Origin: Ectobius pallidus
Lineage: Eukaryota; Arthropoda; Insecta; Blattodea; Ectobiidae
Length of the DNA stretch: 64,000 nucleotides
NCBI GenBank assembly: GCA_964059195.1
Contig: CAXKWD010000003.1
Location: forward strand, 196,936,174 to 197,000,173
Reading direction: 5' to 3'
Part shown: piece by piece, positions 1 to 64,000 of the stretch
Position numbering within the stretch: the first letter of the stretch is position 1
Layout of the letters: each line of letters opens with the position of its first letter
Made by a program: the position numbers and the translations under genes
Notes under the pieces: generated by a model
What the model was told of the DNA's origin: nothing
Database searches by the model: none
The model's input: the letters and a program-made list of their open reading frames with translations, nothing else

Positions 1-3000
1 AAAATTTTATATTGTGTATGAATATTTCGGGGTGTTTTGGGCTCCCTCTTACTTCTTGCTGGGAGGAAGGGTAGATCCACGAATACGTTTATATATTCTT
101 CTGCTAATTCCTGTAAGGAGGTTTAGTTTTCAGATATTTCGTCGCGGGCGGCTCACTGGTAATTCCGGAAGCCATTGAGCTGGACGTTTCGATTTTGTTC
201 CGTTGTCTGGGTAAATTCAAAGGAATTCCCTTGACGTTACTTTTTGGTTTCCTTATTCTGGGACCCCTACAATAAACTCCCCGATAATCACTCACCTGGA
301 TTTTGTAAATTGCTGGTATTTATTCTTGATAAATGTTATGGTGGATGTACCTGAAATTTTATTAAGTGGGAAAGGATTCAGGAGAAACTGAATGTTCTTT
401 TCGCGAATCGGTTTCAAGGAAGCATATTTTCAGCTCCCAACTCATTTTGTTTTAAATGTAATTTATTTTAAAGGTAAAGTATGGTTACAAAACATATATA
501 TATATTTGCTTGGACGCATACTGTGTGGTTTCTATTTTATGTTTCAGTTTGTTGTCATCTGCCCAAGGGACATTGTTGTGGTCGTGTACTCTGACCCAGA
601 CTTAGTGTGGACCTAGTATGTGGGGGGGGCTATCCCTCTCTTTCTTCTTGGCTGCCTGTCTGAGTCCCGTCTTGTGCCGTGTCCGTCACCTTGGTGCCTG
701 CTCTGGAGACGTCTGGGGTTGGTTCCTGTAACAAAAGAGGATGCATCTATTAGAGAGGACGCATTGCTGAGCTACAAGCTGTGTTGCAGAAACATGCAAC
801 TGCATCCAGATAAGCGGAGATGTCTGCTGGGATTTGGAGTAAGCGGAATTCCAGGAAGAGAGGAGCTTTTGATGGAAACATGGAAGCGTGCTGGTCCAGG
901 TCTTGGTCATGCTGAGAGAATCTCTGAGGCATGCAATTTGAAGCAAAACTTTTATTGGAGCCATTTCCATGCTATTTGGCAAAGCAAACTTTAAGAGCCA
1001 TGCATGACGTCATTGAGACAGTGAGATCCTGCTCGGATGGGAGAACTTGTGGATCTATAGCAAGCAGTATTTTTGGACACAGCAGATAAGAGCTGCACAA
1101 ATGCAACTTACTGTGCTGCCGACTGCCATCTTACGATCATTTCATCTGTTTGATCGTGTTTCCATCCCCTATTTTCCTGTCGTGCCCTTTGATGCTTTGC
1201 CTCAAAATTCTAGTTTGTCCTTCCGCGCCCTTCCTCGGCGAGACTTGCCATCCTGTTAGCCCCCATCTTTATCTGATCCATCGAGTGGCAGTACAGATTC
1301 TCCTAGAAGATACTTCGCAGTCTTGATTAAACTTGACCTGGCGGCACAACATCTAGCTAGAGACAAGAAGTCCATGACACTGTGTCTCAATCTGGAATCT
1401 AAAAGCTACTGTCCATCTGATGCAGTTATTCTCTACAGTTCCTGCTCGAGCGGCTGGGCGGTGGGAACCTTCCCGCTAGCTGTTCCATGGTCTTCGCTGG
1501 GCACTCCTGTGGTGCAGAGTTGCAGAATATTGGAAGTCCTGCTCCAGTGGTGAAATGCTCGGTGCGTCTGGACTAAGAATTGGATGTCTTTCTCTCTTCA
1601 GTTTGGTGCTGGTGTTTATCTCCTACCCCGGGGGGAGGAATAAATGGTGTGGTTCGTGTGTTTGGAACTCATGAAGAGTACAAGAGTCTCTGAAGTTTCG
1701 GCGGCACTGGTCAAGGCGAGGAACTTTCGACGGCAGTTTTCAAGAAAAAGATTGGGTTTAGTGTTCAATTTATTTAAATGTTGTGTTTTTTTTGGGGGGT
1801 AATTTCTAAGGTTAAGGTCTAAAGGCATTGTTGAAATAAAGTCTTCGACTTTATTTAGGGCAATTGGGGGAGAATGAGCCGTGAAATTCGGCTCAAGTGG
1901 TATAAAGCGCCCCTATGGTTGTTTGTTTGAACCACAAAAACTTTAATTATCATTGATTTTACGCGTCCGAGTTTACCAGCGGTTACGTCTGGTATTTCTG
2001 AACGTGGTACGTGGAAGCGAGACCCTGGAGCGCCGATCTTACGTGCTTCAGTTGGGAGCTGCCTCTGACAACGCGAGTATGTAGTGCTTGATTCTGTGAT
2101 TTGGTGGGCGTGTACAGCAGTTCAGCCATGGATCGTGCCTGCTGTTTCGGTGAGATTGTTCCTTTTCTATCTTAATACAATTTATAAATTCTGTTCAATT
2201 CTTTATCTCACCTGATTTTGGATCTGCTAAATTTGCCGTAATGTATATATAGTTCGCTTATTTGTTGAAGTTTAGATTATTCATTTTCTCGGGTTTTTGG
2301 CTTCTAGAAATTTCGCCCACATTTAGTAATTTATTCATATTATGTTTCATTTTTCTTCGTCCGTCCGTCCGCCTAAAATACAATTCTCCAGTTCTCCTGA
2401 AACTAATACCACGTTCGTAGGTTTTTCTAAATTAATGGTTAATTTTTCAAGTAATGTAAAGAATGTCTGAAGCCGGCTATGTTAATATAATCCAAGCAGT
2501 GGTCAGTAACTGGATGTCATGCTGCAGTATTTGAAGTTTAAGATAGAATCTATGGCATAAGTAAAGTACGAAAATACAGAGTGATATTTCATAACTGGTA
2601 TAATCTTGCAAGCTCTTTTGAATTAGACTTTGGTGTTACGACGAGCTCGTACTAATTAGTTCCTGAGTGGAGTTTAACTTTACAATTCAAAAATAAAATC
2701 AGTAATATAAATTCATATACAGCGTGATCACATTTTCAGTAAATAATCTGACATGTAATTTGAAATAACCTTGGATGCCACAAAGGTGTATGCACAGAGT
2801 AATTTTAATGAAGTAATTTTTGGCTACTGTTTAAATTGGATAATTAGCCATTTTGTATATATTAACTTTTAGATTATTTATTACTATTTATTTAATTTAT
2901 TTGCATATTTATTATGTCTAAAGAACCATACAGGTATCAATAATCAGTACCAGATATACCCATGTTTGTTAAATAAAATTGTTAATTAAACCTTACCCTT

Positions 3001-3164
3001 GCTTCTTAATGGTATTTGTAGTTACCCGAGGTTTCCAGATTTTGTCCAATCAATTTTCAGAGTTACATATGGGGATAATGGGCCGCAGTGTGAAAGTTCA
3101 GCAGGGCGTTTACTTGATTTAGCTAAAAATGGTCAAAACCAAATCTACATTCTAAAACCGTACG
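1..3164. other. Unassigned AT-rich, decayed repeat DNA
   Basis: No intact gene is visible. The first 1.9 kb is richer in GC and has short coding-like blocks (see the RT-like fragment at 392), broken by stops on every frame. It looks like an old retroelement but I cannot place it firmly. From about 1.9 to 3.15 kb the sequence is AT-rich with no recognisable structure. Confidence 0.4.
392..490 (+). pseudogene. Possible reverse-transcriptase palm fragment
   Basis: About 30 residues contain FKEAYFQLPTH followed by YFKGKVW. This resembles the conserved block around the first catalytic aspartate of LTR/DIRS-type reverse transcriptases (consensus LKDAYFxxPxH ... FxGKVW), but the aspartate position is E. 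The surrounding frame is full of stops and no other RT motif could be connected, so the element type is open. DIRS-like is my best guess from the P-H-P spacing. A chance match cannot be excluded at this length. Confidence 0.3.
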
Positions 3165-3993
3165 CTAGCTTCCCGTACGTAAACTCGTGCACCCTCAGAG
3201 GGGGCACAAAACACAATAGAAGTACATGTCCACCTAAACGGTAGACCTCTTGAATATGTGCAGGATTACACATACCTAGGACAGAACCTATCCTTTCACA
3301 CCAACATGGAAAAAGAAATAAAGAGACGCATAGGACTAGCATGGAAGAAATTTTGGTCTCTAAAATTTATCTTAACAGACAAATTCCAGAAACTAACACT
3401 AAAGAGAGAAGTTTTGGAGACATGTGTGATGCCAGTACTCCTATATGGCTGCCAAACGTGGTCATTATCCTCGAAGCAAAGACAAAAGATTCAGACGTGC
3501 CAACGCAGAATGGAGCGTAAAATACTTCAGGTCTCCCTGAAAGACAGAATAAGGAATGAAGAGCTACGAAATAGGACAGGTATGACAGACGCCCTCATCA
3601 CGGCCGACAGACTCAAATGGAAATGGGGAGGCCACGTGGCAAGACTGGACCATAAGAGATGGACGCACGCGCTAACGATGTGGGACCCCAGAATTGGCAA
3701 GAGGAACGTGGGACGGCAAAAGATCCGTTGGGCAGAAGGTTTCAAGAAGACGGCGGGGGCGCAGTGGAGCAGAAGCGCAAGAGACAGACAATTGTGGAAG
3801 GATCTGGAAAAACTGTATATATAGTGTATAATTTGAGAGTAGTGAACTAGGTTAAGTACTTGAACAAACTCCTTACTCTTTAGGACTAGCCCACCTAGGG
3901 AGTCAAACTAGAGGGCTTTTCCCTGCAACAGCAGGAGGCCATGGCCCTTAAGGGATTCTGAAGGCTAAAATTCATTCATTCATTCATTCAGAT
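3165..3993 (+). mobile_element. 5'-truncated non-LTR retrotransposon (RTE/R4-like 3' end)
   Basis: The element carries the C-terminal end of a LINE reverse transcriptase, a short 3' UTR, and ends in a tetranucleotide tail (ATTC repeated about five times at 3970-3990). Such simple-repeat tails are typical of RTE/R4-like LINEs. The 5' end is truncated somewhere near 3165-3215. No clean target-site duplication was found. Confidence 0.7.
3216..3824 (+). pseudogene. LINE reverse transcriptase, C-terminal fragment
   Basis: This is the last ~200 codons of an endonuclease-reverse transcriptase polyprotein, open in one frame. Visible landmarks of the post-palm region are DYTYLGQ, a K-rich helix with RRIGLAWKKFW, MPVLLYGCQTW (LxYGxxTW), QRRMERKILQVSLKDRIRN, LKWKWGGHVAR (LKWxGHVxR), RNVGRQKIRW (GRPxxRW) and a final DRQLWKDLEKLYI. 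The catalytic YADD block and the endonuclease lie upstream and are absent, so the copy is dead on arrival. The reading frame is already open before the first methionine at 3258, which fits a 5'-truncated insertion, not a start codon. It is only distantly related to the second LINE fragment at 9.2 kb. Confidence 0.8.
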
Positions 3994-4753
3994 AGAGGAA
4001 ATTCGAAGTCGAGATTTTAACATCCCCTGAATCTAAAAATAATACCCAGGAAACATGTCTCTGTGTGTCTGTCTAGGTGTTTGTACGTCTATGCTCGGGA
4101 ACGAAAAGTCTCATAAAAGCTAATTGGGTTATGTAACTCGTAATTTTTATGACACTTTACATGAAGAAAATTTTGTTTCTCACGAATTTCTCGAAGATGG
4201 CTCTAATGATTTTGTCTAAATTTTAATACATAAGGTACTTATAGTAAGTACTAAAACTTTTATTTCAAACATTTGTTCATAAAAATTCTCTGAAGGGTAG
4301 TTATAAGCTACCTACCGTTTTCAGAAACTCAGTCTTACCTGGTAAACAATAACGCTTTGCAACAAGTTGATACAACTGAATACGCACTTTTGTTTTAAAT
4401 TTCCTACATGAATTCCATAATATGCCTAATGTATTATGTACTTAATATACTGTCCAAAAAAAGACATTTAATTGGGTAGATAAAGTTATGTGTGTTACAT
4501 CAGATTTTCACATAGGCGGGATTTTTAGCTTTTTAATTAATCATCATTCGTTTTAATTCTTTATGCGAGCTCTGCATGTAAATACAAATTTCATGAATCT
4601 TCGGTTTGTTTTAATCGTTTCAATTCCAATCTGTTTGCCCATTTAATTATTCATTTACTACGTCTAACAATGCAATTAAAATTTATATAATTCATACAAT
4701 TTAGCCCTATGTAAAAATGATGTCAGTGTTAAGAAATATAAGTTTATAATTAT
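3994..4753. other. Non-coding; part of a dispersed repeat
   Basis: No gene. A block at about 4245-4310 (including CTGAAGGGTAGTTATAAGC) recurs in inverted orientation at about 5575-5640 and, more diverged, near 8690-8770, so it belongs to an unclassified dispersed family. Confidence 0.45.
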
Positions 4754-5425
4754 TAAGTGACATATATGATACTTTATGAGATTGTGTGGTGGACGGGAAA
4801 ATGCTTGTCTGTCCATCTGTCTGTCCGTTCGCCCAGGTGTCTGTACACGTGATAACTCAAATTCGATTTATCGTATTTTCATGAAACTTGGTATACGCAG
4901 CTATAATGTCCATGGCAAGAACAATGTTTATTTTTTACCAAATCGGTTGACCGGTACCGAGTGTGAGGGCCCAATAAAGGACACATGCTTTTTAAATGGG
5001 AAATCATGACTGTACTACAATGCCGCGTTGCTTAATCATGGAAGGCCTTGACTCCAATGCAATGAGATTTTTGTTTATTTTGTTGATAAAGTTGAAATGA
5101 GTACTACATGAATACTGTTATATAGAGAAGGTATATTACTGTCAGATAATTAGGCCTATGTACATTAAACGGAGTTTTTTGCCAGTGCATTTTGTGAAAT
5201 GTTGACATATTTTAAGAATTTCTGATATCAGTGTATGTGAGTATGAATTTAAGTTAAGTATCAAACTTTAGACCTTTGTTCTTCCGTAAGTCCTGCTTAA
5301 TGAGTGTTGACCTGGAGCTAACTCGGAGATCTATTACAAAAATAACTTATTTTCTGGATGCAGTTATCACTGATTAAAAAAAGGCATTCTGGCACTTTGT
5401 TATATCAGTATACCTGATTTTATTT
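4754..5425 (+). repeat. Minisatellite-bearing dispersed element, copy A
   Basis: This is the first of three copies in the window (others 30555-31110, minus; 35124-36362, plus). Order of parts: a leader TACTTTATGAGATTGTG then GGTGGACGGGAAAATG; a CTGT/CCGT pyrimidine run; one 'box' unit (start near AACTCAAATTCG, core TTTTCATGAAACTTGGTATA, then CCATGG, then GACCGGTACCG); a unique stretch; and a shared 3' end with TAAGTCCTGCTTAATGA and CACTTTGTTATATCAG. No protein is encoded consistently and no superfamily is assigned. Confidence 0.65.
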
Positions 5426-5732
5426 TTCTGTTAAATAACTGATTTAAACAAAACATCTAGGGCTTAATTAAATAATCGCGGGCCACCTGCTAGCATAGAA
5501 TAAGAGACGCTATTCAATCGTCTCATTTTCATCTGAAGGTGTATTGGTCGTTTTTAAAGATTTTTGCAAACGTTGGTTGCTTATAACTACCCTTTAGAGA
5601 ATTTAAAGAAAAGTTTTAAATGAAAGGTTTAGCTCTTAGAAAAAGCACCTTGTGTAGAAAATTTACACCATACAGACGAAATCGTCTTATAGCAAAATCC
5701 CGAAAAATGAACTTGTTTTTAAGTGTCTATTC
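5426..5732. other. Non-coding; repeat block and possible Helitron end
   Basis: Holds CGCGGGCCACCTGCTAGC near 5477, which looks like a Helitron 3' hairpin plus CTAG, followed by a copy of the dispersed block also seen at 4.25 and 8.7 kb. Confidence 0.3.
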
Positions 5733-6358
5733 CCCGTGTTTGGTATTGGCCAATAACGTTTAGCAATTCCTCGGATATAGACCAATCACGATCGTTTATC
5801 TTATAAAATGCTTGCTTTTAACATGAGGATAATGTTTTATCGATAAAATCATCTGCTCGTTACTGGACAAGTAAGCATCAGTGCGCAGTGATTAATACGT
5901 CACACGCTGACATTTAAGCATCACGAAAACAGATTATTTTATACAACATAACTTGTTTGGAAATTGAAATAATAGACATGTAAATTGATTAAAGCATATT
6001 TTCGATTTCGGCGCAAGCCAGTTGGTGTACTTTTATTCTATTCTGCCGTTTGCTTACCTGAAAAGTTAACTATGTTTTATATGCACCATTGGTAGCACTG
6101 GTCACAACATGGTAACTCGAATCGATTCATGGATGATTGATTCACAGTATGCCGTGATCTCGCAGCTGTTTGTATTGTTTTATATAACAAAGAACGAAAG
6201 TAATTATTATTTGTATAATCCGATACATTTTTATTCATGGAATAGGCTAGTCTTAATAAATCCAGCTCGAGTTGACGAGTTTCTTCAGATAAATTGGTTC
6301 CTGCTGCGCAATCGCGAATCTATCGATAAACTCGTCAACTCTCGTGGGATTACCCATG
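5733..6358 (+). repeat. ~620-bp dispersed repeat, copy 1
   Basis: Closely matches the reverse complement of 16913-17530. The 3' end forms a hairpin: GAGTTGACGAGTTT near 6269 pairs with AAACTCGTCAACTC near 6329. In both copies the repeat sits just upstream of a Helitron of the same family, in the same relative orientation. No protein is recognisable; an open stretch at 6109 is not supported because it is not coding-like in the other copy. Confidence 0.6.
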
Positions 6359-6597
6359 ATAATGATAGTAACGGCAAGAGAAAGTCATCTATATTCGTGT
6401 GAAAACCCGAGAAGATACCTAAACCAAATAGGCCTACACCCTATAAGTTACAATTTTTCATTCTCTGGTTATGCTGTTCACAAACACAAAGCGGACGCAC
6501 GCAATTTAATAAGTTTTATTTTTGGATTCAGGGATCTCAAAACTTATATTTATACTGAAAACTGAACTTTTATTTCAAGCTGTAGCAAACTTGACTT

Positions 6598-7584
6598 CTA
6601 ATATATAAAATCGAAAGTGTGTATGTATGTATGTATGTATGTATGTTTGTTCCTTATACAAATCTACATTTCTTTACCAATTTACACGACATTTTGCACA
6701 CATACCCAGTTAAGCCCGGGAAGTATAGCTGTCGACATTAAAATTCAAACAAAATACTCCTTCCCTTGAAAATTATATAATTTCTGAGAATTTTATACTG
6801 AAAAAATGAATTGCTGTTTAGTTCACATGGCAACAGTAAATTGTTTACTATGATTACATAGGGCCTTGGCAAGTATATAGCCTAATGCTTTAACGAATTA
6901 TGATTCCATCGATGTAATATATTGGCGAAAATAATGACTGAAAATTAAATCCACGAAAATAAAGCACAGTGTGATGTAGTCACGTAACTTTCTCTACCCT
7001 CGACATAAGAAATATTTACTCACTTCACATTTTGATGTAGAATAAGAGGGACAACTTAAGTGTGTGAGTATGCTATATCAAAAGTCTATAAATAATCCTT
7101 TCCGCTGATAAGTTATCCATACCTGTAGGCTTTGTGTTAGTTGAGAAATAGGGATGTTTATCATAGGCCCTAAGCATGGGATGGAACATTTTGAGTCCTA
7201 TGCTCGCAGTATATTATGTCCCGGGTTCTAGGGGAGGAAAGTATGAAAGTGATACTGCATTTCTCTTTTATTTCAGCTCCGAAACGATTGTATAGTAACA
7301 TGAGAATGAGAAATAAAATTTTCCGTCAAGTCAGTACAATCTTATGTAATTTGTGTTTCTTCTTATTTCAACCCCTCCCAAGCATGATGTGTAGAAGCAA
7401 CGGAATGCAGCATTCCACATCCTCTATGAGCCATAAAAAGCTATATCCAGCGTTTTCTGATGGAATAGTTTGAGTGTGATAAATCTTTTTCTTCATTTCA
7501 AGTTCTACATACATAAAGTCCTTCATAAGTTAATTTCAAATTAAAAAATACAAAGCCCGGGCGACGCCGGGCCTTTTCAGCTAG
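6598..7584 (+). mobile_element. Non-autonomous Helitron (family 1), copy 1
   Basis: Begins TCTAATATATAAAATCG and ends with a GC hairpin (GCCCGGGCGACGCCGGGC) followed by TTTTCAG and CTAG, with T as the next base. These are the diagnostic Helitron ends: 5' TC, 3' hairpin, CTRR, insertion before T. There are no TIRs or TSD. A (TATG)n run lies near the 5' end. No Rep/helicase is encoded. Related copies: 12374-13161, 15986-16832, 37589-39350. Confidence 0.75.
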
Positions 7585-8103
7585 TCTTCTATATAATAGT
7601 GCCTATGGTGCGGGTAGAGAAATGAAGCTTCTGTGGCTGTATCTTGTGTTTACAAAATCTTAGAGATTCACCTACAAGACGTAAATGTAAAATGTAAACT
7701 CTGACTTTTATTCTATTTCAATCAATGAAAATAAGGTCAAGGTCAATGACCAAGTGAGGTGGGGCTTCAAACATATCACATATGGTTCCTTCCCCCAGAA
7801 GCTAACGCCGGATTGAATACTTACTTACCATGAGCCATCATCGCTTTTATACCTGATATCATAAACATCAAAATTCAATATCGGTTCAAGTTTAAACAAG
7901 CCGTAACACAGAAACACAAAAAACAGGTTCCCTTCAATTATAGTTAAATGACCTACTAACTGGTATACACAAAATCATAAACACGCGATATGTTCTCTAT
8001 ACATTTAAGCGTATATAAAATAAAATTACAATTTTAAAAATTTGAAGTGAATCCCCTATCTTCCTCTGCCATATAAAAGTTTTGCCCCTTAGTGTAATAT
8101 ATT
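7585..8103. other. Non-coding, nothing recognised
   Basis: AT-rich DNA with no coding signal on either strand and no repeat that I could match elsewhere in the window. Confidence 0.5.
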
Positions 8104-8117
8104 ATGTATGACATTCT

Positions 8118-8430
8118 AAACTAAACTAAACTCCGTGGCGCTAAATCCGTAGAGGGACTTGGCCTACCACCCGACCACTGCGTCATCTACCATAGGCAGA
8201 TGGCAGGATTGGGGGCATGTGGTCAGCATGCCGACACCCACGGCCGTTAATGGTGGTTTCCATGACCGAAGCCGCTACTTCTCTATCAAGTAACTCCTCA
8301 ATTTGAATCACGAGGCTGAGTGCACCCCTACCAGACCTCCCTACCACAGACAATTCCGAGAAGATACCGGGGATCGAATCCGGGCCGATCTGTAGTCAGC
8401 GACGCTACCCACAAGACCACGCCGACGGTC
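8118..8430 (-). mobile_element. tRNA-derived SINE with 14-bp TSD
   Basis: On the minus strand the head shows box A-like GTCTTGTGGGTAGCG and box B-like GGATTCGATCCC, then a ~230-bp body ending in a TTTAG-type tail. It is flanked by a perfect direct repeat ATGTATGACATTCT at 8104-8117 and 8431-8444, proving retroposition. The perfect TSD suggests a recent copy. Confidence 0.85.
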
Positions 8431-8444
8431 ATGTATGACATTCT

Positions 8445-9154
8445 CTTCGTGTAAATTAATTGATAAAATAAAGAGAATGTCGTTTCCACATGGCATTCCA
8501 GAAGAATATACAACCCAAATGAATGTATTGGTTAATGTACTCTCGTAAGGGCAATACACCTTTCTCAATTCACGTTCTGATATAGAATAAGAGGTCTATT
8601 GCAAAAAGTGTCCATTCGGTTGTTTCAACCTGACGCAAAGCTTTATTGTTCCCCAGGCAATATTGAGTTTCTAGAAACAGTGGGTGTCTGATAACTACAC
8701 TTCAGGAAATTTTTGAAAAACATTGTTGAAAATAAAAGTTTTAGCTCTTAATATAAGCACCTCATGCATAGAATTTAAATAGCGAAAAACCAAATTTTCT
8801 TCATGTTAAGTCTCATTAAATGTAATAGGAAGCAGTGGACACCTAACCCAAATACAAATACAAAATTTTGTTTTCATAGGATTTTTCGTTCTGGAGCTAG
8901 GTTGTTCACAGACACAAACAGACACTCAAAAGATATGTTTTTGAAAATAGTACATTTTGATTGAGGGTACCTCAAAACGTGTATTTATGTTAAAAACTCA
9001 ACTTCGAATTTCTGGGTCGAACACAATACTCCTCTACCTGAAGTACCTACAGGGGAAGCAATAAACTAGGCATGCATTTTCTACAGAATTTTTTTTTCTT
9101 CTTCTTTTCAAATCTTACATTACATATTTTTTTGGCATTCTAATTTTTCTCTAA
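8445..9154. other. Non-coding; dispersed repeat copy
   Basis: 8585-8850 resembles 5510-5700 (shared AGAATAAGAG, TATAACTAC/GATAACTAC, AAGTTTTAGCTCTTA, AGCACCT). No gene. An antisense open stretch near 8328-8568 is partly the SINE and is not coding. Confidence 0.45.
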
Positions 9155-9165
9155 TACTGATACAG

Positions 9166-9927
9166 AATACTTAACAGAATACTTAACCAATGATACAGAT
9201 GAATTGTACATCGAAGGGGAAAGAATAAAAAAGGTTAACAACTTCTGCTATTTAGGCACAATCTTGGAAAAAGGGGGAACATCAGACATGGATATCAATC
9301 AAAAGATAAATAATGGGAGGAAAGTAATTGGAATGTTGAACTCAGTCTTATGGAGCAGGAACATCATTTGTAGCACGAAGAAAATAATATTTAAGTCAAT
9401 ATTGCAAAGTATAGTGTTATATGGAGCAGAGATTTGGACAATGAACAGAAAACATATGAACAAACTGAATGTATTAGAAATGGATTTTTGGAGAAGATCA
9501 GCCAGAGTCTCACGAAGAGACAAAATAAGGAATGCAGAAATACGAAGAAGGATGGAAGTGGAAGAAGACATTAACAATACTATTGAGCGGAAGAGACTAC
9601 AGTGGTATGGTCACGTACGAAGGATGGAAGAAGGAAGGATACCAAAATATATACTTGAATGGGAAATTGGAAGGAGAAGAAGAAGAGGGCGTCCTGCGAC
9701 TACATGGATCAACAATGTACAGATATCAATGGGAAGAGTTGGTGCAGTGGAAGACGATACACAGGACAGAGAAAAATGGAGACAGATTATTAACATATGA
9801 TGACAAGCTCAGAAAAGTGTATTGATTGTGTTGAAATGTTATATGTGGATACTTTGTTTTAATTTGTTTGTATTGTTTGGTTGGAGGACAGCCTCTGTAT
9901 TGAGGGAAAACTCAGAATGTATGTATG
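9166..9927 (+). mobile_element. 5'-truncated LINE insertion with TSD
   Basis: A second non-LTR fragment: RT C-terminus, 3' UTR and a short (ATGT)n tail. It is flanked by the direct repeat TACTGATACAG at 9155-9165 and 9928-9938. This fixes both ends and shows that it inserted as a truncated copy. Confidence 0.85.
9204..9800 (+). pseudogene. LINE reverse transcriptase, C-terminal fragment
   Basis: 198 open codons from the C-terminal region of a LINE reverse transcriptase. Recognisable blocks are NNFCYLGTILE, the KI.NGR helix, SIVLYGAEIW (VLYGxExW), FWRRSARVSRRDKIRN, RKRLQWYGHVRRM (LxWxGHVxRM), RRRRGRPATTW (GRPxxxW) and DREKWRQII near the end. The active-site palm and the endonuclease are missing because of 5' truncation, so no activity is expected. 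The open frame without stops and the intact TSD indicate a fairly recent insertion. Family: the Craton/R4/RTE-like group by these motifs; the exact clade needs a tree. Confidence 0.8.
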
Positions 9928-10214
9928 TACTGATACAGTGAAGCAAACAGCTTCTTGATATCGGTATTTGAGCTAGGCAAATAAAATGCGTATACAGTAA
10001 TCATGGGAAAGGTAGAACAATGTAGTCTATAATATTATCATGTAATGTCCAAATGCATATACCAATCTTGAATGTTAACTGTACAGTAACCACAAAAATC
10101 ATTGATTAGTGTGCCTCACAGTACTGCATATGACATTATTTATCTGTCAGTGAGGTAGATCATTAAGGGAAATCAGTCATAGGAGAGAGGTTCCATCTGG
10201 AGCTGTGAAGTGAA

Positions 10215-10289
10215 CTCTTGACTTAGCTCAGTTGATAGAGCAGCGGCACGGATAGCCGAAGGTCCTGGGTTCGAATCCCAACGCCAGAG
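10215..10289 (+). pseudogene. tRNA-like sequence (tRNA pseudogene or SINE head)
   Basis: Contains box A TAGCTCAGTTG and a perfect box B GGTTCGAATCC with cloverleaf-like spacing. An anticodon-type stem CGGC/GCCG encloses a 7-base loop (ACGGATA). The acceptor stem CTCTTGA / GCCAGAG has two mispairs and position 33 is C, not T, so it is not a sound tRNA. It is followed by CCCCTATAATATTCTCAT, which recurs at about 11283, so a tRNA-derived SINE is likely. Confidence 0.5.
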
Positions 10290-11364
10290 TATTTTTTCCC
10301 CTATAATATTCTCATAGTCTATAGGATAATCTGTATCCTTTAACTCTTTGAACAAGAAGCCACCTCTGCTCTGTATTTCCCTGTACACAGTTGATATTCC
10401 TTGTTTCTGTATTATCTGTAATGTTACTGCTTGCAATAACGAACTCATCGGAATACTGTGCAGTTGACACAACTTCTTGTTTTCAATTCAACTATTCTTC
10501 CTACTGGAATTGAAAATAACACTAGCTCTAGTTTCGTCTAAAGGAGACTCGGTAATTTTAAATTTCATTAAAAAAAAAACCGTAACGTTTGGTTGTCCTG
10601 AAGTGTTTTCCTGGAGAGGATTACCGGATTTAATATGTGTAGAGCACAATGGTCAGATGAAATCATTCTTTGCACCGTTCCAAGTGTGTTTCGGATTGAA
10701 CACAATAACCCTGGTAGTTCTGCAACACACAATGCATCTGCCGTATGCAATTAATGTGTTAGTATTGAAATGGAAAACTCAGTGACTTTCAATTCTTAAC
10801 TTAATTTGCCCGTCCTCGGTTGTGAAGAATAAACATTTTTATCAAATTTGACTAAAACATACCTAAGGTATACGAACTAATTCTTACATAGTCATGAAAG
10901 TCCCAAGATCGGCCTTTTGTAACGTCAACCGAGAATTTAGTCAAATGGATTGTTTAAATATAAAACAGGGACTATTACTCGCTTATAATAAGCAAAATCA
11001 GCGCCACTGCAAGACTTTTTAAATGTTCAAAATAAAGCATTCTAGCATTTTAAATTCAATTTTAGATAGATGAAGTAACTGATATATTTTAACAGCTTAA
11101 ACATAATGAATAAAACGGGAAGCAAAATTTATTTAGTAAATAGTAATAGAGAATTAAATGAAACGTGAGTGATTAGGCCTTCTTGAAGTTTATAGTTTAC
11201 TGATTAATGGTAAGTTATTATTGTCTTTATTAATTAAACAGTTATTTTACCAGTGAATATTTAAACAGTGTCGGAGGAATTTTTCCCCTATAATATTCTC
11301 ATTTAAAATATTGTTGAAAAAATTCAGTGAATACTTTACCCATCTACTACGAGCGTTGGAAGAC
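10290..11364. other. Non-coding, nothing firm
   Basis: No gene recognised. An open stretch at 10477-10785 shows no family signature. The segment CCCCTATAATATTCTCAT occurs at both 10297 and 11283 and may mark the tail of a short interspersed element. Confidence 0.4.
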
Positions 11365-11682
11365 CTATAAAATCAAGGTGAATTACAGGAAATACAAATC
11401 TCTTCTGTTGGATGTTGGTTGGATATCCAGCATACTTCAGAGCAAATAGGAGAATCCTTTCAATAGAAATGCCTTCACAGTATCCAGAAAAATTTGAGCT
11501 GGGTCTGTCAACCGGTCTAAAATTAATTTTGGAAAGCCAATGATTAAAAATATTGAATAGGCTACTTTAAAATTATTCTTCATCCACAATAATATGCAAT
11601 AACATGATAAGGTATGCTGAATATCCAACCAACATCAAACAAAAGGATTTGAACTTCCTGTAATTCAACTTGATTTTATAAA
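11365..11682. mobile_element. MITE with ~70-bp terminal inverted repeats
   Basis: The left arm starts TATAAAATCAAGGTGAATTA and runs through GATGTTGGTTGGATAT to about 11432. The right arm is its reverse complement (from about 11612). The arms are about 85-90% matched by eye, with an AT-rich centre. No clear TSD, so no superfamily. Confidence 0.6.
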
Positions 11683-12373
11683 TGTGTTGCCACTATTAAA
11701 ATTCCAACCGTCTTTATTACCATATTTATAAGGCTACGAAGTTGACTTAAAAATATTAGTTTGAAAAAAAAAAGACAACTTTTTTTACCTACATACCAAA
11801 AAAAGAGAGAGAGAAAAAAAAAAAAAGCCACTCCCAGGAATTGAAAGAGGAAGTGTCCACTTCATTAAAGACTATTGTCTGCCTGATCCATGAAACCAAA
11901 GATGGAGCTGATAAATTCATAATAGTTACTCAGATAATCCAGGCTACCAGAATGGTTTTTCAGAGGATTTCGGTATTCACCCATCATTTTTCCGTTAGAA
12001 AGCAAAATTTGTCCATTTAATACATTTTTGGCTTATAAAATTAAAGAAAAGAGATTTTTTTTTTATAAAACCTCACAGTGGAAATTCACCTTAGGAAGCC
12101 TATAATGTGATTATGGGTGATTTGACGTGGAAGAAGAATAGTTAAGAGCATGCCTCTTGAGACAGTCTGCACTCTTGTCAGCCATCCTGCCTGCGTGCCA
12201 TCAGCTGCGTCAATTCACCCACCCGTTTGGGGGATATGATGTATTGTTATATACTCTCAGTTTCAATTCATTTCTTAAGTTTTTGTACAATGTGCGTCAT
12301 GTCACCCATGTTTACCTTGAGACAAATGGTCCCTTCTTATATAGGCATACTAAGACTGAACCCGACCGGACTT
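11683..12373. other. Non-coding, nothing recognised
   Basis: AT-rich with poly-purine runs near 11765-11825; no gene or matched repeat. Confidence 0.45.
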
Positions 12374-13161
12374 GTTGCTTAAAAGGCCCGGCGTCGCCCT
12401 GGGTTTTTATTTTGTAATTGGAAATTAACTTATGAAGGACTTTCAATTTTGAATTCTAGGTCCTAATATAGGTATTTATAATTTGAAATAGGAAGAACGA
12501 CTTATCACACTCAAACTATTCCCACAGAAAACGCTTGATATAGTTTTTTTTTATGGCTCATAGAGGATGTATAATTTTGCATCCCATCGCTTGTACACAG
12601 CAAGCCTGGTAAGGGTTCAAATTAGACGAAACAGAAATTCCTGTAACATAAAATTGTAATATCGAGGCGGAAAATTTTATTTCTCACTCTCATGTTACCA
12701 TAAAACTGTCTCTCTCCAAAAACCTGCGATATAATAATATACACATTACCATACCTCTTTTGTTCTCTCTATGTCCAGGATAGAGAAAGTTATGTGACTG
12801 CATTATTTTCGTGGATTTCATTTTGTAATATTTATTTATAACATGAATTATATTAATAACTTCTCTTATTTGTCAAACTTGCATTTCATTTTTTTTCCAA
12901 ACCCATCTGATACCACTCTGGCAACAATATGTTCTGTGATTTTGATTTGATAATTCTGTGTAAAAAGGGATTAAGTACACTCAAAAACATTTGATTTTTG
13001 GCATTTAAAATCAAGATTTTTCAAAATCCTTTCTTAGTGAGCACCTACATTACGAAACGAAGGTACTGTCAAAATTCCAAGTCTCTACCTGTTATAGTTT
13101 AGGCTCTACGTTGATTCCTGTCAGTCAGTCAGTCAGTCAGGACAAAGCCTTCATATAGAGA
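12374..13161 (-). mobile_element. Non-autonomous Helitron (family 1), minus copy
   Basis: On the minus strand it begins TCTCTATATGAAGGC, then a (TGAC)n run, and ends with the CCAGGGCGACGCCGGGCC hairpin and TTTTAAGC. The terminal CTAG has decayed to CAAC. It aligns over its length with 15986-16832. Confidence 0.7.
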
Positions 13162-13671
13162 TAGCAAAGGTTTTGCAGCATGCTGTTCATTTGTTGATCC
13201 AGCAAACACTTAGGTACTACTTAACCAAAGAAGTAAAGTTTTCTTTAATTGAAAATCAGTAACTACTGTTAATGATAAGCAGGCCCGGATTTTGATTACC
13301 TACAACTTCTTAAAATATGAGCTATGAAATGGCTAAAATATACAGAAAAATCACTCGGAAGCTAAGAAAAATGATCCAAAAACTTTTATTCATCAGATTT
13401 ATGTCTATTCTACATTTATGTTGTTGGCGGAAGTATAGGCTAATAATTAATTGTTATTTACATTAGGTTAAATGCAAACAGCAAACACCGTCTTTCTGTA
13501 TCCAAATTAAAATCATAACATGATTTATTTATTTATTTATTTATGCTTATTTAGAGTTCCGATAATATTCAATGTAATTAAATGCAGAAAATGTCTATAT
13601 AATGGAAGAAGCATCACAACATGAGAAAAACATGAGTAAAAATAAGTACATTTAAAGAAATACATAAAAGT
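13162..13671. other. Non-coding, nothing recognised
   Basis: AT-rich; an (ATTT)n microsatellite at about 13520-13542. No gene. Confidence 0.45.
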
Positions 13672-13940
13672 GTGAAATGAGGGGAAAAGACCATAAAATG
13701 CTCAATGACCAAATAAATACAAATTTGACCTAAAAATAAAAAAAATAGGGGAAATGACAAAAATGACCCTATACATCTAGGAGTCATGAACAGAATATCT
13801 TTACATAATATTGTGAAATGAGGGGGAAAGACCATAAAATGCTCAATGACCAAATAAATACAAATATGACTTAAAAAAATAGGGAAAATGACAAAAATAA
13901 CCCTATAAATCTAGGAGTCATGATCAGAATATCTTTACTA
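13672..13940. repeat. Tandem duplication, two ~141-bp units
   Basis: Units start at 13672 and 13813 with GTGAAATGAGGGG and share AAAGACCATAAAATGCTC and TAGGAGTCATGA. They differ at only a handful of positions. The A-rich strand contains many ATGAC words like those in the nearby hAT MITE interiors, so this may be an internally duplicated fragment of such an element. Confidence 0.65.
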
Positions 13941-14138
13941 CTGATGTACCAGTTAAAAGATATGCCATCAAAATTCATGCTCTGCTGTTAAGTAATAACT
14001 TTCAGTTACAATTAAGCAGTTATAAGTGTGAATTTTATCCATCTGACCCATTGTGTTTTTCATTTAATTTGTTCAGACTCAGCTTGTATCCGAAGGAATG
14101 TGACTCGAAACCATTCAACGTTTTCTTAACCTCATTAA

Positions 14139-14757
14139 TAGGGTTCGGATGTTTGGGACCTAAAAATGTGGAAAATATGACAGCAAATATGCCCTTAAAA
14201 ATTACCAAATATGACTAATCAATCTTAAATATCACCTAATAAAAGAGTTATTTTCTAAAAATAAATGCCCCTATTTAAAACGTTTAATGACACTAAATTA
14301 TAACATCACGTGAATTCAATCAGATAATCATTTTTTGACAATTTTACAGGTGATTTACAGTTTTACTTGTTTTAAATAAATTTCTCCTCCTTGCTCGCTT
14401 CATCAGCTCTAAATAATATTTTGTGGACCATGTGTATCCCTTTATTTGAAATTAAGTTACCTATTAATTGGGCATAAACATTAAATTAATTAAATAAATT
14501 TGGAATTTAACTCGATAATTTAGTGTATTTAGACCATTATAAAGTTATAATTGTGCTTCTACACCAAAGTTATAACTGAAATATGACGTTAAATTACAAA
14601 TATGACCAAGATCATAAAAATGACCTAAATATGACTTTATATGCAAAATAAAAACTGTCCGATTAGGGCAATAACCGTGCATTTCACGTTTAATTTGTGT
14701 TTGCGGCGGGAATGGAGGTCAGGATAAAAATATGAAATGTCAAACATCCGAACCCTA
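14139..14757. mobile_element. hAT-type MITE with perfect 8-bp TSD
   Basis: TIRs TAGGGTTCGGATGTTTG ... CAAACATCCGAACCCTA are flanked on both sides by CTCATTAA (14131-14138 and 14758-14765). An 8-bp TSD is the hAT hallmark. The interior is AT-rich with scattered TATGAC words and no ORF. Confidence 0.85.
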
Positions 14758-14913
14758 CTCATTAAACATTACATGAATAAAATAGCGTTTTTCGTGTACA
14801 ATTTCTTTTAATAGCACTTTCACAAATTATCAGAAGAGTAACGCATTCACTGTAAGCTTAGCTTCGCAAGAGATTGAGACATCTGAATGCGTATTCCCGC
14901 AATAGGCTGTAGC

Positions 14914-15470
14914 CAGGGCCCGGATTCTAATGACATGTCATCTTTTTATTGATGCTGCATAGACATTTCCAACTTGTAGATAAATCTATTCATGGCTTCT
15001 AGATTATAAAAATGCATTTTTATTAGGTCATTTTTGTCATTTTATGCAATTTTATATTTTTAGGGCATTTATTTCAATTTTACGTCATTATTTTGTCATT
15101 TTCATGTCATTTACATTGAGTACATTAACTTGTTTTTGTAGTTTTTTCCGCATATTCGATATTTAAATAAATTACTATTCCAGTATAATGCAACATTTTT
15201 TTGTAGGATCTATTTTAAAAATTATTTTCTTACTTTTCTTCTCAAATGTTCCAATCAACAGCAGGGAAGAAAGTTTTTAGACCTACAACATCCTTTACAG
15301 TTTTTAAATTATGTACAAATTAGTCACTTTGTGTGTACAATAATTCTTTATAAATAAATTATCAGTTTTTAGGTCATTCTTTACAATTATTAAGTAATTT
15401 TCTTTAAAATTTAGGGTCATTTTATAGGTAATTTTTCAAACGATTTTAGGTCATTAGAATCCGGGCCCTG
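14914..15470. mobile_element. hAT-type MITE, CAGGGCCCGGATTC family
   Basis: TIRs CAGGGCCCGGATTCTAATGA / TCATTAGAATCCGGGCCCTG. The 8-bp flanks GCTGTAGC and GCTATAAC agree at 6 of 8, an aged TSD. Same family as 54080-54771. The interior carries many AGGTCAT/TTTTGTCATTTT words and no protein. Confidence 0.75.
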
Positions 15471-15985
15471 GCTATAACTACCCGTAATATCGGATCAATA
15501 AGCGAGAAGATCGCAGGATATAAACTTTTAGAAAAGTAATTTCGTATTATACCATTACATGTTTAAGCTTATATGCTACAAGTACGTGCATTAAATAACA
15601 CAATTTCTAGGAGACGTTTCACAGCTTGATTGCCAACGTAGGTTTTCGATTTCAGTGTAGTACGATTCAATTTCATCCACCCTGTCCATACTGAGAACAC
15701 TACTGAAACCTGGCGGAACGTGATCAAGTTACGATTTTAACAAACAAGAGAAGAGCGACAAGCGAGAAGCGGCACCTGCTGCTGCGGCTACCCACACTAC
15801 GCCGTCCATAATTAATTATGTGCCTTGTAGGCGCTAGTGGTCAGATGTATACCCTTTCAAACAAATCCTCATCTGTCAGACTAACAATTATTGACAAGTA
15901 GCCCTCAACCTGTCTTATCGTCACAACAAATCACGCAATGATTTGAACAATTGCTTTATTTTAACGGCGATTTTGTTATACAACA
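15471..15985. other. Non-coding, nothing recognised
   Basis: Mixed composition, no coding signal, no matched repeat. Confidence 0.45.
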
Positions 15986-16832
15986 CTAGCTTAAAAGGCC
16001 CGCCGTTGCCCGGGTTTTTTTATTTTGTAATTGAAATTATCTTATGAAGGACTTTCGATTTTCAAATTATAGGTCATTGTATAGGTATTTAGAATTTGAA
16101 ATAGGAAGAACGATTTATCACACTCAAACTATTCCCTCAGAAAACGCTTGGTATAGCTTTTTATGGCTCATAGAGAAGTAGAATTTTGCATCCCATCGCA
16201 TGTACAGTACACAGTAAGCCTGGTAGGGGTTCGAAACAGAAATTCCGGTGACATAAAATTGTATTGTCGTGGAATATTTTATTTCTCACTCTCATCTTAC
16301 CATAAAACCGTTTTGGGGATGAAATTAAACAGAAATGCAATACCACTTTCATACTTTTCTCTCCAAAAACCTGCGATATAGGCTAATAATATACATATTA
16401 CCATACCTTGTTTCATTTTCTCTATATCCAGGGTAGAGAAAGTTGTGTGACTGCACTATTTTCGTGGATTTCATTCTTTAATATTTATTTATAACATAAA
16501 TTACATTGATATCTTCTCTAATTTCTCAAATTCTAGTTTCATTTATTTCCAAACCCACCTGATACCCAAAGGCATGTTGTCATGTGAACTGTGATTTGGA
16601 TTTGAAGATTCTGTGTAAAAAAAGGATTAAGCATTCTCAAAAACATTTGATTTTTGGCATTTAAAATAAAATTTTGCAAAATCCTTTCTTAGTGAGCACT
16701 TACATTATGAAACGAAGGTACTGTCAAAATTCCAAGTCCCTTTATAGTTTAGGCTCTAAGTTGATTCTTCGTCAGTTAGTCATTCATTCAGTCAGTCAGG
16801 ACAAAGCCTCTTATATAATTTATATATATAGA
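15986..16832 (-). mobile_element. Non-autonomous Helitron (family 1), minus copy
   Basis: Minus-strand 5' end TCTATATATATAAATT; the 3' end has hairpin CCCGGGCAACGGCGGG, then CCTTTTAAG and CTAG followed by T. Ends are intact by the Helitron rule. The interior matches 12374-13161 and, more loosely, 6598-7584. No Rep/helicase. Confidence 0.75.
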
Positions 16833-16912
16833 CATTATGGAACGAACCTTGTGCAGATTAATCTTGGCACCCATATAATAAGTATTTTCATAATTTTCAT
16901 AGTTTTATCATA

Positions 16913-17530
16913 GGTAATCCCACGAGAGTTGACGAGTTTATCGATAGATTCGCGACTGCGCAACAGGAGCTAATTTATCTGATGCAACTCGTCAACTCGA
17001 GTTGGATTTATTAAGAGTATTCCATGAATAATGTGTAACGGATTATATAAATAATAATTACTTTCGTGCTTTGTTGTATAAAAACAAAACTAACAATTGT
17101 GAGATCACAGCATACTGTCAATCAATCATCCATGAATCGATTCGAGCTACCTTGGTGTAATGAGTGCTACCAATGGTGCATATAAAATATAGTTAACTTC
17201 ATTCAGGTAAGCTAACAGCAGAACATAATAAAAGCACACGAACTGTCTTGCACCGAATCGAAATTGTGTTCTTAATCAATCTACATTTCTATTATTTCAA
17301 TTTCCCAACGAGTTACGTTGTATAAAATAATGTTTTCGTGCCGCTAAGTGGCAACATCTGACTATTAATCACTGAACACTGATACTGTCGTCTCCAGTAA
17401 CGAACAGACTATTTTATCACTATAAAATAACCTCCTCGCGATTCCTACAAGAATATTGTAAGATAAACGGCCGTGATTGGTCTATATCCGAGGAATTGCT
17501 AAACGTTATTCGTCAATATCAAACACTCGG
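16913..17530 (-). repeat. ~620-bp dispersed repeat, copy 2
   Basis: Reverse complement of 5733-6358, roughly 85-90% by eye, including the GAGTTGACGAGTTT hairpin and the GGTCTATATCCGAGGAATTG end. On the minus strand it lies 80 bp upstream of the Helitron at 15986-16832, the same order as copy 1. Confidence 0.6.
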
Positions 17531-17769
17531 CGTATGAGTTGAATAGTCGTACTTACAAGTTTGATCATCTCCCCGCGGCCCACTTTTTACTGTCGATGTT
17601 TGCAGTCTGGTCAGTTTTAATCTCATTCCTTAATCTCGCTACTCAGTACATTTTTTATTCTTTCCGTTTTTGTCTGTGAGGTCGCCACCCTCGCTTCTCG
17701 AAGGGACGTGTTTTCCTCGTGATGATTATATCATCAGTTAGTCTTGAGATTCCGTGATTGATAATAGGC

Positions 17770-18458
17770 TACGAGGCGCGTCTATAAAGTAAGTGTCCCT
17801 AGTGCCGTTTACACAAACAAAACAAAAATTTCATGGAAATATTTATTGCAACAGGTATAGCAAGTGTTCAGCTATTTTTAAAAATATTCGCCACAGGAAT
17901 TGAGACGTTTGTCATACCGTGGTAAAAACTATATAACACTAGTGTCGTAGAAGTCTCCCGCCTGGGAATTGACCCACTGTGTGCCATCCAACTCCGCATC
18001 TCTGTCATTCTCTGTTATTTATTGAGGTGTAGGAAAAGATGGAAATCACTGGAAGCGATGTCCGGGCAGTAGTGTGGATGTTGAAACATATCCTAGCCGA
18101 ACTTTTGCAGGAGATTCGCAGGGAGGTGTTAAAGTCTCCACCCTATAGCTCGGACCGCGCACCCAGAGATTTCATCTTTCCTACCCCTCAAGAAATGGCA
18201 GTGAATGACAGAATTATGTAGATTGACAGTGAAACGGAGAAGGTTATCACACAACGGTTCAAATCCCAGGTGGCACACTTCTATGGCACATATATTCAAA
18301 AGTTGGTCCCACGTTATGACATGTCTCAATTACGGTGGCGAATATGTTAAAAAATAGCTGAACACTTGCTGTATCTGTTGCAATAAATATTTCCATGAAA
18401 TTGAGTTCTGTTTCTGTAGACGATCCCAGGGAAGCTTACTTTGTTTACGCGCCTCGTA
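17770..18458 (+). mobile_element. mariner deletion derivative
   Basis: Ends are TACGAGGCGCGTCTATAAAG and, on the other strand, TACGAGGCGCGTAAACAAAG, typical mariner TIRs including the TA target. At 689 bp it is about half of the usual 1.3 kb. It keeps part of the transposase: PPYSSDRAPRDF near 18139 corresponds to the PYSPDLAPxDF block around the third catalytic aspartate. After frameshifts the C-terminal CLNYGGEYVKK and its stop appear near 18328-18357. A second 3' fragment of the same family is at 29388-29585. Confidence 0.85.
18039..18357 (+). pseudogene. mariner transposase remnant
   Basis: The remnant covers the region around the last catalytic aspartate of a DD34D transposase (SSDRAPRDF where SPDLAPxDF is usual; the aspartate of the S-D pair is kept). 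It is followed by a frame change, a degenerate linker with QKLVPRYDM in one frame and CLNYGGEYVKK-stop in another. The N-terminal helix-turn-helix domains and first two catalytic aspartates are missing through internal deletion. Not functional; it can only be moved in trans. Confidence 0.75.
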
Positions 18459-18477
18459 CTTACTGTGGTGAGATCTA

Positions 18478-20011
18478 TACTAGTGTCCAAAATTAAAGCA
18501 ACAAACTGATGTATCTCTTTCCTCTGTCTACTACACGAGATATTAATATAAAATGTAAAGCTATGTCCGTACAGTCGTGTTCTGAAATGAATATGGCATT
18601 TCTGTTATCTTACAAACATGCAAACGATGACGTCAGTGCACCAATCAAAAGGGCAGTGCACTTATCAAAAGGGGCAATGCAGCATAGTGTTTGTTGCTTA
18701 GTCCAATATCAGCGTTTGCGTATAAACATTTACTGCAGGTACAGAATGGCACAGATAAGACACCTAGAAGATTCTCTTCGGTGGAGGGCCATAGGAAGAA
18801 TGGAAGCAGGACAGTCTCAAGCTCATGTGGCCAGATGGCTTTATGTGAATCGTTCTGTTGTTTCTCCTATGTGGCAATAGCTTGTAGAGTCCGAAAATGT
18901 ATCCCGAAGACCAGGGCAAGGGTGACCAAGAGTGACATCAGAAAGAGAGAACCGTTATTTGGCTGTAAGGGCACGACGGTACCTCCTTAGTACTGCACGA
19001 CAACTGGCATCTGACCTCACAGCATCCACTGGAACAATTGTATCGAGGCAAACAGTGTACAGAAGGCTTCGGCAGAGAGGCCTTTATTATCGGAGACCTG
19101 CTATATGTGTACCCCTGACGCGTATTCACAGAAGAGTACGTCTAGAGTGTAGTCATCAACATTCCAACTGGACGGTCGAATAGTGGGCCAATGTTCTCTC
19201 CACTGATGTGTCCAGATTTTGTCTGGAAAATGATTCTCGACGGATTCGCATCTGGAGAGAACCTGGAACACGATTTCGGGACGCAAACATTGTGCAAAGA
19301 GACCGATATGGAGGTGTATCAATAATGGTGTGGGCAGAAATTCTGTTGACTACCCCAACACCTCTTCATGAAGTTGTACGGGTAAATCGCCAAGGTTTAA
19401 CTGCTGTCAGGTATCGTGACGAGATCATGGCACCTCACTTGCGGTTGCTTCGAGGTGCTGTGGGCCCAGACTTCGTACTGATGGATGATAATGCTCGTCT
19501 TCATAGAGGACAGGCGGTGAATGTTTTACTGGAAACTGAAGATATTGCACTCATGGATTGGCCTGCTCGTCCTCCCGATTTGAATCCTATAGAACATGTC
19601 TGGGATGCACTAGGGAGACGACTTGCTTCACGTGAACATCCACCAACCACTCTCCAGGCCTTGCGAGCTGCTCTGCAGGAAGAATGGGCGTTATTGCCTC
19701 AAAATGAAATTGATGAAATGGTTCACAGCATGACACGCCGTTCTGAGGCCTGTATTGCTGCCAGAGGTGGTTACACCCCATACTGAGCACATTAACGCGT
19801 TTTTCTGGATGTGTGTGAAAGTCATTACGTGTGCAAAAAAAGAAAATAGAGCGTATTGTTTTACTGGTATGCACAAATGTTGCAATAGTTTACTTTCTTT
19901 ATTCCTCATATTGTTTATAAGTTAGTGTCACCTGCTTTTACTGTTTTGGAGCAAAATAAATCACCAAAGATGAAATTTCGGTTTGTTGCTTTTATTTTGG
20001 ACACTAGTGTA
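18478..20011 (+). mobile_element. Tc1-family transposon with complete TIRs
   Basis: A TA target lies on both sides. The left end CTAGTGTCCAAAATTAAAGC matches the right end, read in reverse, CACTAGTGTCCAAAATAAAAGC. Size 1.53 kb is full length for Tc1. It carries one near-complete transposase frame. It lies 20 bp right of the mariner element. Confidence 0.9.
18746..19786 (+). pseudogene. Tc1-like transposase (DD34E), two in-frame stops
   Basis: 346 codons in a single frame, the usual Tc1 transposase length, start in AGAATGG. The N-terminal paired-like helix-turn-helix covers about residues 1-110 (SLRWRAIGRMEAGQS, then NVSRRPGQGRPR with the GRPR hook). Catalytic residues: first D in STDVSRFCL, second D in VLMDDNARLH, E in DLNPIEHVW; exactly 34 residues separate the last two, giving DD34E. 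Two TAG stops at 18878-18880 and 19181-19183 break the frame and no frameshift is seen. The second stop sits where relatives usually have glutamine (TVEQW), one base change away. The protein would be cut before the catalytic core, so this copy is inactive but young. Confidence 0.9.
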
Positions 20012-20878
20012 TTTGTGCCTCCCGTTCCAGTTCCTCTGCAGGTATATGGTTCTTTTAATGTATCAAAAAGAAAGAATTAGCATGTAAACGTAATACGTAT
20101 AGACCAGAGGGCACAAATTTTGAACATATAAGTTAAGATAGTTGAGTTAAATACCGTACTGAAATCCTTCTATCCATTTGGATATTCTGTTACTTGAATG
20201 TTCGTTGCGAGATTGAAATAGTGGGTTGATCTAAAACAGGGATGGGCATCTCGCCAATATTTGTGGAAGGGCGCACTTGATTGTGGTGTGGAAGCACAGT
20301 GCGCGCAGCATGAACCGGTTATTGTATGGGTGGGGGAATGAAGGGCAGATCAGTGCTGCACTGATAGTATACGTTCACATATATTTTGATGTGTGTTGAA
20401 GAGACTGTTGATAATATACGTATTCCTTGGAACTTACTTGTATCAGTAACAACCGATGATGCTCTATACATGATAGGATGTAATATAAGGTTTGTGCAAC
20501 TCCTTAGGAATAAATATCCTGCGCAGGCAATAGCCTCTGTGCATTGTATAATTCACCAGGAAAATGTATGCGCCAAACATACTAATCTACCTCATGTAAT
20601 GGATGTTGAAGTGAAGGTAACTAATAAAATTAGAACCATTGGACTAAAATACAGGCAATTTAAAGAGTTTCTCGCCGATCTTGAAGCCGAATATTCTGAC
20701 ATACCATACTATTTAGAGGTCCGTTGGCTGAGCAGAGGAAGGCTACTCAATCGCTTTTTTTAGTTGCTCGAAGAAATAGATATGTTCTTGGAAATGAATG
20801 GTTCGCCAGTAGCAGAGCGTAAGGATGACAAATGGCGAACTGATTTTGCGTTTCTAGATGATTTGACTGAGCATCTTA

Positions 20879-21298
20879 TGGCCGGTTTCTATAAACTCAT
20901 GAATTACCTATGGGTAAATTATCCAATGGACAGAATTTACACAAAAATAACACCACACAAACACAAATAATTTAAAGATAGCAATCACATACACTTGTGG
21001 CGAGTTTCTAGATAAATGTCCTCTGGGTAAATATGAAAATGACAGAAGAAATGTTCCTACAAACTCAGGCTAGATCTTTCCAAGGGTAAATCGTCGGGTT
21101 AATTTATCCTTTCATGGATGGCTGGATAAAATTTAACCTCTTTGCAGGATCAATAACAATGAGAATCAAAGCCTTCTGAATTAAATTAACTGTACAACTC
21201 CAAGGCCTTGCTCATTATATAATTGTGGTTGAAATGGGACTAATTTATCCATGGATAATTTACCCATAGGTAATTCACAAGTTTGTAGAAACCGGGCA
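20879..21298. mobile_element. PIF/Harbinger-like MITE, TTA TSD
   Basis: 420 bp with TIRs of about 46 bp: TGGCCGGTTTCTATAAACTC left, TGCCCGGTTTCTACAAACTT right (reversed), both continuing to ACCTATGGGTAAATTATCC. Flanked by TTA at 20876-20878 and 21299-21301. The 3-bp TWA duplication and G/C-rich start are typical of PIF/Harbinger MITEs. Inserted in the hAT transposase frame. Confidence 0.85.
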
Positions 21299-21809
21299 TT
21301 AATCACTTAAATGAGACCTTGCAAGGAAAAGACCAACTAATCACACAACTTTATGATTCAGTTTAAGTTTTCAAGTCAAAACTCACGTTATGGGATCGCC
21401 AGTTGTCAAATGGAAATGTATCTCATTTCCCTCACTTAATGACTATGGGAAATTCTGTGAAAAGTACTGATCTCGAAAAATACAAAACTGTTCTACGATC
21501 TTTACCCGAAGAGTTTGACTCCCGATTTGTTGAAGTTGCAGCCCTCGAAAGTGAGTTCCAGATCTTTGTGACTCCATTCAATGAGGTTGTGGATGATGTA
21601 CCTTTCCATTTCCAAATGGATATAATTGACCTTCAATGTGACAGAGAAATGCGAGTGAAGTACTGTAACAGGACAAGTTTAATGCAGTTCTATAGAAATT
21701 TTCCGCAGTCACGTTTCCCGAGACTGCACAAACTTGCAGCTCGACTGATGCCAATGTTTGGTTCCACATATGTGTGCAAGCAATTGTTCTCAAAGCTCAA
21801 GCAGACTAA

Positions 21810-22987
21810 GGGCCAGTTGTATAAACATGTAAACTGTAGTAATCATGCAAAATTAACTTTCCGTTACATTTAACTACCTTTTTTTGTTGTATAAACATTA
21901 ATCCAAGTTTATCTCATCCTAACCAATATTTTAATATAACTGGTTAATTTTTGCAAGTTGAAACATTAACTGATGATTTGGAAATTTTATATACATTTCA
22001 AACAGTGAAAAAGACACTAGAAATCCATTTTATAAGTACAGTGAGAACTATTATTATTTTCATATCATTTAGATTCAGTTTGCTTTCATTTTGTCTAATG
22101 ACATGAAAAATACAGACACCGGTACCTTGACTTTGTTGTTGGTTATGGTAGCCCCACATTACAAAATAGCAACATTTATTTCTAGATTTATGATTATTCT
22201 GATACCCCATTTGGTGATGCAATGAAAACCCATCATGCATCTCTTGAATGTCATAATCTTTTATTAGTACTGCATGACATGCTACCAAAATTTGGGCAGA
22301 ACAACTAGACAGAGGTTATGTCTCCTTCCCATTACAATCAAGTACAAAGCAAATTCATGATATGTTTATGATATTCAGGGTAGCCCTGAGGTCCTTTGCG
22401 AATTACTGTGATTGGAAGCTTACAAATAGTTACTGAGGACAAAGGAACAGCCAGCAGAACCATTCATAAATTGACAAGATAAAATTATACTTTAAGGCCT
22501 CGGTTTATTTGAATTCCAACTAAGGACAGAGTCTTAAGAAAACAATATTAGATATCTACAATATTCGTAATCTTCCAGACATTATAGGTACTGTAGGTTG
22601 CGTTTACACACCTAAACACCTCTATAGACAGGTTAAAGCAGTTTGAAGCAAAAATATACATGGCTTCAATGAAATGATTTAAAAAAAATAATAAAAAAAC
22701 TCATCTTTATTAAGCAATTGAAATAAATACCAAAGACATATGTGTAACATGATGCTTTGTCTTTAATTAAACAACTGAAAATCAAAGACCAAAGATATAA
22801 ACATAATACTCCTTGCAAATTTCCCTCAACTTTTGCACTGTTGCCAGATGTTTTATTATTTTCTCCAGTTATTTAAAACTGTGAGTTATACAATCTACAG
22901 TTATTTTTATACAACATAAGTAGCTAGTTATTTTCAAACTTTCAGTTAAAAACAACCATCAGTTTGTGAGTTTTATACAACTGGCCC
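21810..22987. mobile_element. PIF/Harbinger-like element, TAA TSD
   Basis: 1,178 bp bounded by GGGCCAGTTGTATAAA and its reverse complement, flanked by TAA at 21807-21809 and 22988-22990. It interrupts the dimerisation domain of the hAT transposase right after the KQTK codons. No transposase or Myb-like ORF is visible inside, so it is non-autonomous. Confidence 0.8.
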
Positions 22988-24001
22988 TAAGTCATGTTAC
23001 TGAAACCAGTTAACGGACTTAAATTTACGATCTGCAATTAGGATTAGTAGTAGCCAGTCAGTAACTGCCAACATAGATAATATCATGCGGAACAGAAGGT
23101 GTAAAAAATCAAAGAAACAACTTTGAAGCTTGCATTTGTCATGATTGTCCCAAAAATATGTACAACATTTTGATTCAGATATTGATACTAGGCCTAAAAC
23201 TAGACGAAATATGTAAGTTTGTTTTGTTTATTGATACGTTATTACGCGATCAGCAGTATTTTTGTTATTACTTAACGATATTTTGTCTGCAATATTTTCA
23301 TTTAGAATCCCTGTTTTAGTTTAGTGACTCAAATGCAGGCTGCAATTGTCACTAGTCCAACAATGAAACAGTAATAAAATTTGATTTTTTATTTGCAGGG
23401 TTATTGAGTATAAAATATGTTTATTGTTGCTCTTGAAATCATCATGTTTGTTTGTCAGAGAAATCGATTCATTGGATCATAGCTGCTGTAGTTTGATAAT
23501 GTCAAAGCAGGCGATAATAACACTGTTCTACAAGGGTCATTTTTCTTATATGAAAATATGTGTTTCTAAAGGATTTCCATATGGTACATTCAAATCTGAA
23601 AACAGAAATTCGCTATCAGGCACAGTTTTTAAGTTATACGAGAATATACGTCTCATTTCACTGACATTTTAAGTTTGTAATAAAGTTGGTGAACTTTGCT
23701 TAACAACAGTTGGCAACAGTTAATTTTGTCCTTCATTTATTTTCATTTTCAGATTGTGGCATTCCTGTTGCTAGTAAAATTTTATGTTAATTAGCAAGTC
23801 ATTGTTACAGGATTTAAAATTGAGTTTTATAGCGTTAAACTGGCATTATTTGGATGGTGGAGACATTCTTTATCATGTGAGTAAATATTCATTTTTGACC
23901 ATAACATTCAGACATCTGTGATATATAAAATATGTAAAACTTTACATATTTCTCTTTCACAGAAACCTCTTAAAGCATAGAAGTGAAATAGATTCTAACA
24001 C

Positions 24002-24035
<34 letters not shown>

Positions 24036-24079
24036 AGAGAGAGCGAGCGAGAGAGAGAGCGAGCGAGAGAGAGAGAGAC
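24002..24079. repeat. (GA)n microsatellite
   Basis: About 78 bp of GAGA with GAGC interruptions. An antisense open frame through it (Ser/Leu/Arg-rich) is an artefact of the repeat. Confidence 0.9.
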
Positions 24080-24215
24080 AAAATCTTGAGTTTAACCTGA
24101 AATTCTTGTTAGAGGAAGTGAGTATTGTTTGTTTACATGAAATACTGTTTCTGTACATGCACAATTCAACCCATAGCAATGTATTAATTTCAAATGTATA
24201 TTTCTCTTCTAGAAA

Positions 24216-25879
24216 ATGCCAAATCGTAGAACGTGTAGAAATACGACTGACAACTTCTGCTATATCTGCGGAGGGTTCACGTTTGCTAAGCATAGGCAGA
24301 AGATTTCGCCCATTGTAAAGAAGGCCTGCAAATATTATTTTGGAATAGAACTTGGGGATCAGCAGAAGGACTGGGCACCACATATTTGTTGTGCAACTTG
24401 CTATGTTAAATTGTTAAACTGGTGGAAAGGTAGAAATAACTCCACATTGTTTGCAGTGCCAATGGTATGGAGGGAACAAAAGGACCACATTACAGACTGT
24501 TACTTTTGTTTGACAGATGTTCATGGTTTTACAAATCGGAAATCTAAGAGACACATAGTGTACCCCAATTTGCCTTCTGCAATCAGACCAATCCCACACT
24601 CCGAAACTCTTCCAGTACCTAGAAGACCAACAAATGAAGACAGTGAAACAGATAGTGCAGAAAGTGTGAGTGAAGCATTGACATCATCTCCTGAAAAAAA
24701 AGACCCATCTTATCAGTCCACAAGCACTTCAACTCCACGTTTCTTGACACAAGCATATCTTAACGACCTAGTTCGTGATTTAGGCCTAAGTAAACAAAAA
24801 GCAGAACTGTTGGGTTCGAGATTGCAAGAATGCAATTTATTGCAACCAGATACGAAAATTACTGAGTTTAGACATAGGGAACGCATTTTTCTTCCCTATT
24901 TTGCAAATGACAACTTGATGACATTTTGCAATGATGTTTGTGGACTAATGAATACTTTGAACTTCAAATACGAGCCACAGGAGTGGAGACTTTTTATAGA
25001 TGCCTCAAAATACAGTCTAAAGGGAGTTCTCCTCCACAATGGGAACATAATGCCTTCTGTCCCAGTTGCCTATGCAAGTATGACTAAAGAATCATATGAT
25101 ATTTTGAAAAATATGCTGAGATTAATAAAATATAATGAGCACAAGTGGAAAATATGTGGTGATTTGAAAATAGTTGCCATGATATTAGGTATGCAACAAG
25201 GCTACACCAAATATGGATGTTTTCTGTGTGAGTGGGATAGTCGCGATAGAAATTCCCATTATAACAGAAAGATTTGGCCTGAACGTAAGTGGAAAGTTGG
25301 AGAAAAAAATTTACTGAATGAGAAATTGGTAGCCAGTGAAGATGTTCTGCTGCCCCCTCTTCACATCAAGCTAGGCCTTATTAAACAATTTGTTAAGGCC
25401 ATGGACACATCTGGAAGAGGATTTATGTGCCTTTCAAAAAAGTTTCCTCGTCTTTCTGCAGCAAAAATAAAAGAGGGCGTGTTTGTGGGTCCCCAAATTA
25501 GAGAACTTCAAAAGGACTCAGATTTTGAACAATGCCTTGCTCCAAAAGAAAGAAGAGCGTGGTCTTGTTTCAAGAATGTAACGCAAAATTTTCTGGGAAG
25601 AAAAAGAGCTAACAACTTCGAACAACTGGTTCAACAAATGGTAAATGCATATAGGGATCTAGGATGTCACATGTCTTTAAAAGTGCATTTCCTAGATTCA
25701 CATCTACACATCTCCATGAGAGCTGCAGTGATGTCTCCGACGAACATGGTGAAAGATTTCATAAAGATATAATGTCCATGGAAAAGCGGTATGAAGGGAA
25801 ATGGATACCTGCGATGCTTGCTGACTACTGCTGGAACATTATCAGAGACTGCAAAATTGAACACAAGAGAAAAAAATAA
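24216..25879 (+). pseudogene. Cys-rich multicopy arthropod gene, unknown function, one frameshift
   Basis: About 518 codons open from ATG 24216, directly after a splice-acceptor-like TTTCTCTTCTAG, so an upstream exon is likely (a GTAAGT donor lies near 23213). The N-terminus is a Cys-rich module: CYICGG, then KKACKYYFGIELG, APHICCATCYVKLLNWW, PMVWREQ, CYFC. A Ser/Thr-rich linker follows, then a conserved core with EWRLFIDASKYSLKGVLLHN, CGDLKIVAMILGMQQGYTK, CFLCEWDSR, PPLHIKLGLIKQFVKA and SLKVHFLDSH. The last block (SDEHGERFHKDI ... ADYCWNI) is in another frame from about 25700 to 25879, so one frameshift separates the ends. I know this family as recurrent, unnamed, multicopy proteins in arthropod genomes. 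The spaced aspartates (FIDAS, CGDLK) and CxxC suggest an RNase-H-like transposase, but that is inference. Confidence 0.65.
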
Positions 25880-26501
25880 GACTTTTAAATTCTTAGAGAA
25901 AAGTGTATTTTTTCATATTTTCTAAACTTAAATAAGTCTTTCCACATAATATAATTATTATATTGAGGCTTGTGTGTATTTCTTTTGTTTTATAGTGCAT
26001 AACATGTTTGTAAATAATTTTGCAAGTGACTAAAATATTTATAGTTACATGTTTTGCCTACATAAATACGTAGCGTGGAAACGAAAATTATTTAAAACAT
26101 GAAATTGCATATAACTTGAAAACTATGCGTGACACAGAGAAACTAATTACAGATTTGAATTCAGGAGGTGAATTTCCATGTTAATCAAGAATGTTATACC
26201 CAGAAAAATGAATTTCATTTTTATTTGTAGAACAGTGTAATTATAAACATTAGTTTTATGAAGATATTTATGGTATTCATACAGCTACTTCTGTACTAGT
26301 GGACTTGTATAACACAGTACATAATTATGAGTCAAATTCAGCATGAAGCGAATATTTAATGTGTTATGTTTATTGATTCGGTAACGTCAGATTCACAATC
26401 CGCCGCCGCAACATTTTTACTTTGCGGGGAGCAGCTACCAAGCACACAGTCCGCAGGGCGCCCATGCAACTCCAGAAGAGCACGCGAGATGCCCGTCCCT
26501 G

Positions 26502-28103
26502 ATCTAAAAGTTGTTGCGGTGATCAGATCGTCGGTAAAGTCTGCGCGCTATGCACGGTAGAAGTTACATTACTGTGTGTTATCTTTAAATGTATACCGAT
26601 GCTATTACATGAATGTATTGTGTCTCTATTTATTTTGAGTTTCCCTTTCTTCATTATTGATTACGTGACTTGTACGATTTGTAGCTTCACAATTCAATTG
26701 CTTTATTTTCCGCTTTAATTCCCGCTTTGATTGGTCCCAAATCACTGCTAAAACACCAACAAAACATCAGTCAGCCAACATACCTCGTTGTATACGCTCC
26801 AAATCTGTTCTTTTCAAACAGCTTTCTGTTTACAAATCTCTTTGATAGGCTTCCAATGATTGCGGAGCTTTGTCGAAAATAATGCCTCTGATAATTTTCG
26901 CATGAGTTGTCTTCACAAACCGAAAATTTGAACAAAACGTAATGGAGTGAGTATTGTAAACGTGGAAATAGCAAACCTTTTGATTATTCGTTTTCCCCGT
27001 ATTAGGCAAAGGTATACAATCAAAATCTGCGTTAAATTGTTTTCAAATATGGACAATATACACTGTTAAGTGGAAAAATAATGACAGACTTTTAAATGAT
27101 TTTTTCTTCAATATTTATCTTTTTTTTTACTTTACTACTTATTTAAATCTCCACTTTTAATATTATCAGGAACAGGTTTTTCATATGTGCACTTTTTTAC
27201 TTGAGTAATTTTGCTTTCACAAATTTCACAGGAACCCCACCAAGTGTAAATTAAAGGTTACGAGTTTAATCATAAGGTGTGAGTATTTTCTAGACTGAGT
27301 AAATGCCGGGAATAGCCAGAATGGGAATCGCGTGACGTCACACATCCCGTCTGCTCGCTGCAGCCCCTTGTTCCATAAACTCGCCAGAATACGCAACCTC
27401 TGCAGTTTACAAGCCTTGCTCTGGATCCACAATCTGCGCTTGTGCAATGGTTTTCTGTGTATCGCTTGAATCAATGTCCAGGGCGCGGCACTACTCATCT
27501 ATAACCATGACAGTACACGTTTGTTACACTGCGCATGCGCGGGTTTTCGGTAAATTTCATCACAAAAATCAATCCCTATTAGAATTTTAGGTTTATAGGC
27601 CTATAGTTAATGACATAATAAATATAAATTATATGAATTTCATTAACAGCGCTTTTACAGTTATCAACACAAATTCAGTTCAGATTGTTGTTTACGGCAG
27701 TGTAGTCTAACTTTTAGTTACCCGAAGGGCCATTCAAACTTAAGTATAAGAATGTGAGGACCAGAGACATTCCAGAAAGAAAACGAATTACGTAAACGGC
27801 AAAACACAGATTTATGCCGCGCACCAACCAAGCTCCCCACGCCGGCTCCTTCCCCTCGCTACCGAGCCGTGCGCGCGCACCTCACTATTGTACCATTGGC
27901 TTCCTCAGGAAGCCACGATTGTACCCTTCATCATATACGCTTAAAAATATACAAAACCACAATGTTAGGAATATTACCCTGCCACCATATCAAAAGCACA
28001 CAAAATAAAAAGTCCGAAAATGACCCTTGCACCAAAACGGTTATTTCTCATGTACTATAATGCTCTTTGAACTTAAATTCTCCATTCACCTATCAGCAAT
28101 CGC
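26502..28103. other. Non-coding; includes a GC/CpG-richer block
   Basis: No gene recognised. 27300-27545 is unusually CpG-containing for the window and carries candidate regulatory sites (separate entry). Another modest CG block at 27820-27900 is low-complexity proline/serine-like in translation and not coding-like. Confidence 0.45.
27333..27540. promoter_or_regulatory. Candidate CRE and NRF-1 sites in a CpG-rich block
   Basis: A perfect palindromic CRE TGACGTCA is at 27333-27340 and a perfect NRF-1-type palindrome TGCGCATGCGC at 27530-27540, about 190 bp apart. A 90-codon open frame starts on the minus strand at 27498, 32 bp below the NRF-1 site, but matches no family I know. It may be a promoter or a chance pairing. 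Confidence 0.3.
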
Positions 28104-28400
28104 TCGTGGTGTAGTGGTTTAAGGTTACTGGTTACGGTGCTAGTAATCACGAGTTCGAATCCCGATCGATCCAAAATTTACTGTTAGGAATAGGTCCCAA
28201 ATGGGTGGGATTGGCGAGGAGAAGGTGAGAGAAAGGGAGGAAGAGAAAGGAAAAGGAAGACAAAAAGGGAATAAAGGAAAAATAAATTTTTCCCAGTTTC
28301 ACCTTCTGCATTACTAGCAACCCCATCTAAGAGGAGACATTCCCAGGCGGGTCCCATTAGAGTATTGGTGGGAGGAGCCTAGTGCGCGGCATAAAACAAT
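28104..28400 (+). mobile_element. tRNA-derived SINE
   Basis: The head has box A TGGTGTAGTGG at about 28110 and box B GAGTTCGAATCCC at about 28152, correctly spaced. The body is purine-rich and the end is not sharply defined; no TSD was found. A different family from the SINEs at 8.1 and 33 kb. Confidence 0.65.
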
Positions 28401-29387
28401 TTTTCACACATAAACTATATGTAAAATATGCCATATTTTATTCAGAAGCTTTTATGAAAATTTATATTAAAAGAAGTTTAATATGCTAGTTTAATATACC
28501 ACTTCATTTTACAGACGAGAAATCAATGTGATGACTGGCACTGCTTTCCTGATACAAGTTTATCGATATCCACTGTAAGTTCAGTAAGATAAAATCTCAG
28601 GTTCGATTCCAGTGAAGCACTTTCTATCGGCAGACAATCAGAGGCGACCAACCGTCGCCTGGAGGCGGGGACGTTTCTCGTGTCAGACGTATTCATGGGA
28701 ATCGAAGTAGGCATGCCACGGATTATAACGTTCGAAGAGTGAAGCTTCAATATGGTCGTTATAGATTGTAACGTGCTGTTGACGTAAACTTAAAAAAAAC
28801 CTAAATTAAGAACGGTAAACGATTTTCCTTCCAAATGTTGAATTAATTCTTTTTTATCCATAAAGAAATGTCAACAAAAACGAATAGGCGGGCCGCAGAA
28901 CCACACGAGTTTATGGTATTCGAAATATCAAACGATATTATTTTCATGATCGTAAGATTCTAAACCTTTCCAACAGGGCAAGCAACAAATCCTCAAGCAG
29001 ACACGGTTTGTCTGTAGGAACAAATCTAGAGTACCATTGTTGATAAACGAAAATTCCGGTAGACCTACTTGAAATGTTATGAAAGAGTCGAAAATCCAAT
29101 TTAAGATACATTTTATATGAACCCGTAACAAAATTTAGTAATATTTTAAAATCATTTTATGGAAAAAAAGTTTTAAAACTTAGGCTATATCCCTTAAGCA
29201 GAATGAAAACATATATTTCTCTATGTTCTTTATTCTTGTGAGATTTGCATTCCACGTTTTTATGACAAGTAGGCCTAGAACTGAATAGTTATGGGCTTCT
29301 GAGGCCTCCTTGGTATTGCTAGATTTAAGAATGGGTTCTGAACCACAGTGTGACAACTTCCATTTCTCTGTCATTTTCTATCAGAAG
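28401..29387. other. Non-coding, presumed intron, nothing recognised
   Basis: AT-rich, with a short CG-richer patch around 28600-28720 whose translation resembles nothing known. No matched repeat. Confidence 0.45.
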
Positions 29388-29585
29388 TTCAATGGTTCAA
29401 ATCCCAAACGGCAGACTTCTCCGACACAGGTATTCAAACGTTGGTCCCACAGAATGAAAAAGGCTCAATTCCGGTAGCGAATATGTTGAAAAGTAACTGA
29501 ACACTTTCTGTATCTGTTGCAATAAACATTTCCATGAAATTGTGTTTTTTTGTAAACAGCCTTAGGGAAACTTACTTTATGGATA
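29388..29585 (+). mobile_element. mariner 3' fragment
   Basis: Aligns with the last ~200 bp of the mariner copy at 17770-18458 (shared GGTTCAAATCCCA, TTGGTCCCAC, CTGTATCTGTTGCAATAAA, TTTCCATGAAATTG, GGAAACTTACTTT), minus the final TIR bases. Truncated relic about 100 bp upstream of the host exon. Confidence 0.75.
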
Positions 29586-29687
29586 ATCATAGCATTTTGA
29601 ATGATTTGCTCATGCCAGATTATGTAAACTTTGGCTCCAACTATGACAAAACTTACTAAAACATACTTTATGGTATCTTTGTTACAG

Positions 29688-30016
29688 CAGCGAAAACAGC
29701 ATGAAGCCCTGGGAAGTAATAGGAGACACTCCCGAGCGGAATGAGAGGGCTAAGAAAGCGTACTCAGCGCTCCTGACGGTCACTGCAGCAACTCCCAACA
29801 CCAAGCAATACAGGACTTTCTCTGATGAAGTGAAACAGCTGGCCGAGGAGAAATATAATCAGACTTACCACAATGAAAGCGTGTCCACGTTTGTCACGGC
29901 TTTCTACGACGCCGTGCTTCTCTACTCTCTGGCCCTCAATGAAACTCTCAGCGAAGGAGGCACTGAAATGGACGGCAGAGCCATCACACAGCGAATGTGG
30001 AACAGGACATTCGAAG
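29688..30016 (+). CDS. Exon of receptor guanylyl cyclase (natriuretic peptide receptor type)
   Basis: An internal exon, phase 1 at both ends, with acceptor TTTGTTACAG before it (a second AG three bases further is in the same phase) and donor GAAG|GTAGGG after it. The ~108 codons match the membrane-distal ANF-receptor ligand-binding domain of transmembrane guanylyl cyclases: MKPWEVIGDTPERNERA, AYSALLTVTAATPN, VKQLAEEKYNQTY, VSTFVTAFYDAVLLYSLALN and RMWNRTFEG, the last just before a donor. NxT/S glycosylation sites (NQT, NES, NET, NRT) fit an extracellular location. The family makes cGMP from GTP on peptide binding; the kinase-like and cyclase domains must lie outside the window. No stop or frameshift in the exon, so the gene is probably alive. 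No other exon of it was found here, so flanking introns are at least about 29 and 34 kb unless small exons were missed. Confidence 0.85.
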
Positions 30017-30554
30017 GTAGGGATGCTCTGTTGCATTTTCATAGATCTCGTCCTCTTACATAGTCAAACAGCCATCAGCAGCTCAGTTTGCTATAGACAG
30101 ATGTCAATGTACTCATATGCAGAAACACTTGGCCTCTTACCTGACCTTCGTGGGCAGCCTTCAACAAAGCTGAATAAGTTTGGTTCTGTACTGTCCACAG
30201 TTTTGTAAATTCAAAGAAAAAACTTTCGGCAATATTAGGAGGCCTAAATACATATTTTCGGCTTGAGGAATATTGTTCTCGAATTTCTTGCAGGAAATCG
30301 GTCGTATGGGAAAAAGTCACCATAACCAGAGCTAAATACACTGGCTAGGTCTGAACATAACCTATTACTAGTTTTATCTATTCTTCGTTGACAATCTATG
30401 TATTGAACCTGGACTTTAATTAAATTTGTAAAATCTCCATTAATACTTTCTGAAAGGTGTTTCAAACAGTAAGAATTGTACAGACATAGGGAAATATCAA
30501 AAGGAAATGAAATCGGAACAATTAAATTGTTATAATAATACAATTTTGCGTAGT
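30017..30554. other. Intron of the guanylyl cyclase gene
   Basis: Starts with the GTAGGG donor. AT-rich, no repeat matched. Confidence 0.5.
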
Positions 30555-31110
30555 AATAAAATCAGGTACACTGATGTAACAAAATGCCAGAATGATTTTG
30601 TTTAATCAGTGATAATTTCAATTGGGATATGCAGAAAATAGGCTAAGTATATTTTTTAGTCGATTTCCGAGTTAAGCTCTAGATCGATTCATTAAGCAGG
30701 GCTTACGGAAGAACAAAGATCTCGTTTGATAAGCATAATATGTAAAGGAATATGTGAGTAGTGTTTGTCAAACCTACCTGTATTGGCACTTCGAAAGCCA
30801 TACATGATCACTGTAAAACAATATGTTCTCATGAAAACTGATTTGCATTTGATAAATACTTTCTCATATATTAACATAAAATAGGCGATAAATTTGGCAT
30901 TACTCCGGTACCGGTACCGGTCAACCGATTTGTTCCATTATCAATAGACTTCTTTGCACGGACGTAATAAATGCGTATACTACGTAAGTTTCATGAAAGT
31001 CCGATAAAGCGCATTAATTTTTTTGCGCGTACAGACACGGACAGACAGACAGAGAGACGGACAGGCATTTTCCCGTCCACCATAGTCTCAGAAAGTACTA
31101 TTCTGGTACT
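30555..31110 (-). repeat. Minisatellite-bearing dispersed element, copy B
   Basis: On the minus strand: TAGTACCAGAATAGTACTTT leader, GGTGGACGGGAAAATG, a CTGTCCGTCTC pyrimidine run, one box unit (CGCTTTATCGGACTTTCATG ... GACCGGTACCGGTACCGG), then the common 3' part with TAAGCCCTGCTTAATGA and CCTGATTTTATT. The terminal KpnI-type palindrome is doubled here. Confidence 0.65.
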
Positions 31111-32952
31111 AAAAACGCCGAAACATTAAAACAACGTTAAATAAGACTGCATGGCCAACATTGTTCATAACAGTCTTGTATCAGACATTGGTGAGGGAGC
31201 ATGTAACCGCGCGTATACGGACTTACGGAAGGTTTGAAAGTAAATGCAATAATAACGAACAGTAAGTTACACTCCTTATCAAGATACACGATCGTTCTTT
31301 GGAGTAATTGTGGCGGTGTTGTTGATAGTCGGCGTTGAAGCAATTAATAACAGCAGTGACAATCTTACATGAAAAGGGACGAAAAAATAAATAAGACATT
31401 TGGCGACAAGTTGGATCAGGCTCGAGCCTACTCCAGAACTATGCAGTGCCTGAAACACCTTAAAGGAACTCAAGTGGAAGCGTCAGAGTTAGGCTTAAGC
31501 AATAACACTTGTGGATAGACTACGCGACTACACGGTTATTCCGGACACGGTTATTTCACAGCAAACCTCCATAGGTTCAACTTGGAAGAAGATTTTCTCT
31601 GCTATTGCGAAGACTGCGAACAAAACACTCTACACGTGCCCGCGATTTAGAGATGCACGTCGGGAACTTATGCACACAGATATACTCAGGCCGGAGAAAG
31701 ATGGCCACCAGAACTCTCACAAACAAATGAACCCTTTAAAGATTTCGCTACACTAGTAACAGGTATACGTAAACAACAAGAAATTGATGATGTCTAGAAG
31801 AACTAACTTCGAGATTACGCAATAGAGATTGCTGATATTCCTGGGTCTAACCGAGCACCCAAACTCAAGACAATTGTCTAAAGTGCACGGGTTGCTATGG
31901 GCTTCACTCATAGCAGCCGTTCCGAGTGATGTTTTACGGTATTTTGCTCAATGTATCAGGTGAATGCCGGATTGGAGAAACGACCCACGACAGACAGATT
32001 GACACAACACAGACAAAGTTACACAGTTCTATAGTTCTAAAAAAGTAGCCAGCTCAGCTCACTTACCCACAGATTAGGAAACGAAGAGCAATCTATGAGC
32101 AGTAGAACACAATGCACCGAAAAGTTGTTGGAGGACCGGAGTATGACCTATGGTCGAGGACTCCGGGGGTGGTAAAGGGAAAAGAAAGAAAAAAAGCAGG
32201 AAAGTAGAAAAAAGTATTGATGTTGAGGAACATTATCATTTTGGGATGGAAGAGAGGTACCAAAAGATAATAATGGAAACTTGTGGTAGTGTGCTTGTGT
32301 TTCTGGTTACGGAGTTTCAAATGGACGTATCCGATATGCACATTGAAAATGTATACAGTGCCGGAACCACCATATTTTAGTGAAGTTCGTGAGAGCTATA
32401 AAGAAATACGAAGTGACGAGTAGATCTAAAATGCTGAAAAGATTCATATTAAGATTAGATCACGACTAAAGTTATGAATAAAAAATTAGAAGAAGAGAAT
32501 TACTACCTTGCCTGGAAAAAGCGAGAAATGTGGGAAAGTTTTTGGTTTTAGTAAAGGACAATTGTGTGTTGAACTTTCTATTTGGATTACTGCAATAACA
32601 AATTCGAACTAGAAAGTAGAAAGATAAAACGTGTTAATACTCGGAATTCCATATATAGAACCTCATTAATATTACATGCAGGAAACTTGACCATTAGCGC
32701 ACCACAGACAGATGAAACGCCTGGATCAGGGAAAAAGAGAGCCACTCACATTCCATATGCTTGCAAGCAGATGACGGAAATGGTAGATAAAACTGTAAAG
32801 GTTCATCAATATGGCCCAAGTGATGTACACGCAAATACATTCATTGGTGAGAATCGTGCTGATACAGGAACACAGCCGGTTTAAAGAGAAGATACTGGTA
32901 TTGTTTCTTTGTTACTGGAAAGCCTATTAAAATTACACAAGACCCATACTAA
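31111..32952. other. Non-coding or degenerate; short unassigned open stretches
   Basis: Contains moderate GC with open stretches at 31511-31756, 32150-32380 and 32582-32884 (+). One phrase, YTCPRFRDARREL, recalls the C-terminal Cys region of LINE ORF2 proteins but is too short to call. I see no gene I can defend. Confidence 0.35.
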
Positions 32953-33258
32953 AAAGGTAAAGGTAAAGTGATCCCTATACAGGCCATGGAGGCCCAGAGG
33001 GTTCCAGGAGGTTGAGTCTCCCAGATTTTGGACATTCGCCTCGTGAAGGTGGTAAGGTTGTCAGCCTTACGCACCGGCCGCCTTTACTCCCAGGATTGCT
33101 CATGGTACTCATTTCTGTTAGAGCCTGAGTCGACCTCAGGGTCATAGTGCCACCAGAAGGACTAGGCCAATTGAAAATCTCCAACGACCTCATCGGGAAT
33201 CCAACCCGCGACCTTCCGGTTTGTAGCGCAGCGCCTCAACCACTACGCTACGGCGTAC
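32953..33258 (-). mobile_element. tRNA-derived SINE with (ACCTTT)n tail
   Basis: On the minus strand the head has box A-like GCGTAGTGGTTGAGG and box B-like GTCGCGGGTTGGATTCC. A body of about 200 bp and a short ACCTTTACCTTTACC tail ending in a T run follow. Structure is complete from head to tail; no unambiguous TSD. Confidence 0.75.
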
Positions 33259-33700
33259 CACCAAAAAATCGTGTTTTCTCATAAATTTTGTGAAAACGTA
33301 TAGGCCTAAATAGGATCTGGATCACGAGAAGGATCTGAGGATCGGTTTCCTTAACAACGAAGGGATATGGAGTACTTTGAAAATTGTCGAACTTGCAGAC
33401 CACATGAAAATTGTATACGGGAATCTCAGCAAACAGATTCACAATTTAATTTCCCAATGGTAAAGGGGGTTTAAAAACAAAAGAACGATTGTTCAATTAT
33501 TTATTTGAAAACTGGGATAAGTAAATACGTTTGGTTAATATTTTCCGGGCTTTGGGGCCGTGGTCTATCGGTTAAGATACTGGACGTTTCGCCTGCGTCT
33601 ACTGCAATCATCATCAGCTGCCACCGGCCATGAAAGCCTACATCATTTTATACAAATAAATACCGTATTAAAGAGAGGATGCTTTATAAGGTAGATACTA
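33259..33700. other. Non-coding; tRNA-like fragment near 33555
   Basis: GGGGCCGTGGTCTATCGGTT followed by AAGATACTGG resembles a box A-bearing tRNA/SINE head, but no box B follows within the expected distance. Otherwise AT-rich. Confidence 0.35.
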
Positions 33701-33809
33701 TGTAAAAGTTCTTCACGGGCTAACAGCCGAATCAAGATTTTAAAAAACTCCGAGCTCGGGGTTTTTATAAAACCTCGACTCGGTTGTTAGCCCGTGAAGA
33801 ACTTTTACA
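33701..33809. repeat. 109-bp foldback with 30-bp arms
   Basis: TGTAAAAGTTCTTCACGGGC and CTAACAGCCGA on the left pair with the right arm at 29 of 30 positions. The loop itself contains GGTTTTTATAAAACC and CCGAGCTCGG self-complementary words, so the whole unit can fold as a long stem. Probably a tiny MITE; no TSD identified. Confidence 0.7.
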
Positions 33810-34177
33810 AAGATAGATAAGGTTATGCAATTTTAACTTGTATTCTTTCACACATTTAACTGACCAAGAGCAGATATAATTTTTTGGGTGCGAGGTCTAC
33901 TGTTCATAGAACTATTACTACTACTATTAATAATAACGATGTTATTCGTAATAATTTTAATAATAGTAATAGCTTACTGAACGAAGGGAAGTCCTGCATT
34001 TTGTCTGTTTGTAAATTTATTTGTTACGCAATCCCGACCAAACGCGTTTTTCGGTTTTCTTCCAATTTGACATGACTTTTCCTTGAAGTTATTAACACGA
34101 CGTACTACCCGCGCGCGATTTCTTGAGCGCTCGGCTCCCTAGTCCTCATTCGGTAGGTTTCGTTCAACTTCGTAGGT

Positions 34178-34968
34178 AAAATCAATCCTTAGAAGGTTTT
34201 CCGCCTATATACTAGTGTTATCTTACCACATTAACGAATCTAAGTCCGAATTTGCCAAGATTTGTGATGTAAATATATCAAATTTATTATAGATTCTTGT
34301 ACATAGTTTAATAAATTTACATAATTTATTATATCCCTTCTTTACTCAAAATTGTAGTTTAAAATTTTTACACTTATTGAGTTAGATTCAAAGTTTAAAA
34401 AGTATCATAGTATAAATTTGATTGTTTATATTGATAAAAGGACATTATGTCATTCTAAAAATATTTGTCTTACAAAGACTCGTCAAATATTCAAATTATA
34501 ATTCATTCAATTTTTAAAAATGATTTCTAAAATTTATATAAATTTTTCGCCTATATACTAGTGTTTTCTAAAATTTTTCGCCTATATACTAGTGTTTTCT
34601 AAAATTTATATAAATTTTAGAAATCATTTTTAAAAATTGAATGAATTATAATTTTAATATTTGACGAGTCTTTGTAAGACAAATATTTTTAGAATGACAT
34701 AATGTCCTTTTATCAATATAAACAATCAAATTTATACTAAGATATTTTTTAAACTTTGAATCTAACTCAATAAGTGTAAAAATTTTAAACTACAATTTCG
34801 AGTAAAGAAGGGATATAATAAATTATGTAAATTTATTAAACTATGTACAAGAATCTATAATAAATTTGATATATTTACATCACAAATCTTGGCAAATTCG
34901 GACTTAGATTCGTTAATGTGGTAAGATAACACTAGTATATAGGCGGAAAACCTTCTAAGGATTGATTT
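34178..34968. repeat. Near-perfect 0.79-kb palindrome (foldback element)
   Basis: Arms of about 370 bp from TAAAATCAATCCTTAGAAGG to the centre are nearly identical in reverse. The centre holds two copies of TTCGCCTATATACTAGTGTT, and the same word stands near both outer ends. TTCGTAGGTAAAA occurs just outside left (about 34170) and again at about 35022, consistent with a 13-bp duplication and an inserted unit of ~840 bp. Confidence 0.8.
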
Positions 34969-35123
34969 TATACTATACTAGTTGAAATTTAGCTTAGCTT
35001 CATAATGAAGTTTATTAATAATTCGTAGGTAAAACTGACAACATTGAAACACGAAGTACGCTATACACCCTGGCATCTAGTGGCGTCAATACTAAGCTTT
35101 CATTCTGTCTCAGGATCCTTATT

Positions 35124-36362
35124 AAGTGCCAGTATGGTACTTTATGAGATTGTGTGGTGGACGAAAAAATGTCTGTCCGTCTGTCTGTCCGTCTGTCCGT
35201 CTGTCTGTCTGTCCGTCTGTCTGTCTGTCCGTCTGTCCGTGTGTCTGTACGCACCATAACTCAAATACGCTTTTTCGGATTTTCATGAAACTTGGAAAAC
35301 ACATTTATAATGTCCATGGGAAGAACCCTATTGATATTGAACCAAATCGGTTCACCGGTACCGGAGTAATGCCCAATTTAGTGCCTATTTTAATAGATTA
35401 TGGCGCCTTTCTAATAGAAAGGCGCCATCACTCAAATACGCTGTATCGGATTTCTATGAAACTTGGTGTACCCATTTATGACGTCCATGAAAAGTGCCCT
35501 ATTGAATTTGAACCTAATCTGTTGACCGGTACCGGAGTAAAACCCAATTTAGTGTCTACTTTAAAGGCGCAATAACTCAAATACGCTTTATCGGATATTT
35601 ATGAAACTTCGTATACGCATTCATAATGTCCATGGGAAGACGTTTATTGATATTGGACCAAATCGGTTGGCCAGTACCGGAATAATGCCCAATTTAGTGT
35701 TTTTATGTTAATATATAAGAAGTCGCGATAACTCAAATATGCTTTATTGGATTTTCCTGAAATTTTGTATACCCATTTATAATGTACGTGGAAAGACGTC
35801 TACTGCTATTGGACCGAATCGGTAGACCGGTACCGGAGTAAAACCCAATTTAGTGAATATTTTAAAGACGCGGTAACTCAAATACGCTTTACCGGATTTT
35901 TATGAAACTTGGTATACACATTTATAATGTCCATGGGAAGACGTCTATTCATAATGGATAAAATCGATTGACCTGTTTCGGAGTAATGCTCAATTTAGTG
36001 CCTATTTTATGGTTATATACGTATTCGAAAGAATTTATAAAAAAAATGAAAATCAGTTATCTTGACAACATAGCCTATTGTTTTACTGTGATTTTATAAG
36101 GCCTTGGAAATTAAAATACAGGTAGCTATGACAAAAAACATATTAATTGACATGCGCTTATCCAACTAGACCGTTAAAATGACCCAGGTGGCCGAGATGG
36201 TAGACCTTTCTTCTTCCGTAAGCCCTGCTTAATGAATAAATCTGGAGCTTAACTTGGAAATCAATTTAAAAAAAAAAACATATTCTGCATATCATAATTG
36301 CAGTCATAACTGATTAAACAAAAACATACTGCCACTTTGTTACATCAGTTTACCTGATTTTA
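35124..36362 (+). repeat. Minisatellite-bearing dispersed element, copy C (five units)
   Basis: Same leader and CTGTC/CCGTC tract (35169-35250) as copies A and B, followed by five box units starting at about 35258, 35429, 35574, 35730 and 35875 (spacings about 171, 145, 156, 145). Each has AACTCAAATACGCTTTATCGG-like start, TTTCATGAAACTTGG, an AATGTCCATGG-like word, CAAATCGGTTGACCGGTACCGG-like block and CCCAATTTAGTG. The 3' part matches copies A and B. Subterminal AAGTGCCAGTATG at the start and AAGTGGCAGTATG (reversed) near the end form an imperfect inverted pair. Confidence 0.7.
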
Positions 36363-37219
36363 TTTATTTATTGACATTATCTTTTCTGACACATGGAGTT
36401 ATGTGGAAAAATACAATTTTTCGAATTGCTGATTTTACAAACACGTCATTGTACATCCAACACTTTCCTCACCTCTTTAAGAATTCCGTATGTTCTAAAT
36501 TCTGACACTCCCGTGAACTCTGATGTCAATTTCATGGACTGAAAGTTGAGCGAACTTTTCACAAAACGTATTAAATACGTTTAAAATTAGGCCTATAGTT
36601 TTCTCCAATTTTAGATGCCTTACCTCTCTTATGTTTTACAACACGAAATGGTGAAGCATGTTCTGCTAAGACTCTTCTTTATGCTTAAAACTAGTCATCC
36701 AGTGTAAAAATATTTAGCCTATTTAAGGTACCGGTATATAACATTCTCTTCCCGGAGGAAAATGATTTATTTGATAACCAAAGCCTTATGACGTGTTATT
36801 AATTGTTACGCAATACCATCACCACGTTATAGTATTGGACTGCATTAAAATCGTTATCTATTAAATGTCACTACATAAAATAGCGAGGATGATTAATCGG
36901 AAATAATTATCCAATTCGGCATCCACACTTACGCTGTTGACGTGCGCTTACCATATGCGCGATTCTGCTGAAATGTAATTTCTTTGGTTGACAACACTGC
37001 AGAAAGACTGGCGGAGTAGCCCAACCCTCACTTCCCCGTAAATCCAGCGCCCAAGAAATGGCGCGCGGGTAGTATGTGTATGGGATTTTATTATTTTTAA
37101 ATTCCCTTATGGGATGGGGCCGTGATGGACACCAGATATTTTAAGCGATTTTTACTGTTCACCGAACTACTGGTGTACTGTATGTAATGTAATAATACAG
37201 AATAACGGGTACTGCGATA

Positions 37220-37583
37220 TCCCTTTAATATAAAGCCACATGACTGACTGACTCACTCACTCACTCACTCACTCACTGACATTAATATTTGCCCACTTCC
37301 AGATGAGCTAGAAACTTTAAATTTGGTCCTCATATAGCTTTTAGGCTGCAAACCACAGAAAAATTCCAAAAAGTTTATTTTTTTAATTTTAGCCATAAAA
37401 ACCCCCGAAAAAGGGCTTGGTTTTCATGGCAAAGGTGTTATAAAACAGTGTTCACATAGGGCTCTGAAAGGTAATAGCCAATACAGCACACCAAATACAC
37501 ACACTCTGTCTCCCATAGATCTTTTAAAAATCTTTCCTGAGAAACTCAGCGGGGGTTTCGGTGCGGAGCCCCCAATGAGCTAA
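37220..37583 (+). mobile_element. Non-autonomous Helitron (family 2)
   Basis: Starts TCCCTTTAATATAAAG after A, has an (ACTC)n run, and ends with a GGGGGTTTCGGTGCGGAGCC/CCC hairpin then AATGAG and CTAA. The next base is A, not the expected T, a minor point against it. No ORF. Confidence 0.55.
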
Positions 37584-37588
37584 ACGAG

Positions 37589-39350
37589 TCTAATATATAA
37601 AATCGAAAGTGTATGTACTACCTGCGAGCGATTTCTTGGGCGCTGGTTTTACTGGGAAGTGAGGGTCGGGGGAAGAAAATATAGCTGGTCCGCCAGTCTT
37701 TCTGCAGTGTTGTCAACCAAAGAAACCACATTTCAGCAGAATCGCACCTATGGTAAGCGTAAGTGTGAGGTATGTGGACAAACAATAGATTGGATACCGA
37801 ATGGGATAATTACTTCTGATGAATCATCCTCGCTATTTTATGTAGTGACATTTAATATACAACGATTTTAAAGCAGTCCAATAATATAACGTGTTGACGG
37901 TATTGCGTAACAATTAAGTACACGTCATAAAGGTTTGGCTATCAAATAAGTCATTTTCCTCCGGGAATAGAATATTATAGGCTCAATATTTTTACACTGG
38001 ATGACTAGTTTTAAGCATAAAGAAGAGTCTTAGCAGAACATGCTTCACAATTTCGTGTTGAAAAACGTTTTTGTGAAAAGTTCACTCAAATTTCAGTCCA
38101 TGAAATTGACATCAGAGTTCACGGGAGTGTCAAAAATTAGCACATACGGAATTCTTAAAAAAGGTGAAGAAAGTGTTGGATGTACAATAACGTGTTTGTG
38201 AAGTCAGCAATTCGCAAAATTGTATTTCTTCCCCATAACTCCATGCGTCAGAAAAGATGTCAATAAATAAATGAGGATCCTGAGACAGAATGATAGCTTA
38301 GTACCGAAGCCACTAGATGTCAGGGTGTATAGCGTACTTTGTGTTTAAATGTTTCAGCTCCACCTACGAAATTGAACGAAACCTACCGAATGAGGACTAG
38401 GGAGCCGAGCGCCCAAGAAATAGCGTGCGGGTAGTATGTATGTGGGCATGTTTGTTCCCTTATGCAAATCTACATTTCTTAACGAACCCAGTTAAGCCTG
38501 GGAAGTAACGCGGTCAACATTAAAATTCAATCAAACCACTCCTTCCCTTAAAAATGTATATATTTTTGAGAATATTATACTGAAAAAATGAAATCCAGTT
38601 CAGTTCACATGACAACTATGTATTGTTTACAGTGATCACATAGGGCTTTGGGAACTACATAATACTGGGCTTTAACAAATTATGATGCTATCGATGTAAT
38701 ACATTGGTGAAAATAGTTATCGAAGAATGAAATTCATGAAAATAAAGCACAATGTGATGCATTTTTCTAAGTTCACATGTTGATGTAGAATAAGAGGTCA
38801 TTTTGCAGGGACAGCTTAAGTGTGTGCCAATGAATATGCTATATCAGAAGTCGGTAAAAAATCTTATCCACAGATACGTTATTCATAGCTGTAGGCATCT
38901 AAAATAAGACAAAATAGGATGGAACATTTGCAGTCCTATGCCAGCAGTATATTATGTCCCAGGTTTTTGGGGAGGAAAATATTAAAGTGATATTGAATTC
39001 TCTTTTATTTCAGCCCCGAAACGGTTGTATGGTAACATGAGAGTGAGAAATGAAATTTTCCGTAAAGACAATACAATCTTATGTAACCGGAATTTCTGTT
39101 TATTCTTATTTCATCCCCTCCCAGGCATGGTGTGTAGAAGCATCGGAATACAACATTAGACATCCTCTACGAGCCATAAAAGGCTATATCTAGCGTTTTC
39201 TGAGGGAATAGTTTGATTGTGATAAGTCTTTCTTCCTCATTTCAAATTCTACATACATATTATATAAGGACCTGGAGTTTAAAAATCGAAAGTCCTTCAT
39301 AATCTATTTTCAAAATACAAAACCCGGGCGACGCCGGGGCTTATAAGCTT
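37589..39350 (+). mobile_element. Non-autonomous Helitron (family 1), split copy
   Basis: Starts TCTAATATATAAAATCGAAA like copy 1, is interrupted at 37617/37618 by the TA-flanked transposon, resumes at 38435 with TATGTATG, and ends with the CCCGGGCGACGCCGGGG hairpin and a decayed CTAG near 39347. The interruption dates the Helitron as older than the TA transposon. Confidence 0.7.
37618..38434 (+). mobile_element. TA-flanked DNA transposon copy 2
   Basis: 817 bp with TIRs CTACCTGCGAGCGATTTCTT and, reversed, CTACCCGCACGCTATTTCTT, both continuing GGGCGCT. TA lies on both sides (TATGTA on both sides, but the target is itself a TATG repeat). Near-intact relative of copy 1; internal sequence non-coding. 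Confidence 0.75.
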
Positions 39351-39867
39351 TAAAATTCCTGCCTATATACAGGCAGGACCACAACGAAACAATTTTTGCT
39401 AGCAGAAGCATATTTTCCTCGTTAGCTGGTTCCCTGCGATCGCTGATGTTCAGGAGTTTCAATACGAGAGATGCCAAGAATCCAATCTGCCGGGAATTCC
39501 TTTTTCACGCCCACAAAGATTACCAACGCATTCAGTAAGAAAATTACACGTCGATTCGTGTGCTAATTCAGCAGTCGAGAAGAAATTCCGGATAAATGGA
39601 TTTCCTGCAAACAACGTCAGCAACAACCCGCGGTGTTTGTTTAGGGACCGACATATACACACTGTTCAGTAAATAGTTCCTGCTGTCAGTAGATGTATTT
39701 AGAACGGAAGTAACAGGACTAAAAGGTCGGTTCACAAGATGCTAAAGCTTCCTTCACAGTCGTGTTCCTTTTACTTATTCTTTCCAAATCCATTTCGTTT
39801 CTTTATCTTTTATATGCCATTCAAACATCTAGTAAAGAAAATAAAAAGCAAAAAAGAGTAGAAATGC
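39351..39867. other. Non-coding; small hairpin
   Basis: A short perfect hairpin CCTGCCTATATACAGGCAGG at about 39359. Nothing else recognised. Confidence 0.45.
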
Positions 39868-40394
39868 ACAGGGTGTTAATGAATAACACCGAAACATTTT
39901 TCCTGTGTATAGAGGGGACATGAACAAGCTACTTTTATTAGGAGATTTTTCTTCTATGGACTCAATTTTTCCTGTTACAGCATAAATTCTCCCAGGGTAT
40001 GGCCGCCACTGACTTCTAACATTTGCAAAAATGCAAAATAAATTTACTTCGTTAACACTGGAGTTATTAATTAAAAAAGAAACTAATGAAATGGCGGCCA
40101 GTCATGTGATTAGTCTGTAAATTTTGCAGATTATGGAAACACTAAATTATGATACAGCTGCTGATGATTGATTAAGAATCAGGTTTTTATCGATCAATAA
40201 GAAAGTATGAAGTCAAGTTAATGAAACATTTAACCCTATTTCGCTCCATTATTGGCCTATGAGCATCAAATTGTAATGAATTTAATGCCCTGTAGAATTC
40301 ACATTTTAAGTCATAGAGCAAAAATCTCCTAATAAAAGTTGCTTATTTATTATACACAGGTAAAATATTTCAGTGTTATTCATTATCACCCTGT
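39868..40394. mobile_element. MITE with ~85-bp TIRs (ACAGGGTG ends)
   Basis: ACAGGGTGTTAATGAATAAC on the left pairs with the reversed right end ACAGGGTGATAATGAATAAC. The similarity continues through CTTTTATTAGGAGATTTTT to about 85 bp. The centre is non-coding. The short flanks (ATGC / ATGT) give no reliable TSD, so the superfamily is open. Confidence 0.7.
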
Positions 40395-40428
40395 ATGTAC
40401 AAATGACTGATTTTTGTTAAATTATGAC

Positions 40429-41102
40429 TAGAGACCGGATTTTAAAGGGAATTCCTTTTTTTATATTTCATCACAAAACGCGATAAAATTGAACAGGACA
40501 TTACTGAGTAAGTTTCAACTGCAAATGACCTGGTTTTAACGTCCCCTTTTTTTCCTTTTTGCCCTCATCTACTTTTTTTTAGGAACTTTCCCTTTCCAGT
40601 ACCTTTTTTGCTAATTTATTTTCATAAATTCGTAAATTACCCAGTATTTGGTAATATGAAAACATTAAAAATTGTTTTCACTGATTCACCATTGAAAAAA
40701 TAATTCCTCCCAGCAGAATAGAGCGTTACAAGGAAATAACAGGCTTGCCATTGCCTAAGTTTCCCATTATAACAAAGTGGGGAACATGGATTTCGTGTGC
40801 CATTTTCCTCTGTGAGAATTTCAACAAGATCAAAAACAAATTTCAGTCATTAGATGTTACAGAATCAGCAGCTGTAGAGCAAGCAAAGGCTTTACATAAA
40901 ACAAACATGTATCCCTCTATTGAATTTTTACACTCTCTTACTTTTATATCCCTTTTTTCCCACTTTTTTTGGCAATAATTTTCCCTTTCCCCCCTTTTTT
41001 TGACAATAATTTTCCCTTTTTTCCCACCTTTTTTTGGCAATAATTTTCCCTTTTTTTGTCCTTTTATTGGGTGAAAATTTTCCCTTTAAAATCCGGTCTC
41101 TA
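40429..41102. mobile_element. hAT-derived MITE with transposase relic
   Basis: TIRs TAGAGACCGGATTTTAAAGG and the exact reverse at the right end. TTATGAC stands next to both ends (directly at the left, three bases off at the right), so the TSD is blurred. The right half holds three tandem copies of a GGCAATAATTTTCCC-type unit (40968-41060). Its interior hAT fragment supports the hAT assignment of the CCGGATT TIR group. Confidence 0.7.
40745..40978 (+). pseudogene. hAT transposase fragment
   Basis: About 60 codons with LPKFPIITKWGTWISCAIFL, CENFNKIKNKFQSLD and SAAVEQAKALHKT. This resembles the PVxTRWGTW...A..Y...F block that lies in the middle of many hAT transposases. There is no upstream or downstream continuation, so this is a relic left by internal deletion in a non-autonomous copy. 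The reading frame after about residue 65 runs into the tandem repeat and is not meaningful. Confidence 0.6.
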
Positions 41103-42003
41103 ATAATTTATGACAACACTTTAATAACAATACAACTATTTTAGAATAACAATTTTAGAATTCCTAAATCTATGTGCATCCCTTCCTACATTTATACCCC
41201 TATGAACTTAAGGAGTCCAGGTTTTGTGTGGATATGCAACTATTTTTTTACTATTGGTTTGTTTTTGGCTTCTGTTGATTTGAACCGATATTCAATGATA
41301 ATGGATATGACAAAAGGAAAAATTATCGGCTGTGAGTTATTGCAAGTAAATATCCAACCCGGATTGACTTTTTACCATTAAAAATCCTAGTCGAAATTGC
41401 CGGCCATTGTTCTCCACAATGCGAGTCCTAGACGCCACCATCCTGGCCTGCTTGCTTGATTTTATTTTTCGATTTTGTCTAATTTTGTTTAAACATTATA
41501 CATTAACTCTTTGTGTCATTTGAAGATACAGGGCCTATCACAGTAATTAGACATCTGTAAAATTGGAAAGAAATTATAATATTAACCGACCAGTTTATAG
41601 AGGTTATGTTGTTGAGTTATGTTGTTGAGTTATGTTGTTGAGGAACCTAACACAGCCTGTATTACGTACAATTAGGGTATAGCTAGGAATGTAGGTTATG
41701 AAGTTAACCTTTGTGTGTTTTCTTGTCATTTATCGTAATAATTAGGGCCCGGATTTTTAGGCTTTAAAATTGGTATTTTAGCCTTTTATTTTCGTGGAAT
41801 CGCCCTTTCACTTTCTCGCATATAGCCTACTTAGTATAGAGAAAGTATTGTGATCGTGACAAAAAATCGAAATCGAGATAACACAGGGAAAGCATGTTTC
41901 ACGATGCCTAGAAACAGAAAAAAGTTGTTTTTGGAATGACGTCTATCCGTCTGTCTGTCCGTCCGTCTGTGGACAAGCACAGCGGATAAACTGTACACGG
42001 TCC
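41103..42003. other. Non-coding; repeat ends
   Basis: A 13-bp tandem (GAGTTATGTTGTT, about three copies) at 41602-41642. One isolated hAT-type end TAGGGCCCGGATTTTTAGG at about 41743 has no partner. 41840-41985 (GATCGTGAC ... CCTAGAAACAGAAAAAAG ... CTGTCTGTCCGTCC) recurs in part at 50650-50740. No gene. Confidence 0.5.
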
Positions 42004-42336
42004 CATAGGCGTACCGAGGGGGGTTTTTGGGGGTTTGAACCCCCCCCCCCCATTGATTAAAAAAAGGAAAATTGTATAATTTTTTTAAGTCTGCCCATAA
42101 ATTACTTAATACAAGTATAAAGCGTGGGAAGCTTAAAACTCGTTATTTTGCGTCTTAATTTTTTTAATTTTCCGGGAGAGGACCCCCGGAAGCTTAAAAC
42201 TCGTTATTTTGCATCTTAATTTTTAAAATTTTCCGGGGGAGAACCCTCGGACCCCCCTCTCCCTGGGGGGTATTCCATACCCCCCAGATGTTATAACCCC
42301 CCCCCATACAGTATGGTCGGCCTGGTTACGCCTATG
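42004..42336 (-). mobile_element. CATAGGCGTA-type hAT MITE with perfect 8-bp TSD
   Basis: 333 bp bounded by CATAGGCGTACC and GGTTACGCCTATG, flanked by CACGGTCC at 41996-42003 and 42337-42344. The interior contains long G and C runs (GGGGGTTTGAACCCCC) able to fold into strong hairpins. Its minus strand aligns with the two halves of the copy at 42650-42699 / 56810-57015. Confidence 0.8.
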
Positions 42337-42649
42337 CACGGTCCACGGTATTTACTTAATTTTTTGAATCAAGGACTTTTTCGAAATTTTATCGAACCGC
42401 TCAGAATTTGGGTTTTATAACTGAAATATTAAGGGGACTTTTCATGAAAACATTTTTTAAGATTTTGATTTTTGAAAAATTGGCTCTAACGATTTTAATA
42501 CAAATGTGAAATTAAAAACTCTTATCTGTGACTAATAAGATGGCTATATCCGTTTCTCTGAAAAAGTGACTTAGGGGGGCCTCGTATCCATTTTCAATTT
42601 TTCTAGATTATCTCCATTACAGTAGACGATACATGAAAACATACCACAG
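42337..42649. other. Non-coding repeat fragment
   Basis: Contains words of the dispersed block seen at 4.2 kb (GGCTCTAACGATTTTAATAC, TTTCTCTGAA). No gene. Confidence 0.4.
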
Positions 42650-42699
42650 CATAGGCGTAACCAGGCCGACCATATGGGGGGGTTATAACATTCGCGGGG

Positions 42700-43169
42700 A
42701 GTAGTGGTGTTTTCTGTGTAACCCCTGCGGTGGCGCACTGAATGCAACCCGCAATACAGGGGCCGCCACCGTGTATTGCAGGGGCAATACAAGGTGGCGG
42801 CGTAGGGGAAGGTGGCGCGTAGGGGAAGGTGGCGCGTAGGGGAAGGTGGTGCGTAGGGGAAGGTGGTGTCCTCAACTACCGGCCCCCCAGGTCAGCCAGT
42901 CCCCCACCCACTGCCCTTTGGTCACCTGGGTGCTAGCATGCTTATTGATCATAGCTCTGGATGCTAGCGCCACAACGGCCTAAGTGTTTAATTATTGGTA
43001 ATATTGTTAATATTGGTATTTATGAGCTTGCGCCCTTATTGAACATAGTTCTTTAATCCATCTGGGTGCTAGCGCCCTTTGCTCCGCCTGTGTGTGTAGA
43101 ACAAAGGCCTAAGTGTTTAATTAATGGTAATATTTGTGATATTATAATATTTGCATGTCTTAGCGGTGG
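42700..43169 (+). repeat. Maverick left terminal inverted repeat
   Basis: 470 bp matching the right TIR in reverse. The outer part carries four copies of a 17-bp tandem (GCGTAGGGGAAGGTGGC-like) at about 42800-42868. The inner part has an extra, partly duplicated block (two copies of GGCCTAAGTGTTTAATTA), which makes it longer than the right TIR. Confidence 0.8.
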
Positions 43170-43498
43170 TCCAGACGTGATGCAGCTGCGCGTACTAGAA
43201 TAGCCCGGCTCACCGCGCGGGAGGTCCCGCATGCACACATGCTGTCTCGCACGGCAGAGCCGCATCTATGCGTACCAGAATAACACAGTTCGTCACGCGT
43301 GGGGCCCAAGCGTACGCGTTGTACTCTAGCGTATGTCAATGTTGCAGTACATGTCATATAATATTATTGTGTTGTCCGGCAGATGTTATCCAACAGCCAC
43401 GCGTCTGAAAATAACCCAGCCTAGCGCAGCAGTGGCCCCCCGCTTGTATACCGACGCCGTACCTACGCGTGGTGACCGTGGTCCCTAGCGTGAGCCGA

Positions 43499-43536
43499 TA
43501 TAAATACACATGCTGCAGACGATTTCGCTCATTCAA
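43499..43536 (+). promoter_or_regulatory. Core promoter of the zinc-finger/PolB gene
   Basis: TATAAATA at 43499-43506 and an initiator TCATTC at 43529-43534 put the predicted start at A43531, 32 bp below the TATA box and 21 bp above the ATG. This is a textbook arthropod TATA+Inr arrangement and supports ATG 43552 over the upstream ATG at 43510, which would lie outside the transcript. Confidence 0.7.
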
Positions 43537-43551
43537 CGGATAGCAGCCGAC

Positions 43552-46500
43552 ATGGAAGGTACTACTACTGGATTCTTCAAGTGCTCAGAGTGCGATGCCA
43601 AGTATAGGCATAAACGAGACCTGAACCGGCACGTGAGGCAAAGGCATACACAAAGCCATTTCTCCTGTGTTTCGTGTGGGGCTTCATTTACCCGTCGCGA
43701 TGTATTGACCAGACATGTGCGGGAGGCACACTCTAACAGTCAACTAGTCTGTGTTAAATGTGGAAAAAGTTTCTCCTGTCAACGTTATCTAAACGACCAT
43801 TTGGAATCTACCCATAATCCAATGAATCCTAATGAAATGTACAGACAACGTGAAGCCAAGACACCGAGACCTACGTCAATAGTCATCGAACCCGGGTCAC
43901 CTGCAGCCGGGCCATCAACAGCCATTGAGCCAAGGACAGCGGTAGCGAGACCACAGACCAACCCATCGGTACTAAGCCAGCCTGATGTGTCCAATGAACC
44001 AAGTCCACGGACAGCCAGACAATCAGTGTTGAGAACAGCTTTGGGCGGCCAAGCCATTGATTACTCGGTACGTGTTATATATATTAATGTGTTATATATT
44101 AGTGTGTTACTTCCGAGACAACTCGCCTCATAAGTTTTTTTTTTGTTACAGCCTTTCGCCGTGCCAGATGCAAACACGCATCCCATTGCAGTATCATCTC
44201 AGCAAACTGCAGACGGTGGCCAAGGAGTCGCGCCCCATCACATGCCAGATGTTAACGTGCAGACACAAGGATCCATCTCATCGCATGCGGTGACAGATAT
44301 CGGCAGCCGTTATAATGTGGGGGGAGCTCTCACCGCTCACGGCAGCCAAGCAGTCTCGCAGTCAGTCAACAGACATGGGGCCGCTACTCAGTCTGATGTG
44401 AGTAGCTTACTACAATCACATGTTTTTTTACGCTAATGTTTACATGGTTTTTCTATATGTTATGCTAATGTATACATTGTATTAATTCTTACAGAATGAT
44501 TTTCGCAAAGTGGACTCAGCCTTCAGATCGAGAATCGCTCCATATGCAGCAACCAATATCCCGCAAGGGGACCTGGAGAGCGGCCTAGCAGCCTACAAAC
44601 CCAAGATGGAGGCACTGGTGAGGGACTCTATCCAACAATTTAAGTCTGTAAAATTCAATATTTTTGTGGAATGTGGTTTTGAGAACTTGGAAGGAAAATC
44701 CACTCTACGTAATTTCAAATCAAAAAACGAGGTAGCTGTTGTAACGACCAACCTATCAGAACTGTTAGATAAACAAATAGAGAAAATTCAACAGGAATAT
44801 CAAGACGTAGCCTTACGAGGGTCTGGGTTCATGTTCAAATCCATACATAAAATCGAATTACGCGTCAACCATTATAAACCTTTTACAGGTAGGAAATTCA
44901 TGCTCCTACCCGAACGTTTTAGGCATTCAAAATCTCTAGTGAACATTGACAATCATGACGATTATTGTTTCAAGTACTGCATCTTGGCGAAATTTATAGA
45001 GGTAGGTAATGACTTATGGGCTAGCTATCTCGGGAACCAAGAATTATCTGACAGATACGACTGGAGCTGTGTAAAATTCCCGGTAGCATTACAAGACATT
45101 GGTAAATTTTCTAAATTAAATAACATATCGATCAATGTGTTTGGTTTAGATGACAATGCGGAAGTATACCCAATCAAAATTGCTGATAAGGAGTTGGACG
45201 ACCATAGAGACTTGCTCTATGTCTGCGATGAAGTAAATTCACATTATGTCTTAATTTCTGATTTCAACGCATTCATTAGGCCTTTTGTCACATCGGACAA
45301 GCGTCAAGTCAAAGTATGCAAACGATGTTTTACGCACTTCCAGTCGTATAAAGGTGAGTCAGCCGACCAGAGACTTGAGGCTCATTTGGCTGTATGTAAT
45401 TCGTTCTCACCCGTCAGGTGTGAATTTCCTAAACGTCTGGAAGTAAGTTTCACTAAGCATGAGTATTCGCAGAAGATTAGGTTTGTGATCTATGCGGATT
45501 TTGAGTGCTTATTGGAGCCTATTGCCGGATGTCAAAATGAACCTACAAAATCCTGGACTCAAAAGTATCAAAAACATACACCTTTCAGTTACGCCTATTT
45601 TATTAAGGACTTGGAAGGCGAACATTCAAATCTGCGGCTATACAGAGGACCCGAGGCAGGAGCCCATTTTATGAGTTCTCTTGTAAAAGACGTAAAGTCC
45701 ATAGATGCCATTTTAAACTATGAAATAAAACCCATGATCCCTCTCACGGCAGAACAGAACAACCAGTATATGACCAGCACCATCTGCCATATCTGTAAAC
45801 AAGGTAACTTCACCGAAGAAAATTACAAAGTCCGTGACCACTGCCACGTGAGCGGTCGGTTCAGAGGTGCAGCACACAGAAACTGTAACCTAAATTATAG
45901 GAACCAGTCTTTTGTCCCTGTTGTGCTACACAACCTGTCCAACTATGACTCACACTTCATTGTGACAGAGTTAGGTTTTGACAAGAACCGTATCAATGCC
46001 ATTTGCAATACCCAGGAGAAATACGTGACATTTTCTAAATTTATTCCCTCCTCTTATTTGAAGCGGGGAGGTATGGAACTAAGATTTATAGATTCGTTTC
46101 GCTTCATGGCCAGTAGCCTGGAGAAGCTAGCGGACAATCTTCCCAAGCAGAAATTTATAGAAACCAGAAATTCGTTTGGTGACAAAACCGATTTGGTATG
46201 TCGAAAGGGAGTCTTCCCCTACGACTATGTGTCGTCCTACGAAGTTCTAGATGAGGCAAAATTACCGCCTAAAGAGGCGTTTTACAACAAACTCAGCAAT
46301 GCGGGTGTCTCAGATCGAGACTACTCTCATGCTGTTAATGTCTGGAATTCATTTTCGGTCAAGTCTTTAGGGGAATATTCAGACTTATATTTGAAATCTG
46401 ATGTACTTATTTTGACCGATGTGTTTGAGAATTTTAGGCAAATGTGCCATGATACCTATGGGTTAGATTGTCTCTACTATTCGACTGCTCCTGGATTCGC

Positions 46501-47935
46501 TTTTGCATCCATGTTAAAGTTCACAGAGGTAAAATTACAGCTGTTGAACGATATGGACATGATTCAGATGTTTGAACTTGGGATAAGAGGTGGTATTTGT
46601 CAGTGTGTAACGAGACACGCTGTGGCAAATATCCCTTGTTCCACCGACTACGATGCCTCAAAGTCGAGCTCTCACCTTTACTACGTCGACGCCAATAACC
46701 TATATGGTTACGCTATGTCTCAAGCGTTGCCTACTGGTAATTTTCGTTGGCTCGAGAAAGATGAGATAGCGTCTTTTGACGTCATGTCCATACCGACCAA
46801 TTCTAAATTGGGATATGTCCTTGAGGTAGACATTGAGTATCCGGATCACCTCCACGACGCTCATACTGATCTGCCCTTCTGTGCAGAAATGAAGTGTCCT
46901 CCGGGTAGTAAAAACAAAAAGCTTTTGACAACTCTTGAAACTAAACAAAATTATGTCATTCACTATACCGTGCTTAAACAGGCGTTGCAACACGGACTGA
47001 AATTGACAAAGATCCATAGGGTCATCAGTTTTGAGCAAAGCTGCTGGCTTAAACCGTATATTGAGTTCAATACGTCTAAACGGAGGGCTGCAGCCAACAA
47101 CTTTGAAAAAGACTTTTTTAAACTGATGAATAACGCAGTTTTTGGCAAGACAATGGAAAACGTGCGAAAGAGGATAGATTTTAGGCTGGTGTCTGATGAA
47201 AAGTCAATGTCTAAACTGATAGCTAAAAGCAGCTTTCAGGATAGAACCATCTATAACGAAAACCTTGTAGGTGTTCACCTTGCTAAGACTAAACTCGTTC
47301 TGGATAAAGCCATCTATGTCGGCATGTCCATTTTGGAAATTTCAAAAACAAGGATGTACGACTTTCACTACGACACCATGCGAAAGTATTTCGAAAACAA
47401 AATTAAGCTCACATATATGGATACTGATAGCTTCATATACAAGATCGAATCCAACAATCTAGACCGTGATTTGTTAAATTTGAGAGATGAACTGGATACT
47501 AGCGTCTACCCACCCGAACATCCCTTGTATTCATTGGAAAACAAAGGAGTGGTCGGTAAATTCAAGGACGAAGGTGCTGGTCATACTATAACTGAGTTTG
47601 TAGGCCTGCGAGCAAAAATGTACGCCATAAGGTTTAACGATATGAACATAAAGAAATTGAAAGGTATTAATAAATGTGTTGTAGAGAGAGAGCTCTCATT
47701 TGAAGATTATGTCGGTTGTCTTCAGAGCGGGCAATCGTCATTCTCGGTAAACAGGTCTATACGATCCTATAATCATAACGTATTTTCGATCGCCATGAAT
47801 AAAGTAACCTTAAGCGCTTCAGATGATAAGCGGCACATTTTACCTAATGGCGTAGATACTCTTGCTCACGGGCATTACAAAATCAGGGATGTTGATGTTG
47901 ATGAGGGACCCCCAGCTAAAAGATGTAAAGTGTAA
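43552..47935 (+). CDS. C2H2 zinc-finger / protein-primed family-B DNA polymerase, 3 exons
   Basis: Exons 43552-44067, 44152-44397 and 44495-47935; both introns are GT-AG and phase 0 (donors GTACGT and GTGAGT, acceptors TTGTTACAG and TTCTTACAG), giving about 1,400 codons with no stop. Exon 1 has three C2H2 fingers (FKCSEC, FSCVSC, LVCVKC, each ending H-x3/4-H), then a Pro/Ser/Thr linker through exon 2. Exon 3 has the exonuclease motifs DFE (about residue 588), NLSNYDSHF and YLKSD, and the polymerase motifs DANNLYGYAM (A), NNAVFGKTMEN (B) and YMDTDS (C, about residue 1230). Between Exo I and II sits a Cys/His endonuclease-VII-like module (ICHIC ... VRDHCHVSGRFRGAAH ... CN). The family replicates linear DNA from a terminal protein. 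All catalytic residues seen are intact, so the protein could be active. The start is set by the promoter and the good context GACATGG. Confidence 0.88.
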
Positions 47936-48150
47936 AAATGTATATAGTGTCAGAGTCTTGTATGTAAATAAAAATGTATTATGCTATATGTCTTGTGTGT
48001 GTAAATAAAAATGAAATATGCTATGTGTCTTGTGTGTCTTGTGTATGTTGTGTATTATGCTATGTGTTGTAAGGCAAAGGAAAGGAAAAAAAAATGAATT
48101 ATGCTGTATGTTGTAAGGTAAAGGAATGGAAATAAAAACACATGACTATA
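47936..48150 (+). terminator. Polyadenylation region with repeated AATAAA
   Basis: AATAAA at 47967-47972 lies 31 bp after the PolB stop, with GT-rich stretches downstream. The block TATGCTATGTGTCTTGTGTG-like plus AATAAAAATG is repeated, giving further AATAAA at about 48003 and 48130. The opposite gene ends at 48229, so the two converge. Its ATTAAA-type signal (reverse strand, about 48158) lies between them. Confidence 0.6.
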
Positions 48151-48228
48151 CTTGAGTCTTTAATGAAGTAAAAAAATACAAGTGTTCCTTCCTCCTCCTG
48201 CTCCACCACTCCACTGTTAAGACTCTGT

Positions 48229-48981
48229 TCATTCTATATAATTTCTATCCCTCAATTCCAATATGATTTCATGTATTTCCTTGTGGTGATGTAGTGTGGC
48301 AGCAGACGAGGACATGAGAAGCTTTAGTCTGTCAAGGAGCTGGTTGGGGTCGAAGTCTATTTTGTGATTCGCATGTAAGTCCTTCCACATGCCTCCACGG
48401 TGTGACAAAACCTCATCGGAGGAGTCCTCCTCTTCCGAAAATGAGTTTGAATATTGTTCCTCCTCTTCTTCTTCCAGAAATAATTTTTTATTAACATGAC
48501 ACGTATTGATGGGGTCAGCCTGCTGATGAGTGTTCGTATCCGAGAGAAGATATCGATTGGAGATGAATTTCTGTCTGTCTTGACAAATTGGGCACTTGGA
48601 TAAATAAAGAGAAATCATAGCCTTTGTAACGTTTGCAAATTTTCTGGATAGTTCATTATACATTTTATCGCGACCACCATGTCCTATTGCCGCGTGAGCG
48701 GTATCAATAACGTCGTATATGTCATCAACCGAAAGGTAATATTTTCTATCGTTTTTTGCAACAAGTTTCCTAATTCCTCCTATTTCTACCACATCAAATC
48801 TTTTCAATCTTCTTTTTTGTGTAGCCGTCTTCTTTTGTGATTCTTTAGCAGTATCTACCTCCCGCATGAGTGATAAGTAATTTTCCTTTGTTAGAACCTT
48901 AAAACGAGTAGATTTTTCACTCTCAGTTCTTAAAAGCTCCCCCACGAAACTCTCTCTCGCCTTTTTACAACTCTCATCCAT
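48229..48981 (-). CDS. Orphan integrase-type H2C2 zinc-binding protein
   Basis: 250 codons, open, ending 98 bp after convergent AATAAA signals. Residues ~1-80 are basic and helical (QKRRLKRFDVVEIGG). About 85-135 form an H2C2 zinc-binding fold: YYLSVDDIYDVIDTAHAAIG, HGGRDKMYNEL, and SKCPICQDRQ. This is the N-terminal domain of retroviral-type and Ginger-type integrases and of KRBA2-like host proteins. Where the DDE core should follow there is instead a linker, an acidic run (EEEEEEQ, SEEEDSSDE) and a helical tail. The catalytic core is thus missing, not mutated. It might bind DNA or the polymerase gene's products; it is unlikely to integrate by itself. It is convergent with the PolB gene, inside the same Maverick. 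Confidence 0.7.
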   Translation of the reverse strand: MDESCKKARESFVGELLRTESEKSTRFKVLTKENYLSLMREVDTAKESQKKTATQKRRLKRFDVVEIGGIRKLVAKNDRKYYLSVDDIYDVIDTAHAAIGHGGRDKMYNELSRKFANVTKAMISLYLSKCPICQDRQKFISNRYLLSDTNTHQQADPINTCHVNKKLFLEEEEEEQYSNSFSEEEDSSDEVLSHRGGMWKDLHANHKIDFDPNQLLDRLKLLMSSSAATLHHHKEIHEIILELRDRNYIE

Positions 48982-49026
48982 GATATCGTGAAACGTAGAA
49001 TGATACCCAGGGATGATGACTTTACT

Positions 49027-49325
49027 CTACGCCGGTCTATTCTGGACTGGTGTAAAACTTGTCTGGGCTCACTTATTTATAGGTAAAATTAATCTGGACC
49101 GGTTAATATGAGTCTGTAGCTGGTCCAGATCGATCTTGACTGGTCACTACTGTTTAACAGTTTCGCTACGCCGGTCTATTCTGGACTGGTGTAAAACTTG
49201 TCTGGGCTCACTTATTTATAGGTAAAATTAATCTGGACCGGTTAATATGAGTCTGTAGCCGGTCAATATCGATCTTGACTGGTCAATATCGATCTGGGGT
49301 TGGTTACTACTGATTAACAGTTTCG
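49027..49325 (-). promoter_or_regulatory. Tandemly duplicated promoter region with two TATA boxes
   Basis: Two ~140-160-bp units (49027-49165, 49166-49325) upstream of the H2C2 gene share CTACGCCGGTCTATTCTGGA and following sequence. Each carries TATAAATA on the minus strand (49074-49081 and 49213-49220). Repeated GACTGGTC / GGACCGGT words resemble binding-site clusters. The nearer TATA box is about 95 bp above the ATG. Confidence 0.55.
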
Positions 49326-52300
49326 AATGGGTCTAGGTCTCGGTCTTATGTATTTACCGTACCGTGCTAGAACTAACAAAAAAATATAATTTTTAATCAC
49401 ATCTTACACCTCACAACTCACTGACAGCTGGTAGGTCTAGGTCTCGCAAGACATCAAGAACTTCTGCGATGCGTAAAGGAGCACAGTCTTGGAGTGGTCT
49501 TGATATGGCAGTCATGATCTTGGATCTAAAGGGTTAGTTGATTTTTTTAGGTTTGCATCTTGTTATATTACCACAAACAATTCAGAGGTGGTTTTTGTAC
49601 ACCTCATGTTTCTGTGAAATTATATTGCACTCGATGAAGTATATAGCTATCGTTTTCCAACGGATGAACAATTTATACATGATGAAATGATACAAACAAA
49701 GTGGAGTGTGATGAATTTGCATGGCATTTGATGAAGGTTAAAAGATAGCTCCAATGGATATCATTAAATAAGAGCAATTTTTTTTGCATATTTCGCCATT
49801 TTCAGCATTTTTAGGTCATTTTTCAGCATTTTAGGTCATGTTTGAGTGGGGGTAGAGAGAAGCTTTCAGACAATAGACAACAGAATTAGTACTGTAGTGT
49901 GTTTTATATATTAAGCAATTCAGTAATAATGGTACATTTATTGGTCAATATTTGGGTCATTTTATGGTTTATGCCATAATGCCAAATGCCGCAGCTTTAG
50001 TACACATCCCATGCATCGTCAGATTGCATCCAAAGTTAACCGTGAACGCTGTAATCCTATAACTTCAGCGGGTTTGCGGCTTTGTGTAATCAACTCTAAG
50101 AAATTAATGGGGACACGGACAATGTTAAAAAGTTAGGAATTTTTCTCAGAATACATTAACTGTAGTTGATTGAAATTCTTACAGAACATTAGGGTTTTCA
50201 TATCTATGCTTTATTGTAAGAATAATTATTATTTTTTACAGTAGTCTATTTTTCATTATAAAAAGTCATACTAATCACTTAATATCTTCAACACTATATG
50301 GCTGCCTGAAAATTTCAGTTTTCTATGTTCAATAGTTTCTCTGGAAAAAAAAAAATATATAGTATTGAGATATGGAGCTTTAAAGAAAGATATAGGCCTA
50401 TCAGTTCTACCATGGCTACCCAGTGTGTATGCTGAGTGATTTTTGTTATAGATGGAATTATTTTGTGGATATTTCGAGTAATGTTAAAATATTTAATCAA
50501 TATTTTACAATGCTAGGGTGTTTAAAAAGCGGAAGAATGTTACCACAATTAGACCAGAACCAGAAATGTATGTAAACACTAATGTAGGCGCTCTGAACAA
50601 AAATTAGTTTATTCAAAGGTGATTGTGAAATATTGTGGAATATTTTTGCAGTGGTCACGATATATATATAATCGATATAACACCGGGAATGCATCCTTCA
50701 CGAAGCCTAGAAACAGAAAAAAAGTATATTTTTGACCCATATTCAACCTTCTGGGTCCCCTTAAATGTATGTGGTTCAGCGCTGTAAAGAATCTTCGTGT
50801 AAGATGAAGATTGCAATGTCTCGCGTTGAATTGTATAAGACTAGGAGATGATAAAAAATTAAGAGTATAATAATTATTTATTAACACTTGCACGCGAATC
50901 ATTCATAAACTAAGCCATGAAACAGCTAGAGTATATTCCACGACATGAAAGCGAAAACTATATCAGATTCGAATATGCAGTTCCAAAGAACCTGTGAACA
51001 CTGTTTCTCAGCTGTTTATTGACATGAATATGATGTGAATTTTATTTTACCAATTCAGCGTAATTTTAAGAAATCATATAATATTTCAAGGGAAGGAATG
51101 GTTTGCTTGGATTATTATTATCAGCGATATTTCAAGAGATAAAACCATCAATATTGGTGCCCTCGGCTTAGCCTGCCATTATTCATTGACTCCAGGATTG
51201 TTAAGAAAATTACACTGGTAGATTATTAAAAAATGATTGTGGTTCAGTAAAAATAAAATTAGAATATTTGTTCATTTCACTTAGGCCTTATATAATAAAG
51301 AAACGGTTTTACTATTCGTCATGAAAGCTTACAATGCGAGAGACGAACATCGCCGAGTATACCCGATGTCTCACGAAGTGAGGGTCGTTGAATTGTTGCT
51401 GACCCATCAATGCCTCACATTGGTAGATTTATGTGTAAACACAATTTAAAGTCGATTTGATATACTTCAGCCGTCTAGCCATCATGTTGGCTGGATACTC
51501 CTCCAACCATAGCCTACTGTGATTATGGCAAAAACATACAGTAAATAGCTGGACCTAGGGATGCGATCGCACCTCTCCGGTCGGGGACAAGGGATTTTTC
51601 CTCGCCTGTGAGAGGAAATGTAGGCCCAGGCTGTCATTATTATCCTCACCTTGTTCAGAGTGAGTGCATCGGAGGTGGCCCCGGCATTGTACTGAACAGT
51701 AATGCCCTTGTCTGGTGATAATCCCTCTCCCGACAGGTCGCGGACCCGTAAGGCCCGGGGCGGCTTGGGTTTTTTAAATCATAAAAGTGAGAGGTAAAAA
51801 AAAAAATAGAAATTAATCAGGAATTTATCTTTCTGCACAACGCAAATTGCCTTGCAGACAGAGAATATCTTTCAACTTACAAGCTTTCTGTTACATAATG
51901 ACAGGAAAAATTAAAATAATCAGTAGTAAAACCATTAAGGAAACCTATATGAACTAACTGCTAACTATAAGAAAAGAGTTAAGAATAGGAATTTTATATA
52001 ATTCTCATAATTTTATATTTATTAAGTCTGCATGAAATCATGCAAAGCCACCTGTCTAGTTTTTTAAAAAAATGATGATGTCCCTTAGAGGCCAAAGATT
52101 TTTGAAATCCTTTCTGGCAACATTCCTAGGCTGTATGGTTTTTTTGAGAAGACTGTGAACAGTCAGTGGAGAAAACTGTTAGTATGGATGGTGTGGGGAA
52201 GTTATATTTAAAGCCTGCTCTTTGATTCCATATGTATGCCGTGACAACTGTTACAGTGACGTCATACCGCTGTGTCTTAATGAAACTGCATGTAGTCTGG

Positions 52301-52806
52301 TGCGAGAATTTAACAAAAAAATAACACAGTCACATATGTAAGGCAAATTTCATCTTAATTCTCGTATAAGCTTTGAAAAACCTACTGCTATGATATAATC
52401 ATACGCATCGTGTGGCTATTCACAGCAATACATTGCGATCAATCAATACGCATTAGGCATATCTTTTTGTGTGGATCTCTCGTTTATAATGTCAAGGCAC
52501 AAAGAAATTTTCAATCTACACCGAAGAGGATTATTATGGTCAAACGTTGTTCAATTTAACTCACTATACAGGGGTATTCTGAGGCGAATCTGAGGTCGCT
52601 TTTACCTATCTAATCGTGGTATGTAATTCGTGTGATTTAGGTGTTAATAAATAACTATAATTATCGCGGGCGAAGCCGTGGCTAAATGCGTCACATGATC
52701 GTGAAACGCAGTGAATTTATGCATGTCTACATGTGTGGGGTAAAGGGAGCAGAGCGAACCATCTCGCTCACAATGACAATCTGTTATAATGTAATGCTTG
52801 CATAGA
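49326..52806. other. Maverick interior, no recognisable gene
   Basis: AT-rich with many short open stretches, none with a family signature. 50650-50740 matches part of 41840-41985. 51560-51770 is a GC-richer block (GGTCGGGGACAAGGG ... GGCCCGGGGCGGC) of unknown origin. GCGGGCGAAGCCGTGGCTAA at about 52666 looks like a Helitron 3' end. The expected capsid, ATPase and protease genes are not seen. Confidence 0.45.
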
Positions 52807-53377
52807 TAGGGCTCGGACTTTTAGGTGCTTATAAAACTGAAAATATATATTTTTATGTGGTTAAAAAGGCGAAAATATGAAAATTTACAGAAGTACTCAT
52901 CTAGTCAGCAAGCGTAGAACTGTTGCAGTAGATCTTAAAGCTGTGACGATTTTCACGGAGCAGAGAAAAATGTCCGTTCAACATTGCAGGATGTTAATCT
53001 TGCATATTTGTAAAACATAGTATGACTGACACTCAGATGTTCCATCTGCTCTCTACGCTGTTACCCATTAAAATATCTGAAATTTTGGCAACACTAGTAA
53101 CCCTTCATTCTTATTTAGGTATGATAGGAATTTTTCTCTAATTTTGATTGCTTTGTTAAGTTTGTTTGATTCTGTCAACAATTGTTTTGTTCTTTCCAAC
53201 TGTGAGAGGAAACAGAAAGGTCTAATCAGCCCTGACTCAACATAACATCACAATGAAAATATGCCGCAATTTTACAAAAACAGTAAATATATATTTCTAT
53301 ACAAGATATGTGGTAGCTAGCTAAAATATTTATTCAAATAAAAAATATATGTATTTACCTAAAAAGTCTGAACCCTA
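52807..53377. mobile_element. Probable hAT-type MITE inside the Maverick
   Basis: TIRs TAGGGCTCGGACTTTTAGGT and (reversed) TAGGGTTCAGACTTTTTAGGT. The 8-bp flanks TGCATAGA / TACAGCCA agree poorly, so the TSD has decayed or the ends are slightly off. Non-coding interior. Confidence 0.6.
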
Positions 53378-54079
53378 TACAGCCATTGTCTCATTGATCG
53401 TTAAATCACAACCTTTATGAAATTGAATGAGGTAAAATGATCTGCCATTTAGAATGAAAGTTCCTGAGATGCAGATGTTGTTTATGACAGACAGAATGTT
53501 GACTGCTTAATGATAAAAAATAGACTCGTGCCAACGTTGTGAGACTGAGTGCAATGGTCGCTTGATCACAACAGCTGCAAGCAGATATGAATGGAATACC
53601 CCCCATCCCCAAGCTTTCAGCAGTTAATGTTATGATAAACACCAAATTATTATTTTAAATGGAGTATGACTTATTCAGCGTGGAAGAATCCTCACAGCCT
53701 CCTGTAAAAAAAATTGAGAGAACATGCTTTTGGACTATTGTTGGAATTAAGGGAGTAAGGGTTTTTGGATGAGGATATAACCGACCTTTTACATTCATAC
53801 AAAAATGTGAGAGCTCGATTTTTAAATAATTTTTACAAAAGTTTTCTTTATACTAAATATTTATTTAAAAAATTGCAAAACTTTAAGGAAAAAAAATTAG
53901 TAATGCTCTATAGTTGTAGCCTCATCTATTTCACGTATCCACCGCTGAACCCTCGCCGCTCGAAACAGATCCTCTCTGTTCTGAAACATATGAAAAAAAC
54001 AAAAACGTATAAGAATGGTGTAATAACGTGGATTGAAGTCGAATGAAATTTAACTGTATGACTATACGAATGTTATAAT
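53378..54079. other. Maverick interior, nothing recognised
   Basis: AT-rich; an open stretch at 53765-54046 (+) is lysine/leucine-rich with no known motif. Confidence 0.4.
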
Positions 54080-54771
54080 CAGGGGCTGGATTCTGATGAC
54101 CTAAAATTGATTGAAAAAGACCTGTAAAATGACCGTAAAATGACTTAATAATTATAAAAAATTACCTAAAACTGATATTTTATTTATAAAAATTATTATA
54201 CACTCAAAGCTATAGACTAGTTTGTGCATAATTGTAAAAACTGTAATGTTGTGAATGTTCTTCTCTCACGGAAATTTATACTGGCACTGAGGCAAAATTC
54301 GGCACTATCTATTGAGGTCTGCCGGATTATATTGTTTTTTTATTGAGGGCAAACAGTAGTTTGCACTCTCAGATCCAAGCAGGTGGCAGACTCTGGTGTC
54401 AAGTCAATCTAATAACAATAGTAATATAATACAAAATTTTGACGTTTCTTTGATTCTCACTTCCGACTGAGACATGACAACACTTTTCCTTCTTGCATTA
54501 AACAGACAACACTTCAAAGACACCACCACTAGCGACGAAAAAAAAGTTAATACACACAATGTAAATGCATGAAAATGACTAAATAAGGAAGCAAATGACA
54601 CGAAAATGACAAAATAATGACCTAAAATTGAAATAAATGCCCTAAAAATGGCATAAAATGGCAAAAAACGACCAAATAAAAATGCATTTCTATAATCTAG
54701 AGGCCATTATTTTTCTACAAGTTGATGCAGCATCAATAAAAAGATGACATGTCATTAGAATCCGGGCCCTG
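54080..54771. mobile_element. hAT-type MITE with perfect 8-bp TSD
   Basis: Ends CAGGGGCTGGATTCTGATGA and (reversed) CAGGGCCCGGATTCTAATGA; TSD GTTATAAT at 54072-54079 and 54772-54779. Same family as 14914-15470. Inserted in the Maverick, hence younger than it. Confidence 0.85.
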
Positions 54772-54886
54772 GTTATAATTCACATGGGATGAAATCGCTT
54801 AAAATTTAACTGTATGGTGATTGAACATTTATGACTATACACGAATGTTATAATTCACTGACTATAATAAAAAATGAAGTACATAC

Positions 54887-55198
54887 CTTTCGAAATTGTT
54901 CCAAGAAAACTCCGCATTCCCTCGTGCAGGTCCGCCCCCAGGCCTCGATGGAGGGCGGCAGAGGGCTGGGGTGTGTACAAATGGTTACGTGCTGGTCCCC
55001 GTTGCACGTTTCGAGGTGATGTTTGGCGGGGTGTGACTCCTCGTCGTCCAGGTGATCCTTGTCCCCTTTGCCGCATGCATGGACACGTACAAACCCTTCC
55101 CGGCGTTGGTCAGCAGTGGATCTGATTTCATACATTTCAGGGTGCTGGTGGAGCCGCACCTCGAAGCCTAACATGTCGATTACTCTTATGTTCTCCAT
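54887..55198 (-). CDS. Candidate exon, unknown protein
   Basis: 104 codons from an ATG at 55198, GC-richer than its surroundings and ending at a consensus 5' splice site, CGAAAG|GTATGT. The sequence starts MENIRVIDMLGFEVRLHQHP and contains scattered Cys and His (VHACGKGDKDH, HLETCNGDQH) but no finger or domain I can name. If real it would be a first exon of a Maverick-borne gene running leftwards, its next exon possibly destroyed by the MITE at 54080-54771. The opposite strand is also open here, which weakens the case. Confidence 0.35.
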
Positions 55199-56446
55199 TG
55201 TTGAACTAGCAAAGAAATAAGCTCGTGCCTTGGATAAATCTGCATTATATATGGAATCAGTTTACCACACGCTAAGATTCGCACAAATAACCACCAGCTG
55301 CATCATTTACGCTTGCGAATAATGTTTTGACTTAACAGGTGGGGGGTATGCCATCAACACATGCAGAACGATACCACAGGCCATCGCGTATCTCACAGCT
55401 TCATCATCTAGGCCTGATAACAAAAAAATGGACACGTATTTAAGCTTTCAAACATTTCATCTGTATCGATCGTATTCTCCACCGACGCCTAAGTAGCGAG
55501 GTTTATCCTTCCATTGCTTGAGACGTTGACGGCCAGACATGAAGTGGGGGAAAATATTATTATTTAAAATACATATCAGATGCAGGATTCGAACCTGAGG
55601 TGTGGATAACGAGCCGACTTGGGCTGAATATTATATCACATGTGTGGCAACAGCGATACATGTGTTGAGCCCTGGTGTATACCTGAGTATACCACGGTTA
55701 TACCGAAAATCATTGTCATTGTTTCTCCCAGATTATAATAGCAATGTTATAATTTAGGATACGGCAATGCATGGGTCACACATTATTCACAGATTACTGA
55801 GTAAGGATAAATTAGACTAGTTTCTATTGGTTGTTGATGAGGTCATAATTATGTCATTATTTTCCGTTGCTTAACGCAAGATTTAAGCTTTTATTGAATT
55901 AAGTCAATTCAGTAATATTTATGCAAATAATAGACGATTCGCATACATGAAAGGCATATAGTACTTTCTTATGTTATTTTGTTAAACCCGAGGTTTGGGT
56001 GTGGCAAGGATGGTTATATAAACCCCGACCGAAACAGGCCTCAGTCTCTTTACTTTCCATGACGTCGCAAGACGTCGGAAGCCATGAAGATGAGGATGGT
56101 TGTGAAGAACTCCGTAAAATGCGAGTTCAAGGAAACATATTCACTTATTGACTTTTAGAATAAATATGTAAATTAATTTACGAGTGTTTTCTTACGAGAG
56201 TATAAGATCCTGATCAATCCGATTAATAGTTTTATTTAAGTTAAATAATTAAAAGAGTAAAATTATAATTGTTGATGTTAGAAATAATATTTATTTCAGA
56301 AACGAATGAATGGTAATTAAATAAGAAGATAACGAGCGTAGCAACATGCAACATGTGTTCCGAAATAACACATCTGGCGCATGACCTCACGTTGTGTTTA
56401 TTTCTGTATGCGGTGTTGAGACGCAAAGCTGCGGTCCTGTCTGCAT
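55199..56446. other. Maverick interior; includes a candidate solo LTR or mini-gene
   Basis: Mostly AT-rich non-coding. 55570-55590 has a reversed box B (GGATTCGAACC), perhaps a SINE head. The part around 56015-56164 is described separately. Confidence 0.45.
56015..56164 (+). promoter_or_regulatory. Compact TATA-Inr-ORF-AATAAA unit
   Basis: TATATAAA at 56015, initiator TCAGTC at 56041 (start A about 56043, 28 bp down), ATG 56059 opening 30 codons to TGA 56149, and AATAAA at 56159-56164. A promoter and a poly(A) signal ~115 bp apart on one strand is the layout of an LTR (U3-R), so a solo LTR is the simplest reading, but I could not find TG/CA ends with a TSD. The alternative is a tiny transcript of the Maverick. 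Confidence 0.45.
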
Positions 56447-56809
56447 CCACCCTAAGACATGCAAATATTATAATATCACAAATATTTACCAATAGTTAGG
56501 CCGTTGTTCTACACTGGTGGCGCAAAGGCTGCTTGCAACCAGATTGTCTTAATAGCTATGATCATTGAGGATGCAAGCACCCCAGGTGGCCAAAGGGCAG
56601 TGGTCAGCTGCTCCTCCGAGTGGACAGCGCGCCACCTACGCGCCACCTTCCCCTACGCGCCACCTTCCCCTACGCGCCACCTTCCCCTACGCGCCACCTT
56701 CCCCTACGCCGCCACCTTGTATTGCCCCTGCAATACACGGTGGCGGCCCCTGTATTGCGGGTTGCATTCAGTGCGCCACCGCAGGGGTTACACAGAAAAC
56801 ACCACTACT
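56447..56809 (-). repeat. Maverick right terminal inverted repeat
   Basis: 363 bp, reverse complement of 42700-43169 apart from an internal length difference. It carries the same 17-bp tandem (CGCCACCTTCCCCTACG-like, about four copies). The open frames here (Pro/Ala/Thr-rich) are products of the tandem and not genes. Confidence 0.8.
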
Positions 56810-57023
56810 GCGGGGTCTGGGAAAGAGGGGTCCGGGGGTCCTCCCCCGGAAAATTTTGAAAATTAAGACACAAATTAACGAGTTTTAAGCTTCCCACGCT
56901 TTATACTTGTATTAAGTAATTTATGGGCAGACTTAAAAAATTCTAAAATTTTCCTTTTTTTAATCAATGGGGGGGGGGGTTCAAACCCCCAAACCCCCCC
57001 TTCGGTACGCCTATGCACCACAG

Positions 57024-57447
57024 TAAAGTTGTAGAGAAAATTAAAAAGAGCATTTTTTGTTAAATACATTTGTTTATAAAGTTAATAGGTACCAAGATAA
57101 AAACGAAATAACATGACTTAAATGCGAATTTCAGAACATACATTTTGATTAAAATATGAATATTCTTTTGTTGCCCATAGTAACAATAATACTATAATCT
57201 AGATGTTGTTGTGGCATATAGTCAGTTTACCACAGACGTATTGAACACACCAACATTAAATAGAGCTGGGTGGTATAGGGTAATAAGGTAGAGTTCCTGG
57301 GTTCAAATCAAACCTCGTGGGCGCCAGTAGGCTCTTTGAAATAATTAATTAGCGCAGCATTTGCTTCTATTGTTCGGCTATATCTCAATGTATCTTGCAT
57401 TGCTGCCTTTGAGATCGAGGAAACCATGCAAACCCCAAGTTATTATC

Positions 57448-57486
<39 letters not shown>

Positions 57487-57748
57487 GTTTCACGGTAAAA
57501 TCATTGATTATAAAGACCAACTCTGATGCTTTCCGTTCTAGATACTTAATATATTTGTTTTCTGAAAATGCAATAAATAAAATTTTACTGTCCCTATAAT
57601 TTACTTTTTTCTGTGCTAGCCTCTAACACGTATATTCGAGAAAGTGTGTGCAATATATTTTGCACCATTTATTTAGTTTTTAAACAAACGATTTTAGCCG
57701 TCTTAACAAAACTGTATTACAATTTTGACACAGACCCTCCTATACTTC
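57024..57748. other. Non-coding; (ATT)n and a tRNA-like word
   Basis: A box B-like GGGTTCAAATC at about 57299 may mark an old SINE. (ATT)n microsatellite at 57445-57486. Nothing else. Confidence 0.5.
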
Positions 57749-58677
57749 TGTTGGAGAAAGCTAAGGTTTCTACTAGCATTAGTTTACATGTCTAGTAACA
57801 GTGCATATTCAAATGTTCCGCTCAGTGCATTTCCCTCTCTCAGCGCATTGATATTAGTGTAGTCCGCCCTTTTCTTTGTGAATCCCCGTTTAGCGACAGG
57901 TGCAGGCTTAGCATCAGCGTGACATCATAGCGTCATGCCAAGAGTTAGTTAGCGTCGAGCCTCCACGCGTGATAGACGTGCTGGAGCTCAGTCTAGTATC
58001 CCGCCTAATTCAGACAATAGAACAGAGGTTTTCTATTAATTAGCGGATAAATACATAATACTTCCATTTACAAGTATTATCTTGTGTTATTAATTAATCT
58101 ACACTAATTACAGTAGATTCAGTGTTATCGGCTTCTTAGATCAGTCTAAAAGTTCGTGTTTCAGTGCGGCAACGTTGCGCAACCAAGCGTTCGCAATAGC
58201 TCGTTTATAAAGTTCAGTAGAGTAAAGATTTCAGAGTGAAATCATATTAGAATTAATACAGCTATCATTACGCTCATTTTAAGATATAAATTATATTGCT
58301 GGCATAATTAGAGAAATTATTCGCCACGTGTGTACCAAGTTCGCGCCAAAGCACATTCCTTTGTTCAGTGCAAGTGCACCTATCTCAAATTCATCATATA
58401 TCTTGTTTCAGTGTTTTATTAATATTTCAAGTGCATTCTTTACCTATATGTTATGAGAATAAATGTCACATAGTTTATTACATGAAAAGGTTTGTGATCC
58501 AATATTACATCCGAAGATCCCTGTTCAAGCACCTGAGATTTATAAGTCCACTTCGCTCTACTCATTTTATTATTGTTTAATGCAATAATTGGTCCTCCAG
58601 CTCCAGAGATTCTTTCTAACTTCCTTTCCCATCTTTTCCCTCTACGGCAGGGTCATAAGCCGCTCTTGTACCCAACA
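57749..58677 (+). repeat. BEL/Pao 5' LTR
   Basis: 929 bp, TG...CA. It is followed by TTTGGTCGACTCCGGG, a plausible primer-binding site because it begins with TGG complementary to a tRNA 3' CCA end; the tRNA is not identified. AATAAA occurs at about 58459. Confidence 0.9.
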
Positions 58678-59051
58678 TTTGGTCGACTCCGGGCTCCGGA
58701 TGTAATTTGGACAAATCTCGACATCTCACACATATACGGTTTCTTTTCGGTATTAGTCTACCAACGGAAGGAATTCAGATTCCAATCGGTTTCTCGGGTA
58801 CGCCCAATAGATCATAGCAGCCGCGTTTCGAACGTCTACATTGAATTCATAGTTCAGCAGACATCAGGTTGCAGTGCTCAGGCCACTCCAAGCAGAAGCT
58901 ACAAGTCTCCAGTACTACAAGCAGAGAAAGCTACAGATGTGCAGTGAGAAAAGGCTATCATCTCTACAGCGGTGACTAGCAGAACAACAGAGATTCTTCA
59001 GAGCGAAGAACATCAACATTCCATTTCTACAAGTAGTGTTTTCCATTAAAC

Positions 59052-60329
59052 ATGGAACAACAGGTAAAAGCTTTAACTAAAAGAAGAGCAATAATCAAGC
59101 GAGAACTCACTTATCTTCAAAAGGTTTGTGCTGATCTTAATGAAGATACAGATGTTTTCATGTTAAAAGTGCATTTCGACAGTTTGAATGAAATCTGGAA
59201 CAGTTACGTAGATATTCAAACACAAATTGAATCCATTGTAGAAACAGAAGCAGAATTAGATTCACATTTTGAACATAAAGAGGCCACAAGAACTTGCTAC
59301 AAGGAGATTAAAGCAAAACTTAGTGCTCTTATATGTCATCATGAACAGCCATTTCGTAGTGGAAGTCCAGTGAACAGTGAACAATCACAGTGCAGTGGTA
59401 CATCACATCATACAGTGCATTCTTGCAATGCACAGAGCAGAAATATCCCACTACCAGTTTTAGAATTACCTACCTTCAATGGGGATGTCACAAAGTTCAA
59501 ACATTTCCATGATACGTTTACTAGCCTAATTGTAAACAATGAATCTCTAGATCCAATACAGAAATTTCATTATCTGCTAGCGGCGCTTCAGCAGCAAGCT
59601 CACGCCCTAATAGAAAATCTTCCTGTCACCAATGACAATTTCCCAGTAGCCTGGAAATTGATTTGTGATCGCTATGATAATAAACGATTAATAGCAACAT
59701 CACACGTGCAACAACTGTTATCATTGCCAGAAATGAGAGCAGACAATGTAACAGACTTGAGAAATCTTTTGAGTTGTTTTCAGAGTAATTTAAACGCAGT
59801 GGAAGCTCTCTCACTAGAAGTTCCGCTACAAGAAGTGCTATTAACTCAGCTTCTGTTAAACAGCTTAACAGACAGCACACGAAAAGAGTTCGAGAGTAAA
59901 ATCGATTCTCAACATTTTACTTCTCTTCAAGATCTAATACAGTTTCTAGAATCTAAAGCACATACTTTAGAGATTTTAGCAACTTCCAACAACGTGTCCA
60001 GCCCATCACCTGCAAGAAAGGTTGAGCTGCGATCGCCACAATACACTGTCCAGGAGCCGCGACAGTCGTACGGAGGTACAACCAGATTATCTTGTACCTA
60101 TTGTCAACGAAATCACAAATTGCACCATTGTGATGAATTTAGGCAAATTCCAGTCAATGAGCGATGGAATTTCGTCAAGTCACAACACCTTTGTGTCAAC
60201 TGTTTCTCATCAAATCATACGGTACAACAGTGCAATTTAGAATCCTTCTGTGGTTGTCAACAATCAGTCCACAGTCAGCTATTGCATCGTGACATGAATA
60301 GGGTTTCTTCCCCTACGGAAAACCATTAA
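59052..60329 (+). CDS. BEL/Pao Gag (DUF1759-type) with first zinc-knuckle module
   Basis: 425 codons. Residues ~1-95 are a charged helical region (coiled-coil-like). About 135-315 hold the DUF1759-type Gag core: LPVLELPTFNGDVTKFKHF, SLDPIQKFHYLLAALQQQA, AWKLICDRYDN and LLLNSLTDSTRKEFESK. The C-terminal Cys/His module has CTYCQRNHKLHHC, LCVNCFSSNHTVQQC and FCGC. This is the nucleic-acid-binding part of a BEL Gag polyprotein that packages the RNA in virus-like particles. The stop TAA at 60327 is followed by more Gag-like codons in the same frame. Confidence 0.88.
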   Translation: MEQQVKALTKRRAIIKRELTYLQKVCADLNEDTDVFMLKVHFDSLNEIWNSYVDIQTQIESIVETEAELDSHFEHKEATRTCYKEIKAKLSALICHHEQPFRSGSPVNSEQSQCSGTSHHTVHSCNAQSRNIPLPVLELPTFNGDVTKFKHFHDTFTSLIVNNESLDPIQKFHYLLAALQQQAHALIENLPVTNDNFPVAWKLICDRYDNKRLIATSHVQQLLSLPEMRADNVTDLRNLLSCFQSNLNAVEALSLEVPLQEVLLTQLLLNSLTDSTRKEFESKIDSQHFTSLQDLIQFLESKAHTLEILATSNNVSSPSPARKVELRSPQYTVQEPRQSYGGTTRLSCTYCQRNHKLHHCDEFRQIPVNERWNFVKSQHLCVNCFSSNHTVQQCNLESFCGCQQSVHSQLLHRDMNRVSSPTENH

Positions 60330-60350
60330 ACGACAGACGAAGAAACAGAA

Positions 60351-61100
60351 ATGCATTCTTTCGTTTTCACGAGCAAACCTAAACATCAGCAAACTTGTTC
60401 TCTGTGTAAACGAAATCACTCGTTACATAAGTGCAAACATTTCCGCAAATTCACAGTGCAACAACGATGGAGTTGTGCACGATCAAACCAGCTGTGTTTC
60501 AATTGCTTCTCCACAGAACACAAGGTACAAGAGTGTGAATTGCCTTCTTATTGTAAATGTGACTTAAAACATAGCAAGTTACTGCATTTTACAAGGAAGC
60601 AAGGAAAATCAACAGCATACGCCCTCACATGCTTTGACATCAATCGAAGTCAACAGAGCACTTCATTACAGAGCAATTCTAAACAAACTAGAATTCAAAA
60701 CAATTCAAGCAAAGCCTCTCATCATATGCAGAGCAAACGCTTAGAGACAAACAGACCCAGTGTAGCGGTCACACCAGTTCGCAATAGCTTCGCTTCCTTC
60801 AGAACCAGGAACGAACATTTGCACCCATCCAGTCACAATAAATCTTTCAACAGCCAAGAAAGATTTAAAACAAGTGATAGTGGAAATACAAGATGTAAAT
60901 CAGATCCTTTTTACCGAGCTTTACATTCACACAACAACATTCAGCAGTGTCTGTCTTCAGAGCGAAACAACACTCCGCAATGTCTGCATTCATCGAAAAC
61001 CAGTACTCCGCAGTGTCTGTCTTCAGAGCGAAACAACACTCAACAGTGTCTGTCCTCATCTAAACCCAATACGAAGCAGTGTTCACCATCTACAAAATAG
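60351..61100 (+). CDS. Second Gag-like segment with duplicated zinc knuckles
   Basis: In the same frame as the upstream Gag, separated by one TAA and seven further codons before its first ATG at 60351. It repeats the Cys/His module: CSLCKRNHSLHKC, LCFNCFSTEHKVQEC, YCKCDLKHSKLLH, clearly paralogous to the module just upstream (same spacing, same RW and LCxNCFS words). The rest is Ser/Asn/Gln-rich, with four or five short tandem repeats (QQCLSSERNNT-like) at the end. It could be made by stop read-through or reinitiation, or be a decayed extension. No protease motif follows. Confidence 0.7.
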   Translation: MHSFVFTSKPKHQQTCSLCKRNHSLHKCKHFRKFTVQQRWSCARSNQLCFNCFSTEHKVQECELPSYCKCDLKHSKLLHFTRKQGKSTAYALTCFDINRSQQSTSLQSNSKQTRIQNNSSKASHHMQSKRLETNRPSVAVTPVRNSFASFRTRNEHLHPSSHNKSFNSQERFKTSDSGNTRCKSDPFYRALHSHNNIQQCLSSERNNTPQCLHSSKTSTPQCLSSERNNTQQCLSSSKPNTKQCSPSTK

Positions 61101-61590
61101 TGAAAAGCTATACGTGCATCATCTGCATATGTCTCTAAGAAATCTTACGTAGCCAAACCGTTACACTGTGACATACGTAAGAAGGAATTTTTTCAACACT
61201 GTTTGTATTATAAACTTACTTAATGGTTATCTAATGGTCTGTCTCCATTGTGTCAAGATACCATGTTGTAATATAAGATCATCAGCTGTGCCCTGAATGA
61301 TATACAGAAATCAACACGCATTTCTTCAACAAGTTTCTACAAATTGTGTTTCAACAAGCCACCTGATCTACACTACATGTACCTGAGTCAGCTGTTGTGC
61401 ACAAGTCGAAGTCTTCACTTATGGATGCTTCAACAACAGTTTGGATTCCAGCCAGTATTCACCTAGACCTTCACAACCTTACGTGTGTTGCTAGTCTAAA
61501 TAGTGTAGAGTCAGTGATTACGTGTATATACAAGTGTATCCTTTTTATTATAGCTTTCTCCTTAGTTATTTTTCTTAAAGTTAATACTTT

Positions 61591-61605
61591 AACGGGGGGA
61601 GTTTA
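61591..61605 (+). other. Polypurine tract
   Basis: AACGGGGGGAGTTTA directly before the 3' LTR, the expected plus-strand primer site of the element. Confidence 0.7.
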
Positions 61606-62535
61606 TGTTGGAGAAAGCTAAGGTTTCTACTAGCATTAGTTTACATGTCTAGTAACAGTGCATATTCAAATGTTCCGCTCAGTGCATTTCCCTCTCTCAG
61701 CGCATTGATATTAGTGTAGTCCGCCCTTTTCTTTGTGAATCCCCGTTTAGCGACAGGTGCAGGCTTAGCATCAGCGTGACATCATAGCGTCATGCCAAGA
61801 GTTAGTTAGCGTCGAGCCTCCACGCGTGATAGACGTGCTGGAGCTCAGTCTAGTATCCCGCCTAATTCAGACAATAGAACAGAGGTTTTCTATTAATTAG
61901 CGGATAAATACATAATACTTCCATTTACAAGTATTATCTTGTGTTATTAATTAATCTACACTAATTACAGTAGATTCAGTGTTATCGGCTTCTTAGATCA
62001 GTCTAAAAGTTCGTGTTTCAGTGCGGCAACGTTGCGCAACCAAGCGTTCGCAATAGCTCGTTTATAAAGTTCAGTAGAGTAAAGATTTCAGAGTGAAATC
62101 ATATTAGAATTAATACAGCTATCATTACGCTCATTTTAAAATATAAATTATATTGCTGGCATAATTAGAGAAATTATTCGCCACGTGTGTACCAAGTTCG
62201 CGCCAAAGCACATTCCTTTGTTCAGTGCAAGTGCACCTATCTCAAATTCATCATATATCTTGTTTCAGTGTTTTTATTAATATTTCAAGTGCATTCTTTA
62301 CCTATATGTTATGAGAATAAATGTCACATAGTTTATTACATGAAAAGGTTTGTGATCCAATATTACATCCGAAGATCCCTGTTCAAGCACCTGAGATTTA
62401 TAAGTCCACTTCGCTCTACTCATTTTATTATTGTTTAATGCAATAATTGGTCCTCCAGCTCCAGAGATTCTTTCTAACTTCCTTTCCCATCTTTTCCCTC
62501 TACGGCAGGGTCATAAGCCGCTCTTGTACCCAACA
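61606..62535 (+). repeat. BEL/Pao 3' LTR
   Basis: 930 bp; differs from the 5' LTR by one visible base change (TTTTAAAATAT for TTTTAAGATAT) and one extra T in a T run. Confidence 0.9.
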
Positions 62536-62540
62536 ACTTC

Positions 62541-63453
62541 TCTGTCGTCGGTTGGCAACTTGTTTTTTGGAAGTTGAAACGACAATGGATTACTTGCAGA
62601 TTTCAAAGCATTGAAGACGGCTCAAGTTTCATTTTTTGTGACGGCCGAAGACAAGGGACAAAGTGACATAGCCTATACATTGTTAATTTCAGTGCGTTGT
62701 GTAAATTTATTTTTATCGCGCCTTTTCTTAAAATGAATAAATACACATATTTATTTACCTTTGCATTAATTCGTAAATCTATTTTTTTAATAGTGTTTTT
62801 TTCTGAAAAAGTCTTCTTTAGCACCTAGTTTTTCAGCAAAAGTCCTCTTTAGCCCCTTTTAAGCCTTTTAGGCCCATTAGTCCGATTTAGCTTTTTTTAG
62901 GTTCTATAAGGTTCATATATTCGGAAGCTAAGGGCATGAAACGAAAAAAGTATGTTAAAATATTCTAATTAGGAAGCTAGGAAAAAATAGGTTAAAACCT
63001 TCAAATCCGGGCCCTAGTAATGATAGAGCTAATAGACCTATTATGTTTATAGTCATCTGATCTTGTGTCTCAGATAAGAAAACACCTCCTTGAACTGATA
63101 ACAGTGAGTTTGATCTGAGAAATTTCTCCAGTCAAAATTGATCTTAGTTCAGTGCGAATTGAGCTCAGATTAACGTTTATACAACAAAAATGTCCTAGTT
63201 CAGCGTGAACTGAGATCAGTTTCTTCTCTGATCCAAGATCAAATGATTTAAACAATCGTCCCATTTATTAACACTGACGTCGTTTTTACTAAATTGCATT
63301 AATAATGTAATTTTTATTGTAGTGTTTCACTTAGTAAATATAAACAATTAAACTAATAAAACTAATCTTATACTATCATATTGGCATACAGATTCGAAAT
63401 GAAACGATGAAAATGAACGACAGATTCTTGAACTTTTCCCATACGGTAATCAT
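62541..63453. other. Non-coding; isolated hAT-type MITE end
   Basis: AAATCCGGGCCCTA at about 63002-63015 is the right end of a CCGGATTT-type MITE; its interior (AGCTTTTTTTAGG-type words) extends left to about 62800 but the left end is not identifiable. 63050-63245 has several imperfect copies of a TGATCT/AGATCA word. No gene. Confidence 0.5.
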
Positions 63454-64000
63454 TAGGGACCGGATTTTTAGGTTTTTAAAAACACTGTTTTAGGTTTTCC
63501 ATTAGGTGAAATAGTTTTTTTTTAGGTTTTTTCTCCAAAATATCGTTTTCGGGTAGAATAATTGGTTTAATGAATTTAAAAGTGCTACATAGGATTCAAT
63601 ACATAATACTTGTAAAGTTTAACTTAACAAAATTGACTTAAATTTGTGTAAACTTGCTTTAGGACAATATTATACAATTGAAGAAAGAAAGCATAAACAA
63701 ACAAAAGAAGCAGTGAAAATAAGATTGTCTCATATTTCCTGGTTACAGTAAGGAATACGCCGGTACTCTTACACTTCCTCTCTTGATACAGTCCATCCTA
63801 GGCGACAATGGGTTGAACGAAACGCTGGTGGTATTAATTTCAACCCGACAAAAATTATTGTCTCTCCGCAAAATGTCGATTCCTCAACTGACAAACAAAA
63901 AAGACAAAAAAGTAGCCTAAAATAGATATTTTAGGTTTTTATCCCGTTTAGGTATAATTAGGTTTTTATACCCCATTTAGGTATTTTTAGGTGCCACAGA
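63454..64000. mobile_element. hAT-type MITE, cut by the window end
   Basis: Left end TAGGGACCGGATTTTTAGG with repeated TTTAGGTTTTT words inside, as in related copies. The right end lies beyond the window. Confidence 0.55.

Follow-up and report, generated by a model that had tools for sequence, protein, structure and literature searches.

The window analysed here (the whole stretch of 64,000 nucleotides from Ectobius pallidus) holds a large insertion in a small MITE, which raises the question of what kind of element this is and how it is copied and moved. In our judgement it probably belongs to a young non-autonomous Polinton-derived family, whose members would be copied by PolB as free linear DNA, form palindromes by fold-back and be integrated in trans. 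The first-pass annotation had described a Polinton-type element inserted in a MITE with both scars legible, and this observation was confirmed as a whole (Table 1). Both junctions of the element (E2) were read directly (GCGGGG followed by AGTAGTGG on the left, and CCACTACT followed by GCGGGG on the right), so that the edges proposed earlier, with Polinton-type ends and a perfect 6-bp TSD, were borne out; the termini are (AGT)2...(ACT)2. The TIR core comprised 167 bp with 99.4% identity, and beyond it similarity was patchy, to ~477 bp on the left and ~371 bp on the right; because of this patchy similarity the TIR length of 0.36-0.47 kb given previously holds as an outer limit, the strong core being considerably shorter.

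Table 1. Positions of features in the window (position 1 is its first letter).
Feature	Positions	Strand	Remarks
Whole Polinton-derived element E2	42700..56809	.	14,110 bp; ends, TIR, TSD; 19 more TIR-paired copies in the genome
Left 6-bp TSD copy GCGGGG	42694..42699	+	direct read
Right 6-bp TSD copy GCGGGG	56810..56815	+	direct read
Left TIR core	42700..42866	+	holds 17-bp tandem units; patchy similarity on to ~43176
Right TIR core	56643..56809	-	patchy similarity starts at ~56439
Interrupted hAT-type MITE, left part	42650..42699	+	TSD TACCACAG at 42642-42649
Interrupted MITE, right part	56816..57015	+	TSD CACCACAG at 57016-57023, 7/8 matching
Intact sister MITE, inverted	42004..42336	-	TSD CACGGTCC on either side
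Predicted exon 1 frame, C2H2 zinc fingers	43504..44067	+	Pfam zf-C2H2 3.7e-11; donor GT at 44068
Predicted intron 1	44068..44151	+	phase 0, 84 bp; splice sites unchanged
Predicted exon 2	44152..44397	+	enclosing 100-aa frame open in 7/7 other copies
Predicted intron 2	44398..44494	+	phase 0, 97 bp
Predicted exon 3, protein-primed-type PolB + Endonuclease VII-like domain	44495..47935	+	frame open from 44486
Fusion frame P0002	48229..49026	-	265 aa; integrase N-terminal H2C2, no rve core, then PF26634-type C-terminus
Repeat of ~139 bp, two copies	49022..49288	+	homologous region contains the centre of palindrome E1
Pa-type pivot stretch	49720..49777	+	element 7021-7078; inverted in Pa; landmark defined by a sister copy, no feature in E2 itself
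Fourth gene, small cysteine-rich protein	54851..55261	-	137-aa conserved frame

The joined flanks of the insertion aligned to the inverted sister MITE in three stretches (93% over 187, 89% over 76, and 83% over 63 columns), and both the rejoining of the split flanks into one small hAT-type MITE and the presence of an intact sister nearby were thus sustained. The TSD of the sister (CACGGTCC) matched at 8/8 positions; the 8-bp TSD claimed for the host MITE was present too, but TACCACAG and CACCACAG agreed at only 7/8. We provisionally take this MITE to be of hAT type from its TSD length and end motif (CATAGGCGTA/TACGCCTATG), one sister copy having been seen.

A search of the E. pallidus genome with the first 101 bp of the TIR, in which 40 of 175 candidates were scored, gave 41 listed matches; all 40 full-length ones paired in +/- orientation into 20 elements, E2 included, and the 41st was a 39-bp piece. 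Perfect 6-bp TSDs bordered 15/15 TIR-paired elements with both ends read (E16-E20 left out) and the outer ends of 6/6 palindromic relatives, so that the TSD and AGTAGT...ACTACT ends occurred together in 21/21 elements with both ends read. Both the association of the TIR pair and the recurrence of a 6-bp TSD therefore extended to other insertions. Eight elements with both halves read (E3-E9 and E11) had a layout in common with E2, some of them with broken frames (PolB in E3, E5, and E7), and their common layout indicated that the reduction is a trait of the family and not of E2 itself. E10 presented a longer PF26634-type frame and no PolB, and the fuller sister copies anticipated by the first-pass annotation did not appear among the 11 elements read. 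Sizes fell in a narrow range around 14 kb, most palindromes included. E8 and E9, located at separate sites with differing TSDs, displayed one difference in 14.6 kb; by sequence, this is recent activity.

The open PolB gene reported earlier was retained, its frame (P0001) being intact over 1,149 aa. From the sequence it apparently forms exon 3 of a gene that joins zinc fingers to PolB across two conserved introns, and the splice sites of intron 1 were unchanged in 9/9 other PolB-bearing elements examined. Catalytic motifs were invariant in an alignment of 18 sequences, and the best nine PDB matches of the structure model (pLDDT 84) were all phi29 polymerase; the modelled fold is phi29-like, of the protein-primed type. 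This match came by fold alone, no polymerase appearing among the PDB sequence-search matches. P0001 gave no DNA_pol_B_2 match in Pfam at E<=1 (9/18 aligned PolB sequences did match it) and no match in the phage collection. Values of dN/dS were 0.10-0.25, with dS up to 0.42, and place the polymerase under purifying selection, a signal that could in part be a legacy of autonomous ancestors. No terminal protein was identified, which was counted against a protein-primed model.

An rve integrase with catalytic core was absent from the element, where only the N-terminal H2C2 part was present: P0002 matched rve integrases over their N-terminal part only and none of the 56 right-half frames gave an rve match in Pfam. 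Frames spanning the integrase core do occur elsewhere in the genome. With Polinton-type ends and no integrase of its own, the element is, on its gene content, a non-autonomous (deletion) derivative of a Polinton. Tentatively, the fusion of integrase N-terminus and PF26634-type tail could instead be a working gene, for a regulator or for another kind of end-binding protein, and not a defect; its frame was open in 6/7 other copies, and elsewhere in the genome 17 open frames, 172-281 aa long, matched integrase over the same N-terminal part only, but within-family differences (dS <= 0.025) were too few to show selection. DUF8207, a candidate name for PF26634, was not found in the literature searched and was set aside.

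The Pfam scan covered 9/18 frames of at least 90 aa around the element (the other nine are located in the TIRs, in the flank, or opposite scanned frames on the other strand) and 56 frames of at least 45 aa from 49.25-56.64 kb. Capsid, ATPase, and protease had no match in the scanned open frames, as the first reading of the locus had stated. Neither a packaging ATPase nor an adenovirus-type protease was found in open frames, from which a spliced or decayed gene could escape, and jelly-roll capsid proteins gave no match in Pfam, which may be without a suitable model; tRNA and Rfam RNA were also absent from the element. The description as a reduced, virus-derived replicon was supported, with the amendment that the reduction is the family's and that a coreless integrase frame and a right-half gene (54851-55261) are present. 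The frame of this last gene was open in 7/7 other elements with 58-60% identity, its dN/dS against E3 was 0.27, and the divergence profile gives its tract the look of an allele that was swapped in.

Several sister copies were head-to-head palindromes, mostly of ~14 kb, whose arms were 99.8-99.9% identical over the parts read; their TIRs were ordinary, they had 6-bp TSDs, and their flanks were not mirrored. Arms of E1 agreed at 99.94% over 7,882 bp and those of E10 at 99.76% across the whole arm; in Pa the ends were 99.8% alike and the centre was mismatch-free for 300 bp per side (arm middles unread). The Pa-type palindrome occupied six sites with six TSDs and unique flanks, its arms being spaced by 7,207 or 7,209 bp; Pb-Pe were judged from 401 bp per end plus mirrored PolB positions. 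Centres differed: a 308-bp spacer at the 139-bp repeats in E1, no spacer and a 58-bp flip at short microhomology in Pa, and a 31-nt loop in E10, whose 15-bp hairpin core was common to C7 and C9. No E10-type centre hairpin was found in the window. Two further centres were imperfect and diverged, and a third mirrored pair tested (C6:104549400) was rejected as a centre, its midpoint not being symmetric. Mirrored PolB pairs, read by eye among scored candidates (best 75 of 1704 and best 40 of 3203), amounted to 8/32 family copies vs. 0/75 other PolB copies in the genome. Since the E10 centre recurs in two other palindromes, which common descent could explain, independent events may be as few as two or three on this sequence record, and palindromes once formed might be multiplied through ordinary transposition.

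In the mechanism that we propose, the element would be copied as free linear DNA ending at its TIRs, through protein-primed strand displacement by its own PolB. Now and then the growing strand would turn back on itself near the middle, at a short hairpin or microhomology, and serve as its own template as far as the end, so that a palindrome of full size results. Mosaic genes and matched TIRs could stem from template switching among co-resident copies. Insertion of the linear DNA, with duplication of 6 bp, would depend on an integrase provided in trans, most likely from relatives within this genome whose integrase genes retain the core. It is very improbable that the element is an ordinary decayed Polinton in a MITE, with palindromes that are uninformative artefacts of assembly or sequencing. 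Missed-adapter reads can yield false palindromes, the C12 composite may have been misassembled, and the broken PolB frames of E3, E5, and E7 would agree with decay; against this stand the purifying selection on PolB, the six Pa-type loci with unique flanks, matching TSDs and two arm spacings, the TSDs on both sides of E1 and E10, and the imperfect, diverged palindromes at the two further centres, which a read artefact should not produce.

Palindromes could also arise in the chromosome with no free linear element, either when a broken end folds back at short inverted repeats or when inverted copies recombine; the hairpin core of E10, C7, and C9 does resemble the inverted repeats that seed palindromes (PMC5182062). 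Such an origin should mirror host flanks, whereas the 20-bp flanks of 8/8 palindromes (E1, E10, Pa-Pf) were not mirrored (2-9/20 positions) and formed 6-bp TSDs, which fits fold-back on a free TIR-ended molecule and not on a chromosome. We therefore hold a chromosomal origin unlikely, and it could still apply to founders whose descendants later transposed. Gene conversion is common among repeats, and conversion among dispersed chromosomal copies, in place of replication, might account for matched TIRs and mosaic genes, as divergence changes in tracts. It should homogenise TIRs between elements, but over the first 100 bp, compared with gaps, differences were 0.19 within a copy vs. 8.8 between copies (16 elements, Pa-type counted once; 120 between-copy pairs, 13 of them identical), and we consider this explanation quite improbable; conversion between both ends of one copy is possible. 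An earlier ungapped comparison (0.14 within, 18.7 between) was replaced, since indels, and the inclusion of all six Pa-type copies, had inflated the between-copy difference. As a point against the proposed free linear replication itself, the low within-copy values may partly go back to autonomous ancestors. A more specific version, which we regard as doubtful, is that of a satellite family without capsid or integrase, replicated as free linear DNA by its own PolB, forming left- and right-type full-size palindromes, with its narrow ~14-kb size set by proteins that autonomous relatives in this genome supply for packaging or integration; the full-size palindromes are likened there to defective genomes of a DNA virus.

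Adenoviruses, through protein-primed linear replication, yield symmetric (palindromic) recombinants that are full-size and carry the same end twice; these are viruses in culture, whereas palindromes of the E2 family are integrated, TSD-flanked, and multiplied in the genome. Foldback/Galileo elements share large inverted repeats (long TIRs) in a transposon but have a P-element-type transposase and no PolB, and are not known to form comparable palindromes of the entire element. To our knowledge, a life of Polintons as free linear, protein-primed DNA has been argued mainly from gene content. Vertebrate Maverick/Polintons (PMC8097293) present a (AGT)2//(ACT)2 end motif, TIRs with a perfect 6-bp TSD, pPolB, and low size variation, all found in the E2 family as well; intact copies there measure ~17 kb, have no introns, and carry seven or eight conserved genes, among them those for integrase, ATPase, protease, and capsid proteins, whereas members of the E2 family are ~14 kb long with introns predicted, have four recognised genes but lack an integrase core, and include palindromic forms. 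The Maverick of Spodoptera frugiperda cells is described in PMC5803895 with a Recombination endonuclease VII domain in PolB, a parvovirus-VP1/PLA2-like CAP protein replacing PY, and ATPase, integrase core, CAP, and protease; the E2 family resembles it in its insect PolB with endonuclease VII domain but has no recognised ATPase, core, CAP, or protease. In Tetrahymena rDNA, short inverted repeats seed a large palindrome (PMC5182062), in a programmed chromosome event with telomeres and without transposon ends or TSD. No palindromic Polinton was reported among the literature matches listed, a search with subscription papers mostly outside it.

TSD-flanked full-size palindromes whose symmetry ends at the TIRs would record a free linear intermediate in the genome and make the question of free linear DNA testable through long reads. 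The family would also indicate that the loss of integrase core and capsid genes need not cost a virus-like element its mobility or a polymerase under selection, and it gives named loci for study (the near-identical pair, the palindromes, and the swapped gene cassette). Divergence between copies was seen to shift in tracts. The extra 1.3 kb of E1 was considered as the missing integrase core and rejected, as it matched neither integrase nor PF26634 proteins significantly; with 8-bp repeats (AACATGAC) on its two sides, it resembles an insertion of hAT type.

The first-pass annotation had described a complete-ended Maverick/Polinton in the window (E2), and its borders and perfect 6-bp target site duplication (TSD) were borne out: GCGGGG followed by AGTAGTGGTG was read at the left end and CACCACTACT followed by GCGGGG at the right. 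The core of the terminal inverted repeats (TIRs) comprised 167 bp at 99.4% identity, with patchy likeness beyond it to ~477 and ~371 bp. The small hAT-type element (MITE) split by the insertion had been credited with its own 8-bp TSD and an intact sister; the TSD of the sister was perfect, but that of the interrupted copy matched at only 7 of 8 positions. Joined flanks and sister were 93% alike over 187 columns, and two further alignments, both shorter, reached 89 and 83%. A 61-bp tandem duplication (42127-42248) was present in the sister and absent from the interrupted MITE.

Coordinates of the features described (no prefix, window; C prefixes, elsewhere in the genome; L-numbers, sequence pieces)
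Feature	Position	Strand	Remarks
Polinton-derived element (E2)	42700-56809		14,110 bp; ends read directly
Split hAT-type host element	42650-42699 + 56816-57015		interrupted by E2
Intact sister MITE	42004-42336		inverted
Predicted introns linking zinc-finger and PolB frames	44068-44151 and 44398-44494		both phase 0
265-aa fusion frame (P0002)	48229-49026	-	integrase N-terminal part + C-terminus of PF26634-type protein
Cysteine-rich frame	54851-55261	-	open in 7/7 other elements at only 58-60% identity
Palindrome E1	C11:12935551-12951618		PolB half twice, head to head
Palindrome E10	C6:22971347-22984923		another half twice
CCATATGAACTATGG core	L055 7079-7093 + L056 391-405 (E10, one place), L075 157-171, L076 181-195

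A search of the 2.12-Gb genome that contains the window, made with the TIR's first 101 bp, gave at least 40 full matches plus a single piece of 39 bp (best 40 of 175 candidates scored, family counts being lower bounds). The 40 full matches paired into 20 elements, the window's included (E1-E20), and all 15 with both ends read had a perfect 6-bp TSD and the ends AGTAGT...ACTACT. Nineteen of the 20 measured 13,346-16,068 bp (mean 14,185, CV 4.8%) and the remaining one 27,213 bp; interiors were read for E1-E11 (both halves). E8 (C11:19399009) and E9 (C3:141330025) differed at one position in 14.6 kb and had different sites and TSDs, thus indicating that the family moved very recently.

The window element contained a C2H2 zinc-finger frame (Pfam, 3.7e-11) that is predicted to be joined through two introns to the PolB frame, giving a protein of ~1,400 aa; the splice sites of both introns were unchanged in all nine other PolB-bearing elements examined. 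In another lineage of the genome (1704 candidates, of which the best 75 were scored), many PolBs appeared as single frames of 1,376-1,515 aa; this second set provides candidate autonomous relatives. In Pfam, the window PolB protein (P0001) scored 6e-5 for Endonuclease VII, slightly below the cut-off, and did not match DNA_pol_B_2, which was matched by 9 of 18 aligned PolB sequences; exonuclease and polymerase motifs were invariant in this alignment. Sequence searches of the PDB with PolB found no polymerase. The nine best PDB matches of its AlphaFold model (pLDDT 84) were all phi29 DNA polymerase (E 1.5e-20 to 1.2e-17), followed by other family B polymerases from 9e-10. The closest relative (63% identity) has no name, and those with names among the best matches came from insects (Periplaneta, Macrosteles, Ladona). 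Seven open copies were compared pairwise: 20 of the 21 pairs differ, and in these dN/dS was 0.10-0.25 (dS up to 0.42); the frame was broken or shortened in E3, E5, and E7.

The N-terminal part of the 265-aa fusion frame was 57% identical to P0123, a protein with an rve match, and the integrase catalytic core was absent from the frame. Elsewhere in the genome, 17 open frames of 172-281 aa, including three mirrored pairs, matched the integrase N-terminal part only; truncated integrases look as if they were a long-lived type of gene. One relative (P0163) joins PF26634 with PF08398, a parvovirus VP1/PLA2-like domain; this hints at a link between the PF26634 protein and the CAP protein that insect Mavericks carry. 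In keeping with the reported lack of a recognisable capsid, ATPase, or protease, 56 frames of at least 45 aa (49250-56640) gave no Pfam match to any of them, and Rfam and tRNA searches of the element returned nothing. Beyond the four genes, the element held nothing recognisable. It resembles Polintons/Mavericks in ends, TSD, and polymerase but differs from complete ones in the missing integrase core, and because of this absence we classed the family as Polinton-derived and non-autonomous.

When the first 100 bp were compared with gaps allowed, 18 of 21 elements had two identical TIRs and the other three had TIRs with a single difference, as against a mean of 8.8 differences between copies (13 of 120 pairs identical, Pa-type palindromes entered once), about a forty-fold contrast. 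Within the first 40 bp (E1-E15 and Pa-Pf), positions ~7-21 consisted of a few alternative blocks, combined differently between copies and agreeing at both ends of any one copy; this pattern reads as a shuffling of end sequence among copies. Between the window and E11, dS was 0.39 for PolB but only 0.0125 for the 265-aa frame, and divergence in the left half shifted in tracts (0 to 20%). The cysteine-rich frame (dN/dS 0.27, dS 1.1 against E3; a 38% relative in E10) diverged by 14-40% per 100 bp from E3, E4, E8, and E11, vs. 0-8% in other bins of 54000-56400, except that for E11 the bin at the gene's edge (54800) diverged by only 4%; at 53900, outside the gene, divergence was again 31-34%. The pattern thus points to a mosaic, with one cysteine-rich allele probably brought in by a swap.

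Two of the 11 elements read in both halves were palindromes. In E1, the two arms enclose a 308-bp spacer, which lies at the 139-bp repeats, and over 7,882 bp they are 99.94% alike. E10 (arms ~6.77 kb, 99.76% alike over 7,196 alignment columns with the centre counted twice, 31-nt loop) carried a cysteine-rich frame adjoining the TIR and a 402-aa PF26634-type frame, with no recognisable PolB. A third kind (Pa-type) was found among the best 40 of 3203 candidates of a PolB search, as equal-scoring mirrored pairs spaced 7,207 or 7,209 bp at six or more places, one with two pairs. The outer ends of six places (Pa-Pf) showed six different perfect TSDs (TATTAT, GCAGAT, ATCACT, CAGAAC, AATTTA, and CAAGGA); five measured 13,972-13,974 bp and the sixth was a 27,969-bp composite. 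The ends of Pa, compared over 942 bp, were 99.8% alike, and its centre had neither mismatch in 300 bp per side nor spacer; compared with the window, the sequence runs to 49720, jumps at a short microhomology to inverted 49720-49777, and folds back at CATG. Pb-Pe are known from 401-bp ends and gene positions. Mirrored pairs, counted by eye, occurred in 8 of 32 PolB-bearing copies vs. 0 of 75 in the second set (Fisher 3e-5, indicative only, as rows are best-scoring and related by descent). The centres at C7:99165067 and C9:143008930, lying between mirrored truncated integrase frames, were palindromic at 90% over 382 and 94% over 390 columns, and C6:104549400 was found not palindromic. A 15-bp core, CCATATGAACTATGG, was common to the E10, C7, and C9 palindromes, with different surroundings.

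A fold-back within the chromosome would mirror the flanks too. In all eight palindromes with outer ends read, the flanks formed a 6-bp TSD and their 20 bp lacked mirror symmetry (2-9 of 20 positions), so that the simplest reading is that fold-back copying took place on a free linear DNA ending where the element ends, and that integration followed. Inside the near-identical stretch of E1 lies a 1.3-kb insertion bearing a duplication of 8 bp (seen in the one arm examined); it therefore predates the copying of one arm from the other. Strand displacement primed by protein and carried out by PolB may account for the conserved AGTAGT end, through jumping-back (PMC8097293), and for TIRs matched within a copy, mosaics, and snap-back products. 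Integrase would be supplied in trans, since the core is missing here and frames spanning it (433-667 aa) exist elsewhere in the genome. In the accessible portions of the literature searched, no Polinton was described as forming, or multiplying as, a palindrome of the entire element.

Packaging might possibly hold the size near 14 kb, the exceptions being E1 (16.1 kb) and two 27-28-kb units. At C10:121135895-121163107 (L037, L038), TIRs that match each other and carry the TSD ATGGCT lie 27.2 kb apart, roughly double the norm for the family; this may be a nested copy or a dimer. C12:40918557-40946525 (L069-L071, L073; outer TSD CAAGGA) is a composite of two Pa-type palindromes, the first cut ~808 bp short of its right end; next come ~300 bp of unassigned sequence and then ~420 bp that match the C5 copy's left flank at 100%. 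Either host flank may have travelled along or the assembly may be wrong here.
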